Below are positions 1 to 64,000 of a stretch of DNA of 64,000 nucleotides, in pieces. Source of the stretch: Alphaproteobacteria bacterium (GTDB lineage: Bacteria > Pseudomonadota > Alphaproteobacteria > Sphingomonadales > Sphingomonadaceae); contig QBLU01000002.1 in the NCBI GenBank assembly GCA_003241875.1, positions 62,001 through 126,000 of the forward strand. The letters run 5' to 3'. The first letter of the stretch is position 1. The number at the start of each line of letters is the position of its first letter. The notes under the pieces are model-generated. The model did no database searches. It had not been told where the DNA came from and saw nothing but the letters and a program-made list of their open reading frames with translations. Made by a program: the position numbers and the translations under genes.

Positions 1-278
1 ATGAGCTCGAGCGCCTGGAAAATCTGTTCCTCGTTGTTGCTGATCAGCCGCCGCGGCGCAAAGCGCGCATCGGTGACCTGCTGCAACTGCGCCGTCGGCG
101 TCCGCGTCAGGGCCGGCAATTGTGCCTCGTTCCGGGGCCGAGTGAGCGCCAGTGCACCGCCGGTCGCGACGTGCTTCTGGTCTTCGACGGCCTCGAAATA
201 GACGCGAAAGCGTTCGAGTCCGAGGCCGCCGATAACGCCGATGAGCACGGCCGCAAAGATCACGATCTCGATTGTCAC
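1..278 (-). CDS. Membrane-anchored protein, C-terminus cut by window edge (possibly DUF2726-like)
   Basis: Manual reverse translation from a GTG at 278: VTIEIVIFAAVLIGVIGGLGLERFRVYFEAVEDQK...RRLISNNEEQIFQALEL; N-terminal TM helix; runs off the window. Confidence 0.5.
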   Translation of the reverse strand, partial: MTIEIVIFAAVLIGVIGGLGLERFRVYFEAVEDQKHVATGGALALTRPRNEAQLPALTRTPTAQLQQVTDARFAPRRLISNNEEQIFQALEL

Positions 279-400
279 GCCTGGCCCCCTAAACGCCCGG
301 CCGACACTAACAGACCGTTACGGAGACGCAAAGAGGCAAGACATGGTTAACGAAATTATAAACGCTTGTTAACGATATAGTTGTTTGCTCTCGGAAAGTA

Positions 401-1039
401 TTAACCAGCAAAGTTGCGGGCGGCAAAATCCCAGTTGAGATGCTTGTCGACGATCGCCTTCACATGGTCCGGCCGACGGTTCTGATAATCGAGATAATAG
501 GCATGTTCCCAGACATCGACGGTAAGCAAGGGCGTCGCACCATCGGTGAACGGCACCTCGGCATCGTCGGTGCTGACCGTCTTCAGCGTGCCGTCGACCA
601 GCACCAGCCAGCCCCAGCCGGTGCCGAACTGTTCGACGCTCGACTTGACCAGCGCTTCCTTCAGCGCGTCGAGGCTGCCGAAATCGCGGTCGATGGCCTC
701 GGCGAGGGCACCCGACGGCGTCTGCGCCTCGGGGCTGAGGCTGTTCCAGTAAAAATTGTGGTTCCAGCACTGGGCCGCGTTGTTGAAGATCTTCTTGCGG
801 TCGGCGTCGCCCGCCGTCGCCAGGATGACATCTTCCAGCGTGCCGCCGGCCAGCGGCGTGTCGGCGAGCAGCTTGTTGAGGGTATCGAAATAGCCCTTGT
901 GGTGCTTATCATAGTGAAAGCCGATGGTTTCGGCCGAGATCGTCGGCGCCAGCGCATCGCGGTCGAAGGGCAGCGGCTGCTGCGTCAGCGGCGACGCCTG
1001 GCTGGTCGGCGGCAGGGCTTCGAGCGTATCGGTCGTCAT
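401..1039 (-). CDS. sod: Superoxide dismutase [Fe/Mn]
   Basis: LPFDRDALAPTISAETIGFHYDKHHKGYFDTLN...AAQCWNHNFYW...FGTGWGWLV...DVWEHAYYLDYQNRR, classic Fe/Mn-SOD motifs. Start taken at MTTDTLEALPP inside the longer ORF 401-1903. Confidence 0.95.
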   Translation of the reverse strand: MTTDTLEALPPTSQASPLTQQPLPFDRDALAPTISAETIGFHYDKHHKGYFDTLNKLLADTPLAGGTLEDVILATAGDADRKKIFNNAAQCWNHNFYWNSLSPEAQTPSGALAEAIDRDFGSLDALKEALVKSSVEQFGTGWGWLVLVDGTLKTVSTDDAEVPFTDGATPLLTVDVWEHAYYLDYQNRRPDHVKAIVDKHLNWDFAARNFAG

Positions 1040-1062
1040 GGGGAATCTCCTCGGGTGTCCGC

Positions 1063-1668
1063 TCAGCGGTTCCCGAGGTAAACCCATGGCCGCAACGAGC
1101 GGTTCCGGTCGTGCCAGGCGGCAATGGTCGCAGCCGACTGCAGGGTGAGGTCGATGGCATCGAGGCCGCCGACCAGCATGGCCTTGGCCTCGGCGTTGAT
1201 TTCGAACGCGAAAGCCAGTGTGCCGGCGGTGACGCGCTGCGCCGGCAGGTCGATATGGACGGCAACATCGTGCGCCGCGAGAGCATCGACGGCGGCGCGC
1301 GGCAACGCCAGCGGCAGGACGCCGCCGCGGACGGCATTGCCGGCGAAGATCGGGCTGAAGCTCGGCGCGATCACCGCCCGGATGCCGTGTTCGGCAAGCG
1401 CCCAGACGGCGTGCTCGCGGCTCGAGCCGCAGCCGAAATTGGCGCCGGCGAGCAGGATGGCGGCGTCGCGGAAGCCCGGCCGGTTGAGGACGAATTCGGG
1501 GTTTTCGGTGCGGCCTTCGGTGTAACGGCGACCCGCGAACAGGCCGGCGGCGAGGCCGGTCTTGCCGGTGGTCTTCATCTCGCGCGACGGGATGATGATA
1601 TCGGTGTCGATATTGTCCTCGAGCAGCGGCGCCGCGAGCGAGGTGAGCGTGGTGAAGGGCGTGCTCAT
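1063..1668 (-). CDS. leuD: 3-isopropylmalate dehydratase small subunit
   Basis: LLEDNIDTDIIIPSREMK...GANFGCGSSREHAVWAL...FSPIFAGNAVRGGVLP, LeuD signatures; overlaps leuC stop. Confidence 0.93.
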   Translation of the reverse strand: MSTPFTTLTSLAAPLLEDNIDTDIIIPSREMKTTGKTGLAAGLFAGRRYTEGRTENPEFVLNRPGFRDAAILLAGANFGCGSSREHAVWALAEHGIRAVIAPSFSPIFAGNAVRGGVLPLALPRAAVDALAAHDVAVHIDLPAQRVTAGTLAFAFEINAEAKAMLVGGLDAIDLTLQSAATIAAWHDRNRSLRPWVYLGNR

Positions 1669-3023
1669 GGTGCGCTGATTCGCCCGGCGATGGCGCTGGC
1701 GGCGACGACTTCGGGGCTGGCGATATGGGTGCGGGTGCCGGGGCCCTGGCGGCTTTCGAAGTTGCGGTTGGTGCTGGAGATGACACGCTGCCCGGCGCCG
1801 AAGCTTTCGCCGCCGGCGAAGAAGCACATCGAGCAGCCCGATTCGCGCCATTCGAAGCCGGCGGCGGTGAAGACGGCGTCGAGCCCTTCGGCTTCCGCGG
1901 CACGCTTCACCGCCGATGATCCGGGCACGACGATGGCGCGCACACCGTTGGCGACATGCCGGCCGGCGACGATGGCGGCGGCGCGCTGCAGGTCCGACAG
2001 GCGGCTGTTGGTGCAGCTGCCGATGAAGGCGCCGTCGATGGCGAGGCCGGCGAGCGGCTGGCCAGGATGGAGCCCCATATAGGCCAGCGAACCCGGCGCC
2101 GCGTCCGCAGGCACGACGCCATCGAGCGGCACCGATTGCGCCGGCGAGGTGCCCCAGCTCACCATCGGCGCGATGCCGGCGGCGTCGATGCTGATCTCGC
2201 GGTCGAATGCGGCGTCGGCGTCGCCGGGCAATTGCCGCCATTCGGCAAGGGCGCGGTCCCATAGCGCGCCGGCAGGCGCATAGCGGCGGCCCCTGAGCCA
2301 GGCGAAGGTCGTGTCGTCGGGCGCGATCACGGCGGAAAAGGCGGCGAATTCGGTGGCCATGTTGCACAGCGTCATGCGCGCCTCCATCGGCAGCGCGGTC
2401 ACGGCGCTGCCGGCGAATTCGATGGCATGGCCCTGCCCGCCGGCGGCGCCGTGGCGGGCGATGAGCGCCAGCGCCATGTCCTTGGCGGTGACGCCGGGCC
2501 GAAGGGTGCCGTCGAACGTGACTCGCATGGTCGGCGGGCGGTCGATGCGCAGCGTGCCGGTAGCCAGCGCATGTTCGGCCTCGGTCGAGCCGATGCCCCA
2601 GGCCAGCGCGCCGACGGCGCCTTGCGTGCAGCTGTGGCTGTCGGGGGCGACCAGCGTCAGGCCGGGCAGCACGATGCCGAGTTCGGGCGAGACGACATGG
2701 ACGATGCCCTGGTCCGGATCGCCGATGTCGAAGACGGTGAGCCCGGCGGCATGGGCGGCGGCGCGAGTTTCGGTGATGAAGGCGGTGCCGCCGGGCATCG
2801 TCGTCGCGTCGGTGCGGCCGGGGCGCGTGTCGACGATATGATCCATGGCGACAAAGGCCCGCGCCGGATCGGCGACGCCGCGCCCGGCGGCGGCCAGGCT
2901 GTTGAGCGCCGCGGCGCCGGTGCGTTCGTGGAGGAAGATGCGATCTATGGCGATGATGGTGGCGCCGCCGGGGGTTTCGGCGATGGCATGGGCGGCCCAG
3001 AGCTTGTCGAACAGGCTGGGCAT
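1665..3023 (-). CDS. leuC: 3-isopropylmalate dehydratase large subunit
   Basis: MPSLFDKLWAAHAI...PDSHSCTQGAVGALAWGIGSTEAEHALATGTL...GSCTNSRLSDLQRAA...CSMCFF, aconitase-family Fe-S motifs. Confidence 0.95.
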   Translation of the reverse strand: MPSLFDKLWAAHAIAETPGGATIIAIDRIFLHERTGAAALNSLAAAGRGVADPARAFVAMDHIVDTRPGRTDATTMPGGTAFITETRAAAHAAGLTVFDIGDPDQGIVHVVSPELGIVLPGLTLVAPDSHSCTQGAVGALAWGIGSTEAEHALATGTLRIDRPPTMRVTFDGTLRPGVTAKDMALALIARHGAAGGQGHAIEFAGSAVTALPMEARMTLCNMATEFAAFSAVIAPDDTTFAWLRGRRYAPAGALWDRALAEWRQLPGDADAAFDREISIDAAGIAPMVSWGTSPAQSVPLDGVVPADAAPGSLAYMGLHPGQPLAGLAIDGAFIGSCTNSRLSDLQRAAAIVAGRHVANGVRAIVVPGSSAVKRAAEAEGLDAVFTAAGFEWRESGCSMCFFAGGESFGAGQRVISSTNRNFESRQGPGTRTHIASPEVVAASAIAGRISAP

Positions 3024-4123
3024 CAGCGGGCGGTCGCCACGGCCAGCCGGGTGATCAGGAATTCGGCCGGGCGCAGCGGGGCGTGGCCGATCTCGACGAT
3101 CAGCCGCCCGGCGGCGACATCGGCCGCGGTCGTCGTCGTTGCGTCACAGCGCACGAAAAACGCCTGTTCGGGCTTGCTGCCGGCCAGTCCGCCATCCCGC
3201 CACAAACGGTCGAGAAAGCCCTCCACCGTCGCGCGCACCCGGGCCCGGAGCGCCGGTTCATCGGCTTCGAACGCGACCCATCCGAGGCTGTGGGTGATCG
3301 ACGCCGCGATCGTCGCGGCAAGGCGGCGGACCGGCACATATTTCCATTCGGGGTCGCTCGACAGGGTGCGGCTACCCCAGACCAGCAGGCCCTTGCCGGG
3401 AAAGGCGCGGATGACGTTGATGCCTTCGGGGTTGAGAAGCTCCTGCTCCGCGGTGGTGATGGCCTGCGTTGCGGCGACTCCGGCCAGCGGCAGGTTCGCG
3501 GGTGCTTTCCAGACGCCGCGGTCGCGGTCGTTGCGGGCGATGGCGCCGGCGACGATCGACGACGGGGCCAGCATGCTGCCGTCGCGCGTGCGCAGCCACG
3601 GCCAGTAGAGCGCCGCGGCCGGGGTGTCGAACGGCCGGCGCCAGTCGCGCAGCGCGGCGATCGACAGGCCGGCGGGCGCGTCGAGCAGCGCCAGGCGGTT
3701 GCTCAATGGCGCTGCCGCCAGCGCGACCAGCGCCTGCATCGTCGCATCGGCCGCCGCCGGGCGCAGCGCCTGGACATCGGGCGCGGCGACCAATGCCGCA
3801 TCGGTATCGGCGAGCCGGGCGACCGCCGCCGCCGGGTCACCATCGGACGCGACGGAAACGATGTGCAGGCGACCGCCGCCATTGGCGAAGAAGCCCTGCA
3901 CCGCCGGCCACAACACATTGGGCGTGCCGTCGGACAGCGGCGCCATCGACCAGTAGCGGCCGAATTCCGCCGCCGACGTCAGGACTTGCCCAGGCGGCGC
4001 GGCGCCGGGCACCGGCTCGGCAAGGCCGACAAAGCCGGCAACACCGGTATCGAGCGCGGCGATCGGCGGCGGCGGGCTGCCGGGTTCCGCGATGTACACG
4101 CCGGGGGTGGTGTATTCCGCCAT
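3023..4123 (-). CDS. Contractile tail sheath-like protein (phage/eCIS sheath family)
   Basis: N-term MAEYTTPGVYIAEPG; VQGFFANGGGRLHIV; C-term LLNPEGINVIRAFPGKGLLVWGSRTLSSDPEWKYVPVRRLAATIAASITHSLGWVAFE...QAFFVRCDATTTT...GRLIVEIGHAPLRPAEFLITRL, typical sheath C-terminal domain. Stop codon overlaps leuC ATG. Confidence 0.88.
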   Translation of the reverse strand: MAEYTTPGVYIAEPGSPPPPIAALDTGVAGFVGLAEPVPGAAPPGQVLTSAAEFGRYWSMAPLSDGTPNVLWPAVQGFFANGGGRLHIVSVASDGDPAAAVARLADTDAALVAAPDVQALRPAAADATMQALVALAAAPLSNRLALLDAPAGLSIAALRDWRRPFDTPAAALYWPWLRTRDGSMLAPSSIVAGAIARNDRDRGVWKAPANLPLAGVAATQAITTAEQELLNPEGINVIRAFPGKGLLVWGSRTLSSDPEWKYVPVRRLAATIAASITHSLGWVAFEADEPALRARVRATVEGFLDRLWRDGGLAGSKPEQAFFVRCDATTTTAADVAAGRLIVEIGHAPLRPAEFLITRLAVATAR

Positions 4124-4155
4124 CGCGCGACCTTAATCGCCTTGGCCGGGTCCCG

Positions 4156-4556
4156 CTAGAACCACAGGTCGCGGACGCAGCGACCGTCGGAGGGCAGATC
4201 CTCGAAGCTGTCGCGGCCGTCGAAATGGTCATGGCGAGGTCGGCGACCACCGCGGGCGGAGCCAGCCGGACGTTGACGGCGATGCGGCGCCGGCCATCGG
4301 GCTCCAGTCGCAGCCCGCGCCAGGCGGTGACGCCGGCGCAGACCGGGCAAAAGCGGATCTCAAGCGACGGCTCGCCCTTGCCCGGGCGGCGATAGGCGGC
4401 GGTCGCGCCGGTCAGTGCAATGCGCTCGCCTTCGAAATCATAGGCCCAGAGCGCACCATATCGGCGGCACAAGGTGCAGTTGCAGGCCGTGATCGAACCG
4501 GGGTCGCCGATGAGCGTCCAGCCGGCGCCACCGCAATGACAACTGCCGCCAAGCAT
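4156..4556 (-). pseudogene. GFA family protein (Mss4-like, glutathione-dependent formaldehyde-activating-like), frameshifted
   Basis: MLGGSCHCGGAGWTLIG...ACNCTLCRRYGALW...IRFCPVCAGVTAWRG...NVRLAPPAVVADLAMT in one frame, then HFDGRDSFEDLPSDGRCVRDLWF* in another. One missing nucleotide near 4228 would join them as LAMTHFDGRDSFEDLP. Confidence 0.75.
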
Positions 4557-4593
4557 CTCTGGACCCGCCTTTCCGTCACGTTGGACTACAAAG

Positions 4594-4700
4594 CCGCTCA
4601 GGCTGAGCTTGTCGAAGCCGTGTCGCAAAGCGCCTGAGCTGGTCGAAGCCGCGTGCAGGGCGGGCTCGCGGGGGCGACGACAAGCTCAGCGTGAGCGGGT
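4594..4700. repeat. REP-like palindromic repeat cluster, family A (CCGCTCAGGCTGAGCTTGTCGAAGCC)
   Basis: ccgctcaggctgagcttgtcgaagccg (4594-4620), degenerate cgcctgagctggtcgaagcc (4631-4650), inverted cgacaagctcagcgtgagcggg (4677-4699). Same core recurs at 41830-41935. Confidence 0.8.
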
Positions 4701-4719
4701 CAATCGACTGATAACAACG

Positions 4720-6051
4720 CTAATGCAGTTTCAGTTTCGGGCGGACCACCTGGTTGACGTGGCCGACGAGGAGCAATGACAGCCCCTTGATCCAGCCGTG
4801 GATGGCGATCAGGTGCATGCGGTAGAGCGAGGTATAGACCAGCCGCGCCAGCCGGCCCTCGATCGCCATGCGGCCGCCGACAAGGTTCCCCATCAGGCTG
4901 CCGACCGTCGTGTAGCGCGCCAGGCTGACCAGCGAGCCCTTGTCTTGGTAGACGAAATGGCGGAGCGGCTTGCCGTCGATCAGCGCGCGGATGTTGTGAT
5001 AGGCCGTCGTCGCCATCTGGTGCGCCGCCTGGGCACGCGGCGGAATCGGCTTGCCCTCCCCTTCCGGCACATACCAGGCGCAGTCGCCGATGGCGAAGAT
5101 GCGGTCGTCGAGCGTCGTCTGCAGCGTGGCGCCGACGACGAGCTGGTTGTTGCGGGTGGTTTCGAGACCGCCGATGGCTTTCAGGAAATCGGCGCCCTTC
5201 ACCCCCGCGGCCCAGACCTTCAGGTCGGCGGGGATGGTCTCGCCATCCTTGGTGATGATGGCGTCCGCCGTCGCCGATGTGACCTGGGTGGCGGTCAGCA
5301 CGCGGACGCCAAGCGCTTGGAGTTCCTCGGTCGCGGCGCCGGCGAGCTTTTCCGGCAGCGCCGGCAGGATGCGCGGCCCGGCCTCGATCAGCGTCACCTG
5401 CAGGCGTTTTTCGTCGAACACCTCGAGGCCATAGAAGCCCAGCGCCGTCGCTGCCGAATACAGCTCCGCTGCCAGCTCAACGCCGGTGGCGCCGCCGCCG
5501 ACGATGGCGACCCGGGCATAGGCATCGGCGCCGGGATCCTGGGTCATCGTCCGCGACACGCGCAGGCACTGGTTGAGCAGGCGGCGGCGGAAGCGATCGG
5601 CATCGGCGCGGGTATCGAGCGACAGGCAATGCTCGCGCACGCCCGGGGTGCCGAAATCGTTCGACACCGAGCCGACGGCCATCACGAGATAATCATAACG
5701 GATGCGGTGGCGGCCGATGACTTCGCTGCCGTCCTCGTCCTTGATCGGTGCGACGACGATCTGCTGGGCTTCGCGATCGATGGCTTCGAGCGCGCCGTCG
5801 AAATAGCGATAGCCCCAGCGATAGGCATGGCCGCGATAGCCGACCTCGTCGAGATTGGCATCGAGCGAACCGGCCGCGACCTCGTGCAGCAGCGGCTTCC
5901 AGATGTGCGTCGAGTTGCGATCGACGAGGATGATGTCGAAATCCTCGCGCGACAGATGGCCGCCGAGCTTTGCCACCAGCTCGAGCCCGCCGGCGCCGCC
6001 GCCGACGACGACAATCTGGGTTTTCTTGCCGTCTGGTCTGGTGCGCGGCAT
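4720..6051 (-). CDS. ndh: NAD(P)/FAD-dependent oxidoreductase, type II NADH dehydrogenase
   Basis: QIVVVGGGAGGLELVAKLG; VAIVGGGATGVELAAEL; VWAAGVKG; FAIGDCAWY; VYQDKGSLVSLARYTTVG, NDH-2 motifs. Confidence 0.92.
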   Translation of the reverse strand: MPRTRPDGKKTQIVVVGGGAGGLELVAKLGGHLSREDFDIILVDRNSTHIWKPLLHEVAAGSLDANLDEVGYRGHAYRWGYRYFDGALEAIDREAQQIVVAPIKDEDGSEVIGRHRIRYDYLVMAVGSVSNDFGTPGVREHCLSLDTRADADRFRRRLLNQCLRVSRTMTQDPGADAYARVAIVGGGATGVELAAELYSAATALGFYGLEVFDEKRLQVTLIEAGPRILPALPEKLAGAATEELQALGVRVLTATQVTSATADAIITKDGETIPADLKVWAAGVKGADFLKAIGGLETTRNNQLVVGATLQTTLDDRIFAIGDCAWYVPEGEGKPIPPRAQAAHQMATTAYHNIRALIDGKPLRHFVYQDKGSLVSLARYTTVGSLMGNLVGGRMAIEGRLARLVYTSLYRMHLIAIHGWIKGLSLLLVGHVNQVVRPKLKLH

Positions 6052-6165
6052 CGGGCCCCCTTGCTGGTTGCCCCTGAGTAGCGGGGTCGGCGGCTTTTCT
6101 CAAAGCAGAAATGCCGCGGTGCAGCGATGGATGACAGCGACGGGTCTGTCAGGCAGAACCGGGCC

Positions 6166-7029
6166 ATGCGCCGCGCCCTGGCCATGTTCTCCCTCGCCCT
6201 GTCGCTGGCGCTGCCCGGATCGGCGCGGCCCGCCCGGCAACCGACCGCCGCCGAGCGTGCCGAAGCGGCGATGATCAAGCGTTTCGAGCCGCTGGCGATC
6301 GAGGATGCGCTGATCGACCAGCAGGCACGCATCACCGCCGCGGTCGCCGCGTTGCCGGCCCCTGGCAGCGTGCCGGAAATGCCGGTGCTGGCGATCGGCG
6401 GCGAGGGCTATCTCGCCTTGTTCGACCGCGAGGCCCGGCGGGCGGCAAAGGTGCTGGCGGCGCGCGGCGGCGGCCCGGCGCTGGTGCTGAGCAATACGCC
6501 GGAACAGGTCTTTTCGGGGCTGCTCGCCTCGCGGCGGACGATGGCGCTGGCGGTGGCGGCGCTGGGCCGGCGCGCGCGGCCGGGGGATACGCTGGTGGTT
6601 TACCTGACCTCGCACGGCGGCCCCGACGGCAGCATCGCGATGGATGCGCCCTATATCGATTTCGCGCCGATGACCGCGGTGGACCTTGCCAAGGCGATGG
6701 ACGCCGCCGGGTTTCGCCGCCGGGTCGTGATCGTGTCGGCCTGCTATGGCGCCAGCTGGATACCGGCGCTGGCCAGCCCGACGACGATCGTCGTCGCGGC
6801 AGCGGCGGCCGACCGCACGTCGTTCGGCTGCGATGACAGCCGCGACCTGACGTTGTTCGGCGAGGCGCTGATCGGCGCGCTGGGCACGCCCGGCGTGTCG
6901 CTGGCGACGGCCTTTGCCGCGGCCAAGGCGCGGATCGCCGCGCAGGAACGCGCCATGAAGATCACGCCGTCGCTGCCGGAAGCCCGGGTGGGCGCCGGGA
7001 TGCAGGCGGTCTGGACGGGGCCTGGCTGA
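6166..7029 (+). CDS. C13 (legumain-like) family peptidase, secreted
   Basis: Signal peptide MRRALAMFSLALSLALPGSARP; LVVYLTSHGGPDG (catalytic His) and VVIVSACYGASW (catalytic Cys). Confidence 0.85.
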   Translation: MRRALAMFSLALSLALPGSARPARQPTAAERAEAAMIKRFEPLAIEDALIDQQARITAAVAALPAPGSVPEMPVLAIGGEGYLALFDREARRAAKVLAARGGGPALVLSNTPEQVFSGLLASRRTMALAVAALGRRARPGDTLVVYLTSHGGPDGSIAMDAPYIDFAPMTAVDLAKAMDAAGFRRRVVIVSACYGASWIPALASPTTIVVAAAAADRTSFGCDDSRDLTLFGEALIGALGTPGVSLATAFAAAKARIAAQERAMKITPSLPEARVGAGMQAVWTGPG

Positions 7030-7192
7030 GGCGCTGGTGCCAGGCTGTATTGACGAAGACCGGGTAAAGGCCGGCGCGGCGTGCTGGTCGGTGCCGGTGT
7101 CGCGTCGACGGCCTATCCGCTGAAACGCTGATCCCGGGCGCGGACCGCAAGCCTTTCTCGACTTGCACGCCCGGCTTCGCTATCGCCCGCGC

Positions 7193-9352
7193 ATGACCGA
7201 GATCACACCGCAGATCGTTGCCGAGCACGGCTTTACCCCCGACGAGTACGACCGCGTCGTCGCGTCGATGGGGCGGGTGCCTAACATGCTCGAACTCGGC
7301 ATCTTTTCGGTGATGTGGTCGGAACATTGTTCCTACAAGTCGTCACGCATCCACCTCGCCAAGCTGCCGACCAAGGGCCCTCACGTGATCTGCGGCCCCG
7401 GCGAGAATGCCGGCGTCATCGATATCGGCGATGGCGACGCCGCCATCTTCAAGATGGAAAGCCACAACCACCCGAGCTTCATCGAGCCCTACCAGGGCGC
7501 GGCGACGGGTGTCGGCGGCATCCTGCGCGACGTCTTCACCATGGGCGCGCGGCCGGTCGCCAACATGAACGCGCTGCGCTTTGGCGAGATCGACGCACCA
7601 AAGATGAAGCACCTCATCAAGGGCGTCGTCGCCGGCATCGGCGGCTATGGCAATTGCGTCGGCGTGCCGACCGTCGGCGGCGAGACCAACTTCCACAAGG
7701 CGTACAACGGCAACATCATCGTCAACGCGATGACGGTCGGGATCGCCAAACAGAACAAGATTTTCTATTCGGCGGCCGCCGGCATCGGCAATCCGGTCGT
7801 CTATGTCGGGTCGAAGACCGGGCGCGACGGCATCCATGGCGCGACCATGGCCAGCGCCGAATTCGACGACGAGAGCGAGGACAAGCGCCCGACCGTGCAG
7901 GTCGGCGACCCGTTCACCGAGAAATTGCTGATCGAGGCCTGCCTTGAGCTGATGGCATCGGACGCCATCGTCGCCATCCAGGACATGGGCGCCGCCGGCC
8001 TGACATCATCGAGCGTCGAGATGGCGTCGAAGGGTGGCGTCGGCCTGCGCCTCGACCTCGACAAGGTGCCGGTGCGCGAGGAGCGCATGACGCCCTACGA
8101 GATGATGCTGTCGGAGAGCCAGGAGCGCATGCTGATGGTGCTCAAGCCCGGCCGCGAAGCCTTTGCCGAAGCCATCTTCCGGAAATGGGAACTGGATTTC
8201 GCGGTGATCGGCGAGGTCGTCGAAGGCGGCAATCTGACCCTGATGTTCCATGGCGAAAAGGTCGGCGACATTCCGCTGGCGCCGCTCGCCGATGCCGCGC
8301 CGAAATATGATCGCCCCTGGGTCCCGACGCCGAAGCGCGCGCCGCTGACGGACGTGCCCGAGAGCGCCGACATCGCCGCCGATCTGCTGACGCTGATGGC
8401 CTGCCCCGACCTCGCGTCGAAGCGCTGGATCTGGGAACAGTACGACCACATGGTCGGCGCCGACACGGTGCAGCGGCCCGGCGGCGACGCCGCGGTGGTG
8501 CGCGTGCACGGCACGACAAAGGCGCTGGCGATCACGACCGATTGCACGCCGCGCTATTGCTTCGCCGACCCGGTCGAGGGCGGCCGGCAGGCGGTCGCGG
8601 AGGCGTGGCGCAACCTGATTTCCGTCGGCGCCCAGCCGCTGGCGATCACCGACTGCATGAATTTCGGCGCGCCGACCCGGCCCGAGATCATGGGCCAGTT
8701 CGTCGGCTGCATCGAGGGCATGGCCGAAGCCTGCACCGCGCTGGATTTCCCGGTCGTGTCGGGCAATGTGAGTTTGTACAATGAAACCAATGGCGTCGGG
8801 ATCCTGCCGACGCCGGCAATCGGTGGCGTTGGCGTGATCGCCGATTACGACCGCCAGATGACATTGGGGTTCAAGCAGCCCGGCCAGGCGATCTATGTGC
8901 TCGGCGAGGCCGACGGCGATCACCTCGGCCAGTCGCTGTGGTTGCGCGAATGCCAGGGCCGCGAGGACGGTCCACCGCCGCCGGTCGACCTCGCTGCCGA
9001 GCGCCGCGCCGGTGATTTCATTGCGCGCATGATCGCCGATGGCGCGGTCACCGCGGTGCATGACGTCGCGGACGGCGGCGTGCTGGTCGCGGTCGCGGAG
9101 ATGGCGCTGGCCAGCGGCATCGGCGCCAGCCTCGATCCGATGAGCACCGGCGCCGCGTTCGGCGAGGGCCAGGGCCGCTATGTGGTGACGGTACAGGCCG
9201 GGCTGACCTTTCTGGAGACACCGGTGCCGATGCGGCGGATCGGGCAGACCGACGGCGATGCGCTGGCCGTCGGCGACGCGGGGCTGTCGCTGGCGGCGTT
9301 GCGCGCGGCGCATGAGGGAGCGTTGCCGGCGCTGCTCAAGGGCGAGATCTAA
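7193..9352 (+). CDS. purL: Phosphoribosylformylglycinamidine synthase subunit PurL
   Basis: [22 protein letters not shown]...[14 protein letters not shown]...[14 protein letters not shown]...[25 protein letters not shown]. Confidence 0.97.
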
Positions 9353-9355
9353 CCT

Positions 9356-9382
9356 GTCATCCCGGCGCAGGCCGGGATGACG
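9356..9382. repeat. REP-like palindrome, family B (GTCATCCCGGC/GCCGGGATGAC)
   Basis: gtcatcccggcgcaggccgggatgac directly after the purL stop; core shared with 38832-38943. Confidence 0.7.
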
Positions 9383-9465
9383 CGTGCGGGGGGCAATCTT
9401 GAATTCGCGGCAACCCGGGCCACATCATCCCGGCGGCAGCTTGCCGCTGGAGTATGCTCTGCCCG

Positions 9466-9885
9466 ATGGCCACCGCCTACGCCTTTGATCGCAACGCCGT
9501 CCGCCGCTTCGTCGGCACCGATGTCGCCGCAACGCGCATGCGAGTCGAGATGCTGGAACGCGTTCTCGAGCGTGCCTTCGTCATTCCCGGCATCAATCGC
9601 CCGGTCGGTCTCGACGCCGTGATGGGCGTGTTGCCGATCGCCGGCGATGCGCTCGCCGGTATCATGGGGCTCTATCTGGTCTGGGAGGCGCGCAATCTCG
9701 GCATGCCCAAGCTCACGCTGATGCGCATGCTCGCCAATGTCGGCTTCGACACCGCCGTCGGTGCGGTGCCGTTGGTCGGCGATGTCTTCGACTTCCTGTT
9801 CCGTTCGAATTCGAAGAACCTGCGGCTCATCAAGCGCCATCTCGACAAGCATCATCCGGGCACGTCGGTGATCGACGCCCGCTAA
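9466..9885 (+). CDS. DUF4112 domain-containing protein
   Basis: PGINRPVGLDAVMGVLPIAGDALAGIMGLYLVWEARNLGMPK...GAVPLVGDVFDFLFRSNSKNLRLIKRHL. Confidence 0.85.
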   Translation: MATAYAFDRNAVRRFVGTDVAATRMRVEMLERVLERAFVIPGINRPVGLDAVMGVLPIAGDALAGIMGLYLVWEARNLGMPKLTLMRMLANVGFDTAVGAVPLVGDVFDFLFRSNSKNLRLIKRHLDKHHPGTSVIDAR

Positions 9886-9932
9886 CCCGATGCCGTGGTG
9901 GGTCGACCACGGCGCCAGCCCAGAGGCCGAAC

Positions 9933-10610
9933 ATGTTCTTCGTCGTCTTTGCCGCGATTGCCATGCTGACCTTCGCGATCGTGATGGCTGCGATGCTGCG
10001 CATGGTCGGCATTGCGGTGCTGGTGACGACGCTGGTCGTGCTGGCCAGCATGCTGTTCGGCGCCGGCACCGGCACGACACTGGCGTTCATTGCCGGCCTC
10101 GGGATGCTTGTCTGGATGATGACCCGGCGCCGGCAGCGGCCGCTGCCGCCCTGGCAGCGGCGGGCCGTGCCGGTGTCGGCACCCGCGCCGCGCCGGCAGG
10201 TTGCCGAAACGGCGCCAAGGACGACCGATCCGACGCTTGCCGACGCCTGGGATGCACTGGCCGGTCATGCCGACTGGGCGCGCAGCCGCGTGGCGGTGGC
10301 GCGGGTGAGCTGCGATCGCTTCCTGCAGCTTGCCGACCGGGCCCCGCTGGACGGCGATGCGACCGAACTGGCCATTCTCATCCGCAAGCGCATCCCGGAA
10401 CACGTCGACGAGGCCCTGAGCAAGCTCGAGCTGGCGACATCGGCCGAGGCACGCGCGTTGCTCGACGATGCCGTGGCGACGGTCGAAAAGGTCGGCGCGC
10501 GGGCCGAACGCATGCGCGATGCGCTGATGACGGCGGAAACGGCGGCGCTGGGCGTGCAACGCACCCATCTGTCGCGGCGCATCGACAATGAGCCCTTCAC
10601 GCTGAACTGA
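9933..10610 (+). CDS. Hypothetical membrane protein with two N-terminal TM helices and a soluble helical domain
   Basis: MFFVVFAAIAMLTFAIVMAAMLRMVGIAVLVTTLVVLASMLF...; intact 225-aa ORF. Confidence 0.7.
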   Translation: MFFVVFAAIAMLTFAIVMAAMLRMVGIAVLVTTLVVLASMLFGAGTGTTLAFIAGLGMLVWMMTRRRQRPLPPWQRRAVPVSAPAPRRQVAETAPRTTDPTLADAWDALAGHADWARSRVAVARVSCDRFLQLADRAPLDGDATELAILIRKRIPEHVDEALSKLELATSAEARALLDDAVATVEKVGARAERMRDALMTAETAALGVQRTHLSRRIDNEPFTLN

Positions 10611-10724
10611 CGCCGCTTGTGCCGGCTGCCCGCGTCAAATTGCCGTCATATTATAATTGCAAAGCTGTCATCGTTTCGTCATCGTCTGCGCCGGGGGACA
10701 CCGCGTGAGTGGTCGAGGTGTTCG

Positions 10725-11498
10725 ATGGCGTACAACAGGCTGGGCGCGCTTGGCGCGGAACTTCGGCAATATCCGGTACTGATCCGGAAGACGGTTCTAG
10801 ACGATCCCGTCAGCCGACGCTTTGCGATCGCAGTATTTGCGGCGAATGCGCTGGCACTCGGCGGCTATTTTTTGGCCCGGCGGGCGGCGGGGCTGCAGAT
10901 CATCGAATTTCCGCAATGGCTGTCGATCGAGCGTGACGGCGGCGCCCTGGAAATACTGAACTATGTCCAGACGGGCCTTGCCGCGGCCTTCCTGATTGCA
11001 ACCAGCCTGGCGGCGCGCCGGCCGCTCTACCTGGCCTGGGGGCTGTTGTTCCTGTTCACCATGCTCGACGATTCACTCCAGTATCATGAATCCGTCGGGC
11101 GCATGCTCGTGGCCGGCTTCCACCTGCCGGCGGCGCCCGGCATGCGACCCCAGGATACCGGCGAACTGGTCGCCTGGGCAGCAGCGGCGGCCGTGCTGCT
11201 GCCGGCGGTCGCATTCTACCACTGGAAAAGCCCGCCTGACGTGCGGCGCCACAGCATTGTCCTGCTGTTCTGCTTCGCCGCGCTGGTGATGTGCGCCGTG
11301 GTGTTCGACATGATCCACATGATCCTGTCGAGGACGCCGCTCGCCGGCGCGATCGGCTTTCTGGAGGATGGCGGCGAGTTGATCGCAATGGCTTGCGCCT
11401 GTTCCTATGCCTTTGCGCTGATGCTGCTGCACCGGCGCCGGCGCGTTGCCATCAGGCAAAGTCCAGACCGATATCCGCAGCCGGCGCGCTTTGGGTGA
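10725..11498 (+). CDS. Hypothetical multi-pass membrane protein
   Basis: MAYNRLGALGAELRQYPVLIRK... several TM helices; 3' end overlaps convergent nadC. Confidence 0.7.
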   Translation: MAYNRLGALGAELRQYPVLIRKTVLDDPVSRRFAIAVFAANALALGGYFLARRAAGLQIIEFPQWLSIERDGGALEILNYVQTGLAAAFLIATSLAARRPLYLAWGLLFLFTMLDDSLQYHESVGRMLVAGFHLPAAPGMRPQDTGELVAWAAAAAVLLPAVAFYHWKSPPDVRRHSIVLLFCFAALVMCAVVFDMIHMILSRTPLAGAIGFLEDGGELIAMACACSYAFALMLLHRRRRVAIRQSPDRYPQPARFG

Positions 11499-12291
11499 TC
11501 CTGCCGACGCTGATATAGGTGACGCCGGTTTCGGCGATGGCGCGAATGGTCGACAGGTTGACACCGCCCGATGCCTCGGTCGGCACCCGGCCGGCGACCA
11601 ATGCGATGGCCTCGCGCAGCACCGCCGGCCCCATGTTGTCGAGCAGCAGCCGGTCGGCCCCGGCGGCGAGCGCCGGCGGGATCTGCTCGAGCGTGTCGAC
11701 CTCCACCACCACATCGGTCAGCCCGGCGGCCTTGGCGGCGCGCACCGCCGGCTCGACACCGCCGGCGACCGCGATGTGGTTGTCCTTGATCATCACGCCA
11801 TCGTCGAGGCGCATCCGGTGGTTGGTCGCCCCGCCCATGCGGGTGGCGTATTTTTCGAGGACGCGAAGCCCCGGCAGCGTCTTCCGCGTGTCGAGAAGAA
11901 TGGCGCCGGTGCCGGCAATCGCATCGACATAGGCGCGCGTCATCGTGGCGATCCCGGTCAGGTGCTGGACGGTGTTGAGCGCCGACCGCTCCGCCGTCAG
12001 CAGCGCCCGCGCATTACCGCGAATGCGCATCAGGTCGGTGCCGGCGGGCACGGCCTGGCCCTCCGCGACCAGCGTCTCGATCGTGCAATCGGGGTCGAGC
12101 GCGCGGAAAAAGGCGGCGGCCAGCGGCAGGCCGGCGACGGTCACCGGGTCACGGCTGTCCATGACGGCGGTAAGTATCGCATCGGCGGGGATGACGGCGG
12201 CGGAGGTGCGATCGCCGCCCTGCCCCATGTCCTCGGCCAGCGTGGCGCGGACGAAAGCGGAAACATCGAAGCCTGGCAGGAGATCGGTCAT
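11452..12291 (-). CDS. nadC: Nicotinate-nucleotide pyrophosphorylase (carboxylating)
   Basis: LAEDMGQGGDRTS; LLTAERSALNTVQHLTGIATMTR; ILLDTRKTLPGLRVLEKYA; HRMRLDDGVMIKDNHI. Confidence 0.95.
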   Translation of the reverse strand: MTDLLPGFDVSAFVRATLAEDMGQGGDRTSAAVIPADAILTAVMDSRDPVTVAGLPLAAAFFRALDPDCTIETLVAEGQAVPAGTDLMRIRGNARALLTAERSALNTVQHLTGIATMTRAYVDAIAGTGAILLDTRKTLPGLRVLEKYATRMGGATNHRMRLDDGVMIKDNHIAVAGGVEPAVRAAKAAGLTDVVVEVDTLEQIPPALAAGADRLLLDNMGPAVLREAIALVAGRVPTEASGGVNLSTIRAIAETGVTYISVGRITQSAPAADIGLDFA

Positions 12292-13079
12292 TGCGACGGT
12301 TTAGCCGCTGGGGGCTGCCATTGTCGATCAAGCCATTCGACTGTCGCGGCCTGGGACATCGGCAGATAGGCGAGTTCATGGCCGACACCGGCGAACTCCC
12401 GGTACGCGATGCCCTGGCGTAACACAGCCAATGTCCGGCCGTGATCGACCGGAATGACGCGATCCGCATCGCCATGCAGGATCAGCACGGGAATAGGCGC
12501 TGCCTGGAGCTTTCGCCCGTTCTCGAATTTGTCGCGGACGAGAAAACCGATCGGTAGCCGGGTCTTTTCGGCAACGACGTCGGCAAGGCTGCGGTAGCCG
12601 GACACGAGGATCAGGCCGGCCAGCGGCTGCTCGGTAGCAAGCTGGGTCGCAGGGCCCGAGCCGAGCGAATTGCCCATCGCGTAGATGGCGGTGTCGGCAA
12701 GCCCCTGCCGGTGCAAAAAGGCCAGCGCCGCCCGCGCATCGGCGTACATCCCGGCTTCACTCGGGCTGCCGCTATTGCCGCCATAGCCGCGATATTCGAC
12801 GAGCAGCAGGCCATAGCCGCGGGCCGCCAAACCGCGCGTAGCCTGCCCGGCGCCGAGCAGGCTGTCGCCGTTGCCATGAAAAAAGATGACCGTCGGGCGG
12901 TTCTGATCGGCCGGGCGATACAGGGCTGCCAGCAAAATCCCGTCCGATGTCGACAGTTCGACCTGCTGCATCGGGCCCGGCTGCATCACCGATGGTGGCG
13001 GGGCGGGATAGATGAAGCGCCGCTGGAACACCGTCAGCATCAACAAGGCAACAGCCGTGGCGGCGAGAACAACGGCCAC
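12288..13079 (-). CDS. Alpha/beta hydrolase (membrane-anchored, BEM46-like)
   Basis: TM N-terminus; VIFFHGNGDS; YGLLLVEYRGYGGNSGSPSE; YAMGNSLGSGPATQLA; ILHGDADRVIPVDHG. Confidence 0.88.
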   Translation of the reverse strand: MAVVLAATAVALLMLTVFQRRFIYPAPPPSVMQPGPMQQVELSTSDGILLAALYRPADQNRPTVIFFHGNGDSLLGAGQATRGLAARGYGLLLVEYRGYGGNSGSPSEAGMYADARAALAFLHRQGLADTAIYAMGNSLGSGPATQLATEQPLAGLILVSGYRSLADVVAEKTRLPIGFLVRDKFENGRKLQAAPIPVLILHGDADRVIPVDHGRTLAVLRQGIAYREFAGVGHELAYLPMSQAATVEWLDRQWQPPAAKPSQ

Positions 13080-13155
13080 GCGGCGGGCCAGCCAGATCAG
13101 GACAGTCGCTATTTCCGCACCGCAGAGGCGGCAAGGCAGGACGCCTTCTGAACCG

Positions 13156-13473
13156 TCATTTGCAGCGTTCGACCGCGGCCGAAAAAAGCGGTTTGCTGCG
13201 TTCGGCCGCTGCCACCACCTCCGAGATCTTCATGCCGTATTTGTTGGCGACTGCGAGGGCGGCAGCGCGCTGTTCGGCTGGCGGGCGCTTGACTGCGGCA
13301 TAGGCATCGAGGGAGACTTGGCCGTCGCGGCTTTGCAGCAATTCGTTGGCCACGCAGCCACAGCTGGCGACCGGCATGGTGGCTTCGCAGAGTTTCAGAA
13401 ACTCCGTCGGGTTCGCGGCCGCGGCTGGCGCTGCCGCCAGCGCCACGCCGATGGCGGTCATGAATTTCAGCAT
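13156..13473 (-). CDS. Small secreted protein with conserved-looking cysteines
   Basis: Signal peptide MLKFMTAIGVALAAAPAAA; four Cys (LCEATMPVASCGC...VERCK); 105 aa. Confidence 0.6.
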   Translation of the reverse strand: MLKFMTAIGVALAAAPAAAANPTEFLKLCEATMPVASCGCVANELLQSRDGQVSLDAYAAVKRPPAEQRAAALAVANKYGMKISEVVAAAERSKPLFSAAVERCK

Positions 13474-13492
13474 TTTACCCCCTTTAAGTCAG

Positions 13493-14509
13493 TCAGTCCC
13501 CCGTCACCCGCACCGGCGTCACCGACCCCGCCATCTGCAGCATGCGGTCGAGCGACACCTTGGCCTTGACCCGCACATCCTCGGGCACCTCGATCTGCGG
13601 TGCAAGGTCGCGCAGCGCCAGGTACAGCTTTTCCATCGTGTTCATCGCCATGAACGGGCACATGTTGCAGCCGCAATTGCCGTCGGCGCCGGGCGCACCG
13701 ATAAAGGTCTTGTGCGGCGCCTTCAGCTGCATCTGGTGGATGATGTTGGGCTCGGTGGCAACGATCACCACCGGCTCGGGGCTGTTCAGCGCGTAATTCA
13801 GGATACCGCTGGTGGCGCCGACATAGTGCGCCAGGTCGAGGATCGCGGCCGGGCATTCGGGGTGGGCGAGCACCGGCGCGGCGGGGTGCAGCGCCTTCAG
13901 CTTCAGCAGCTCCGTCACCGAGAATTTTTCATGGACGATGCAGGTGCCGTCCCACAGCAGCATGTCGCGGCCGGTCTTGCGGTTGAGCCAGGCGCCGAGG
14001 TGCTTGTCGGGCGCGAACAGGATCTTCTGGTCGCGCGGCAGCTGGTTGATGATCTTTTCGGCCGAGGACGACGTCACGATGATGTCGCTCTCCGCCTTCA
14101 CCGCCGCCGAGCAGTTGATGTAGGTGAGCGAGATGTGATCCGGATGGGCGCGGCGGAAACGCGCGAATTCCTCGGGCGGGCATGAATCCTCGAGGCTGCA
14201 GCCGGCTTTCAAATCGGGCAGCACCACGGTCTTTTGCGGGCTGAGGATCTTGGCCACTTCGGCCATGAACTTGACGCCACAAAAGGCAATGACATCGGCA
14301 TCGGTGTCGGCGGCCTTGCGGCTGAGATCGAGGCTGTCGCCGACGAAATCGGCAATGTCCTGCAGCGCCGGGTCCTGGTAGTAATGCGCCAGGATGACGG
14401 CGTTTTTCTCGACGCGCAGCCGGTTGATCTCGGCCTTCAGATCGAGGCCGGCGAGCCCTCCGGCACCACCAAGCGGGTTCAAGCGTGCGTCCATGAAAGC
14501 TTCCTGCAA
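13493..14509 (-). CDS. nadA: Quinolinate synthase
   Basis: [77 protein letters not shown]. Confidence 0.96.
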
Positions 14510-14561
14510 CAGCGTCGGACCGTGGATATAGGGAGCCCAAGCCGGCGCGTCACCTGCCCGG

Positions 14562-15185
14562 TCAGCGGAAGGTCACCGTGACTTTAGCGGTGTCGAAGCC
14601 GGCGGCATTCAGCGGCAGCACGAAGGTGCGCTGCACCGCCTTGGTCGCGGCGTCGCGGGCGAGCTCGGTCAGTGCCGGCGCCCGCGCCTCTGCCAGCAGG
14701 GTGCCGGCGACGCGGGCGCGATTGGCGCTGTCGAGGCTGGTTTCGGCATTGGTCAGCGCGAACAGCACCGCGCCGTCCTTGTATTCGCGCATCGCGCCGA
14801 GATCGATTTCCGGCCCGGCGACGCGCGGCGACGGCACGGTGACCGCGAGGGTCTGGGTCGCCGCGTCCCAGCTGAGCTCGCCGGGGCCGACGCGGTTCCA
14901 GTCGATTTCATAGCGGACGTTGCCGGGCACGATCAGCGTCTTTTTCGCCGACAGCAGCCCACCGAGCCGCGACTGTTCCGACGTGATCACCGCCGAAAAG
15001 CGCGCTGTCAGCACCGTCAGCGTCGCCTGGCGCTTGACCGATTTCAGCGACGCCTCAGCAATGGTCTCGGGGTCGGGGCCGCGACCGAGCCAGCGGGCAA
15101 GGCCATTGCCGCCGAGCATGACCGCGCCGGCGCCGAGCAACAGCCCGGCGATGAGCGCGACAACAAGCCAGCCAAGACGCCTCAT
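14562..15185 (-). CDS. DUF4230 domain-containing protein
   Basis: [26 protein letters not shown]...[27 protein letters not shown]...[13 protein letters not shown]; start inside longer ORF 14562-15590. Confidence 0.75.
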
Positions 15186-16063
15186 GTCAGTTCCCAGCGA
15201 TCGGTGTTGGCGGCGACGACAGCGCGGTTGCGCAGGTCGATGAGGTGGGCGAGCACCGAGCGGCCGGCGGCGGGGTGCAGCCGCTTGTCGACCATGGCGT
15301 ACATCACCGCGACCATGGCCGGGATGGTCTGCGGGCCATCGGCGAGCAGCTTCAATATCTGCGTCTCGCGCTGTTTGCGATGCGTGATCAGTCCGCGCAC
15401 GAAGCGTTGCGGATCGGTGACCGGCTCGCCGTGCGTCGGGTGGTAGATGGCGTCGTCGCGGTTGATGAGCTTCCTGAGCGAGGCCATGTACGCCGCCATG
15501 TCGCCATCGGGCGGCGCAACGACGGTGGTGCTCCAGCCCATGACGTGGTCGCCGGTGAACAGCGCCTTTTCCTCGGCCAGCGCAAAGCACAGGTGATTGG
15601 AGGTGTGGCCCGGCGTGGCCAGCGCGGTCAGCGTCCAGCCGGGCCCCGAAATGTTGTCGCCATCGGCCATGATCGCATCGGGCGCATAGCTCGGGTCGAA
15701 TCCGGCATCGGCGCGGGGGCCGTCGTCCGACAGCACCAGCGGCGCGCAGCCGACGATCCGGGCCCCTGTCGCGGCCTGCAGCGCCGGCGCCGCCGGGCTG
15801 TGGTCCATGTGCGTGTGGGTGATGACGATGTGGCTGACGGTCTCGCCGGCCAGACTGTCGATCAGCGCGCCGATATGGTCGGGGTCGGCGGGGCCCGGAT
15901 CGATGACCGCCACGGTGCCGGTGCCGACGACAAAGGTGCCGGTGCCGGTATAGGTGAAGGGTGACGGATTGTGCGCCAGCAGCCGGCGGACCAGCGGCGA
16001 TCGCGGCACCAGCCGGCCCCAGGCGGCAGCGTCGGGGTGGGCTGACAGGTCCATGCCCGTCAT
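15182..16063 (-). CDS. MBL-fold metallo-hydrolase
   Basis: HIVITHTHMDHSPAAPAL; LATPGHTSNHLCFAL; LFTGDHVMGW; YHPTHGEPV. Confidence 0.92.
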   Translation of the reverse strand: MTGMDLSAHPDAAAWGRLVPRSPLVRRLLAHNPSPFTYTGTGTFVVGTGTVAVIDPGPADPDHIGALIDSLAGETVSHIVITHTHMDHSPAAPALQAATGARIVGCAPLVLSDDGPRADAGFDPSYAPDAIMADGDNISGPGWTLTALATPGHTSNHLCFALAEEKALFTGDHVMGWSTTVVAPPDGDMAAYMASLRKLINRDDAIYHPTHGEPVTDPQRFVRGLITHRKQRETQILKLLADGPQTIPAMVAVMYAMVDKRLHPAAGRSVLAHLIDLRNRAVVAANTDRWELT

Positions 16064-16172
16064 GTGGCAGGCTGCGCGGGGATTTTAAAGCCCGTCCGCC
16101 CTCGCAAAAGCCCGCGGTTGCCGGGCCGGTGCATCTGGGTTAGCCCGGCCGCCACCATTCGGGGCGATCGCC

Positions 16173-17402
16173 ATGCAGCATTTTGACGTCATCATCGTCG
16201 GCGCCGGCCATGGCGGCGCCCAGGCCGCGGTGCAGCTGCGACAGCTCGGCTTTGCCGGCAGCATGGCGATGATCGGCGAGGAGCCCGAGCTGCCCTATGA
16301 GCGCCCGCCGCTGTCGAAGGAATATCTGTCGGGCGACAAGGACTTCGAGCGGATGCTGATCCGCCCGGCAGCCTTTTGGGCCGAGCGCAATGTGACGATG
16401 CTGACCGGGCGCCGCGTGACGAGCATCGATCCCGACGCCCGGGTGGTGAACACCGACGACGCCGAGGCGCTGGGCTATGGCGATCTGATCTGGGCCACGG
16501 GCGGCGCGCCGCGGCGGCTGACCTGCGAAGGCCATGATTTGGCCGGCATCCACGCCATCCGCACCCGCGCCGATGTCGACCAGCTGAAGGCCGAACTGGC
16601 AACGACACGGCGGGTGGCGATCGTAGGCGGCGGCTATATCGGGCTGGAGGCGGCGGCGGTGCTGGCCAAGCTCGGCAAGCAGGTCGTGGTCCTCGAAGCG
16701 CTCGACCGCGTGCTGGCGCGGGTGGCGGGGCCGGCGCTGTCGGCCTTTTACGAGGCCGAGCACCGCGCGCATGGTGTCGACATCCGCACCGGCGTCATGG
16801 TGACCGGTATCATCGGCAAGGATGGCCGCGCCGCCGGCGTGCGGCTGGCCGATGGCGGCAGCATCGATGCCGACATGGTCATCGTCGGGATCGGCATCGT
16901 GCCGGCGGTGGCGCCGTTGCTCGAGGCCGGCGCGGCCGGAACCAACGGCGTCGATGTCGACGATCACTGTCGCACGTCGCTGCCGCATGTCTTTGCCATC
17001 GGCGATTGCGCCGCGCACGACAATGATTTTGCCGGCGGCGCGCATATCCGGCTCGAATCGGTGCAGAACGCCCATGACATGGCGGCCGTGGTCGCCAAGC
17101 TGCTGACCGGCGCGCCGAAGCCCTATCACGCCGTGCCGTGGTTCTGGTCGAACCAGTATGACCTGCGCCTGCAGACCATGGGGCTGTCGCTGGGCCATGA
17201 TGCGACGGTGCTGCGCGGCGACCCGGCCGCGCGCAGCTTCAGCGTCATCTATCTGCGCGCCGGCAAGGTCATCGCGCTCGATTGCGTCAACGCGGTCAAG
17301 GATTACGTCCAGGGCAAGCTGCTGGTCGAAAAGGGCGTCGCCGTCGCTGCGTCGGCACTGGTCGACAGCGCCGTGCCGTTGAAGACCTGGCATCCCGCCT
17401 GA
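16173..17402 (+). CDS. FAD-dependent oxidoreductase (ferredoxin reductase type)
   Basis: [83 protein letters not shown]. Confidence 0.93.
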
Positions 17403-17404
17403 CC

Positions 17405-17926
17405 ATGCACGGGCTGTCGATCGACGTGGCGACAGCGGCGGAGCGCACCGTCGTCGAGAACCTCGTCCAGCTCTATATTCATGATTTTTCCGAACTTTAC
17501 GCCGGAACGCCGCGCGGCGACCTCGGCCCCGACGGCCGCTATGTCATCGATATCCCGCTCGAACGCTGGTGGGGTGGCGCCGCCGACCATGTGCCGCTGC
17601 TGCTGCGTGTCGAGGGCCGGCTGGCGGGCTTTGCCTTGCTGAACGCCAGCGCCCACGGCCGGGCGGCGGTCGATTACAACATCGCCGAATATTTCGTCGT
17701 GCGGAAATACCGCCGCACCGGCGTCGGCACGGCTGCGGCGCATGCCATCTTCAGCCACCGGCCCGGGCGGTGGGAAGCGGCGGTCATGCGCCCCAACCTT
17801 TCGGCGCGCGTATTCTGGGAACGCTGCATCCGGTCACATCCGAAAGCGACCGGAATCGAGATCGCCGACCGCAACAATTTCACCTGGAACGGCGCGATCT
17901 TTCGTTGGGTCATCGCGCCAGGCTGA
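17405..17926 (+). CDS. GNAT family N-acetyltransferase
   Basis: GFALLNASAHGRAAVDYNIAEYFVVRKYRRTGVGTAAAHAIF, typical GNAT motif A. Confidence 0.82.
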   Translation: MHGLSIDVATAAERTVVENLVQLYIHDFSELYAGTPRGDLGPDGRYVIDIPLERWWGGAADHVPLLLRVEGRLAGFALLNASAHGRAAVDYNIAEYFVVRKYRRTGVGTAAAHAIFSHRPGRWEAAVMRPNLSARVFWERCIRSHPKATGIEIADRNNFTWNGAIFRWVIAPG

Positions 17927-17992
17927 AACCGTCCTGACACATTGCCCGGTTTGCGCCGCGGCCTCGCTCAGCTAGGCTGACGCAAACGTCAA

Positions 17993-19657
17993 TTGGGGAG
18001 AGAGCCGGTGGCAAGGACTGGCGCGGAGCATTGGGACTTCATCATCGTCGGTGCCGGCTCGGCCGGCTGCGTGCTTGCCAACCGGCTGTCGGCCGACCCG
18101 GGGACGCGTGTGCTGCTGATCGAGGCCGGCGGCAAGGACAACAACATGATGATCCAGATGCCCGGCGGCATCGCCCAGATCATCCCGCCGGACAAGACCA
18201 GCCCGTTCGACTGGGGTTTCTGGACGGTGCCGCAGACCGAGATGAACAACCGCCCGCTGTATTGGCCTCGCGGCCGCGTGCTCGGCGGCTCGTCGTCGAT
18301 CAACGGCATGGTCTACATCCGCGGCCATTCGAGCGATTACGATCGCTGGGCTCAATTGGGGCTGACCGGCTGGGGCTGGCAGGACGTGCTGCCCTATTTC
18401 CGCAAGGCCGAGGACAGCGAGCGCGGGTCGGACGATTTCCATGGCGTCGGCGGCCCGCTGCACACGTCGCGCAAGGGCGCCCTGCAAAATCCGCTCAACG
18501 CCGCCTTTCTGGAGGCCGCGAGCCAGGCCGGCTATCCACGCACCGATGACTTCAACGGGCCGCAGTTCGAAGGCGCCGGTTTCTACGATGCGACGATCAA
18601 GGACGGCAGCCGATTTTCCGCCGCCAAGGGCTATCTGACGGCGGCGGTGAAGGCGCGGCCGAACCTCGAAATCCGCACCGGCATCCAGGTCGACAAGGTC
18701 GATTTCGAAGGGCGCCGCGCCACCGGCATCAGCTATCGCCGTGGCGGCCGTGCCGAAACGGCGCGGGCCCGCGAAGTCATCGTGTGCGGCGGCGCCGTCA
18801 ACTCGCCGCAGCTGCTGATGCTGTCGGGCATCGGCCCGGCTGCGCATCTGCAGGCCATGGGCGTCCCGGTCATCCACGACAGCCCCGATGTCGGCGGCAA
18901 TCTGCAGGACCACCTCGACATGATCGTGCAATGGGATTGCACCCAGGCGGTGACGCTCAACGGCAATGCCAGCTTTGTCGCCAAGCTGAAGGCGCTGGGT
19001 GGCTGGGTGTTCGGCAAGACCGGCAATGGCGCGCATATGCCGACGCCGAGCGGCGCCTTCCTGTCGAGCCGCGAGGGCCTGGCGGCGCCGGACCTGCAGA
19101 TCCATTTCATGCCGTATCGCGGCCAGCCGCACGGCCGCGGCAAGATGAGCCCCGACCATGGTTACCAGATGCACATCTGCCAGCTGCGGCCCGAAAGCCG
19201 CGGCACCGTGCGGTTGACGTCGCCCGATCCGCTGGCCTTTCCGGCGATCGACCCGCGCTATCTGTCGGCGCCGGAGGATGTCGACACGCTGTATCGCGGC
19301 GTCGAGATGGCGCGTCGGATCGGCGCCCAGCCGGCGTTCGATGCCTATCGCAAGGGCGAAGTCTGGCCCGGCCCGGGTGTCGCCGGCCGTGATGCCATCG
19401 TCGCCGCCATGCGCGAATGGGGCGAGACCATCTACCACCCGGTCGGCACCTGCCGGATGGGCGCCGATGAGGCCGCGGTCGTCGACGGCCGGCTGCGCGT
19501 CAATGGCGTCGAGGGGCTGCGCGTCGTCGACGCCTCGGTCATGCCCTATCTGGTGTCGGGCAACACCAACGCCCCGACGATCATGATCGCCGAAAAAGCC
19601 GCCGACCTGATCGCCGAGCGCCGCACGTTGGAGCGCAAGCTGGGGCTGGCAGCGTGA
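17993..19657 (+). CDS. GMC family oxidoreductase (choline dehydrogenase-like)
   Basis: DFIIVGAGSAGCVLANRLSADPGTRVLLIEAGG; YWPRGRVLGGSSSINGMVYIRG; CGGAVNSPQLLMLSGIGPA; YHPVGTCRMG. Confidence 0.95.
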   Translation: MGREPVARTGAEHWDFIIVGAGSAGCVLANRLSADPGTRVLLIEAGGKDNNMMIQMPGGIAQIIPPDKTSPFDWGFWTVPQTEMNNRPLYWPRGRVLGGSSSINGMVYIRGHSSDYDRWAQLGLTGWGWQDVLPYFRKAEDSERGSDDFHGVGGPLHTSRKGALQNPLNAAFLEAASQAGYPRTDDFNGPQFEGAGFYDATIKDGSRFSAAKGYLTAAVKARPNLEIRTGIQVDKVDFEGRRATGISYRRGGRAETARAREVIVCGGAVNSPQLLMLSGIGPAAHLQAMGVPVIHDSPDVGGNLQDHLDMIVQWDCTQAVTLNGNASFVAKLKALGGWVFGKTGNGAHMPTPSGAFLSSREGLAAPDLQIHFMPYRGQPHGRGKMSPDHGYQMHICQLRPESRGTVRLTSPDPLAFPAIDPRYLSAPEDVDTLYRGVEMARRIGAQPAFDAYRKGEVWPGPGVAGRDAIVAAMREWGETIYHPVGTCRMGADEAAVVDGRLRVNGVEGLRVVDASVMPYLVSGNTNAPTIMIAEKAADLIAERRTLERKLGLAA

Positions 19658-20784
19658 CCGCCACGCCGTTCGAGATCCCGGTCAATGCCGACGAAGTCGC
19701 GTGGATTCGCGAACGGGTCGAGGCCTTTCGGTTTTTCGAGGAGCCCGAGGACGCCGGTTGGGCGGATGGCGCCAATCGCGCCTATATGGAAACGCTGCGC
19801 CGCTATTGGCTCGACACGTTCGACTGGCCGGCCGCGGTCGCCCGGCTCAATCGTCACCCGCAGGTGCGCGTCGATGTCGGCGATGGGTTCCGGCTTCACG
19901 CGGTGCACCGGCGCTCGCCGCGGCCCGATGCACGGCCGCTGCTGATCGCCCATGGCTGGCCGGGGTCGATCCTCGAGTTCGATGCCATCATCGATCGCCT
20001 GGCCGAGCCCGAGGATCCGTCGCAGCCCGCGTTCCATGTCGTGGCGCCGTCGCTGCCGGGCTATGCCTGGTCGGACCGGCCGAAGAACCCGATGGGGCCG
20101 CGCGCCGTCGCCGGGCTTTACGACGCGCTGATGGCACAGCTCGGCTATGCCGATTACGTCTATCAGGGCGGCGACTGGGGCTGTGTCATCGGCGGCTGGA
20201 TAGGCCTCGACAGCACCACGGTGTCGGCGATCCACGTCAGCGGCTTCGGCCTGCGCCCCGCCGACATGAGCCCGAAGACGCCGGCGGAGGGCGCCTGGCT
20301 GCAAAAGGCACTGGTCACCCGCGACACCGAGACCGCCTATCTCCAGCTGCAGGGCACCAAGCCGCAGAGCCTGGGCTTTGCGATGATGGATTCGCCGATG
20401 GGCGTGGCGGCCTGGTTCGCCGAGAAATTCGTCGGCTGGTCGGATGTGCCGGGCCAGTCCGACGATCCGCCGTTCAGCCATGACCAGATGCTGACCAACA
20501 TCATGATCTATCTGACGACGCGCAGCTTCCTGACCGCGACCTGGATCTATCGCGGCATGTTCCTGGAAGGCGGCTTTGCCATTCCGAAGGGCCGGCGCAT
20601 CGAGAAACCGACCGGCGTTGCTGCCTTTCCGCGCGACCTGCTGGCGTTCCCGCCGCGGGCGATGGTCGAGCGCGGCTATGATGTCGTCCACTGGACCGAC
20701 ATGCCGCGCGGTGGCCATTTTGCCAGTCTGGAGGAACCCGAGCTGTTCCTGGCCGATCTCAGGGCGTTTGTCGCCGGCCTGTGA
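19654..20784 (+). CDS. Epoxide hydrolase family protein
   Basis: N-terminal EHN-like domain ([47 protein letters not shown]), [36 protein letters not shown]. Confidence 0.93.
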
Positions 20785-21446
20785 CCGGCGCGATGCCAGA
20801 GTGGCGGATCGAGCCCGGATTGCTCGATTATCCGCAAGCGGTCGCCGCGATGGAGGCCCGCGTTGCCGCCATCCATGCCGGCACCGCACGGGAACTGATA
20901 TGGTTGGTCGAGCACCCACCGCTCTATACCGCCGGCACCAGCGCCGAGGCCGCCGACCTGCTGGCGCCCGATCGCTTTCCGGTCTTCGCAACGGGCCGCG
21001 GCGGGCGCTACACCTATCATGGGCCCGGCCAGCGGGTGGTCTATGTCATGCTCGATCTCGACCGCCGCGGGCGTGACATCCGGCGTTTCATCGCGGCGCT
21101 GGAAGGCTGGATCATCGCGGCGCTCGACGACCAGCGGATCGCCGGCAGGATCATCGACGGCAAGGTCGGCGTCTGGGTCGACACCGCCGCCGGCGCCGCC
21201 AAGATCGCCGCCATCGGGGTCAGGGTCCGCCGCTGGGTCAGCTTTCATGGCCTCGCCATCAACGTTGCACCCGAGCTGGCGGACTTCGACGGCATCGTCC
21301 CGTGCGGGCTGTCCGAGCCGGTGACGAGCATCGCCGTCCTTGGTGGCAGCGCCGAATTGGCCGTCATCGACGGGTCCCTGGCGGCGCATCTTCCCACCAT
21401 GCTGGCCGCGCTTGAACCGCAAACCCACCCAATTTCACATCTGTGA
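20781..21446 (+). CDS. lipB: Lipoyl(octanoyl) transferase LipB
   Basis: [97 protein letters not shown]. Confidence 0.96.
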
Positions 21447-21570
21447 CAGCAAAGTCATCAAGGCGCTTGAGGGGAGCGGATTTTCTGCTAATGTCTACCT
21501 CGGTTGGGGGATAAGGGCTGAACCGACCCAACTCGTCCTGGGTCCCGGGATTCACCAAAAGGAGTTTACA

Positions 21571-21861
21571 ATGGCTGATATCGTTTCGAAGCTGAAGACC
21601 GCCGCCCTCGTTGCCGGCGTTGCCATGTTCGTCGCTGCTTGCGGCGAAAAGGCTGCTGAAACCAGCACCACGACGGAAACCTCGACGACCACCGAGACGA
21701 CGGCTCCTGCCGACGCCATGGCGCCTGCTGCTGAAGCCGATGTCACGACCTCGGACGCCATGGCGACCGCTCCGGCCGCTGGCGCTGCTGATGCCGCCGC
21801 TCCCGTCGACACCATGTCGACGTCGACGACGACGGAAACCACGACGACCGAGCAGAAGTAA
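21571..21861 (+). CDS. Small Thr/Ala-rich low-complexity putative lipoprotein
   Basis: MADIVSKLKTAALVAGVAMFVAACGEKAAETSTTTETSTTTETTAPAD...TTTETTTTEQK; lipobox VAAC; strong RBS aaaggag; followed by a terminator. Confidence 0.75.
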   Translation: MADIVSKLKTAALVAGVAMFVAACGEKAAETSTTTETSTTTETTAPADAMAPAAEADVTTSDAMATAPAAGAADAAAPVDTMSTSTTTETTTTEQK

Positions 21862-21890
21862 GCTCGACATCGTCGCTGTGTAAGTTAGGA

Positions 21891-21920
21891 AAGGGCCGCC
21901 GCGAGGCGGCCCTTTTTTTG
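21891..21920 (+). terminator. Rho-independent terminator
   Basis: gggccgccgcgaggcggccctttttttg: GC stem-loop plus T7. Confidence 0.9.
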
Positions 21921-21942
21921 TGAAGTTGGGGAAGGAACGACA

Positions 21943-22242
21943 ATGAGCCTGGAAGCGATCACCGAGCAGATGAAGAGCCGCATCGGTGCCGGCGGAAATT
22001 TCAAGAAATCGGTGAAGTTCGATTTCGGCGACGACGGTCTGGTCCGTATCGACGACAAGGTATCGCCGGCAATCGTCGACAATGACGACGCGCCCGTCGA
22101 TTGCACCGTCAAGGTGTCGATGGCCGATTTCATGGACATCGCCAACGGCAAGCAGAACGCGCAGATGGCCTTCATGATGGGCAAGCTGAAGATCGACGGT
22201 GACATGTCGGTCGCGCTGCAACTCGGCAGCATCCTGGGCTGA
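21943..22242 (+). CDS. SCP2 sterol-binding domain-containing protein
   Basis: FDFGDDGLVRIDDK...DCTVKVSMADFMDIANGKQNAQMAFMMGKLKIDGDMSVALQLGSIL. Confidence 0.92.
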   Translation: MSLEAITEQMKSRIGAGGNFKKSVKFDFGDDGLVRIDDKVSPAIVDNDDAPVDCTVKVSMADFMDIANGKQNAQMAFMMGKLKIDGDMSVALQLGSILG

Positions 22243-22333
22243 ACAATTCGCGGGACGGATGTAACCTGATTGTTCGCGCCGGGCATGGCGATGCCGTGCC
22301 CGGCGCGCCTGTCGCCACGTCCCTGAGGAACGT

Positions 22334-23005
22334 ATGATGCGTCGCTTACCGCTTACGATCGCCCTGGTGGCGCTGGCCGGCGGCCAGCCGATCCTCGCCG
22401 CCCCCAAAAAGCCGCCGGCAAAGGCGGCGAGCCGCCCCGCCGCGAAACCGGCTGCCAAGCCGCCGGTGCCGGCGCCGGTGCCGGTACCCGTCGTGCCGCC
22501 GACGCCGATGGGATTCATGGTGCCAAGGGCCGTCGTGCTCCGGACGCCGACCCCCCCGGAAACCGAAGCCAATGCCGTGTGGAACGTGCGCGCCGCCCTG
22601 AATGTCGCCGCGCTGCAGTGCCAGTTTTCGCCGTTTCTGGCGACCGTCAAGAACTACAACGACCTGCTGCGCCACCATGGCGAGGAGCTGACCCGGGCGC
22701 AGGCTACGATGGTGGCGCATTTCCGTCGCTATGACGGCGCCCGTGCCGCCAACAGCTTCGATCAATACACGACGCGAACCTACAACAGCTATTCGACGCT
22801 CGATGCGCAGTACAAGTTCTGCGAAGCCGCCGGCCGGGTGGGGCGCGAGGCCCTGGCTATTCCCCGGGGCAAGCTTGGCGTCGCGGCGCTGCGACTCAGC
22901 ACCGAAACCCGCGGCGCGCTCAACGAGCAGCCGCTGTCGCCCGCGCTGGCCGTGGTACCCATGGATCTTCTCGCCATGGACGAGATCGCCGCCACCGAAC
23001 CTTGA
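22334..23005 (+). CDS. Hypothetical secreted protein with Pro/Ala/Lys-rich N-terminus
   Basis: Signal peptide then APKKPPAKAASRPAAKPAAKPPVPAPVPVPVVPPTP; intact 223 aa. Confidence 0.65.
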   Translation: MMRRLPLTIALVALAGGQPILAAPKKPPAKAASRPAAKPAAKPPVPAPVPVPVVPPTPMGFMVPRAVVLRTPTPPETEANAVWNVRAALNVAALQCQFSPFLATVKNYNDLLRHHGEELTRAQATMVAHFRRYDGARAANSFDQYTTRTYNSYSTLDAQYKFCEAAGRVGREALAIPRGKLGVAALRLSTETRGALNEQPLSPALAVVPMDLLAMDEIAATEP

Positions 23006-23050
23006 TGGTTCACCGGCGCCGATAGTCCGCTTCACCGATCGCCCTGACCG

Positions 23051-23075
23051 ACCCGCCTGTCATAGCAGGCGGGTT
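23051..23075 (+). terminator. Rho-independent terminator-like hairpin
   Basis: acccgcctgtcatagcaggcgggtttg: stem cccgcct/aggcggg plus short T run. Confidence 0.7.
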
Positions 23076-23122
23076 TGTCGTGTCGCGCGTTGCGGCGTGT
23101 ATTCCGGCCTCATCCTGACACA

Positions 23123-23153
23123 GAAAAAGGGCCGCTCCCGAAGGAACGGCCCC
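23123..23153 (-). terminator. Rho-independent terminator of the OmpA-family gene
   Basis: Minus strand ggggccgttccttcgggagcggccctttttctg: stem-loop plus T5. Confidence 0.88.
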
Positions 23154-23174
23154 AATTCTTGGCTGTTGCCAGTC

Positions 23175-24359
23175 TTACTGCGGTGTGCAGGGACCGGTCG
23201 TCTGCGCCGGAGCACCGCTGAAGGTGATTTCCACGCGGCGGTTCTGCGGTTCACGCACACCGTCGGCGGTATCGACCAGCGGACGGCTTTCGCCGAATGC
23301 TTCGGTAACGATCGACGTATCAGGCACACCCTTGGTGGCCAGATAGGCCTTCACGGCGTCGGCACGACGCTGCGAGAGCTTCACGTTATAATCGTCCTTG
23401 CCCGACTTGTCGGCGTGACCGGCAAGCGCAACGCTGGTCTGGCCAGTCGCGGCATACTGCTCGGCAGCACGGTCGAGGATCTGGGCGGCTTCGGCGGTGA
23501 TCAGCGAACGATCCCAATCGAAGAAGACCAGGAACGGACCCGGGGTCACGGCAGCAGGCGGGCACGGCGGCAGCGGCGCAGGCGTCGGAGCCGGAGTGGG
23601 GGCCGGCGGCGGCGGCGGCGGGGCTTCAGGCTCGAAGAAGTTGTACGCCAGCGTCAGCATCAGGCTATGGCTGCGATAGCGCGTTTCGGTCTCCAGGCCA
23701 TTGGTCGTGAACGTGTTCACGTTGGGGACGTTGAAGAAACGATACTTCAGGCCGATGTCGACATGGTCGGTGATCGGCTTGTAGACGCCGGCCAGGACCT
23801 GCCAGGCAAAGCCCGTGTCGCTGTCGTCGATGAACGTGTTGCCGAACTTGGCAAGCTGGTACTGCGAATGCTGGACACGTGCGATACCGGCACCACCGCC
23901 GATGAAGCCGCCGACATCGCTGCCCTGGCCGCCGAAGTCGAACAAGCCGTTCGCCATGAACGAAAGCACGCGAGCGTTGCCGTCGGCAGCGTCGGTATTC
24001 ACGCCAAGCGCCGGAACGGCGACGTTGCCCTGCGACAGGCGGATGGCCGGAATGGCCTGCTCGATCGTCACGACGTCGAGGTTGTTGTCCTTATAGGCAA
24101 CTTCGAATTCGGCGCGGAAGAAGCCGAAGTCATAACCAATGGTGCCACCAACGTCATAGCCAATCTCGTGGCGGACGCGGATACCATCGTCGACCACGGT
24201 TCCGGCGGTACCCGGGCGGGTAATGTCGAAAAGCTCGTTCTGGACCAGATTGGCACCAGCCTGAGCACCAACGTACCAAGACTTATCTCGGGCCAAGGCC
24301 GGCCCAGCAAGCGCTGTAGTGGCAAGCGCCACTGCGACAGCAATCTTACGCATTGTCAT
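23175..24359 (-). CDS. OmpA family outer-membrane protein (beta-barrel plus OmpA/MotB domain)
   Basis: Signal peptide; WYVGAQAGANLVQNE; Pro/Ala hinge PEAPPPPPPAPTPAPTPAPLPP; FLVFFDWDRSLITAEAAQIL...VALAGHADKSGKDDYNVKLSQRRADAVKAYL...PQNRRVEITF. Confidence 0.93.
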   Translation of the reverse strand: MTMRKIAVAVALATTALAGPALARDKSWYVGAQAGANLVQNELFDITRPGTAGTVVDDGIRVRHEIGYDVGGTIGYDFGFFRAEFEVAYKDNNLDVVTIEQAIPAIRLSQGNVAVPALGVNTDAADGNARVLSFMANGLFDFGGQGSDVGGFIGGGAGIARVQHSQYQLAKFGNTFIDDSDTGFAWQVLAGVYKPITDHVDIGLKYRFFNVPNVNTFTTNGLETETRYRSHSLMLTLAYNFFEPEAPPPPPPAPTPAPTPAPLPPCPPAAVTPGPFLVFFDWDRSLITAEAAQILDRAAEQYAATGQTSVALAGHADKSGKDDYNVKLSQRRADAVKAYLATKGVPDTSIVTEAFGESRPLVDTADGVREPQNRRVEITFSGAPAQTTGPCTPQ

Positions 24360-24496
24360 CCCCTTTCAACTCCGTGTTTCTCTCGAACTGCCTGAACGCT
24401 CTACCCCAGCCAATCGGACAGGTGCAAGAGGCGATTGCGACAAGGTGTGACCCCTGAGCAACAGTCGGATGGGGAAAAGTCGCGCTCCCCTAGGTT

Positions 24497-24994
24497 TCAG
24501 AGGATGATAGCCTGATCCTGCAAGGCTGCAACCAGTGCCGCGATCGCGGCGCGTGCCTCCACATCGACGACGCCGCCGCCGCTGGGCAGCGGCACGACGA
24601 CGGCCGGCGCCGCGAGCACCTGGCGTTCACCGATGGCAAGCCCCGATACCGGCCAGCCCCCGGTCGACCAGCCGCCGTTGAACACCGTGAACACGGCTTC
24701 ATCGGCAATCCAGGCGAGGCAACCGCGAACCGGATTCGTGAAGACCCAGCCGAATCCGTCATGGCTGGCGAGCTTGCCTGCCTGCCCGGCCCAGGCCCCG
24801 GTCGGCACGTTGCCGACGATGTACGACAGGCCCAGCTCTGGACTGACCGGCGGGGCGTCGAGGCTGCGGGTCGCGACGCCGAGCTGCAGCAGCCGGTCGA
24901 TCGCCGTCAGTGCTTCATTATGGGTGATTTCCTTCTGGGCCTGGCCGGCGCTGAGCAGCGGCAGGCGATGACGGGCAGTCTCGTCCATGATCAT
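24497..24994 (-). CDS. DUF2793 domain-containing protein (distal end of GTA cluster)
   Basis: ETARHRLPLLSAGQAQKEITHNEALTAIDRLLQLGVATRSLDAPP...VGNVPTGAWAGQAGKLASHDGFGWVFTNPVRGCLAWIAD, typical DUF2793. Start ambiguous (24994 or 24988). Confidence 0.85.
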   Translation of the reverse strand: MIMDETARHRLPLLSAGQAQKEITHNEALTAIDRLLQLGVATRSLDAPPVSPELGLSYIVGNVPTGAWAGQAGKLASHDGFGWVFTNPVRGCLAWIADEAVFTVFNGGWSTGGWPVSGLAIGERQVLAAPAVVVPLPSGGGVVDVEARAAIAALVAALQDQAIIL

Positions 24995-25005
24995 GGTCTC
25001 CGATA

Positions 25006-27207
25006 TCAAGGGATGGTGGCGGTGGCCGCGAGCCCGGGCCCGACGCTGCTGCTCAACTGCCGAACGGCGATGGTGACGACGGCCCCGCCGCCGTCCGCCG
25101 CACGATCGGCAGCGCCATAAGTGTAGCTCGACACGCTGGTGACGACGTCACGGACCGCGCGGCCGTCGAGCGTGACCGCGACCCGGTAAGCCTCGACCGC
25201 CTCGCCAAGCGGGGCATCGACAAAGTCCGACCAACCGAAGCCGAGGCGACTGCGACGGATCCAGTCGGCGCGTACCGTGCCGTCCTGCGCGACCAGTCGC
25301 AGATGCACCGGCGCCAGCGGTTGCAAGGCTCGCCCGCCGACGGTGCCGCGCGTCGGCGGCGTCTCCACGTCGCCGACCCCGGCCGGCCGGAAGACATACT
25401 GCCGCCCGATCGCCTCAAGTGGTGGATCGAACGGCTGCAGCGCCGCGACGTCGAGAAGCACGAAGCGTTCGCCCGCAGCGTGCCCGGCGATCGCCACCTC
25501 GGTGCCGCGTCGGCCGCGCAGCAGCCCCGAGAGCCGAAACACCCGGTCCGGCAGCGGTTCCACGTCAAGATACTGGATGATCTCGTCGCCGAGCAGCGCC
25601 AGGTTGGCGCCCGCCAGGACGGATAGGCCGGACCGCGATTCGAGCCATTGGCGGTCGGACAGCAAACGTACGTCGACCGTGGCAAATCGATCCCAGCGCT
25701 GGGCCGGACCGGCCGCGAGCGCGCCCAGCGCCACGCCCATCGGCACGCCGCCCTCGACAAGGCCGATGCTGCCATAGCTGGCGCCGTCGTCGGCGCTCGC
25801 CTCGATGCCGGCACGCCGCCAGCCGGCCGCCGCACCGGCGGCGGCAATCCACAGCCGCGGCAGCGCCGGCACCTCGCCGGGCAGCCCGGGCAAATCGAGC
25901 ACCTCGAGCTGGGTCGGGCCGCTGACGCCATCGTCGAACACCAGTGCCCGGCCGCCGTCCACGGCCCGCGCCGGCTGTGCCAGCGCCTCGACGCGCTCGA
26001 GATCGAGCGTCAGCACGAACTGCTCGAACCGACGCTCGCGGATCCGCCACACGGTCGCGTCGTCGTCGATGCGGATCAGGTCGCCGGCACCAAGCCCCAG
26101 GTAGCGCCACGGCAGCCGCACCGTGGCGCGCACCCGCGCCGCCCGGTTGGCGGTCAGCAAGCGCGCGGCCAGCGCCTTGGCGTGCTGCGGGGTCATGGCG
26201 GCGGCAAACGACTGCTGCTCCAGCCGGCCTGCGACATCGCGGCGGCTGCGCTGCAGCCCGATCTGGTAATCACGACTGGTGTCGTAGAACGCCACTTCGA
26301 CCGCACCGACCAGGCCCTCGCCGCCCAGCCGCCGACGCCGCTCGCGCGCCGCGCTCCCGGATGCCGCCGAACTGTCGCAATCCGCCGCCGGGATGACGGC
26401 GACGGCACCACCCGCGCCGCGAACCACCAGGACCTCGCTGCCAGCCAGCGTCGCCGAAGCCATCTCGATCAGCTGTGCCAGCGCCTCGGCGACGCTGCCG
26501 CTGCGGCCGACATGAAGCCCGGCGACATCGGGCATGTCGCCCGCCACGCCGACCAGCGCTTGCCCGTCTACGGTGCCGAGCGCCGCGATTGCCGTCGCTG
26601 CGACCGGCGCCCCCGCCGCATCGGCTACGACCTCGAAGGTCAGGTTCGGAATGCGGTTGCCATAGTCGCCGAGCGGCAGGTCCTCGAACACGGCATAGGC
26701 GAGGCCGCGATAGGCCGGGGTACCGCCGGCCGCTTCGGCAGCCGCGATGAGCGGATCGACGGCCTGGCCATCGGCGCCGCGGTGGAGTCGCATGGTGATC
26801 GGTGTGGTAAAGGCCCCGGTGGCATCGCGGATCAGCTTGCCATCGGCCCAGATGCGCTCGACGCCGACAATCTCGCGCCCGGCCAGCGCCACCGCGAACG
26901 ACGCCGAGTAGCTGTAGTTGGTTGTCGATGGCCCGCGCTTGCCGCCGCCGCTGCGGCTTGGGGTTTCGATGATGCCGCTGGTCCAGATCAGATTGCCGGC
27001 GCTGCGCATGCGGCCGGCGATGAACGGGATCGGCTCACCATAGGCAGCGCTCTGGACGGCCAGGTTGCCGATGCGGCCGACCTCGCGCGCCTTGCCGCCG
27101 CCGCCGAGCACGGCGCGATCGAGGGCGCCGCCGACAAAGGTGCCGATGAGGCCGCCAAGCGGTCCGCCGAAGATGCGGCCGACCGTACCGAGAACGAGTG
27201 TCGCCAT
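25006..27207 (-). CDS. Phage tail protein, GTA megatron (g15) homolog, shortened
   Basis: Gly-rich TM-like N-term MATLVLGTVGRIFGGPLGGLIGTFVGGALDRAVLGGG; GEPIPFIAGRMRSAGNLIWTSGIIE; NYSYSASFAVALAGREIVGVERIWADGKLIRD, phage tail_3-type; 3' to NlpC/P60 as in RcGTA. Confidence 0.87.
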   Translation of the reverse strand: MATLVLGTVGRIFGGPLGGLIGTFVGGALDRAVLGGGGKAREVGRIGNLAVQSAAYGEPIPFIAGRMRSAGNLIWTSGIIETPSRSGGGKRGPSTTNYSYSASFAVALAGREIVGVERIWADGKLIRDATGAFTTPITMRLHRGADGQAVDPLIAAAEAAGGTPAYRGLAYAVFEDLPLGDYGNRIPNLTFEVVADAAGAPVAATAIAALGTVDGQALVGVAGDMPDVAGLHVGRSGSVAEALAQLIEMASATLAGSEVLVVRGAGGAVAVIPAADCDSSAASGSAARERRRRLGGEGLVGAVEVAFYDTSRDYQIGLQRSRRDVAGRLEQQSFAAAMTPQHAKALAARLLTANRAARVRATVRLPWRYLGLGAGDLIRIDDDATVWRIRERRFEQFVLTLDLERVEALAQPARAVDGGRALVFDDGVSGPTQLEVLDLPGLPGEVPALPRLWIAAAGAAAGWRRAGIEASADDGASYGSIGLVEGGVPMGVALGALAAGPAQRWDRFATVDVRLLSDRQWLESRSGLSVLAGANLALLGDEIIQYLDVEPLPDRVFRLSGLLRGRRGTEVAIAGHAAGERFVLLDVAALQPFDPPLEAIGRQYVFRPAGVGDVETPPTRGTVGGRALQPLAPVHLRLVAQDGTVRADWIRRSRLGFGWSDFVDAPLGEAVEAYRVAVTLDGRAVRDVVTSVSSYTYGAADRAADGGGAVVTIAVRQLSSSVGPGLAATATIP

Positions 27208-27209
27208 GA

Positions 27210-27626
27210 TCAATGAACTCCAGGCAAGCGCCAGATGCCGAGCAGCGTCCAGTCCGGGTCGATCGGGCCCTCGACGACGCGGCCGAGGCCGGCATGGGCA
27301 TGGACGACGCCGGCCGGCGTCACGATGGCAAGATGGCGCTGCCGCGCTGCAGGGGCGAGCGCCAGTATGTCGCCGGGTGCCGCGTCGGACACGGCCACGC
27401 AGCCGGCGTCGGCCAGCGCCGCGACCAGCATTGCGGCGGTTTCACCGGACAGCGCATAGGACGGCACGGCAGCGGGCACGATGCCGACGGCCCGCGCGGC
27501 CTGCAGCACCACCCCGACGCAATCGAGGCCCGACCCCGGCGTCCGCCCCTGGGGCCGAAACCGCGTGCCGACACAGGCGCGCGCCGCGGCCACCACCACC
27601 GCGGCGCGTTTGTGCGGGGTCGTCAC
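27210..27626 (-). CDS. NlpC/P60-type GTA peptidase (g14)
   Basis: AARACVGTRFRPQGRTPGSGLDCVGVVLQAARAVGIVP...VSDAAPGDILALAPAARQRHLAIVTPAGVVHAHAG; Cys/His catalytic motifs. Confidence 0.9.
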   Translation of the reverse strand: MTTPHKRAAVVVAAARACVGTRFRPQGRTPGSGLDCVGVVLQAARAVGIVPAAVPSYALSGETAAMLVAALADAGCVAVSDAAPGDILALAPAARQRHLAIVTPAGVVHAHAGLGRVVEGPIDPDWTLLGIWRLPGVH

Positions 27627-28462
27627 AGGCCCGGGAACCGGGTCAACACGTCACCGCCGGGCACATGTGGCTCACCACGAAAATTGGCACCGTTGGCAAA
27701 GCGCTCGACGCAAGTGACAAAACGCTTGTCGCAGCCCTGCCGGAGCTCGACGGCAACACCCGGCGCCAGCATCAGCGTCTCGTCGAAGACCAGCCAGTCG
27801 CCCTCGGCCGCGATCACGCGGCGCTCGAGGCCGGCGCTCTCGCCCGACAGCACGCGGACCCGGCCCTCGATGAAGCCTGCGCTGCCAGCGGCATCGACCC
27901 CGTCGAAGCGCGCCCGGTCGCCATCGCCGCCAAGCACCGACCGCCGCTCGCGCCGGCCGCGCATGTCGACCCGGCAGCGACGGTCGCCGAGTTCGGCGCG
28001 GCATTCGGGTGAACAGCTTTCGATGCGCGTCACCGCCAGCGCCGCAGTCGGCCCGCGCAGTGTCGCCGCAAAGCCCTGGTCGGCCCCGGTACCGGTCTCG
28101 ATCGTGCCCAACGTGCCACGCGCCAGCAGCTGTTGCCCGGCATCGGGCGCCTGCCAGTCGACGAGGAACAACATGACGGCAGCGCCATCGAAACGGCCGG
28201 CCGCCAGGTCCGCCGCCGTGATCGCATCCGCGGTCAGCGCCCCGGCCACGTCCATCGTATCGATGTCGAGCCCATCGCTGCTGGCCACCGCCGATGGCGC
28301 CATGCCCGGCGCACTGTCATGGACCAGCCCGCCGATGGCCAGCGGCCGGTCGTGGGTGGTGAAGCCGAGCGCCACGCCATCGGGCCGCACGATGCGCCAG
28401 CACAGGGCCAGTGCCGTCAGCTCGGCGCCCAGCCGCACGCCCAGGTCTGTCGGTTCCGGCAT
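27623..28462 (-). CDS. DUF2163 / baseplate hub protein (g13)
   Basis: LALCWRIVRPDGVALGFTTHDRPLAIGGLVHDSAPGMAPSAVASSDGLDIDTMDVAGAL...CSPECRAELGDRRCRVDM. Confidence 0.92.
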   Translation of the reverse strand: MPEPTDLGVRLGAELTALALCWRIVRPDGVALGFTTHDRPLAIGGLVHDSAPGMAPSAVASSDGLDIDTMDVAGALTADAITAADLAAGRFDGAAVMLFLVDWQAPDAGQQLLARGTLGTIETGTGADQGFAATLRGPTAALAVTRIESCSPECRAELGDRRCRVDMRGRRERRSVLGGDGDRARFDGVDAAGSAGFIEGRVRVLSGESAGLERRVIAAEGDWLVFDETLMLAPGVAVELRQGCDKRFVTCVERFANGANFRGEPHVPGGDVLTRFPGL

Positions 28463-28465
28463 GGC

Positions 28466-30805
28466 TCAATCCTCCCGCACTTCGACGAGCGGCACCGACG
28501 GCAGCTCGCCGGCCCGCCAGCCGGCGATCGATACGTCGATGCGATCGGTGGCAAAGCGCACTGGCACATCAAAGCGAAACCCGGCGGTGATCACCGCGCC
28601 TGCCGCCGGTGCCGCCTCGAAATCGACATTGCCGCCCGCCGCCAGCGTCCAGCCGGTCAGCCGGGCAACACCATCGACGGCGACGCGCAGGCTTCCGGGC
28701 ACAGGGCGGGTGATGCGACGGAATTGCAGCGCGTCGCTGTCGCCATAGGACTTCGACAGCGCAAAGCGGGTCGTCCCGCCGTCGCCGGTGCCGATGACCT
28801 GGTCCAGCGCCGACACCGGCGCGCCGGGTGCCGCCGTGCCATTGTCGAGCGGGTCGGTAAAGCGAAAGCCATGGGCCTGGCCGCGCCGCGCTCGGAAGAA
28901 CGCGATCAGCGCGGCAAGGTCGGCCTCAGACCGGATGCCGAGGCCCGCGTCATAATATTGCCGGGCATTGCCCCACTGGCTGTTGCGCTGCTCATGGCCG
29001 GAGCCGGTGACGACGACCTGCGTCGAAAACTCCGGCCCGCCGGTGGCGCCATAGCCGAGGTTGAGCGGAAACAGCACGTCATGGAAGGCGATCATCGCGG
29101 AGTCTCCGTCGCTGTCGATGCGAAAGGGCGTGAAGCCGAAGCGGGCGACCTGCGGCCAGGCCCAGACAAAGGTGTCGACGACGCCGCGCGCCATCGCCGC
29201 CGCGGCGGCGTCGGCGATCGCCGGCCAGTCGCCGGCGCGCGTCGCAAAGCCGGCGAAATAATGTTGCTGCGCCACCGGATAGCCGAGCCGGTCCTCCACC
29301 ACCGACCGGGCGCGCGCCTGACCGCCGAAGTCGCCCGAGGTCACGAAATCATAGTCCTCCAGCTGCAGCACATCGAAGGCCGGCGAGGCCCAGGCGAGCG
29401 GCAGATTGGCCCGGATCAACTCCGGCGCCGCCGCATTGAGCACCTGCGGCGCATAGAAGAGCAGCAGCGTCTCGGCAGCCGGCGCCGCCGAGGTCACGGC
29501 ATCGCGCAGCGCCAGCGTCGCTTCGCCGAGCAGGGCGCCGCACCAGTCGAGCCAGGCGCGCTCGGCCGCTGTCGTTACCACCCGAATGTCGGTGATCGGC
29601 GGCGGCACCAGCCCGGTTTCGGCCAGATAGCGCGCCGTCGTCGCGGCATCGTGCAGGCACGGCACATGGTCCGGGCCGACCCACCACCACGGCTCCCCGA
29701 TCTGGAAGCGCGGCGCCGCGCCGGCGGCGACCATGATGCCGACCAGCGCCACCGCCACCGATCGCAGCCAGGCCATCGCCGCCCCGTGCGCCGGTGACAG
29801 CAAGGTCGACGGCGGCGCATAACCGGTCAACGCCCGCGCGCCACCGGCGCTGCGCTGCGCCCAGGCCGCCGGGCAATGCTGGTCGAGCAATTCGAACGAC
29901 AGCGACAGGATCGGCGCAAAGCCGAGCGCCACTGCGCGGGCGATGAAGTCGGCGTGCCACGCCGCCGCCGGCGCGCAGACCGGCAGCGCCGGATCGGCGA
30001 GATAGGCCGCCTCCCCCGCGTCCCAACGAAGCCCGGGAAAATGGCTCATCCCGACATAATGGACGAGCGACCCGCGGTACCCGAGCGCGAACATCGCCTC
30101 GACGAGCCGCTCGGGCGTCTGGTTGTAGCTGTCGTCATAGCCGCTGCAGATCCGCAACGCATGCGGCGGCACCAGCGCGTCGCCGGCGCGCCGCATCGAT
30201 CCCGGCCCGTCGCAGCGGATGCCGCTGACCATCACCCGGCCCGACAGCGCCGCCACCAGCGGCAGGTCGCTGCCGTCACGCCCCGGCGGCACCAGCGAGA
30301 TGAACATCCGGTCGATCGCCTGCGGCCACACCGGATCAGCCTCGGCCGGCAACAGGAAGCCGCCCGCCAGCGCGTCGAAATCCAGCCGCACCTCGGCATC
30401 GCTGCCGCTGCCGACGGCATAATTCCACAGCCGCACATACCAGCTGCGCGCCACGCCCGCAGCATCCTCGCCCTCGATGGTCAGCACCGGGCCGTTGATG
30501 GCGTCGAGCGGCTGCACCGCGCCTGTCGACTGCCAGCGAAACGCCAGCGTCGTGCCGCGATAATCCCGCGCCGTTGCATAGGCGAGCAGCGGATGGCTCC
30601 AGCGGTCCGCCGACTCCCAGATCAAGCCGGCGAGGTCGTTGCGGCGCAGGAAGGTGACATCGATCGCCAGCGCATCGGCGTCGACCGTCGTCACCGCCGC
30701 CATCATCGGCCGCGGGAAATCGACCGTCCAATAGCGCGGGTCGAAGCGCTTGATCCACTGCTGCCGCTGCTGGTCCTCGGCCGTTGCCAGCCAGTGCCGC
30801 ATCAT
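28466..30805 (-). CDS. GTA g12/Dit-type protein: N-terminal TIM-barrel-like region fused to C-terminal DUF2460
   Basis: C-term AFHDVLFPLNLGYGATGGPEFSTQVVVTGSGHEQRNSQWGNARQYYDAGLGIRSEADLAALIAFFRARRGQAHGFRFTDPLDN = DUF2460/TIGR02217; preceded by ~540 aa with glycosidase-like strands (FQIGEPWWW, FDVLQLEDYDFV, VDTFVWAWPQVARFGF). Confidence 0.85.
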   Translation of the reverse strand: MMRHWLATAEDQQRQQWIKRFDPRYWTVDFPRPMMAAVTTVDADALAIDVTFLRRNDLAGLIWESADRWSHPLLAYATARDYRGTTLAFRWQSTGAVQPLDAINGPVLTIEGEDAAGVARSWYVRLWNYAVGSGSDAEVRLDFDALAGGFLLPAEADPVWPQAIDRMFISLVPPGRDGSDLPLVAALSGRVMVSGIRCDGPGSMRRAGDALVPPHALRICSGYDDSYNQTPERLVEAMFALGYRGSLVHYVGMSHFPGLRWDAGEAAYLADPALPVCAPAAAWHADFIARAVALGFAPILSLSFELLDQHCPAAWAQRSAGGARALTGYAPPSTLLSPAHGAAMAWLRSVAVALVGIMVAAGAAPRFQIGEPWWWVGPDHVPCLHDAATTARYLAETGLVPPPITDIRVVTTAAERAWLDWCGALLGEATLALRDAVTSAAPAAETLLLFYAPQVLNAAAPELIRANLPLAWASPAFDVLQLEDYDFVTSGDFGGQARARSVVEDRLGYPVAQQHYFAGFATRAGDWPAIADAAAAAMARGVVDTFVWAWPQVARFGFTPFRIDSDGDSAMIAFHDVLFPLNLGYGATGGPEFSTQVVVTGSGHEQRNSQWGNARQYYDAGLGIRSEADLAALIAFFRARRGQAHGFRFTDPLDNGTAAPGAPVSALDQVIGTGDGGTTRFALSKSYGDSDALQFRRITRPVPGSLRVAVDGVARLTGWTLAAGGNVDFEAAPAAGAVITAGFRFDVPVRFATDRIDVSIAGWRAGELPSVPLVEVRED

Positions 30806-31374
30806 GCGTCGGCCCTCGCCAGCGCCTGGCGCACGGCGCGCGCGACCTGAGCGCCGGTCTGCCGCATCAGCGCCGGCGTGGCCTCGCGCGGCGCCGCGAC
30901 GTTGACGGTCACGTTGACGGCGCCGCGCCCAGGCGCCCCGGTTTCGACCCGGCCGGCGCCGGCGGGCACGAACAGCTCGGGGCCCCGCTCGCCGACAAGA
31001 TAGGGCCGGCCACCGCTGACCGGGCCCCCGATGGCGCGGCCCGGCGCGCCGAACAGGCTGCCGATGCCCGAGGTGATCGACCCGAGCAGGCCACCGCCGC
31101 CGCCGAACAGCGACCCGATATCGCTGCGCAACGCACTTGCGGCGATATCGGAGAGCGCACTCAATGCCACCCGGCGCAGATCCTCGAAGCCGAACTTGCC
31201 GGTGATCGCCGCCCGCGCCAGGGCCCGCTCGATGCTGCCGCCGGCGCGTTCGGCGCCTTGCGCCAGCGGCCCGTCGAGCTCGCGCCGCATCTCGGCAACG
31301 CCGGCGAGAAAGCCGCTGGTATCGGCACGCACGCCGATCACCAGCGTGTCGAGACTGGTTTCGTCACCGATCAT
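30802..31374 (-). CDS. Phage tail tape measure protein, short GTA type (g11)
   Basis: DTLVIGVRADTSGFLAGVAEMRRELDGPLAQGAERAGGSIERALARAAITGKFGFEDLRRVALSALSDIAASALRSDIGSLFGGGGG. Confidence 0.87.
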   Translation of the reverse strand: MIGDETSLDTLVIGVRADTSGFLAGVAEMRRELDGPLAQGAERAGGSIERALARAAITGKFGFEDLRRVALSALSDIAASALRSDIGSLFGGGGGLLGSITSGIGSLFGAPGRAIGGPVSGGRPYLVGERGPELFVPAGAGRVETGAPGRGAVNVTVNVAAPREATPALMRQTGAQVARAVRQALARADA

Positions 31375-31552
31375 CGGGGAAACTCTCCATCAATTGCGAC
31401 AGCAGGCTGCCGTCCGCGGGCGCATCGACCTCGTCGAGCCCGAGCGCGTTGCGCAGGTCCTCCGGCGTCGCCGCCCAGAAATCATCGGGTCGCCAGCCGA
31501 GCAACGAAGCCGCAACCCGCGCCGCGCGCCGCGCCGCTGCCCCGAAGCTCAC
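31364..31552 (-). CDS. Phage tail assembly chaperone (g10.1)
   Basis: RVAASLLGWRPDDFWAATPEDLRNALGLDE; 62 aa in the expected position. Confidence 0.85.
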   Translation of the reverse strand: MSFGAAARRAARVAASLLGWRPDDFWAATPEDLRNALGLDEVDAPADGSLLSQLMESFPDDR

Positions 31553-31860
31553 CGCCCCGCCAGCACCTGGCCGAGCAGCACCCGCAGCGCCGGCGTCGCC
31601 GTCGCCAGGCCTCCGGCGACCAGCGCTTCGCTGAACTCGGCACGGCTCAGCGCCGCCGGCACCGGATCGAGGCAGTGCCAGAACAGCCCGGCCAGCTCGG
31701 CGAGCGTCAGCCCGCCGGCAGCCGCCCGCTCGATCAGCGCGAACAACGGCCCCAGCTCGGCCTCGGCGGCGACCAGCGCGGCAAAGCTCGGCCGCAACCG
31801 CAGCGTCGCGCCGCCGATCATCAGCGCCGCCTCGCCGCGCTCGGCATTGGCCGCCGTCAC
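31549..31860 (-). CDS. Gene transfer agent family protein (g10, GTA-gp10)
   Basis: ANAERGEAALMIGGATLRLRPSFAALVAAEAELGPLFALIERAAAGGLTLAELAGLFWHCL. Confidence 0.88.
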   Translation of the reverse strand: MTAANAERGEAALMIGGATLRLRPSFAALVAAEAELGPLFALIERAAAGGLTLAELAGLFWHCLDPVPAALSRAEFSEALVAGGLATATPALRVLLGQVLAGR

Positions 31861-32264
31861 GCCGTCACCACGGCGCCGGAGCTTTCCAGCGCCAGCGTGT
31901 AGGTGCGCTCGCCATTGAAATCGCCGGCATAATCGAGCCGGGTGATCAGGAAGCGCCCGGTCACCGTGTCGCCGCTTTCAAAGCTGATGCGATAATCGTC
32001 GACCTGGCCGGCCAGCGCATTGGCCTTGATCCGCGCCTCCGCCGCCGAGCCGGTGAACACCCCGGCCCCGCTCAACGACACCGACCGCACGCCGGCGCCC
32101 GACAACAGCTCGCGCCAGCCGCCGGATCCCTGGTTGGTGACGACCACCGTCTCCGCATTCACCGTCATCTGCGTCGTGCGCAGCCCGGCAACGGTGGTGA
32201 ACACCGGCGGCGCCGCCCCGTCACCGATCTTCAACAGGAATGCACTGCCCTTTTCCATGGCCAT
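31857..32264 (-). CDS. Major tail tube protein, TP901-1 family (g9)
   Basis: GSAFLLKIGDGAAPPVFTTVAGLRTTQMTVNAETVVVTNQGSGGWRELLSGAGVRSVSLSGAGVFTGSAAE. Confidence 0.93.
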   Translation of the reverse strand: MAMEKGSAFLLKIGDGAAPPVFTTVAGLRTTQMTVNAETVVVTNQGSGGWRELLSGAGVRSVSLSGAGVFTGSAAEARIKANALAGQVDDYRISFESGDTVTGRFLITRLDYAGDFNGERTYTLALESSGAVVTA

Positions 32265-32289
32265 GTCGAACCCTTTCGATTGGTTGTTG

Positions 32290-32673
32290 TCAGGCGGCGA
32301 CCGTCCGCAGCCGGAATTCCACGATGCCCTGCGACCAGCCTTCCGGGTCGGTGAGCACCAGGCTGCGCAACAGGCGCACCGACACCAGCCGATGGCCGCC
32401 CTGCGTGCCCGCCATCGCCGCCAGCGCCGCCTCGACGCCGCCGATGATCGCTTTTGCCGGCGCAGCAGCCGGGCCTTCGACCCACGCCGTCACCCCGATG
32501 CGATGCTCATGCCCGGTCTCGGTCTTGGTGCTCCAGTCGGTGACCAGGTCGGGACCGATCACCAGATAGGGTGACACCGCATCGACCGGCGGGCCGTCAT
32601 GAACGCCGGTGACACCCGGCACCGCCGCCAGCGCCGCCAGCACCAGGCGCTGGACTGCAATGCTCGCGCTCAT
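32290..32673 (-). CDS. DUF3168 tail terminator protein (g8)
   Basis: AVQRLVLAALAAVPGVTGVHDGPPVDAVSPYLVIGPDLVTDWSTKTETGHEHRIGVTAWVEG. Confidence 0.9.
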   Translation of the reverse strand: MSASIAVQRLVLAALAAVPGVTGVHDGPPVDAVSPYLVIGPDLVTDWSTKTETGHEHRIGVTAWVEGPAAAPAKAIIGGVEAALAAMAGTQGGHRLVSVRLLRSLVLTDPEGWSQGIVEFRLRTVAA

Positions 32674-32915
32674 CGCCGGCTCCCCTGTGTCAGCAAACTC
32701 ACCAGGCGCAGGTCGGGCCCTCGCCGCCGCGTGCCGAACAGCCGCGCCCGCAGCCCCGGCGCGCGCAGCACGACCCGCTCCGCCTCGGCAACTGCCTCGA
32801 TCGCCGGGAACGCCGCGCCGACGTCCGCCGCCATCGCCGCACCGCGCGCCTGCGCCAACCGCGCGCCGGCCGATGCCGCCGCTGCCGCCGCCGCCCGCCA
32901 GATGTGCGCGCTCAT
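32670..32915 (-). CDS. Small hypothetical GTA-cluster protein
   Basis: MSAHIWRAAAAAAASAGARLAQARGAAMAADVGAAFPAIEAVAEAERVVLRAPGLRARLFGTRRRGPDLRLVSLLTQGSRR; overlaps neighbours by a few nt. Confidence 0.65.
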   Translation of the reverse strand: MSAHIWRAAAAAAASAGARLAQARGAAMAADVGAAFPAIEAVAEAERVVLRAPGLRARLFGTRRRGPDLRLVSLLTQGSRR

Positions 32916-33238
32916 GCCTCCCGGCCTTCGCAGCGCAATTGCACCCGGTCGGGCCGGCGCGGATCGCTCTCGACCGCCAGCACGGCCAGATAGCGGCCAT
33001 TCCAGATCAGCCGCGAGGTCAGCGACACCACCGTCGGCGCCCGCAGCGTCACCAGCCAGCGCCGGCGCGAGCGGCGCGCCTCGCCGGCGACACCACCGGC
33101 GCCATCGGGCACCACCGCCGCATAGGCCGGCCCTGCCGCCTGCCAATGGCCGGTATCGGCGCCGGCGGCGTCGCGGGCGGCAACCCATGTCTCGATCGCG
33201 ACGCGCTGGTTGAGCGCGCCGGCCAGTTCGTCTGCCAT
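32912..33238 (-). CDS. Head-tail adaptor/closure protein (g7)
   Basis: ADELAGALNQRVAIETWVAARDAAGADTGHWQAAGPAYAAVVP...RRRWLVTLRAPTVVSLTSRLIWNGRYLAVLAVESDPRRPDRVQLRCEG. Confidence 0.87.
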   Translation of the reverse strand: MADELAGALNQRVAIETWVAARDAAGADTGHWQAAGPAYAAVVPDGAGGVAGEARRSRRRWLVTLRAPTVVSLTSRLIWNGRYLAVLAVESDPRRPDRVQLRCEGREA

Positions 33239-33249
33239 GTCCAAAACCT

Positions 33250-33771
33250 CTAGTTGAGCCGCATCCGGCGCCACGGACGCCACATCGCCGTCACAGCCGC
33301 CGGCGGCGGGCCGGCATCGGCGGCGTCGCGATGGGTGAACAGGTGCACCACGAGCCGGATCAGGCCCTGGCGCAGAGGCTCGGGCACCGCATTCCAGTCG
33401 TCACCGAGACCCGCCCGGAACAACGCCAGCGGCGCCTCGACATCGGTCAGCAGGCGCACCCAGCCATTGCCGGCGGCATCGACATCAGTCTCATAGGCAT
33501 CGCTCGTCAGCGCGACCCCGCCGCTTTCGATGCCGCTGATCGCCACCACCGGTTGCGCCGTGATGCGTTGCCAGCCGGCATTGTTGCCAAGCCGCTGCCG
33601 GCCGTCCCGCGTGATCAGCCATTGCCCGGTGAAGGCCTCGCACAGGGCCATCGCGGTGCGAATGAAGCCGGCAATCGTGCCGTCCTCGTCGTCACGCTCC
33701 AGCCGCAATTGTGCCTTGCACTCGGCCAGGCTCACCGCCAGCGGCCCCGGCGTGGTCGATTCGCCCGTCAT
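33250..33771 (-). CDS. Head-tail connector protein (g6, phiE125 gp8-like)
   Basis: VSLAECKAQLRLERDDEDGTIAGFIRTAMALCEAFTGQWLITR...LRQGLIRLVVHLFTHRDA. Confidence 0.9.
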   Translation of the reverse strand: MTGESTTPGPLAVSLAECKAQLRLERDDEDGTIAGFIRTAMALCEAFTGQWLITRDGRQRLGNNAGWQRITAQPVVAISGIESGGVALTSDAYETDVDAAGNGWVRLLTDVEAPLALFRAGLGDDWNAVPEPLRQGLIRLVVHLFTHRDAADAGPPPAAVTAMWRPWRRMRLN

Positions 33772-34058
33772 CAGCGGTCCTCCACGCGGACGGCGAGCAG
33801 GCGTTCATCCTCGCTGCCGTCGGAAAATGTCACCTGGTTGGTGATCTGGTAAAGTCGTCCCGGAACGCCGGCGAGCAGCGTGACGATCGTCCGTCCTGCC
33901 TCGATCCGGGCTGTCGTTGCCACCACGCCCCCGGTTTCGACAGGGTCGACCGACCAACTCGACGTGGCGATGGTGACCGCCGGGTCGGACAGATAGCCGG
34001 CCGACCAGTCGACGGCATAGTCGAGCCCGGCGCCCGGATCCTTGAGGAAAATCGTCAA
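33771..34058 (-). CDS. Phage-type small protein (Ig-like, possible fibre/decoration), accessory to GTA
   Basis: FLKDPGAGLDYAVDWSAGYLSDPAVTIATSSWSVDP...GRLYQITNQVTFSDGSEDERLLAVRVEDR; architecture seen in alphaproteobacterial siphophages. Confidence 0.65.
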   Translation of the reverse strand: MTIFLKDPGAGLDYAVDWSAGYLSDPAVTIATSSWSVDPVETGGVVATTARIEAGRTIVTLLAGVPGRLYQITNQVTFSDGSEDERLLAVRVEDR

Positions 34059-34131
34059 GCTGCCCTCCCTGCGATGGGGCCGGCTGCCGCTGTCGCCAGC
34101 GGCAGCCGGCGCTGCGTTCGGTTGGCGGCAA

Positions 34132-34500
34132 TCAGGCCGGGGCGCCGATCTCGACGCTCCAGGCGGCGATGTTGACGGTGCCGCCGGGGGCCAGCGCCTG
34201 GGCCGGGCACGTCGTCACATACAGCAGCCGCGAGGTCGCCGCATCGAGCAGCGCGACATGGTCGGCGGTCCCCGCGGCGATCACCGCCAGCCCCGATTTC
34301 GGCGCGATGCCGACCTTGCGCCCCGAAATGTCGCCGGCCGCCAGCGTGAAGTCGCCGGTGGTCAGCGCCGCCTCGGCAAGCCGCCCGCTGTCGGCAGCGG
34401 CATAGCTCGCCGGCTGGCCGTTGACCGCCACCATGCGGGTCGCGGCCCGGACTATGTTGAGGCTGCCGTCGAGCACGTCATTGTTTGCAAATTTCGCCAT
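34132..34500 (-). CDS. Phage-type virion-associated small protein, accessory to GTA
   Basis: MAKFANNDVLDGSLNIVRAATRMVAVNGQPASYAAADSGRLAEAALTTGDFTLAAGD. Confidence 0.6.
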   Translation of the reverse strand: MAKFANNDVLDGSLNIVRAATRMVAVNGQPASYAAADSGRLAEAALTTGDFTLAAGDISGRKVGIAPKSGLAVIAAGTADHVALLDAATSRLLYVTTCPAQALAPGGTVNIAAWSVEIGAPA

Positions 34501-34513
34501 GTTGGAACTCCCT

Positions 34514-37186
34514 TCAGTTGAACTTCACCAGGATCGTGCGTTGGTCGGCGCCGACCCGGAGCGTGCGGATCGCGCCGGGAATCCCAGACGGCACCAGCAG
34601 CACCGCCGGCAGGTCGCCGAATTCCAGCCAGCTCGCATCAGGCGACAGCAGCACAGCCCCGGCGCCGAGCGCCGGCCCCGTCCCGCCGAATGTCGATCGT
34701 GCGTCGGCGGCCTGGAGCGTCGCCGACCACAGCAGCCCGGGGCTGCCGGTCGCGATCGCATGCCGCCCCGGGACGGGGCCAAGCGCGCCGGTCCAGCCGA
34801 CCAGCGACGCCGCCGCCCGTTGCCCGTGCAGGTTGGCCGCAGGGACGAGCGCGATCGCAACACCGCCGGCAGCTTCCAGCGCGCCGGAGGCGCCATCGGC
34901 GACCCGCGGCTGGTCGGCGAAATCGCGATCGCTGTTGGCGCGCACCACCCGGCCCAGAAGCGGGCTCGCTGCCGGCGGCTGGTAGTCGCCGCCGCCGCTG
35001 CCGCCGGTGTTGGCCGACCGGTCGAGCGTGAACCAAACGGCCGGGACGATCGCGTCCTTCAGGGCGCGCGGGCCATAGAATTCCAGGCCGAACGCCGATC
35101 CCGGCGCGCTGCCCTCGACCGTCGCCTCGTGGTTGACGGCATAGAGATAGGACCAGGCCTCGACCATCTGCGGACGATAGCCATTGGCATTGCCGCGCAG
35201 ACCCGCCGTGGTGCCATCGTAGAAACTGTCGTGCTTCGACGGCTGCCAGTTGAGGTAATTGTTGGCGAAACGATTGACATAGGCCTGGTTGCGCTGGCTG
35301 TTCGTCTCGGCCACCGTCGCCGGCAGCGGATCGGAATAGAAACTGTTGCAGCGGTCGCCGACGAAGGTGTTTCCCTCGACGATGTTATAGCTCATCGTCA
35401 GGCTTTCATCCTCGCCAAGGGCGTAAAAGGGCGCATCGGCGGTCGGCCCGATCTTTTCGAAGACATTGTTCAGCCACAGCATCCGGCGCAGCGACGGGTT
35501 CGGCGTGCCGGCCGCTGCCGCGCTGGCGGTCGGATTGCCCTGCCGGCCGCGGCCACGCAGCGCGCGAAAATCGCTGAACGCCACGACCGTGTCTTCCGAC
35601 AGCCCGGCCGGGCTCGTGCTGGTGGCGTGCGGCACCATCGCCGCCTCGGTCCGGGAGGTGCTGATATGGCCGTCTTCCTCGGCACTGATGTAGCGCTGGC
35701 GGATGATCGCCGGGCAGGCGATCTGGCTCGAAAAGGCGCAATTGCGCATCAGCATCGTGACAAAGGGGCGCCAGCTGTTCTGGCTGGATTTCACCCGCGT
35801 CATGGCGACATGGGTGACAGCCGTGGTCGGCGATGCGGTCGCCCCCTCATAGCCCGGCGCCGCCTTGAAGGTCACATTGTCGTACCAGAAACTGCTGGCG
35901 GTGCCGCCGCTGACCACGCCGAGGCTGGTGCCCTGGACGGTGAGATTGGCGAGGCGGACCTTCAGGTTGTTGCCGATCCGGCCACCGTTGGACGCGCCGG
36001 GACCACGCAGGATGCAATTGTCGCGCGGATTGGCATTGTCGGGGTCGCCGATGACGCGGATCGGCACATCGGCGGTGGTCACGCCCAGCACCGCATTCGA
36101 TGTTGACGACACGTTGACCCCCGCGGCCAGCACGATGGTGATGCCATCCCCGGCGCGGGTCGACGCGGCCTGGCCATTGGCCGCCACCTGGCTGCGATTG
36201 AGGTTGTAGATGGCGTTGAACGCGGTCTGCAGGGTAGCCGGCTGGTTCGACAGCGGCTCCGCCTTTGCCGCCGCCAGCGACGACTTGATCATCGTCGCGT
36301 TGCTGGTCGTCTGCGTCGACGCCGGGTTCACATAGATGAAGCGGCCGCCATAGCGCGCGCCGGCCGGATCATAGCCGACGACAAAGGGGATCGCCGCCGC
36401 CGCCCCGATGCCCGCCGTGCCCAGCGCCGCCATTGACCGGGTGCCCGCCGGATCGGTCGAGCGCATCGCGCCGAGATGGGGATAGACCTCGGCATCGCAG
36501 CGCAGCAGCCCGGCGGTCAGCGCCGTCGCCGTCGCCGGGTCGATCATCACCGTATAGCAGCGCAAATTGTCGCCATGGTCGTTGTCGGTATCGAGCGCCG
36601 TCGTCCACACTGTCTTCGTCGTGGTCCCGTCGGTCGCGGTGAACTTCACCGCCGCCACCGGCGCGAAACCCACCGGATGATGGGAGGCGACCAGCAGCGA
36701 CAGCCGGAAGCTGCCGGTGACGATGTCGTAGGCCGGGCGCACCCAGCGCATGATCGGCAGCGGCGCCGCGATGCTGCTGTTGTTGACGACCGCGATCCCG
36801 CTCGCCGCCGCCTCGCCGCTGCGCCACCCGGCAAGCACCGCCAGCGGGCCGAGCGTGTCGGTGGCATAGACATATTCCGACAGCGCGATCCGCACCGCGA
36901 TGCTGCCGCCGCCCAGATCGACCTCGTCGATGACCGCGGGATCGAGCCCGGTGCCGTTGAAATTCGCCGGCTTGCGCAGCGGCTTGGTGCCGATCAGCGG
37001 GCGGTTGTGGACATTCGGGACGGCAGCGCCGCCAGAGGCCGTGAAGCCCGCATGGCTCGCCGACAGGCCGACCCGCGGCGCGCCGTCGGGGTCGAGCGCA
37101 TAACCGGCAAAGCTGCCGAGGCCACCGGTCACGACCAGCCGCAGCACCCAGCCGTTGGTATCCACCGAAGCGGCAGTTATCGCCAT
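34514..37186 (-). CDS. Large (890 aa) hypothetical protein, predicted right-handed beta-helix-like, inserted between capsid and connector
   Basis: Intact ORF; central repeats of short beta/Asn-rich turns (DVPIRVIGDPDNANPRDNCILRGPG...RIGNNLKVRLANLTVQGTSLGVVSGG...SFWYDNVTFKAAPG...MLWLNNVFEKIG...LTMSYNIVEGNTFVGD). Confidence 0.75.
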   Translation of the reverse strand: MAITAASVDTNGWVLRLVVTGGLGSFAGYALDPDGAPRVGLSASHAGFTASGGAAVPNVHNRPLIGTKPLRKPANFNGTGLDPAVIDEVDLGGGSIAVRIALSEYVYATDTLGPLAVLAGWRSGEAAASGIAVVNNSSIAAPLPIMRWVRPAYDIVTGSFRLSLLVASHHPVGFAPVAAVKFTATDGTTTKTVWTTALDTDNDHGDNLRCYTVMIDPATATALTAGLLRCDAEVYPHLGAMRSTDPAGTRSMAALGTAGIGAAAAIPFVVGYDPAGARYGGRFIYVNPASTQTTSNATMIKSSLAAAKAEPLSNQPATLQTAFNAIYNLNRSQVAANGQAASTRAGDGITIVLAAGVNVSSTSNAVLGVTTADVPIRVIGDPDNANPRDNCILRGPGASNGGRIGNNLKVRLANLTVQGTSLGVVSGGTASSFWYDNVTFKAAPGYEGATASPTTAVTHVAMTRVKSSQNSWRPFVTMLMRNCAFSSQIACPAIIRQRYISAEEDGHISTSRTEAAMVPHATSTSPAGLSEDTVVAFSDFRALRGRGRQGNPTASAAAAGTPNPSLRRMLWLNNVFEKIGPTADAPFYALGEDESLTMSYNIVEGNTFVGDRCNSFYSDPLPATVAETNSQRNQAYVNRFANNYLNWQPSKHDSFYDGTTAGLRGNANGYRPQMVEAWSYLYAVNHEATVEGSAPGSAFGLEFYGPRALKDAIVPAVWFTLDRSANTGGSGGGDYQPPAASPLLGRVVRANSDRDFADQPRVADGASGALEAAGGVAIALVPAANLHGQRAAASLVGWTGALGPVPGRHAIATGSPGLLWSATLQAADARSTFGGTGPALGAGAVLLSPDASWLEFGDLPAVLLVPSGIPGAIRTLRVGADQRTILVKFN

Positions 37187-37266
37187 GGGGTGACCTCATC
37201 GATATCGGGAAAAAAGCGGCGGCGCCGGGGGTGCCGGCGCCGCCGAGGTGCGTCACGCGGCGCGCA

Positions 37267-38394
37267 TCAGACGCTGAACCTCATCAGCTTGATGGCGCGG
37301 CTGTCGATGACGGTGCCGCCGACCCGCTTCGTCGCATAGAATTGCACGAACGGCTTGTTGGTGAACGGATCGCGCAGCACCACCGTCTCGCGGCGCTGGA
37401 CGACGAGGTAACCGGCCTCGAAGTTGCCGAATGCGATCGACAGGCTGTCGGCCGCCACATCTGGCATCGCATCGACCTCGACGACCGGATAGCCGAGCAG
37501 CGTCTGCGGCTGGTCGGCCGACAGCGCCGGCTGCCACAGGAAGGCACCCTGCCCGTCCTTCATCTTGCGGATGCGCGCCAGCGTCGCCGAGTTCATCACC
37601 CAGCTGGCGCCCTGGCGATACGGCGCCGCCAGCGCATGGACGAGATCGATCAACCGATCCTGCGGGTTGGACGCGGCAAAGGCGCCGGCCGCCCCCGAGG
37701 TGACGAACTGCAGCGTGCCGAACGGCCGGATCGTGTCGGCCAGCGCGCTGTTGGCAGCGGCGAGGAAGCCACGCGGCTTGTTGACGCCGTCGCCGGTGAC
37801 GAACGCCACCCCCTCCGCCCGGGCGAATTCGCGGCCGACTTCTTCGCCCAGCCAGGTTTCGACGTTGAACATGGCGTCGTCGAGCATCTGCTGGCTCGCC
37901 GACGGATTGGCGTAAAGCTCGCCCATCGGCGGCACGATCTCGGCGAAATCAGGGGTTTCGGTATCCGGCCGGGCGGCCGTCTCGCTGACCCAGCCCGAAA
38001 TGACGCCGCTCGTCGTGATCAGCTTGGAATAGACCGACGTGCCGACATCGACGACCCGCGCCAGGCTGCGGATCGGCGAGCCGGCGCGCAGCACCCGGTC
38101 GATAACCGCGTCGATCTGTTCCGGCACCGCGACACCGCCCTTGGGGCCGACACCGATCGTCGCCTGCTTCAGCTCATGACCCGACAGATCACCCTTGCGC
38201 AGATAGGCGGCGACGCTGCCCGTCTCGACGGCATCGCCGGCCTTGACCTCGCCCAACGCCGGCCGCGTCAGGCTGCGCGCCGTCACCAGATTGCCCAGCC
38301 GCGCCATTTCGGCCTTCAGCGCCGCGATCTCGATATTCTCGGCCGCGGTCTCGAACACCGCGTCGAGCGCATCGGCCTTCATTTCATAGCTCAT
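37267..38394 (-). CDS. HK97-type major capsid protein (g5)
   Basis: ALKAEMARLGN...AYLRKGDLSGHELKQATIGVGPKGGVAVPEQIDAVIDRVLRAGSPIRSLARVV...GYPVVEVDAMPDVAADSLSIAFGNFEAGYLVVQRRETVVLRDPFT. Confidence 0.95.
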   Translation of the reverse strand: MSYEMKADALDAVFETAAENIEIAALKAEMARLGNLVTARSLTRPALGEVKAGDAVETGSVAAYLRKGDLSGHELKQATIGVGPKGGVAVPEQIDAVIDRVLRAGSPIRSLARVVDVGTSVYSKLITTSGVISGWVSETAARPDTETPDFAEIVPPMGELYANPSASQQMLDDAMFNVETWLGEEVGREFARAEGVAFVTGDGVNKPRGFLAAANSALADTIRPFGTLQFVTSGAAGAFAASNPQDRLIDLVHALAAPYRQGASWVMNSATLARIRKMKDGQGAFLWQPALSADQPQTLLGYPVVEVDAMPDVAADSLSIAFGNFEAGYLVVQRRETVVLRDPFTNKPFVQFYATKRVGGTVIDSRAIKLMRFSV

Positions 38395-38812
38395 TCAACG
38401 TCTCCTGCTGCAAAGTCGAAAGACCGAGCACCCGCGCCAGCGGCTGCATCGGAAAGGTCACCAGCGACACCTCGATCAGATCGAGGCTCGCCAGCTGCCG
38501 CACACCGCGCGCCCGGTCCGGACGCGCCGATTTCACGCGATAACCAAAGGACAGCCCGTCGATGGCGCCGGCACGCAGCAGCGCAACGGCCTGCGCACCG
38601 CGCCCGCTGCCGACGACCCGCGCGGTCACCCGCAAACCGTGGCGGTCCTCGGTCAGGCTCTCGATGAACCCGATGGGTTCCTTACTGTCATGCTGCCAAA
38701 GCAGCGGCACCCCGGCCCTGGCGCCGACAAAGGCACCGGGCAGCACGACGTCACCGCCGCTGTCGGGCACGCCAAAGACGCTGGCGTAACCAGCGAAACG
38801 CAGATCGGTCAT
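38384..38812 (-). CDS. HK97 family prohead protease (g4)
   Basis: FAGYASVFGVPDSGGDVVLPGAF...VPLLWQHDSKEPIGFIESLTEDRHGLRVTARV...GAIDGLSFGYRVK...LIEVSLVTFPMQPLARV. Confidence 0.95.
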   Translation of the reverse strand: MTDLRFAGYASVFGVPDSGGDVVLPGAFVGARAGVPLLWQHDSKEPIGFIESLTEDRHGLRVTARVVGSGRGAQAVALLRAGAIDGLSFGYRVKSARPDRARGVRQLASLDLIEVSLVTFPMQPLARVLGLSTLQQETLNEL

Positions 38813-38831
38813 GACTAAGGGCCCCTGTTAC

Positions 38832-38943
38832 TGTCATCCCGGCGAAGGCCGGGACCCATGAACCACCGGCCGTGGACACACGGGTGCTGCCTGCGCCGAC
38901 ACTTGTTGTTCATGGGTCCCGGCCTTCACCGGGATGGCTGACA
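38832..38943. repeat. REP-like inverted repeat, family B, inside GTA cluster
   Basis: tgtcatcccggcgaaggccgggacccatgaac ... gttcatgggtcccggccttcaccgggatggctgaca, long imperfect inverted arms. Confidence 0.78.
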
Positions 38944-38954
38944 CCGAGCGCGCG

Positions 38955-39260
38955 TTACCCCCGCACCCGCTCCACAATTCCCATCTTGAACGCCAGCCCG
39001 ATCAGCAGCAGCGCCACCGCGGTCCGCACCAGCCAGGCCACCACCGCCGACAGCGCCGATCGCTTGGCATCGCGCCAGCCCTGGATCAGCTGGCGCAGCT
39101 CGACGATGTCCGGCCCGGCCTTGTCATCCATCAGCCCCAGCGTGCGCAGCGCCCGCGCCGCGCCGACCTCGCTCGCCTCCTCGACCAGCGCGCGCAGCGT
39201 CACCCGCGCCGCGCCCTGCGCCTCGGCCTGTGCCACCAGCCCTTCGAGCATCGCCGTCAT
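38955..39260 (-). CDS. Small GTA protein (g3.5-like, DUF6127-like)
   Basis: MTAMLEGLVAQAEAQGAARVTLRALVEEASEVGAARALRTLGLMDDKAGPDIVELRQLIQGWRDAKRSALSAVVAWLVRTAVALLLIGLAFKMG. Confidence 0.8.
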   Translation of the reverse strand: MTAMLEGLVAQAEAQGAARVTLRALVEEASEVGAARALRTLGLMDDKAGPDIVELRQLIQGWRDAKRSALSAVVAWLVRTAVALLLIGLAFKMGIVERVRG

Positions 39261-40387
39261 CGCCCCGCCTCCAGCCCGAGAATGTTGCGCTTCTCCATAT
39301 CGGTGAGGAACGTCGCGCCACTCACCTGCGTCCACAGCCGCTCGCGGTCCTCCGACAGCGCCGGCACCGCGTCGCGATCGACGCGCAGCTCCAGCCCCGG
39401 CCACCAGTTCTGCAGATGCGCCGACAGCGCCGCCAGGATGCGCCCCGTCAGCGGCAGCAGCGTCAGCCGCCACAGCGCCACATTGGCCTCCTTGTAATTG
39501 GCATAGGTCGCATCCCCCGGCAGGCCGAGCAGCAGCGGCGGCACCCCGAAGGCCAGCGCGATCTCCCGCGCCGCCGCATCCCGCGCCCGGGCAAAATCCA
39601 TTTCGGCCGGCGTCAGGCTCATTGCCTGCCAGCTCAGCCCGCCTTCCAGCAGCAGCGGCCGCCCGGCATTGGCGGCACCGGCATAGCCAGCCTCCATCTC
39701 GGCCTTCAACCGCTCGAACTGGTCGGGCGTCAGGCTCGATCCGTCACCGGGCTGGTACACCAGCGCCCCCGACGGCCGTGCCGCATTGTCGAGCAAGGCG
39801 CGGTTCCACTTCGCCGCCGCGTTATGGACCTCGACCGCCCCCGCGGCAGCGCCCAGGCAACCGGCACCATAGTGATCGTCGAGCGGATGATAGCTGCGGA
39901 TGTGCAGCAAGGCAGCCCGATCGCCGACCGTTTCGGCCGGATAGCGCGTCACCATGTCACCAGCGCGGTACAGATACCCCGTCGGCCAGCCGCGACTGTC
40001 GGATTCGACCGTCACCCGTTCCGGCCGCAGCGCGAACAGCGCCGCCGGCAGCCCATCTGGACCGCACGCCGCCTCGACATAGGCATTGCCGTGCAGCAGT
40101 AGCTGCGCCGCCAGCATCTCGATCAACCCCGGCCCCGATGCCCCGAACCCGGCACTCGCCAGCAGCGCCAGCGCCTGGTGGCCCGGCGGATTGGCCAGTA
40201 CCGGCGCCCCGCCGGCGCCCTCGCTGATCAGGCGTATGGCGCGCGCCGCGACCGGATTGGCCAGGTACGACGCCTTCACCTGCGCCTCGTAACTCCGCGG
40301 TGCCTCGCCGCCGCTGTACGCCGTCGCCCAGCTCGGGATGCGCAGCGGCTGTGCAGCAGATTTGGTCCGCCAGAAGGGCAGTTTCAT
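39257..40387 (-). CDS. Phage portal protein, HK97 family (g3)
   Basis: KASYLANPVAARAIRLISEGAGGAPVLA...LLHGNAYVEA...EVHNAAAKWNRALLDNAARPSGALVYQ...AFGVPPLLLGLPGDATYANYKEANVALWRLTLLPL. Confidence 0.95.
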   Translation of the reverse strand: MKLPFWRTKSAAQPLRIPSWATAYSGGEAPRSYEAQVKASYLANPVAARAIRLISEGAGGAPVLANPPGHQALALLASAGFGASGPGLIEMLAAQLLLHGNAYVEAACGPDGLPAALFALRPERVTVESDSRGWPTGYLYRAGDMVTRYPAETVGDRAALLHIRSYHPLDDHYGAGCLGAAAGAVEVHNAAAKWNRALLDNAARPSGALVYQPGDGSSLTPDQFERLKAEMEAGYAGAANAGRPLLLEGGLSWQAMSLTPAEMDFARARDAAAREIALAFGVPPLLLGLPGDATYANYKEANVALWRLTLLPLTGRILAALSAHLQNWWPGLELRVDRDAVPALSEDRERLWTQVSGATFLTDMEKRNILGLEAGR

Positions 40388-40461
40388 GTCGATCTCCTGA
40401 TTTTGCGCCCGCACGCTTCGATCGTGATCCCCGCGCAGGCGAGGTGACGACCCGGGAAGAA

Positions 40462-41787
40462 CTACAGCCCCCGCACCTTCGGCTTGCCGCGCTTCACCCC
40501 GAGCATCAGCGCCGTCAGCGCCCAGACCAGGGCATCCGCCCGGTCGGGCGACGCCCCAGGCCCCGCATAGATGCCGCTGCGCAACAGCCCGCAAAGCTGG
40601 TCCTCCAGCGCCGGAAACGCGCCGGCGTGCAGCACCCGCCGGTTACCATATAGGCTCGCAACAGGTTCAGCCCGGGCGACCTTGCCGCGCGATGCCCGCA
40701 CCGTGTCGACCGCCAGGGCGGAATCCGCGGCGCGCAGCAGCGATGGCACCATGTCGCCGCCGTTGTTGATCTCGGCGATCACCTTGTCGGCCCTCCACTT
40801 GTCGACCGCGGCGACCACGGCGCGGGCCCAGCCCTCCGGCGGCCCGCCCTCGACGCTTTCGTCGCCGAGCACATAGCCGATGCCGTCGGTGCCCAGCCCG
40901 ACCGCGACGATGCCGCAGACGCCCTGCGCCCCGCCGGCCGGCGGATCGACACCGATCACCACCCGCATCATCGCCGGCGTCTCGGTCGCCCGCTGCCGCT
41001 CGATCAGCGCGCGGGTCCACAATGCCCCCTCCAGGTCATCGACGATCTCGCCGTCGAGCTCCTGCCGGCCGATCGCCGAGCCGCCATAGCGCCGCTCCAG
41101 CCCGGCGATCAGCGATGCCGGCAGATTGGCACGATTGTCGTCCATCCGCCCGCGCGTCACCACCACGCCGGGTTCGGCAAGCATCGCCTTCAGCCAGGCA
41201 TAGGGCAGCGGTGTCGTCGTCAGCAGCAGCTGGGGATGCAGCCCCAGCCGGGTCGCCAGCCGCAAATTGGTCAGCGTCGCCTCGGCCCGCGGCCAGTGCG
41301 CGAATTCATCGCCCCAGGCAAAATCGAACTGGCCGCCGCGCAGGGCATCGGGCTCGCCGCCCGAAAACAGCCGCGCCTGCGATCCATTCGGCCAGGTCAG
41401 TTGCCGCAGGCTGGGCACATAACTCACGTCGCCGCCGGGTGGCACCCGCGCCAGCAGGCCGGATTCACCCTCCACCATCACCGCCCGCGTAGTATCCAGC
41501 GTCGGGCCGACAAGGGCAAAACGCCGCCCCGGCGCCGCCGCCAGCGCATGGATCCATTCGGCGCCGGCCCGCGTCTTGCCGAAACCCCGGCCGGCGAGAA
41601 TCGCCCAGATCGCCCAGTCCCCCGGCGGCGGCAACTGCGCCGGGCGCAGCGTACCCTGGCCGGCAAGCGCCCCCTGCACCGCGTCGTCGCCGTTGTCGGC
41701 AACCACCGCACGCTGCCGGGCGGGGCCAACATCGTCCCAGATTTCCGCGACCGATCGCGGATCGTCAGCCGCCGGGCGGTCTGCCAT
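40462..41787 (-). CDS. Large terminase subunit (DNA packaging ATPase/nuclease) (g2)
   Basis: Walker A ILAGRGFGKTRAGAEW; FDFAWGDEFAHW; VIGVDPPAGG; ALVWALTALMLG. Confidence 0.95.
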   Translation of the reverse strand: MADRPAADDPRSVAEIWDDVGPARQRAVVADNGDDAVQGALAGQGTLRPAQLPPPGDWAIWAILAGRGFGKTRAGAEWIHALAAAPGRRFALVGPTLDTTRAVMVEGESGLLARVPPGGDVSYVPSLRQLTWPNGSQARLFSGGEPDALRGGQFDFAWGDEFAHWPRAEATLTNLRLATRLGLHPQLLLTTTPLPYAWLKAMLAEPGVVVTRGRMDDNRANLPASLIAGLERRYGGSAIGRQELDGEIVDDLEGALWTRALIERQRATETPAMMRVVIGVDPPAGGAQGVCGIVAVGLGTDGIGYVLGDESVEGGPPEGWARAVVAAVDKWRADKVIAEINNGGDMVPSLLRAADSALAVDTVRASRGKVARAEPVASLYGNRRVLHAGAFPALEDQLCGLLRSGIYAGPGASPDRADALVWALTALMLGVKRGKPKVRGL

Positions 41788-41829
41788 CGTGCCGCCTTTC
41801 GTTTTTGAATGGGCACTCCCCGCCCCACC

Positions 41830-41935
41830 CCGCTCAGGCTGAGCCTGTCGAAGCCGGCTTCCAGCAGCACCCGCCCGGGCTGAGCCTGTCGAAGCCGGGT
41901 TCCGACGGGCTTCGACAAGCTCAGCCTGAGCGGGT
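41830..41935. repeat. REP-like palindromic repeat cluster, family A, inside GTA cluster
   Basis: ccgctcaggctgagcctgtcgaagccgg ... gggctgagcctgtcgaagccgg ... cgggcttcgacaagctcagcctgagcggg; same core as 4594-4700. Confidence 0.85.
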
Positions 41936-41986
41936 TGGAAGCTGGAACGAGCAAGCCGCCGAGAAGCCCGCCCGGCCAGCAGGAGG

Positions 41987-42355
41987 CTATTCCCCCGCCA
42001 GCGCCCGGATCTGCTCGCGCACCCGGGCGATCCTGGCCGCGTCGACCGTCACGATCGGCCGCGCCATCGCCATCGGCCGCCGCTTCAGCATCTCCAGCGC
42101 CACCTTGGGGTCGATGTCCTCGGCCTCGCCTTCGAGCAAGGTCGCCAGCAACCGCATCTCCACCTGTTCCCAGGCGACACCCAGCGCGCGCCGCCATTCG
42201 TCGGCCAACAGCGGCCAGCGCTCGCGCATGTCATAGGCCGCCGCCAGCGTCTGCCCGATCGCCCGCGCCGCCGTCGCCGGATTGCCGGTTTCAGCGAGGG
42301 TGGCGATGAAGCGCTTGCGATCCTTGACCAGCCAATGGCGAATGCTGTGTTCCAT
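41987..42355 (-). CDS. Putative small terminase subunit (g1)
   Basis: RKRFIATLAETGNPATAARAIGQTLAAAYDMRERWPLLADEWRRAL, HTH-like, directly upstream of TerL; RBS GGGAG. Confidence 0.7.
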   Translation of the reverse strand: MEHSIRHWLVKDRKRFIATLAETGNPATAARAIGQTLAAAYDMRERWPLLADEWRRALGVAWEQVEMRLLATLLEGEAEDIDPKVALEMLKRRPMAMARPIVTVDAARIARVREQIRALAGE

Positions 42356-42382
42356 GCGCGGCGTCTCCCACAGGGCCGACGA

Positions 42383-42415
42383 AAAAGGCGCCCCGCGGTT
42401 GCGGAGCGCCTTTCT
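42383..42415 (-). terminator. Intrinsic terminator immediately upstream of first GTA gene
   Basis: Minus strand AGGCGCTCCGC-AACC-GCGGGGCGCCTTTTTC: 11-bp stem, 4-nt loop, T5. Confidence 0.82.
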
Positions 42416-42442
42416 GTCGGCGGATTTCTGAAGCGTGCCGAA

Positions 42443-42472
42443 TCTCTAACCAAAAGCGTCGCGCTTGTCAAC
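42443..42472 (-). promoter_or_regulatory. Candidate sigma70-type promoter upstream of GTA cluster
   Basis: Minus strand TTGACA-(18 nt aagcgcgacgcttttggt)-TAGAGA (or N17-TTAGAG). Confidence 0.5.
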
Positions 42473-42529
42473 AGAAAAGTGCCAGATGGGTTTTTGGTTC
42501 CCCTTCGCTGCAAGAGAGGGGGAGCAGGG

Positions 42530-43426
42530 CTACCGATACACTTCCTCATCCCACCACGGATAGAAATCCGGCATGTCGGTGCTGACCTTGTCGGGATAGA
42601 CCGGCGGGCGCTTCTCCAAAAACGACACTACGCCCTCCCTGGCGTCACCCGCCCGACCGCGGGCATAAATCGCCCTGGAATCAAGGCGATGCGCGTCCCA
42701 CGGGCTTTCTGCTCCGGCCATCCGCCACAGCATCTGCCGGGTCAGCGCGACGGACACCGGCGCCGTGTTCTCGGCGATTTCCAGCGCCAGCGCCCGCGCT
42801 GCCGGCAGCAGGTCATCGGCAGCATGGACCGACCGCACCAGCCCGCCCTTCAGCGCCTCGTCCGCCCCGAACACCCGCCCGGTCATGCACCATTCCAGCG
42901 CCTGGGGCAGGCCGACCAGCTTCGACAGGAACCAGCTCGATCCCGCCTCGGGAACGATGCCGCGCCGCGCGAAAACAAAGCCGAATCGCGCCGTCTCCGA
43001 CGCCATGCGCACGTCCATCGCCAGCTGCATGGTCACGCCGATGCCCACCGCCGGGCCGTTGACGGCGGCTATCACCGGCTTCAACGACTTGAAAATGCGC
43101 AAGGTTACCCGGCCACCACCATCGCGCACGGCGTCATGGCTGTAATCGATGCTGCCATCCTCGCGCACCGGGCCACCGCGTTTGCCGCCCAATTTCTCAT
43201 AATCGAACGTCGCCGCCCCGGCGCTCAGATCCGCCCCGGCGCAGAATGCCCGACCGCGCCCCGTCACGATGACGGCGCGCACCGAATCATCGGCGTCGGT
43301 CACGTCGAACGCCGCGATCAGCTCGTCCATCATCGTGCCGGTAAAGGCGTTGAGCTTCGCCTCGCGATCGAGGGTGATGGTGGCAACAGGCCCGTCGATA
43401 TCGAGGGCAATCTGGGTAAAGGTCAT
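42530..43426 (-). CDS. Enoyl-CoA hydratase/isomerase family protein
   Basis: VATITLDREAKLNAFTGTMMDEL; AVIVTGRGRAFCAGADL; KPVIAAVNGPAVGIGVTMQLAMDVRMASETARFGFVFARRGIVPEAGSSWFL. Confidence 0.93.
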   Translation of the reverse strand: MTFTQIALDIDGPVATITLDREAKLNAFTGTMMDELIAAFDVTDADDSVRAVIVTGRGRAFCAGADLSAGAATFDYEKLGGKRGGPVREDGSIDYSHDAVRDGGGRVTLRIFKSLKPVIAAVNGPAVGIGVTMQLAMDVRMASETARFGFVFARRGIVPEAGSSWFLSKLVGLPQALEWCMTGRVFGADEALKGGLVRSVHAADDLLPAARALALEIAENTAPVSVALTRQMLWRMAGAESPWDAHRLDSRAIYARGRAGDAREGVVSFLEKRPPVYPDKVSTDMPDFYPWWDEEVYR

Positions 43427-44601
43427 CACAGCGCCTCGATGATCGTCACATTGGCAAGGCCGCCGCCCTCGCACATGGTCTGCAGCCCCCAGCGCTTGCC
43501 GCGCGCATGGAGCGCATGGACCAACGTCGTCATCAGCTTGGTTCCCGACGCCCCCAGCGGATGGCCGAGCGCGATCGCCCCGCCGTTGACGTTGAGCCGG
43601 GCCGGGTCCGCCCCCAGGACCTGCAGCCAGGCCGCCGGCACCGAGGCAAAGGCCTCGTTGACCTCGTACAGGTCGATGTCCTCCAGCTTCATCCCCGACC
43701 GCGCCAGCGCCCGCTGGGTCGCCCCGATCGGCGCCTCGAGCATGATCACCGGATCCTCGCCGACGACCGTCATGTGATGGATTCGCGCCATCGGCTTGAC
43801 GCCCAGCGCCTTCAGCCCGCGTTCGTTGACGATCAGCATCCCCGACGCGCCATCGCAGATCTGCGACGACGTGGCAGCGGTCAGCCGGCCGCCCTCCATG
43901 ATCAGCTTGACGCCGCGAATGGCCTCCAGGCTGGCATCGAAGCGAATGCCTTCGTCGACGGTGTGGGTGTGCGCGGCGCCCTCGTGCGTCGTCACCTCAA
44001 TGGGCACGATTTCCTTGTCGAAGGCGCCACTGTTGGCCGCCGCCGCGCCACGCCGCTGGCTTTCATAGCCGAAGGCGTCGAGCTCATCCTTGGAAAGATT
44101 GTACTTCTTGGCGATCATCTCGGCGCCGGCGAACTGGCTGAACTGGATGCCCGGATAACGGTCCTTGATGCCGGCGCTGCCGAACGGCGAACCGAGGCCA
44201 TTTTCGTGCGCCAGCTTGGCTGGCGTCGCCATCGGGATGCGGGTCATCGATTCGACCCCGGCGGCGATGACGATGTCCATCTGGCCGCTCATCACCGTCG
44301 CGGCGGCGAAATGCACCGCCTGCTGCGACGATCCGCACTGGCGATCGACGCTGGTGCCCGGCACCGATTCGGGCAGTTTCGACGACAGCACGGCATTGCG
44401 CGCGACATTTGCCGATTGCTGGGCGAATTGCCCGACACAGCCCATGATGACGTCCTCGACGAGCGCCGGGTCGGCGCCGGAGCGGTCGATCAGCGCATTC
44501 AGCACCTGGCCGGCGAGGTCGGCGGGGTGCCAGTCCCGCAACATGCCGCCGCGCCGGCCGCCGGCGGTCCGCGCCGCGGCAACGATATAGGCTTCGCTCA
44601 T
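43426..44601 (-). CDS. Acetyl-CoA C-acyltransferase (thiolase)
   Basis: SVDRQCGSSQQAVHFAAATVMSGQMDIVIAAGVESMTRIPM; VNEAFASVPAAWL; LNVNGGAIALGHPLGASG. Confidence 0.94.
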   Translation of the reverse strand: MSEAYIVAAARTAGGRRGGMLRDWHPADLAGQVLNALIDRSGADPALVEDVIMGCVGQFAQQSANVARNAVLSSKLPESVPGTSVDRQCGSSQQAVHFAAATVMSGQMDIVIAAGVESMTRIPMATPAKLAHENGLGSPFGSAGIKDRYPGIQFSQFAGAEMIAKKYNLSKDELDAFGYESQRRGAAAANSGAFDKEIVPIEVTTHEGAAHTHTVDEGIRFDASLEAIRGVKLIMEGGRLTAATSSQICDGASGMLIVNERGLKALGVKPMARIHHMTVVGEDPVIMLEAPIGATQRALARSGMKLEDIDLYEVNEAFASVPAAWLQVLGADPARLNVNGGAIALGHPLGASGTKLMTTLVHALHARGKRWGLQTMCEGGGLANVTIIEAL

Positions 44602-44717
44602 CGTCGATCTCCCGAAGGTTTCTATGCCGGCGGACTTTACGCCAAAGCCGCCGCCCGGCAATGAGAGCAAATTGAGAGGGGGCGCGTACCTCCGACCGGT
44701 TTCTTGGGGGTCCCACC

Positions 44718-46154
44718 ATGCGGCACATCAACCTGATCATGGCGGCGCTGCTGCTGTCCACCAGCGTCACCGGCAGCGCCGCACCGGCCAAACCGGCGGC
44801 GAAGAAAGCCGCGTCGCGGCCCGTCGCCAAGCCCGTGGCAAGGCCCGCCACCGCGCCCGCCAGGATCGCACCGCTGCCCGACACCGAGGAGGTCGCCGCC
44901 CTGCGCCGCGCCTTCCATTTCGCCTTTCCCATCTACGAGATCATGCGCACCCGATCGGTGCAGCTCGCCCAAGCCAAGGCCGCCGGCCTGCCCGACGCCG
45001 TCAATTTCATCCTGCCGCGCCTGAAGCTCGCCGATGCAAGCAGCCGCGAGGTGACGACGCCCAACAACGACACGCTCTATGGCAGCCTGTGGCTCGATCT
45101 CGCCGCCGGACCGGTGGTGGTGACGATCCCGCCCGGCGCCGGCCGCTACCATTCGGCGGCACTGTATTCGCTGACCACCGATGTCACCGCGATTCTCGGC
45201 TCGCGGACCGGCGGCGACGGCGGCCGCTATGCCTTTGTCGGTCCCGGCTACAACGGCCCGGTGCCGGCCGGCACCCAGACCATTCGCAGCACGACCAACG
45301 ACGCCTGGCTGCTGGTGCGCGTGCTGGTCAAGGGCCCCGACGACCTGAAGGCGGCGGCCGAACTGCTGCAAGGGTTCGACGTCGGCCTCGACAGCGGCCG
45401 CGCCACATCGGTGCCGACGATCGCCACCGTGCCCGTGGCGCCGGACGGCAAGACCTTTCTCGCCGTCGTCAACGAGGCGCTGGCCCGCTCGGCAGCGAAC
45501 TCGGCCCTGGCGGTCAAGGCCAACGGCTTTGGCACGCTCGGCATCGGCACGGATTGGGACGCGCTGAGCCCCGAAACCCGGGCTTTGTGGACGCAGTCGC
45601 TGCCGGCGCTGCGAGCCGAATTGCGCAATGGCCTTGCCGAGGCCGGCGCCACCGTCGATGGCTGGTCCTACCCCGATTTCGCCATCGGCGAATATGGCGA
45701 CAACGACCTGCTGCGCGCCCGGGTGGCGCTCGGCGGGCTCGGTGCCCTGCCGCGGGTCGAGGCGATGTATTTGACCGCCATCGCCGACAAGGATGGCGCC
45801 GCGCTCGAAGGCAGCAAGGCCTATACCGTCACCATCCCGCGCGACGTGCCGACCGGCGCCTTCTGGTCGGTGACCATGTACAACCAGGAACCCGATGGCC
45901 GGCTGTTCTTCGTGCCCAACGCCATCGACCGCTTTGCCGTCAGCGACCAGTCGCCCCAGCTGCGGTCCAACCGCGACGGCAGTTATGACATTTTCGTCCA
46001 GGCGTCGAAGCCGTCGGGGGAACGCGTCGTCAACTGGCTGCCGGCGCCCAAGGGCAAGTTCGTCCTCGTCTTCCGCGGATACCTGCCGCGCGCGCCGTTC
46101 CTCGACGGCAGCTTCCGCCTGCCGCCGGTGGCGGTGAGCGAAGTCATTCCCTGA
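44718..46154 (+). CDS. DUF1254/DUF1214 domain-containing protein
   Basis: VTTPNNDTLYGSLWLDLAAGPVVVTIPP; GKFVLVFRGYLP; PTGAFWSVTMYNQEPDGRLF. Confidence 0.9.
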   Translation: MRHINLIMAALLLSTSVTGSAAPAKPAAKKAASRPVAKPVARPATAPARIAPLPDTEEVAALRRAFHFAFPIYEIMRTRSVQLAQAKAAGLPDAVNFILPRLKLADASSREVTTPNNDTLYGSLWLDLAAGPVVVTIPPGAGRYHSAALYSLTTDVTAILGSRTGGDGGRYAFVGPGYNGPVPAGTQTIRSTTNDAWLLVRVLVKGPDDLKAAAELLQGFDVGLDSGRATSVPTIATVPVAPDGKTFLAVVNEALARSAANSALAVKANGFGTLGIGTDWDALSPETRALWTQSLPALRAELRNGLAEAGATVDGWSYPDFAIGEYGDNDLLRARVALGGLGALPRVEAMYLTAIADKDGAALEGSKAYTVTIPRDVPTGAFWSVTMYNQEPDGRLFFVPNAIDRFAVSDQSPQLRSNRDGSYDIFVQASKPSGERVVNWLPAPKGKFVLVFRGYLPRAPFLDGSFRLPPVAVSEVIP

Positions 46155-46191
46155 CCTAGCGCCGGCCGGCGGGGGCGGCTATCCCGGCGGC

Positions 46192-47841
46192 ATGACTCGT
46201 CCCGGCAAGCACGTCCTCCTCGATCTCCTCGTCTCCGAAGGCGTCGAGTTCATCTTCGGCAATCCCGGCACCACCGAACTGCCGCTGATGGACGCGATGG
46301 TGGTGGAGGATAGGCTGCGCTACATCCTCGGCCTCAACGAGGTCGTGGTGATGGGCATGGCCGATGGCTATGCCCAGGCCACCGGCAAGCTGGCGGTCTG
46401 CAACCTCCACGCCGCCCCCGGCCTCGGCAACGCCATGGGCATGCTCTACAATGCCGCCAGGGCCGGCGCCCCGATCCTCGTCACCGCCGGCCAGCAGGAC
46501 ATGAGCATCCGGCTGACCGAGCCGTTGCTGTGGGATGACCTGGCGACGATGGCGCGGCCGCTGTGCAAATGGTCGTTCGAGGTGGCGTCGCTGGCCGAGC
46601 TGCCGCGCGCCATCCGCCGCGCTGCCAAGGTGGCGCTGACGGCGCCGACCGGCCCGGTGTTCCTGTCGATCCCCGGCGACGTGTTGACGTCCGAAGCGCC
46701 CGACGATCTCGACATGCTCAGCCCCACCCGCATCGGCGCCCGGATGCGCGGTGACGCCGATGCCATTGCCGCCGCCGCTGCGCTGATCCGCGCGGCGCAA
46801 AGCCCGGTGATCTTTGCCGGCGACCATGTCGCGCGGTCGGGCGCTCATGCCGAACTGGCGGCGCTGGCCGAAGCCATCGGCGCGCCGGTCTATCTGGAGG
46901 GCATGGCCAACACTGCCGCCTTTCCGTCGAACCATCGCCTGTACGCCGGCACGGTGGCGCGCATGACCCCGGCGCTGCGCGCGGTGATGGACAAGCACGA
47001 CCTGCTGGTCTCGATCGGCGCCGACCTGCTGACGCAAAGCCAGGCGACCGGCGTCGAGGCGCTGGCCCCCGGCACACAGGTCGTCCATCTCGATGACGAG
47101 CCATGGCAGATCGGCAAGAACTTCGCTGCCGCCGCGGCGATCCAGGGTGACGCCCGGGCGACGCTGCCCGAACTGACGGCGCTGGTCGACAATTGCGGCG
47201 CGCACCGTAGCAACGCCATCGCGACCGTGCTTGCCGGCAGCCGCGCCGCGCTGCTGGCGCGCGCCGATGCGCAGGCCGGCGACATGCCGCTGCAGCCGAT
47301 GCCGGTGCTGAAACTGATCGGCGAGCTGTTGCCCGACAACGCCATCGTCATCGAGGAGCTGCTGTCGAGCGGCATGAACACCGTCCGCCACCTGGTACCC
47401 GCGGTGGCGCCCGACAGCTGGTTCGGCATGCGCGGCGGCGGCATCGGCGTCGCCCTGCCTCAGGCCGTCGGCATCCAGCTCGCCAACCCCGACCGGCCGG
47501 TGGTGGTGCTCAGCGGCGACGGCAGCGCCCTGTATTCGGCGGCCGCGCTGTGGACACTGGCGCACTACAAGCTGCCGGTGATCGCGGTAATCTTCAACAA
47601 CCGCGGCTATCGCATCCTCAAGCAGCGCACGCGGGCCATCGGCGACCACAGCGCCCGCACCGACAGCTTCGTCGCCATGGACATCGAGGCACCCGCCATC
47701 GATTTCATGGCGCTCGCCACGGCCCATGGTGTCGCCGGCGTCCGCGCCGAAACGCTCGACGACGTCCGCGCAGCGTTCGAAACGGCCCTCGCCAGCCGGT
47801 CACCGACACTGATCGAAATCGTGGTGGCGCGCGAACCCTGA
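46192..47841 (+). CDS. Thiamine-diphosphate-dependent enzyme (benzoylformate decarboxylase / acetolactate synthase-like)
   Basis: VEFIFGNPGTTELPLMDAM; GMADGYAQATGKLAVCNLHAAPGLGNAMGMLYNA; VVLSGDGSALYSAAALWTLAHYKLPVIAVIFNNRGYRIL. Confidence 0.92.
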   Translation: MTRPGKHVLLDLLVSEGVEFIFGNPGTTELPLMDAMVVEDRLRYILGLNEVVVMGMADGYAQATGKLAVCNLHAAPGLGNAMGMLYNAARAGAPILVTAGQQDMSIRLTEPLLWDDLATMARPLCKWSFEVASLAELPRAIRRAAKVALTAPTGPVFLSIPGDVLTSEAPDDLDMLSPTRIGARMRGDADAIAAAAALIRAAQSPVIFAGDHVARSGAHAELAALAEAIGAPVYLEGMANTAAFPSNHRLYAGTVARMTPALRAVMDKHDLLVSIGADLLTQSQATGVEALAPGTQVVHLDDEPWQIGKNFAAAAAIQGDARATLPELTALVDNCGAHRSNAIATVLAGSRAALLARADAQAGDMPLQPMPVLKLIGELLPDNAIVIEELLSSGMNTVRHLVPAVAPDSWFGMRGGGIGVALPQAVGIQLANPDRPVVVLSGDGSALYSAAALWTLAHYKLPVIAVIFNNRGYRILKQRTRAIGDHSARTDSFVAMDIEAPAIDFMALATAHGVAGVRAETLDDVRAAFETALASRSPTLIEIVVAREP

Positions 47842-48012
47842 GTTATCTGGCGCCAGCTCCCGCGCCATGCCCACCGAGATCGGAAGTCGCTGCGCTGCGC
47901 GACGGCCCCACTTTCGGCAGCGCGGCGGGCGAACGTCGGTTTCGTGCTGATTGACACGTCATGATGGCGCGCGCCGGCACGACCCGCAGGCTCGACGCAG
48001 ACGCAACCGACC

Positions 48013-48351
48013 TCAGCGTTGCTTTTTGGTGATGGTCGCGGTGAAATCCGGATCCTTGTTTGCCACCCAATCGACGAACTTGCGCACACTGGGGTCCGCC
48101 AGCAGTGCCTCGACGTCCATGCCGTGGCGCTGCAGTTCGGAATTGGTGAAGTTGGCCATCAGCGTCTGCTGGCAAATGGGGTGCATGGCCACCGTGTCGC
48201 GCCCGCCCCGGCTTTTTGGCACCGGATGGTGTTGCACGACAGTCTTGCCGGTGGGCCGGCTACAAAGCCAGCAGACAACCACTGGCGCTGGCGCTTCCGC
48301 CGCATCAACTGTGTCGCCATAGGAATCGTGCCGTGAATGCCTGCGGGCCAT
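48013..48351 (-). CDS. HNH-type nuclease-like protein
   Basis: VVCWLCSRPTGKTVVQHHPVPKSRGGRDTVAMHPICQQTLMANFTNSEL, HNH/zinc-binding layout. Confidence 0.78.
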   Translation of the reverse strand: MARRHSRHDSYGDTVDAAEAPAPVVVCWLCSRPTGKTVVQHHPVPKSRGGRDTVAMHPICQQTLMANFTNSELQRHGMDVEALLADPSVRKFVDWVANKDPDFTATITKKQR

Positions 48352-48526
48352 GCGTCTGCCTGAATTGCCTGATGTTGTCTTGCCCCCCTGAAGGCGACGC
48401 GGTCAGCGGTACCACAGATCGACGGTTTGGCGCCACGACCGCCCTTGTCTGGCAATTCGCGCCCTGCCCGCAGCCGCCCTGGGCTCGGCAACGTCATATG
48501 CCAAGGCGACCAAAGCACCCGGAACA

Positions 48527-48561
48527 CAAAAAATGGCCCGGCAGATTGCTCTGCCGGGCCA
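48527..48561 (-). terminator. Rho-independent terminator of amtB
   Basis: Minus strand tggcccggcagagcaatctgccgggccattttttgtg: long GC stem plus T6. Confidence 0.92.
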
Positions 48562-48617
48562 GTCGGTTTCCTTGGGGAGGAACCTGTCGAGATGCGGCCC
48601 TTGTGGGCGGGCCGGCA

Positions 48618-50120
48618 TCAATAGTTGTAGGCGCGTTCGCCATGTTCGGTGATGTCGAGGCCTTCGCGCTCGGCTTCGACGCTCGGGCGCATCCCGATGG
48701 TCTTGTCGACGATGAAGAACAGGACGGCCGAGCCGATGCCGGACCAGGCGAGCGTGATCAGCACGGCCTTGGCCTGGATCAGCAGCTGGGTCGCAGCGCC
48801 GGGGTAGACGAAGCTGATCGTGCCCGGGTTGCTGATGTAATCGGCGATGCCCTGGCCGCCGAGCGCCGGGTCGACGAGGATGCCGGTCGCCAGCGCGCCG
48901 ATTATGCCGCCGACGCAGTGGACACCGAAGACATCGAGCGCATCGTCATAGCCGAACTTGTTCTTGATGGTGGTGCAGAAGAAGAAGCACACCGGCGAGG
49001 CAACAAGGCCGAGCACGATGGAGCCCATCGGGCCGGCAAAGCCCGATGCCGGGGTGACGGCGACGAGGCCGGCGACGGCCCCGGTTACCGCACCGAGCAG
49101 CGACGGCTTGCCCTTGGCGATCTGCTCGACGATGACCCAGGACACGGCGGCCGCGGCGGTGGCGACGAAGGTGTTGATGAAGGCGACCGCGGTGACGCCG
49201 TTCGATTCGAGGTTGGAGCCGGCGTTGAAGCCGAACCAGCCCACCCACAGCAGGGCCGCGCCGATCATGGTCATGGTCAGCGAGTGCGGCGGCATCGATT
49301 CCTTGCCATAGCCGGTGCGCTTGCCGAGCATGATGCAGCCGACCAGGCCGGCAATGCCCGCATTGATGTGGACGACGGTGCCGCCGGCGAAATCGAGCGC
49401 CCCCAGGGCGAAGATATAGCCGGCGGCGCCATTGGCCGCGTCGAGGGCAGCCTGGCCCTTGAGACCGGCGGCGACAAAGGCATCGGGGCCATCCCAGAAC
49501 CAGACCATATGGGCGATCGGGAAGTAGATTACCGTCAGCCAGAGGACGACGAACACCATCAGCCCGCTGAACTTGATGCGTTCGGCGAACGACCCGATGA
49601 ACAGCGCCGGCGTGATGCAGGCAAAGGTCATCTGGAAGGCGATATAGACATATTCGGGAATGTAGACGCCGGTCGAGAAGGTGGCGGCGAGCGTGGTCGC
49701 ATCGACACCCATCAGCAGCGCCTTGCCGAAGCCGCCGACGAACGGCGAGCCGCCTGTGAAGGCCATCGAATAGCCGTAGGTGACCCACAGCAGCGAGGCG
49801 ACCGCGACGATCATGAAGACCTGTGTCAGCACGCTGAGCATGTTCTTGGTGCGCACCAGGCCGCCGTAGAACAGCGCCAGGCCGGGGACCGACATCATCA
49901 GCACCAGCGCCGTGGCGGTGAGCATCCAGGCGGTGTCACCCTTGTCCGGCACCGGCGCTGCAGGCGCGGCGGCGGCAACGGCGGGCGCGGCGTCGGCGAC
50001 AGCGGTCGCGACAGCCGCGGCTTCCTGGGCAAAGGCCGGTGCCGCGGCGAACAGGGCGGCGAAGGCCACCCCCTTGCCGAGCGTCTTCAAGTCGAAGTTC
50101 ATATATCCCCCTCCGGTCAT
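48618..50120 (-). CDS. amtB: Ammonium transporter
   Basis: DTAWMLTATALVLMMSVPGLALFYGGLVRTKNMLSVLTQ; DFAGGTVVHINAGIAGLVG; WVGWFGFNAGSNLES; DVFGVHCVGGIIGAL. Confidence 0.96.
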   Translation of the reverse strand: MTGGGYMNFDLKTLGKGVAFAALFAAAPAFAQEAAAVATAVADAAPAVAAAAPAAPVPDKGDTAWMLTATALVLMMSVPGLALFYGGLVRTKNMLSVLTQVFMIVAVASLLWVTYGYSMAFTGGSPFVGGFGKALLMGVDATTLAATFSTGVYIPEYVYIAFQMTFACITPALFIGSFAERIKFSGLMVFVVLWLTVIYFPIAHMVWFWDGPDAFVAAGLKGQAALDAANGAAGYIFALGALDFAGGTVVHINAGIAGLVGCIMLGKRTGYGKESMPPHSLTMTMIGAALLWVGWFGFNAGSNLESNGVTAVAFINTFVATAAAAVSWVIVEQIAKGKPSLLGAVTGAVAGLVAVTPASGFAGPMGSIVLGLVASPVCFFFCTTIKNKFGYDDALDVFGVHCVGGIIGALATGILVDPALGGQGIADYISNPGTISFVYPGAATQLLIQAKAVLITLAWSGIGSAVLFFIVDKTIGMRPSVEAEREGLDITEHGERAYNY

Positions 50121-50458
50121 CAGAGTGCGGTTTCGTTGGTTTCGCCGGTGCGGATGCGCACCGCCTGACCGATTTCGGCAACGAAGATCTTGCCGTCACC
50201 GATCGATCCGGTGTGCGCGGCCTGCTGGATGGTCTCGACCACCTTGGCGCATTCGGCATCGTCGACGACGACTTCGATCTTGATCTTGGGTACCATGTTC
50301 GTGGTGTATTCGGCACCGCGATAGATTTCGGTCTGGCCCTTCTGGCGCCCGAAACCCTTGACCTCGCTAACGGTCATCCCCTGCACGCCGGCGGCGGACA
50401 GCGCCTCGCGCACATCGTCGAGCTTGAACGGCTTGATGACTGCAATGACGAGTTTCAT
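50120..50458 (-). CDS. glnK: P-II family nitrogen regulator
   Basis: MKLVIAVIKPFKLDDVREALSAAGVQGMTVSEVKGFGRQKGQTEIYRGAEYTTNMVPKIKIEVVVDD...GSIGDGKIFVAEIGQAVRIRTGETNETAL. Confidence 0.96.
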   Translation of the reverse strand: MKLVIAVIKPFKLDDVREALSAAGVQGMTVSEVKGFGRQKGQTEIYRGAEYTTNMVPKIKIEVVVDDAECAKVVETIQQAAHTGSIGDGKIFVAEIGQAVRIRTGETNETAL

Positions 50459-50498
50459 GGCCCCTCCCTGACGCGACCAGCCGCGTTCAGGTTTGTCC

Positions 50499-50515
50499 AT
50501 GCATGGATCGTGCCA
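50499..50515 (-). promoter_or_regulatory. Sigma-54 (RpoN) -24/-12 promoter for glnK-amtB
   Basis: Minus strand TGGCACGATCCATGCAT vs TGGCACGNNNNTTGCW: GG and GC dinucleotides in register, one mismatch; 41 bp upstream of glnK ATG. Confidence 0.78.
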
Positions 50516-50634
50516 GTTCCTCACAACATCGTCACGAAGGGGTTACCGGCCGTTAACACCTCGGCCGTTGCCCGATTCGGCGGCAGGTCGGGCGCGGCGG
50601 CGCGTTTTTTGTGCAGGTGCGAAGGCGGCGGCGA

Positions 50635-51429
50635 TCAGCCGAGCTGTTCGATACGGTGCCAATTGTCCCGGATCGCGGCAGCGCCCAGCGCGATCAGTTC
50701 GTCGGCCCGCGTGAAATTGCGCACGTCGATGTGGCCGATGGCCGGGGCGATCTCGATATCGGGCGGATCGAGTGCCAGGCTTTGGCGGGCGATATGCGCC
50801 ATCAGCAGCGAGAGCCCGGCACGCCCGACGCGAAACGGCGTCATCAGCCGCTTGTCCAGCGGCAGGCCGATAGCGGCCCGGCGCAGATAATCGCCCTGCA
50901 GGTTGACTGCCAGCACCGGCGCCTTGGACAACGCCCGCACGGCGCGCACCGGCACCGGCGCCAGCACGCCGCCGTCGACGAGGATACGGCCATCCGATCG
51001 CACCGGCGGGAACACGCCGGGGATGGCGATGGAGGCGCGCACCGCCTCGACGATCGGCCCCCGGGTGATGGAGACTTCCTCGCCGGCGACCAGGTCGGCA
51101 GCGACGATCGCCACGGGCAGGAACAGATGCTCGAGCTGGCCATGCCCGAAATGCAGCCGCAGCTGCCTGTCGACGGCGCGGCCGCCGAGGATCGAGCCAC
51201 GCCGCGGATCGATGTCGATGAAACCCATCATGCGGCGCGCGTTGACCGACCGGGCGATGATCTCCAGCACGTTGACGCGGTCGGCACCCAGGCACACCGC
51301 CGCCACCGCGCCGATCGACGTGCCGCTGACGGCGTCGATCCGGACGCCACGGGCCTTGAGTTCGTGGAGGATGCCGATATGGGCCCAGCCCAGCCCGGCG
51401 CCGCCGCCCAGCGCCAGTGCCAGCCTCAT
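50635..51429 (-). CDS. Patatin-like phospholipase family protein (RssA-like)
   Basis: LALGGGAGLGWAHIGILHELKARGVRIDAVSGTSIGAVAAVCLGA; DGGVLAPVPVRAVRAL. Confidence 0.94.
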   Translation of the reverse strand: MRLALALGGGAGLGWAHIGILHELKARGVRIDAVSGTSIGAVAAVCLGADRVNVLEIIARSVNARRMMGFIDIDPRRGSILGGRAVDRQLRLHFGHGQLEHLFLPVAIVAADLVAGEEVSITRGPIVEAVRASIAIPGVFPPVRSDGRILVDGGVLAPVPVRAVRALSKAPVLAVNLQGDYLRRAAIGLPLDKRLMTPFRVGRAGLSLLMAHIARQSLALDPPDIEIAPAIGHIDVRNFTRADELIALGAAAIRDNWHRIEQLG

Positions 51430-51445
51430 CGGGTCGCCTGGCGCT

Positions 51446-51655
51446 TCATGGCTCGTCCGTGGCCGCGAGCAGGCTGCGCGCCGCGGCCTCGTCTTCGTCG
51501 AGGACCATCAGCCGCACGCCCGACACGCCGGCACCGAACATCGATGCAACGCCGGCATCGAACAGCACCGCTTCGATGCCGGCGGTTTCCAGCCGCATCC
51601 GCATGATTTCGGCGACAACGGGGTCGAACAGGGTTTCGAGGGTCACGAGGCTCAT
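51446..51655 (-). CDS. DUF2007-type putative signal-transducing protein
   Basis: LVTLETLFDPVVAEIMRMRLETAGIEAVLFDAGVASMFGAGVSGVRLMVLDEDEAAARSLLA. Confidence 0.82.
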   Translation of the reverse strand: MSLVTLETLFDPVVAEIMRMRLETAGIEAVLFDAGVASMFGAGVSGVRLMVLDEDEAAARSLLAATDEP

Positions 51656-52032
51656 GACGTTCCGATCCTGCGACGGCGCCAGACAAGGCCGTAGACGACG
51701 GCATTCAGCCCGAACAACAGGGCGGCGCCGGCAAGCTGGGTGCGATGGGTCAGCCCCGGCGGATAGATCAGCGGAACCAGGTAGTGATCTACGAAGCCAC
51801 CGTCATAGGTCGGGCCTTGCGCCGCCTCGCGAAGGCGGTTTTCGATCGGGGTCAGCGGGCAGATGCCTCCGACGATCATGATCCCGCCGGCCCAGACCAA
51901 CGCCGGCAGATGCAGCCAGGCGACACGCGGCCAGCGCAGCGCGGCCAGCGATCCGAATACGGCAAACAGGATGAACGCCAGATGCGCCACCACGACCAGG
52001 TCGGCTGCCAGTGCCGGCCCGGGCGCGCTCAT
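51652..52032 (-). CDS. DUF2784 domain-containing membrane protein
   Basis: ADLVVVAHLAFILFAVFGSLAALRWPRVAWLHLPALVWAGGIMIVGGICPLTPIENRLREAAQ...HYLVPLIYPPGL. Confidence 0.88.
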   Translation of the reverse strand: MSAPGPALAADLVVVAHLAFILFAVFGSLAALRWPRVAWLHLPALVWAGGIMIVGGICPLTPIENRLREAAQGPTYDGGFVDHYLVPLIYPPGLTHRTQLAGAALLFGLNAVVYGLVWRRRRIGTS

Positions 52033-52580
52033 GTGTAGGGCAGTCGCGTGGGTGAGCGCACCGGCAGGCCGTCGATACTGCGGTCGCGCACCGCGTATTT
52101 TGCCAGTCGCTCGGCGGGTTCTTCCTTGGCATGAAACTTGCGCAACGTCTGGCGCTCGGCCTTCAGCGTCAACTCGGGCACGCCCCAGCCGCACGACGAC
52201 TGGGTGGATTCGACGCCGATGTCGAAGATCTGGCGAACGCCGCGCTCGATACTGAAATGCGCCGCCAATGCCGCCCAATCGACGTCTTGCGGCAGCACGG
52301 CGCGACCCCGGCCATAGATGCGGTAGATCAGCGCCGGCCGGTCGAAGGCGCAGAACATGATGGTGATCCGGCCATCGGCGGCCAGATGGGCGTTGGTCTC
52401 GTTGCCCGAGCCGCCATAGTCGAGATAGGCGACGCGGTCTGGCGCCAGCACGCGGAAACAATCCATGCCCTTGGGGCTGAGGTTGATCCGTGCCTCGGCG
52501 GCCGCGGTGGCGACGAAGAACACCGGCTGGCGCGCCACGAAATCGGCATGGGCATCGGTGATATGGTCGAAGAATTCCAC
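52029..52580 (-). CDS. Pyridoxamine 5'-phosphate oxidase family protein
   Basis: HADFVARQPVFFVATAAAEARINLSPKGMDCFRVLAPDRVAYLDYGGSGNETNAHLAADGRITIMFCAFDRPALIYRIYGRGRAV. Confidence 0.9.
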   Translation of the reverse strand: MEFFDHITDAHADFVARQPVFFVATAAAEARINLSPKGMDCFRVLAPDRVAYLDYGGSGNETNAHLAADGRITIMFCAFDRPALIYRIYGRGRAVLPQDVDWAALAAHFSIERGVRQIFDIGVESTQSSCGWGVPELTLKAERQTLRKFHAKEEPAERLAKYAVRDRSIDGLPVRSPTRLPYT

Positions 52581-52600
52581 AGTCGTCCCCCCGCGCTTCG

Positions 52601-54031
52601 TTACGCCGCGGTGCCGCCGACGGTGAGCCCTTCGATCAGCAACGTCGGCTGGCCGACACCGGCCGGCACGCTCTGGCCGCCCTTGCCGCAGACGCCGACG
52701 CCTTCATCGAGCGCAAAGTCGTTGCCGATGGCGCGCACCCGGGTCAGCACGTCGGGGCCGTTGCCGATCAGCGTCGCGCCCTTGATCGGCGCGCCGAGCT
52801 TGCCGTTCTCGATGCGATAGGCCTCGGTGCAGGAAAACACGAACTTGCCGCTGGTAATGTCGACCTGGCCGCCGCCGAAGCTCTTGGCATAGATGCCCGA
52901 CTTGGCCGATCGCAGGATCTCGCCGGGGTCTTCGGTGCCGTTGGTCATGAAGGTGTTGGTCATCCGCGGCATCGGGGCATGGGCAAAACTCTCCCGACGC
53001 CCGTTGCCGGTCGGTGCGACACCCATCAGCCGGGCGTTGAGCCGGTCCTGCATATAGCCCTTGAGGATGCCGTCTTCGATCAGCACGGTGCGCTCGGTCG
53101 GCGTGCCTTCGTCATCGACGGTCAGGCTGCCGCGGCGGTTCTCGATGCTGCCGTCGTCGACGACGGTGACGCCCTTGGCGGCGACGCGCTCGCCGATGCG
53201 GCCGGAAAAGGCGCTGGTGCCCTTGCGGTTGAAATCGCCCTCAAGGCCGTGGCCGATGGCTTCGTGGAGCAGGATGCCCGGCCAGCCGGGGCCGAGCACG
53301 ACGGTCATTTCCCCCGCCGGCGCCGCGACGGCGTCGAGATTGACCAGCGCATTGGCCAGCGCGATGTCGATGGCGCCGTTCCAGTTCTCGGCGGTGATGA
53401 GCTCGTCATAGAGGTAGCGGCCGCCAAGCCCGTGGAAGCCGGTTTCGCGGCGCCCGTCCTTTTCGGCGACAACCTGGACGTTGAGGCGCACCAGCGGCCG
53501 CACGTCGCGGACGCGGTGGCCATCGGCGCGGATGATCTCCACGACGCTCCAAGACCCGAGCAGGCTTGCCGACACCTGCACGACGCGGGGGTCGCGGGCG
53601 CGGGCGGCGGCGTCGATGGTCTGCATCAGCGCCACCTTGTCGGCAAAGCTGATGCCGTCGAGCGGGTTGGCATCGGTGTAGCGCCGGGCGTTGGTGCGCT
53701 GCGGCGCCAGTGCCATGGTGCCGCCATGGCCGTCGCGGACGACCCGGATAGTATCGGCGGCGCGGGTGATCGCTGCGTCGGACAGTTCGTTGGCATGGGC
53801 AAAGGCCGTCATCTCGCCGGCGACGCCACGCAGGCCAAAGCCCTTTTGCGTGTCGAAGGTCGCGGCCTTCAGCCGGCCATCATCGAACGAGAAGCTCTCG
53901 CTGACGGCATATTGCAGATAGAGCTCGCCATCGTCGCAGCCGTTGAGGGCGTCGGCGACAAGCCGTTCGGTGCGGCCCGGATCGAGCCCGGTGTCGGCGT
54001 AGAAGATGGTGGCGGGGTCGAGATTGCTCAT
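52601..54031 (-). CDS. tldD: Metalloprotease TldD
   Basis: LYLQYAVSESFSFDDGRLKAATFDTQKGFGLRGV; VVLGPGWPGILLHEAIGHGLEGDFNRKGTSAFSGRIGERVAAKGVTVVDDGSIENRRGSLTVDDEGTPTERTVLIEDGILKGYMQDRLNARLMG. Confidence 0.96.
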   Translation of the reverse strand: MSNLDPATIFYADTGLDPGRTERLVADALNGCDDGELYLQYAVSESFSFDDGRLKAATFDTQKGFGLRGVAGEMTAFAHANELSDAAITRAADTIRVVRDGHGGTMALAPQRTNARRYTDANPLDGISFADKVALMQTIDAAARARDPRVVQVSASLLGSWSVVEIIRADGHRVRDVRPLVRLNVQVVAEKDGRRETGFHGLGGRYLYDELITAENWNGAIDIALANALVNLDAVAAPAGEMTVVLGPGWPGILLHEAIGHGLEGDFNRKGTSAFSGRIGERVAAKGVTVVDDGSIENRRGSLTVDDEGTPTERTVLIEDGILKGYMQDRLNARLMGVAPTGNGRRESFAHAPMPRMTNTFMTNGTEDPGEILRSAKSGIYAKSFGGGQVDITSGKFVFSCTEAYRIENGKLGAPIKGATLIGNGPDVLTRVRAIGNDFALDEGVGVCGKGGQSVPAGVGQPTLLIEGLTVGGTAA

Positions 54032-54072
54032 GGACAGGATATAGGGCGGCAACAGCAGCAAAGGAACCGGTC

Positions 54073-54534
54073 ATGGCGACACATTTCACGATGACGGCCA
54101 TCGGCCATGTCGATGGTGGTCGCGGTCCGGCCGAAGACGACCGCTGGGGCGGCAGCCGCGCCGCCATCATCCTCGACGGCCTGCCCGACGCGGCGCTGCT
54201 CGGCCTCGACGGCTTTTCGCATTGCGAGGTGATCTTTGTCTTCGACCGCTTGCCCGAAGCCGAGATTACCATCGGCGCCCGCCGTCCACGCGGCAATCCG
54301 GACTGGCCGTTGGTCGGCATCCTCGCCCAGCGCGGCCGCAACCGGCCAAACCGCATCGGCGTATCGATCTGCCGTGTGATCGCGGTGGCCGGCAGCCGGC
54401 TGGAGGTCGAGGGCCTGGATGCCATCGACGGCACCCCGGTGCTCGACATCAAGCCGGTGCTGTCGGGGTTCCTGCCACGCAGCGTGGTGCGAGAGCCCGA
54501 CTGGGCGCGGGCGATCATGGCCGATTACTGGTAG
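54073..54534 (+). CDS. trmO: TrmO/TsaA-family tRNA methyltransferase
   Basis: LLGLDGFSHCEVIFVFDRL...RPRGNPDWPLVGILAQRGRNRPNRIGVSICRVIAVAGSRLEVEGLDAIDGTPVLDIKPVLSGF. Confidence 0.88.
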   Translation: MATHFTMTAIGHVDGGRGPAEDDRWGGSRAAIILDGLPDAALLGLDGFSHCEVIFVFDRLPEAEITIGARRPRGNPDWPLVGILAQRGRNRPNRIGVSICRVIAVAGSRLEVEGLDAIDGTPVLDIKPVLSGFLPRSVVREPDWARAIMADYW

Positions 54535-54553
54535 CGCGGCCCGCCGACCCGTC

Positions 54554-55489
54554 TCAGCCGCGGACGACGCAGCGAAAGCCGATATGGCAGGTGGCGGTAT
54601 CGATGGACTCGGCGTGGCGCGCGGCGGGGCGGTAGCGCTTGCAATAGCTGGGGGCACACAGGAAACTGCCGCCCTTCAGCACCTTCTGCGGAATCGGCGC
54701 CGCCGGATCGAGCCGCCCGGCCGCCGGTCCGCGCGGGTTCCTGGGGATGCAGCAGGCCTTCGCCGGATCGACGAGGTGTTGCGGCGCGAACCAGTCCTGC
54801 GTCCATTCCCAGGTGTTGCCGATCATGTCGTGCAGGCCATAGCCATTGGCCGGATAGCTGCCGACCGGCGCCGTCGCCTCCCAGCCGTCTTCCCTTGAAT
54901 TCTGGTGCGGGAACTTACCCTGCCAGGTGTTGGCCATGTGGCGGCCGCCCGGCCGGAACACGTCGCCCCAGGCATAGGCCTTGCCGTCCAGACCGCCCCG
55001 CGCGGCATACTCGAATTCGGCCTCGGTCGGCAGGTCCTTGCCGACCCAACGGGCATAGGCCAGCGCATCGGCATAGGCGACATGGACCACGGGATGATCA
55101 TCGAGCCCCGCGATGGAGGTTTGCGGCCCATAGGGATGCCGCCACGAAGCGCCGGGTCGCAACTCCCACCATTGTGACCAGTCGCGGGTGTCGACGGCGC
55201 CGCGCGTCCTGCGGAACACCAGACTGCCGGCGAACAGCATCTCCGGCCGCGCGCCGGGGTAGTCGCTGGCGAGCGGCACGGTCTCCGATACAGTGACATG
55301 GCCGGTGGCGGCGACAAAGGCGGCGAACTGCGCATTGGTGACGGCGTGGACATCGATGCGAAAGGCATCGACATCGACCAGATGCGCCGGCGCTTCTTCC
55401 GGATAGGCGTCGTCGGCGCCCATGCGGAACCGCCCGGCGGGGATGTCCACCATCGGGGTCGCCGCAACCGCTGCCGTCATCGTTGCCAT
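54554..55489 (-). CDS. Formylglycine-generating enzyme family protein (likely genuine FGE)
   Basis: MVDIPAGRFRMGADDAYPEEAPAHLVDVDAFRID...VTNAQFAAFVAATG...GKDLPTEAEFEYAARGGLDGKAYAWGD...NTWEWTQDWF...VLKGGSFLCAPSYCKRYRPAARH, with the CxxxxC copper-binding motif. Confidence 0.92.
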   Translation of the reverse strand: MATMTAAVAATPMVDIPAGRFRMGADDAYPEEAPAHLVDVDAFRIDVHAVTNAQFAAFVAATGHVTVSETVPLASDYPGARPEMLFAGSLVFRRTRGAVDTRDWSQWWELRPGASWRHPYGPQTSIAGLDDHPVVHVAYADALAYARWVGKDLPTEAEFEYAARGGLDGKAYAWGDVFRPGGRHMANTWQGKFPHQNSREDGWEATAPVGSYPANGYGLHDMIGNTWEWTQDWFAPQHLVDPAKACCIPRNPRGPAAGRLDPAAPIPQKVLKGGSFLCAPSYCKRYRPAARHAESIDTATCHIGFRCVVRG

Positions 55490-55618
55490 CCTGCAACTTT
55501 GCGCCATCCCTGGCGCCGAGGGCAAGCCGCATACCCTCGCATATTGCCAGCTTGGCAAGGCCGGCGCCGTGGCGCAATCGGACAGGGCATTCCACCCGTT
55601 CCAACCAAGGACCCTGCC

Positions 55619-56872
55619 ATGCCCGAAGCCTATATCATCGACGCCGTCCGCACCCCGCGCGGCATCGGCAAGCCCGGCAAGGGCGCGCTGTCGCACCTCC
55701 ACCCGCAGCATCTCGCCGCGACCGTGCTGAAGGCGCTGAAGGACCGCAACAACCTCGACACCGCCACTGTCGACGACATCATCTGGAGCACCAGCACGCA
55801 AAAGGGCAAGCAGGGCGGCGACCTCGGCCGCATGTCGGCGCTGGCGGCAGGCTATGACATCAAGGCCAGCGGCATGACGCTCGACCGGTTCTGCGGTGGC
55901 GGCATCACCAGCGTCAACCTGGCGGCCGCCCAGGTCATGTCGGGGATGGAGGATTGCGTCATCGCCGGCGGCACCGAGATGATGAGCTACACGACGACCA
56001 TGGGCGCCGAGGAATATGCCGCCGGCATCAAGCCGATGGGCATGGGATCGGGCAATCAGGCGCTGCAGAAGATCCACCCGCAGTCGCACCAGGGCGTCTG
56101 CGGCGACGCCATTGCCGCGATGGAGGGCATCAGCCGCGAGGCCGTCGATGCCCTCGGCCTCGAAAGCCAGCGCCGCGCCGACGTCGCCATCAAGGAAGGC
56201 CGCTTCGCCAAGAGCCTCGTCACCGTCTACAACGAGGACGGCAGCGTCGCGCTCGACCATGAGGAGTTCCCGCGGCCACAGACCACCGCCGAGGGCCTCG
56301 CCGGCCTGAAAGCCTCGTTCGATGCCGTCGCCGATGCCTCGATCCAGCCCGATGGCCAGACCTTCCGCCAGTCGATCACCGCCAAATACCCCGATCTCGA
56401 ATTTTCGGGCGTCCATCACGCCGGCAATTCGTCGGGCGTCGTCGATGGCGCCGCTGCCATCCTGATCACGTCCAAGGAATATGCCGACGCCCATGGCCTG
56501 AAGCCGCGGGCCCGCATCGTCGCCACCGCCAACATCGGCGATTGCCCGACGCTGATGCTCAACGCACCCGTCCCGGCCGCCCGCAAGGTGCTCGCCAAGG
56601 CCGGGCTGACCGTCGACGACATCGACCTGTGGGAAATCAACGAGGCGTTCGCCGTGGTCGCCGAAAAGTTCATCCGCGACTTGAAGCTCGATCGCGACAA
56701 GGTCAACGTCAACGGCGGCGCCTGCGCCCTTGGTCACCCGATCGGCGCCACCGGATCGATCCTGATCGGCACCGTGCTCGACGAGCTCGAACGCCGGGGC
56801 CTGAAGCGTGGCCTGGTGACGATGTGCGCCGCCGGCGGCATGGCCCCGGCGATCATCATCGAACGCGTCTGA
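55619..56872 (+). CDS. Acetyl-CoA C-acetyltransferase (thiolase)
   Basis: AYIIDAVRTPRGIGKPGKGALSHLHPQHLAATVLKAL; LDRFCGGGITSVNLAAAQVMSGMEDCVIAGGTEMMSY; VNVNGGACALGHPIGATGSILIGT. Confidence 0.95.
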   Translation: MPEAYIIDAVRTPRGIGKPGKGALSHLHPQHLAATVLKALKDRNNLDTATVDDIIWSTSTQKGKQGGDLGRMSALAAGYDIKASGMTLDRFCGGGITSVNLAAAQVMSGMEDCVIAGGTEMMSYTTTMGAEEYAAGIKPMGMGSGNQALQKIHPQSHQGVCGDAIAAMEGISREAVDALGLESQRRADVAIKEGRFAKSLVTVYNEDGSVALDHEEFPRPQTTAEGLAGLKASFDAVADASIQPDGQTFRQSITAKYPDLEFSGVHHAGNSSGVVDGAAAILITSKEYADAHGLKPRARIVATANIGDCPTLMLNAPVPAARKVLAKAGLTVDDIDLWEINEAFAVVAEKFIRDLKLDRDKVNVNGGACALGHPIGATGSILIGTVLDELERRGLKRGLVTMCAAGGMAPAIIIERV

Positions 56873-56888
56873 ACCTTTTCAGCAGGCA

Positions 56889-56931
56889 ATAAAAAAGCCC
56901 CGGCGAACGACAAGTTCGCCGGGGCTTTTGA
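56889..56931. terminator. Bidirectional rho-independent terminator
   Basis: aataaaaaagccccggcgaacgacaagttcgccggggcttttgaat: perfect stem with A tract 5' and T tract 3'. Confidence 0.92.
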
Positions 56932-56937
56932 ATGAAA

Positions 56938-57012
56938 TGGTGGGCACGACAAGGATTGAACTTGTGACCCCTGCGATGTCAACACAGTGCTCTACCACTG
57001 AGCTACGCGCCC
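56938..57012 (-). tRNA. tRNA-Val (anticodon GAC)
   Basis: Reverse complement GGGCGCGTAGCTCAGTGGTAGAGCACTGTGTTGACATCGCAGGGGTCACAAGTTCAATCCTTGTCGTGCCCACCA folds as a cloverleaf; loop TTGACAT; CCA encoded. Confidence 0.96.
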
Positions 57013-57121
57013 ACGCCGGGAGGCTGTTAGTCGGACCCGGGCGCCGATGCAACCCCGATGCGACGTATTTGCGACAACGACGGGCTGGCGAGCCGCTGCC
57101 GGCTCTTCTAACGTCCCTCGC

Positions 57122-57985
57122 GTGCACGATTCGCTTGTTCCCGGATTCAGCGTCAGCGGCGACAGCGATGGTCGCTGGCCGCTGGTCATGGCCTCGCCGC
57201 ACAGCGGTCGCGACTATCCCGCGGCCTTCCTCGCCGCCTCGCGGCTGACGCTGGCGCAGTTGCGCCGCGCCGAAGATGCCCATGTCGACAGCCTGCTCGA
57301 CGGCGTCCAGGGCGTGCCCGTCCTCCGTGCTCGCCACGGCCGCGCCTTTCTCGATCTCAATCGCGCCGAGAACGAGATCGACCCCGTGATGATCGACGGG
57401 CCGATGGCGATGGCGCCGCAGCTGACCGATCGCGTCGCCGCCGGCCTCGGCGTATTGCCGCGGGTTGCCGCCCAGGGCCTCGACATCTACCGCCGCCGCG
57501 TGACCGCGGTCGATGCGGAGGCGCGGCTGGCGGCGCTGCACCGCCCCTGGCACAAGCGCATAGCCGAGCTGCTTGACCGCGCCCGCGCCCGCCACGGCTA
57601 TGCCATACTGATCGATTGTCATTCCATGCCCAAGCCTGCCGGCGTGCTGCCGCCGCAGGTGGTGATCGGCGATCGCTTCGGCGGCAGCGCAGCGCCGGCG
57701 CTGGTGGCGCTGATCGAGCAGCATTTTCGCCAGACCGGCTGGCGCGTGGCCCGCAACGCCCCCTATGCCGGCGGCTATACCACCGAATTTCACGGCTTGC
57801 CCGCCGCCGGCATCCACGCCGTACAGGTCGAGATCGATCGCAATCTCTACATGGATGCCAACCGCCTGGTGCGCCACGACGGCTTTGACGGCGTGGCGGC
57901 GCAGATGGCCGGGCTGGCACGGCTGTTGCTGGCGACAGCCCCGCTGCTCGGCCTGGGGCCGGACCTGCGTGAAGCCGCCGAATGA
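57122..57985 (+). CDS. N-formylglutamate amidohydrolase family protein
   Basis: MASPHSGRDYPAAFLAASRL; RAFLDLNRAENEIDP; YAILIDCHSMPKP; GYTTEFHGLPAAGIHAVQVEIDRNLYMD. GTG start assumed. Confidence 0.92.
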   Translation: MHDSLVPGFSVSGDSDGRWPLVMASPHSGRDYPAAFLAASRLTLAQLRRAEDAHVDSLLDGVQGVPVLRARHGRAFLDLNRAENEIDPVMIDGPMAMAPQLTDRVAAGLGVLPRVAAQGLDIYRRRVTAVDAEARLAALHRPWHKRIAELLDRARARHGYAILIDCHSMPKPAGVLPPQVVIGDRFGGSAAPALVALIEQHFRQTGWRVARNAPYAGGYTTEFHGLPAAGIHAVQVEIDRNLYMDANRLVRHDGFDGVAAQMAGLARLLLATAPLLGLGPDLREAAE

Positions 57986-58022
57986 AAAAGGCCGCCTCGC
58001 AGGGGGGATGCGAGACGGCCGA
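57985..58022 (-). terminator. Rho-independent terminator of the TonB-dependent receptor gene
   Basis: Minus strand ggccgtctcgcatcccccctgcgaggcggcctttttc: 12-bp stem plus T tract. Confidence 0.87.
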
Positions 58023-58174
58023 TCTTCACGGAGGAAGCCGGGCAGGGCCCGGTAGGTGTGCGTCGGAAAAGGGGGGCAAACCCGACGCACGGCACCGAGA
58101 TAGGCAGGCGTTCCCGGCCTTCAAGAATGCCGCTGCGCCACGGGCCAGGATGACGCAGGCGGGCCAGCGGGGGC

Positions 58175-60325
58175 TCAGATCGTGAAGCGGACCGAGAGCC
58201 GGAAATCACGCCCGAGCAACGGCGCCGTGTCTTTCAGGAAGCTGGCGTGACGGCGACCCTCGACGTCGAAGATGTTGTTGGCCGAGACCACGACTGTCGT
58301 CGGGTTGTCGGTGCCGAACGGCCGAAATGACAGGCTGGCATTGACCATGGTGAACGCCGGTGTTTCCGTCTCGAAGGCCGCGACCCGTGATTGCCGGGTG
58401 ACGTGTTCGGCCTCCAGACGGCCGCCGAAGCGGTCGCCATTGGCCTCGATGCCACCGATGAAGCGCAGCGGCGGAATGCGCGGCAGGCGACCGCCACCGC
58501 CGAGCAGGTCGGCGCGGACGAAATCGGCGAGCCCGGTCAACTGCACGTCGGTGCTGCCGAACTGCGCGACGGTAACGGCGCCCTCGGCCTCGACGCCCCA
58601 GAAGCGGGCGCGGTCCTGCAGATACTGGAGCACCGGCAGCCCGTCCGCCTCGGTGCCGTCCGGCGACAGGTAGATGAAGTTGTTGAACCGGCTGTAAAAG
58701 CCCGAAACCTCCAGCCGCCAGCCGGCACCGCGGCCGCGCAGCACCAGTTCGCCGCCGGTGGACCGTTCCTTGCCGAGGAAGCGATCGCCGATCTCGAACG
58801 TGCGGGTCGCGGCATGGGCGCCATCGGCAAAAAGCTCCTCGGCCGCCGGCGCGCGTTCGCTGTGCGAGGCGCTTACCGCCAGCCGCCAATTGTCGCCGAT
58901 CGGCGCCGACAGGCTGCCCGACGCCGAAAAGGCATCGAAGCTGCGGGCGAAACTGCCGATCGGCAGGCGAACATCGGTATGTTCCCAGCGGCCGCCGACT
59001 TCAGCGGTCAGCGTTCCAAGCTTGAATTCCTGCAAGGTGAACACGCCGACCTGCTGGGTGTCGTTGCGCGGAATATAGGCCTCTTCACCCTGGGCGTTGA
59101 AGTTGCGGGCGAAATACTGGACGCCGGTGGCGCCTCTCCAGCCGCCGCGCTGGCGCTGCACCAGTTCGGCGCGGCCTTCGAGCGACTTGTTGAAGAAGCT
59201 CGTGCCGATCGCGCCGTCGCCCTCGATCTCGTCGTGGCGATAATCGGCCCAACCGAAGCGGAAACGCAGCTCTTCGAAGGCGCCCTGCATCGGCACCACG
59301 GCGCGGGCATCGACGCGAGTCTGCCGCATGTCGAGGCGGATATCCTCGTGACCATGACCGCCATGCTCCTCCGCATCATGGTCGTCCTCGCCATGCTCGT
59401 CGTCATGGTCATCGCCGCCGAGTTCGAGGCCGCCGGGGATGCCGTAGTTGTTGCGCAGGTGACTGACCGCAAAGCCCAGGCTGCCACCGTCGGTGCCGAT
59501 CCAGCTCAGCCCGCCGGCAACGTCCCACGTCTTGGCGTCGGTATTGTCGATGCGGCCGCGAGCCTCCGCCGCTTCGGCGGCTTCACCGCCCTCGGCGGCC
59601 GCGGCGGCGCGCAGCGCGGGCGAGAACACATAGCCACCGGTGCGGTAGTTGCCGGTCCGAAGATAGCTGCCGTCGGCATGCGCGACGAGGCCGGTCTGGC
59701 CCAACGGCACATTGACGGCGGCCGAGCCGCCGCGTTCTTCTGCGGCCGAGCCCAGCGTGCCGGCGGCGTCGACGTGGATCGCCTCCGCAGGCGCCTGGCG
59801 CGGGATGCGCACGTCGCGGACGTTGACGACGCCGCCGATTGCCCCCGAGCCATACAGCAGGGCCGCCGGGCCGCGGACGATCTCGATGCGTTCGGCGAGC
59901 AACGGGTTGATCGCAACGGCATGATCGACCGAGGTATTCGACACGTCGAAGCTGCCGATGCCGTCGGTCAGCACGCGCACCCGTTCCGCATCGAAACCGC
60001 GCAGGATCGGCCGCGAGGCGTTGGGCCCGAACCAGGTCGATGACACGCCCGGCTGGCGGGCCAGCGTTTCGCCGATGGTCGATCGGGCCTGACGGGCCAG
60101 TTCCGTCCCCTGCAGGACGCTGACGGCCGTCGCCAGCGCAAAGCGATCGCGATCGAATGGCGCCGTAACCACGATTTCGGGCGATATCGCGCTGTGCAGC
60201 GGATCAGCCTCGGCGCTGTTGGCACCGTCGCCGCCGGCAGCAACAGCGTCGGCCGGCGCCGCCAGCAGCGGTGTCGCGGCGGTCGTGGCGAGAAGCAGTA
60301 CCAGAACTGAGGTACGCAGAGACAT
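58175..60325 (-). CDS. TonB-dependent receptor, ZnuD-like with His/Asp-rich loop
   Basis: ARQPGVSSTWFGPNASRPILRGFDAERVRVLTDGIGSFDVSNTSVDHAVAINPLLAERIEIVRGPAALLYGSGAIGGVVNVRD; loop GGDDHDDEHGEDDHDAEEHGGHGHED; C-term RDFRLSVRFTI. Confidence 0.93.
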   Translation of the reverse strand: MSLRTSVLVLLLATTAATPLLAAPADAVAAGGDGANSAEADPLHSAISPEIVVTAPFDRDRFALATAVSVLQGTELARQARSTIGETLARQPGVSSTWFGPNASRPILRGFDAERVRVLTDGIGSFDVSNTSVDHAVAINPLLAERIEIVRGPAALLYGSGAIGGVVNVRDVRIPRQAPAEAIHVDAAGTLGSAAEERGGSAAVNVPLGQTGLVAHADGSYLRTGNYRTGGYVFSPALRAAAAAEGGEAAEAAEARGRIDNTDAKTWDVAGGLSWIGTDGGSLGFAVSHLRNNYGIPGGLELGGDDHDDEHGEDDHDAEEHGGHGHEDIRLDMRQTRVDARAVVPMQGAFEELRFRFGWADYRHDEIEGDGAIGTSFFNKSLEGRAELVQRQRGGWRGATGVQYFARNFNAQGEEAYIPRNDTQQVGVFTLQEFKLGTLTAEVGGRWEHTDVRLPIGSFARSFDAFSASGSLSAPIGDNWRLAVSASHSERAPAAEELFADGAHAATRTFEIGDRFLGKERSTGGELVLRGRGAGWRLEVSGFYSRFNNFIYLSPDGTEADGLPVLQYLQDRARFWGVEAEGAVTVAQFGSTDVQLTGLADFVRADLLGGGGRLPRIPPLRFIGGIEANGDRFGGRLEAEHVTRQSRVAAFETETPAFTMVNASLSFRPFGTDNPTTVVVSANNIFDVEGRRHASFLKDTAPLLGRDFRLSVRFTI

Positions 60326-60436
60326 GCAGGGAATCCTCGGGTCGGGGCAGACTGTCTGCTCGCTAAATGTAATACTATATCGTGTCAACTGGCGTGGCGC
60401 CGCTCTTCGGTGGGCAGTCCCTGGATCAGCGGGCGC

Positions 60437-61003
60437 TCAGGACCGCCGACGCGGCCACATCCGCGCCAGAACATCGTCGCGATCGAAGATGCGGTGCTTT
60501 GCGGCGCCGGCGACGTGCAGCGCCAGGGTTGCGATGACAATCCAGCCGATGGTCCCATGGCCATTGTGGAAAACGTCGCCCAGCGCCGGCGACAATGGCA
60601 ACGGCGGCACGTCGAAAAGACCGAACACCGACACCGGCCCGCTCCGCTTGCCGGTCGACACCATCGCCCAGCCGCTAAAAGGCATCGCCAGCAGCAGCAC
60701 GTAAAAGCCGATATGGGTCGTCCGCGCCAGCACGACTTCGCCGCGCGTCATGTGCGCCGGCAGCGGCGGCGGCGAGTTCGCGACGCGCCAGCCGATGCGG
60801 ACCAGCGTCAGTGCGAGGATCGACAGGCCGACGCTCTTGTGCAGCGCGATCGGGCCGGCGCCGGTCGTGCGCATCGCCGGATCGGCGCTGTCGAGCCACA
60901 GGCCGCTGCCAAGTCCAGTGGCCAGATTGCCGACGACAAGCAGCGCTGTAAGCCAGTGCAGCCCGATCGCGACCGTCGAATAGCGGCTATGCCCGGCTGC
61001 CAT
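60437..61003 (-). CDS. Cytochrome b561 family protein
   Basis: RYSTVAIGLHWLTALLVVGNLATG; ALHKSVGLSILALTLVRIGWRV; HIGFYVLLLAMPFSGWAMVS; HNGHGTIGWIVIATLALHVAGAAKHRIFDRDDVLARM. Confidence 0.93.
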   Translation of the reverse strand: MAAGHSRYSTVAIGLHWLTALLVVGNLATGLGSGLWLDSADPAMRTTGAGPIALHKSVGLSILALTLVRIGWRVANSPPPLPAHMTRGEVVLARTTHIGFYVLLLAMPFSGWAMVSTGKRSGPVSVFGLFDVPPLPLSPALGDVFHNGHGTIGWIVIATLALHVAGAAKHRIFDRDDVLARMWPRRRS

Positions 61004-61101
61004 GGCGATATCCTGCGGCGGTGACCGTCGTGCCAGCCGTCAGTGCTGCAAGCCGCGGCGGCCCGGGACGCCCCGCCGACCGCCGCGCTCTGCCGGATGG
61101 G

Positions 61102-61854
61102 TCAGGCGTTGGTGGCAGCGATCTGCTTTTCGAACAGGCCGGAGATCAGCGACAGCGAGAACAGATGCGCATAGACGAGGCCGAGCAGGCCCGACTGGAC
61201 CAGCTTGCGCGCCTGGTCGCCGCGCAGGTTCTGCAGCTTTTCTTCGGAAACCATGCGGAAACCGCGATAGACTGCGGGTTCGGTCAGGCCTTCGCGCTGG
61301 ATGGTGACTTCGCCGTCCATCAGCAGGTCGAGCTTGGTCAGTTCTTCCATGAACGAACGGGTGCGGAACACGGCCTGTTCGAACTGCTCGCAGAACGCCA
61401 GCACATTCTTGGTCGTGTCGGTGGGGTCGGTGCCATTGAACAGCGCCTCGCCCTCACCGGCGGCGATCTGCGGGTCGGTGTCGTCGAAGCACAGCGACAG
61501 ATCATCCGATTCGGCGGTCAGGCGTGCCAGCATGAACGGATAGCGACGGATGAAAGCCGGAATATACTGGCCCTTTTCCCACTGATCGTCGGCACCCAGG
61601 TACAGGTTCTGCCCCTCGTTGAGGCCGATCAGCGCCAGCGGCGCCGGGTTGTCGCCGAGACCGAAGACGATCGGGTAATGACGCTGCACCAGCGCGAATT
61701 CGTCGACGGTCACCGGCACGGCATGTGTGTTGCGCGTGAACGCGAGGTTCTCGCGCGGCTTCAGCCCATGCGTCGGATGCAGTTGCGATGACAGCGGCGC
61801 CAGCGACTTGTAAAACAGCGGCAATGTCTGGGCGTTGGCGGGCGTGCTGGCCAT
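61102..61854 (-). CDS. SapC family protein
   Basis: LPLFYKSLAPLSSQLHPTHGLKP...HAVPVTVDEFALVQRHYPIVFG...NLYLGADDQWEKGQYIPAFIRRYPFML...LTKLDLLMDGEVTI. Confidence 0.93.
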   Translation of the reverse strand: MASTPANAQTLPLFYKSLAPLSSQLHPTHGLKPRENLAFTRNTHAVPVTVDEFALVQRHYPIVFGLGDNPAPLALIGLNEGQNLYLGADDQWEKGQYIPAFIRRYPFMLARLTAESDDLSLCFDDTDPQIAAGEGEALFNGTDPTDTTKNVLAFCEQFEQAVFRTRSFMEELTKLDLLMDGEVTIQREGLTEPAVYRGFRMVSEEKLQNLRGDQARKLVQSGLLGLVYAHLFSLSLISGLFEKQIAATNA

Positions 61855-61975
61855 GGCGGATCGTCTTTCCTGTAGGGTAACGAATCTTTTGAAGGTGGCG
61901 TTCTCTAGGGTCGCACCGCGCATCGCGCAAGCCGTCGCGATCGCGGGAACCCGGCAGCGCCGATACGGCGCCGGC

Positions 61976-63403
61976 TCAGATCACCTTGCCGGGGTTCATG
62001 ATCCCCAGCGGATCGAGCGCCGCCTTGATGGCCCGGACCGCGGCCAGCTTGGCGGGGTCGCCCAGCCTCGCCAGCGCCGCACGCTTCAGGACGCCGATAC
62101 CGTGTTCGGCGGAGATCGACCCGCCCGCCGCCGTCACCAGTGCATAGACGAGATCCGTGATGGCGGCGCCGTTCCGGGCCAGATAGTCCGCGCCGTCGGG
62201 CCCGACGGGCGCCTTGACGTTGAAGTGCAGGTTGCCGTCGCCGAGATGACCAAAGGCAATGACCCGCGCACCGGGAAACGCCGCCTCGACACTGTTCGCC
62301 GCGGACACGGCGAAATCCGGCATCGCCGCAACGGCGACCGCAATGTCATGGTGCACCGCCGGCCCGTCGCGCCGCTCCGCCGCCGGCAGCTCCTCGCGCA
62401 GCCGCCAGAGCGCCGCTGCCTGCGCGTCCGACGCCGCCACCGTCGCATCGGCGATTTCGCCGGCCGCGGCCGCCGCCGCCAGCGTATCGACGAGCAGGGT
62501 GTCGAGCGGTTCCGGTCCCGCCAGCTCCACCAGCGCATGCCAGCCATGCTTTCCGGCCAGCGGCGCCCGCAAGCCGAGCTGGCTGTCGAGCAGCTGCAGG
62601 CCGAAATCGGGCATCAACTCGAAGCTTTCGACCTGGCCACCCGAAGCCGCGCGCAATCGCGCCAGCACGGCCAAGGCGCGCCGCGGACCGTCGGCCGCCG
62701 GGCCGAACCCCATCCAGGCGACAGCCCGATGCCGGGGGGCCGGCACCAGCCGAAGCGCCGCGGCGGTGACGATGCCCAGCGTCCCTTCCCCGCCGATCAG
62801 CAGCTGCTTGATGTCATAGCCGGTGTTGTCCTTGGCGAGCCCGGTCAACTGGTGCAGCACCGAACCATCGGGGAGCACGGCCTCCAGCCCGACCACCAGC
62901 GCCCGCATCGTGCCATGACGCAGCACCTGCATGCCGCCGGCGTTGGTGGCGATCAGCCCGCCGATCGTGGCGCTGCCCTTGGCACCGAGCGACAGCGGAA
63001 AGGCGCAGTCCACCGCCCGGGCGGCATCATGGACGTCGGACAGGATGGCGCCGGCCTCCACCGTCATGGTCAGGCCGCTGGCGTCGACGGCGCGGATCGC
63101 CGCCATCCGATTCAGGCCGACCAGCACGGCGCTGCCATCGGTCGGCGGGATGCCGCCGCCGACGAGCCCGGTATTGCCGCCCTGCGGGACCAGCGCCACA
63201 CGATGTCGGCCGGCTGCCCGGACGATTGCCGCCACCTGATCGACCGTGCGCGGCAACAGGAGCAGCGGCGTCGCGCCGCGGTAGCGGCCACGCCAGTCGA
63301 CCAGCCGCGGCGCCAGCACATCCGGCGCCGCGGTCCAGTTGCCGTCGCCGGCCGCCGCCTCGAGGGCCACCAGCGCCGCTGGCGAGGGAGAAATCGTCGA
63401 CAC
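61976..63403 (-). CDS. FAD-binding oxidoreductase (D-2-hydroxyacid dehydrogenase / GlcD type)
   Basis: VALVPQGGNTGLVGGGIPPTDGSAVLVGLNRM; PLSLGAKGSATIGGLIATNAGGMQVLRHGTMR; IGGEGTLGIVTAAALRL; AFGHLGDGNLHFNV; SAEHGIGVLKR. GTG start assumed. Confidence 0.93.
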   Translation of the reverse strand: MSTISPSPAALVALEAAAGDGNWTAAPDVLAPRLVDWRGRYRGATPLLLLPRTVDQVAAIVRAAGRHRVALVPQGGNTGLVGGGIPPTDGSAVLVGLNRMAAIRAVDASGLTMTVEAGAILSDVHDAARAVDCAFPLSLGAKGSATIGGLIATNAGGMQVLRHGTMRALVVGLEAVLPDGSVLHQLTGLAKDNTGYDIKQLLIGGEGTLGIVTAAALRLVPAPRHRAVAWMGFGPAADGPRRALAVLARLRAASGGQVESFELMPDFGLQLLDSQLGLRAPLAGKHGWHALVELAGPEPLDTLLVDTLAAAAAAGEIADATVAASDAQAAALWRLREELPAAERRDGPAVHHDIAVAVAAMPDFAVSAANSVEAAFPGARVIAFGHLGDGNLHFNVKAPVGPDGADYLARNGAAITDLVYALVTAAGGSISAEHGIGVLKRAALARLGDPAKLAAVRAIKAALDPLGIMNPGKVI

Positions 63404-63527
63404 GGCCGTGCCATAGCCTGCCCGGGCACAGCCGGCAAAGCGTTGCCGGCGCGACACAGGCGCCCGGCGATCGCCATGCCGGGGTTGCGCAGGGTTCACG
63501 CCGCGTTCAATTGCCCGCGAGCAACGC

Positions 63528-64000
63528 ATGGGCAGCAACAAGGAACAGAAACTGGTCGCGATGAGGGGGAATGGCGATTCAACACGGACGGCCCGGGGCA
63601 TCTTCGTCGCCGCCGGCCGGCCGGCCCTGATTCTCGCCCTGGCCCTGGCATGGTCGCCGTCCGTTGGCGCCGAGCCCGCGCGGCGTGCGCCGCCGCCGCC
63701 CGAAACCACCTTCGGAACGCCCTGGACGCGCATGCCGGCGACTCCCGGCGGGCCTGTCGAGATGCGCCCCTTTCCGCCCCGGCAGGGCCGAAGCCGGTGC
63801 ATTCCGATGACGGCAATGGCCGGTGCCCAGCTGTTCGGCGACAGCGCGCTGGAGCTTACGATGCGCGACGGTCGTCGTTATCGACTGTTCTTTGCGCGCG
63901 AATGCCAGGCGCTGACCTTTTACCAGGGCTTTTACTATCGCCGCGAAAAAGCCGGGCAGATCTGCGCCGGCCGCGACGCCATCGGCGCCCGCTCGGGCGG
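63528..64000 (+). CDS. Secreted hypothetical protein, truncated by window end
   Basis: Manual translation MGSNKEQKLVAMRGNGDSTRTARGIFVAAGRPALILALALAWSPSVGAEPARRAPPPPETTFGTPWTRMP...MRDGRRYRLFFARECQALTFYQGFYYRREKAGQICAGRDAIGARSG; no stop before 64000. Confidence 0.6.
   Translation, partial: MGSNKEQKLVAMRGNGDSTRTARGIFVAAGRPALILALALAWSPSVGAEPARRAPPPPETTFGTPWTRMPATPGGPVEMRPFPPRQGRSRCIPMTAMAGAQLFGDSALELTMRDGRRYRLFFARECQALTFYQGFYYRREKAGQICAGRDAIGARSG

Follow-up and report, generated by a model that had tools for sequence, protein, structure and literature searches.

A conserved promoter and a leader terminator before the first gene of a Sphingomonadales GTA cluster: a candidate anti-termination switch

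Introduction

Gene transfer agents (GTAs) are domesticated-phage particles that transfer DNA, and the mechanism of their control is known in very few species. In Caulobacter crescentus, the GTA promoter PgtaT is controlled by GafY, GafZ and IHF. Binding of GafZ to a palindrome in the promoter spacer and read-through have been demonstrated there; GafZ requires this palindrome (GCGCCCG-CTGGCGC), its GTA promoter has the -35 AATCAT and depends on GafY, and a near-consensus -35 makes the promoter independent of GafYZ (PMC11150451). In Rhodobacter capsulatus, GafA is one fused protein contacting the omega subunit of RNAP; its DUF6456-type C-terminal part binds an RcGTA promoter fragment with -10/-35, and GafA is not known to act by anti-termination (PMC9638019). 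Homologues of gafA/gafZ carry the annotation DUF6456 (PMC9765227, PMC9638019). A comparable arrangement has been described for Pseudomonas aeruginosa AlpA at PalpB-tB, with the binding element located in the promoter spacer and an intrinsic terminator within the 5' UTR, ahead of the first gene of a lysis-linked phage-like programme (PMC7969949, PMC9371919), and for lambda Q at pR'/tR', which combines a late-gene promoter, a loading site in the spacer and a promoter-proximal terminator (PMC11150451, PMC7969949).

We have analysed the region before the first GTA gene in a window of 64,000 nucleotides, by which we mean the whole stretch of DNA studied. On the basis of its nearest named terminase matches, the genome groups with Polymorphobacter/Sandarakinorhabdus in Sphingomonadales. 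As in Caulobacter, a GTA cluster, a GafZ homologue, a palindrome between -35 and -10 and a terminator to be read through are found together. The differences are a consensus -35, no detectable GafY, a different dyad sequence, and a terminator placed in the leader before g1, whereas the known Caulobacter terminator, made up of 150-bp repeats, follows the first gene (PMC11150451). The proposed leader switch at g1 appears to be a variant differing from Caulobacter GafYZ control. The layout is shared with lambda Q and AlpA, and the phage-like programme of AlpA can be counted as a further likeness to a GTA; the AlpA paper places an event 54 nt from the start (PMC7969949), and the U tract ends near +54 in the present leader.

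The promoter and its conservation

The following features of the promoter region have been assigned.

42530..43474, minus strand: upstream gene, enoyl-CoA hydratase/isomerase (Pfam PF00378, E 2e-49), on the same strand as the GTA genes and ending 58 nt before the -35
42466..42471, minus strand: -35 hexamer TTGACA, conserved across the promoter alignment
42443..42448, minus strand: -10 hexamer TAGAGA, with TA at positions 1-2 conserved
42419..42436, minus strand: conserved initial transcribed region ACGCTTCAGAAATCCGCC from the alignment, with the TSS predicted near 42436 from the -10 spacing

A sequence-only reading of this DNA had described the motif as TTGACA-N18-TAGAGA at 42472-42443. The motif is confirmed, and its spacer and start are revised: read on the minus strand, the two hexamers at 42471-42443 are 17 nt apart.

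In most of the Sphingomonadales loci compared, a promoter profile built from 24 leaders marks one site, just 5' of where the GTA genes begin. A calibrated sequence profile matched 45 of 61 whole relative genomes, exactly once in 43 of them, and all matches examined were at GTA loci or remnants thereof. The 3.8-Mb genome of the window has a single match, whose E-value of 4.6e-21 comes from a profile partly built from this very site. The near-invariant blocks of the promoter alignment are, in order, AACC-n5-GG, TTGAC, the dyad AxCGTnACGxT and the TA of the -10. TTGACA is nearly invariant across the aligned promoters, and it is not the degenerate -35, needing activation, of a Caulobacter-type promoter. 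As judged from this alignment, GTA clusters throughout Sphingomonadales have this promoter in conserved form. Weak profile matches were also obtained in Rhizobiaceae loci (E 0.02-0.4), for which we do not claim a shared architecture. A consensus promoter and terminator scan called neither this promoter nor the leader terminator. This is because TAGAGA breaks the scan's rule of T at position 6, and because the A tract is base-paired with some of the T run.

Of 52 leaders, 27 have GANTC, the CcrM methylation motif, 3' of the -10. This may be chance, or the motif may be part of a conserved GAGTCGSC-like block.

Spacer dyad, GafY and the upstream operator

42454..42466, minus strand: spacer dyad AAGCG-CGA-CGCTT, a putative site of GafZ binding (from the information content per position, the dyad counts and a placement analogous to that of the Caulobacter ZBE)
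42482..42492, minus strand: half-dyad AACC-N5-GG resembling an operator, 5' of the -35 (alignments and exact-pattern search)

In the alignment of Sphingomonadales GTA promoters, a dyad with the consensus AGCGTnACGCT lies between -35 and -10. Its core positions mostly carry 1.5-2.0 bits, close to the -35, and the remaining spacer is mostly uninformative. The conserved spacer dyad is confined to the GTA promoter. Like the element of a Caulobacter-type promoter, it is a palindrome between -35 and -10, with a sequence unlike that of Caulobacter. Since Caulobacter GafZ requires its palindrome at this same promoter position (PMC11150451), the dyad is a putative GafZ docking site by analogy.

Control by GafYZ, which the sequence-only reading had carried over from Caulobacter, does not fit this genome as it stands. 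The search for both homologues that it had proposed yielded a GafZ homologue, which is frameshifted, and no GafY: with PF08299 and a GafY profile, DnaA was the sole match in the own genome, and likewise in nearly all of the 61 relatives. PF08299 does pick up gafZ-adjacent GafY-like proteins in other alphaproteobacteria. Given a consensus -35 and no detectable GafY, the simplest interpretation is that GafY would not be needed for initiation and that anti-termination by GafZ remains.

The consensus TAACC-N5-GGTTA is common to the GTA promoter and the XRE-gafZ intergenic region. An XRE gene divergent to gafZ was found in 27 loci (21 genomes), where the intergenic region has this pattern or a variant of it; the own variant, GAACC-N5-GGTTC, has both arms changed together. 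The exact pattern is not enriched genome-wide over a reversed control, and thus only its position is informative. A second control layer via the XRE protein at the shared operator is likely from these positions, and the protein is similar to RogA in position and, like it, has an HTH. The shared operator would also be expected if control were exerted at initiation only, by the XRE protein or another factor at AACC-N5-GG, with a leaky and irrelevant terminator. This explanation accounts neither for a conserved dyad peculiar to the GTA promoter nor for the enrichment of leader terminators given below, and layers of initiation and anti-termination can coexist; we regard it as very unlikely.

The leader terminator

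42382..42412, minus strand: leader intrinsic terminator, 12-pair hairpin and U tract, about +24 to +54 (sequence, folding and leader comparison)
42365..42369, minus strand: putative ribosome-binding site GGGAG (sequence)
41987..42355, minus strand: g1, first GTA gene, 122 aa (tblastn relatives placed as g1 in other GTA clusters)

The order of terminator, GGGAG (42369-42365) and g1 ATG (42355) is the one originally read from the sequence. The strong terminator reported at 42415-42383 with an 11-bp stem and T5 is also found, with its exact limits now at 42412-42382 and 12 pairs. The hairpin, AAGGCGCTCCGC-AACC-GCGGGGCGCCTT at 42412-42385, includes one G.T among its pairs and is followed by TTT, the T run being at 42386-42382. 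The 59-nt leader, which runs up to and includes the U tract, has a folding energy of -30.1 kcal/mol, compared with -17.1 +/- 2.7 for shuffles (z = -4.8). Since an Rfam search of the leader gave only sub-threshold chance matches, it belongs to no known riboswitch or leader family.

Within the first 95 nt, 21 of 63 non-redundant leaders contain a strict intrinsic terminator, while 1.8 are expected from the downstream same-strand rate. This corresponds to 3.5 per kb in leaders and 0.31 per kb in downstream same-strand GTA DNA (about 11 times). With a looser test, terminators were obtained for 22 of 63 leaders and for 120 of 2091 random windows (5.7%; p 1e-11).

The hairpin starts 117 nt past the stop of the enoyl-CoA hydratase gene on the same strand, and terminators are frequent in intergenic regions, so that it might be only the terminator of that gene (and of its equivalents elsewhere), lying by chance 3' of the GTA promoter. 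However, transcripts of this conserved promoter must pass the hairpin anyway. The strict leader hairpins keep to a fixed range, ending +41 to +86 from the predicted TSS behind varied upstream genes, and none of 62 stretches at -200 to -70, just upstream of the promoters, held a terminator by the looser test. Hence we consider termination of the upstream gene alone an unlikely role.

The stem sequences are very different among the 21 terminator leaders, which belong to several families, and the pairing is kept. The hairpin is retained in several relatives despite sequence change; the G012 leader, for example, has a different loop and one pair exchanged between C-G and G-C relative to the window. 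In the own subclade of nine leaders, a U-tract terminator is present in four (own, G012, G017 and G021) and a hairpin without a U tract in three (G007, G013 and G023). G004 has a different structure without a U tract, and G019 has none. The strong hairpins of G023, G007 and G013 (folds of -28 to -41 kcal/mol), which occupy the same place, are what would be expected of a 5'-UTR element for stability or pausing whose U tract is incidental. Against such a role, which seems improbable to us, the combination of hairpin and U tract recurs in those 21 leaders with very different stems.

Sandarakinorhabdus-like leaders mostly have no terminator, and most own-genus leaders have no U-tract terminator. 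The alignment of related leaders that had been proposed as a check therefore bears out conservation for the upstream motif, and for the hairpin it gives recurrence without universality. As far as these leaders indicate, the terminator is recurrent and not obligatory, and it is not essential to GTA control in near relatives without one. Since near relatives have a hairpin without U's, and one has neither, it appears dispensable for GTA control in the own genus.

GTA genes downstream

40462..41787, minus strand: GTA large terminase, g2 (Pfam PF03237/PF17289, PHROG terminase)
37217..37245, minus strand: second strong intrinsic terminator, just past the capsid gene and inside the cluster (-28 kcal/mol, CTTTTTTC tail)

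The genes downstream form an RcGTA-like head-tail cluster (terminase, portal, protease, capsid, adaptor, tail tube and baseplate hub). In downstream GTA DNA, 76 strict terminators are on the sense strand and 35 on the antisense strand (p 1e-4), an excess that is expected if read-through is needed. An 890-aa open frame on the minus strand (34514-37186 of the window), between the capsid and head-tail adaptor genes, has no match in Pfam, PHROG or NCBIfam.

The gafZ homologue

G000:C100:94637-95139 (L003 1400-1902), minus strand: own gafZ homologue (DUF6456), frameshifted (perfect 16-bp tandem duplication)

The own genome has a DUF6456 gene, though a frameshifted one. A perfect 16-bp tandem repeat of 2.3 copies, at L003 1605-1641 (G000:C100:94850-94886), shifts the frame after about residue 94 in the assembled sequence, and the C-terminal HTH half is lost. 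In other genomes of the same genus, the DUF6456 match is uninterrupted in 21 of 23 and absent in two. Because of this duplication, the switch is probably stuck off in this strain, or reversion would be needed.

Promoter and DUF6456 are both present in 44 and both absent in 14 of the 61 relatives, with three mixed cases (concordance 58/61; Fisher p 8e-11, without kinship correction). For terminase-bearing genomes only, the corresponding counts are 37/1/1/6 (p 6e-6, likewise without kinship correction). The co-occurrence is phylogenetically confounded, since the terminase genomes that have neither gafZ nor promoter stem from two families (f5 and f8); G003 is an exception to the rule. The DUF6456 gene lies immediately 5' of the promoter in about 15 sister genomes.

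For the modelled DUF6456 protein of a relative (pLDDT 74), sigma region-4 domains rank first in the PDB fold search, though no match has an E below 0.1; this agrees with the published description of GafZ. Neither Q nor AlpA is among the 50 matches listed. Thus no structural match to AlpA and no fold match to lambda Q was detected, and AlpA differs also in protein family and DNA motif.

Proposed control

We think it reasonably probable, judging from the comparison of loci, that an RcGTA-like GTA has its main promoter here and that transcription from this promoter is gated at the leader terminator through processive anti-termination. The promoter has a consensus -35, and transcription would begin at about 42436. 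Unaided RNA polymerase would halt at the hairpin near +51 to +54, leaving a short RNA. GafZ (DUF6456) is predicted to be loaded at the spacer dyad and to let polymerase through the leader terminator and then through later ones, such as that past the capsid gene. The cis-acting read-through checkpoint suggested by the sequence-only reading gains support from comparison, in that the terminator separates g1 from a conserved promoter and in that the spacer holds a dyad, absent from that reading, at the position of the Caulobacter GafZ-binding element.

The spacer element, known from its sequence, and the leader intrinsic terminator of a Q/AlpA-type system are both present, and the fold search detected no relation of the DUF6456 protein to Q or AlpA among the matches listed. 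The best reading of the arrangement appears to be a GafZ-only switch that has the lambda-Q/AlpA layout and a leader terminator, and that would work like Q/AlpA without being a member by homology. A wider proposal, offered tentatively as a possibility that we would not yet favour, is that the Sphingomonadales GTA lost GafY. Its promoter would be a lambda pR'-like consensus promoter without an activator, gated only by GafZ at the leader terminator and by an XRE factor with an operator common to the gafZ and GTA promoters, and a reversible 16-bp duplication in gafZ could then toggle the GTA.

The cis code (operator, consensus -35, spacer dyad and leader terminator) is conserved across an order mostly without GafY, which would make the anti-termination step separable from the activation step. 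We suggest that a plasmid reporter with GafZ alone may be sufficient to probe GafZ anti-termination. At the DNA level, the promoter could also serve to mark GTA clusters that GafZ controls.

Terminases without the promoter and fragmentary clusters

In six genomes from two families of the same order (G040, G046, G049, G052, G057 and G059), GTA-like terminases were found with neither promoter nor DUF6456. Control must therefore differ in these genomes, or the terminase must belong to another element.

In five other genomes (G010, G024, G001, G025 and G018; L161, L164 and L205-L207), gafZ and the GTA promoter are kept and the GTA genes are only fragments. As read in these assemblies, this pattern shows repeated decay of the GTA, apparently by internal deletion behind a retained promoter. 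The fragmentary clusters mostly retain the terminal DUF2793 gene.
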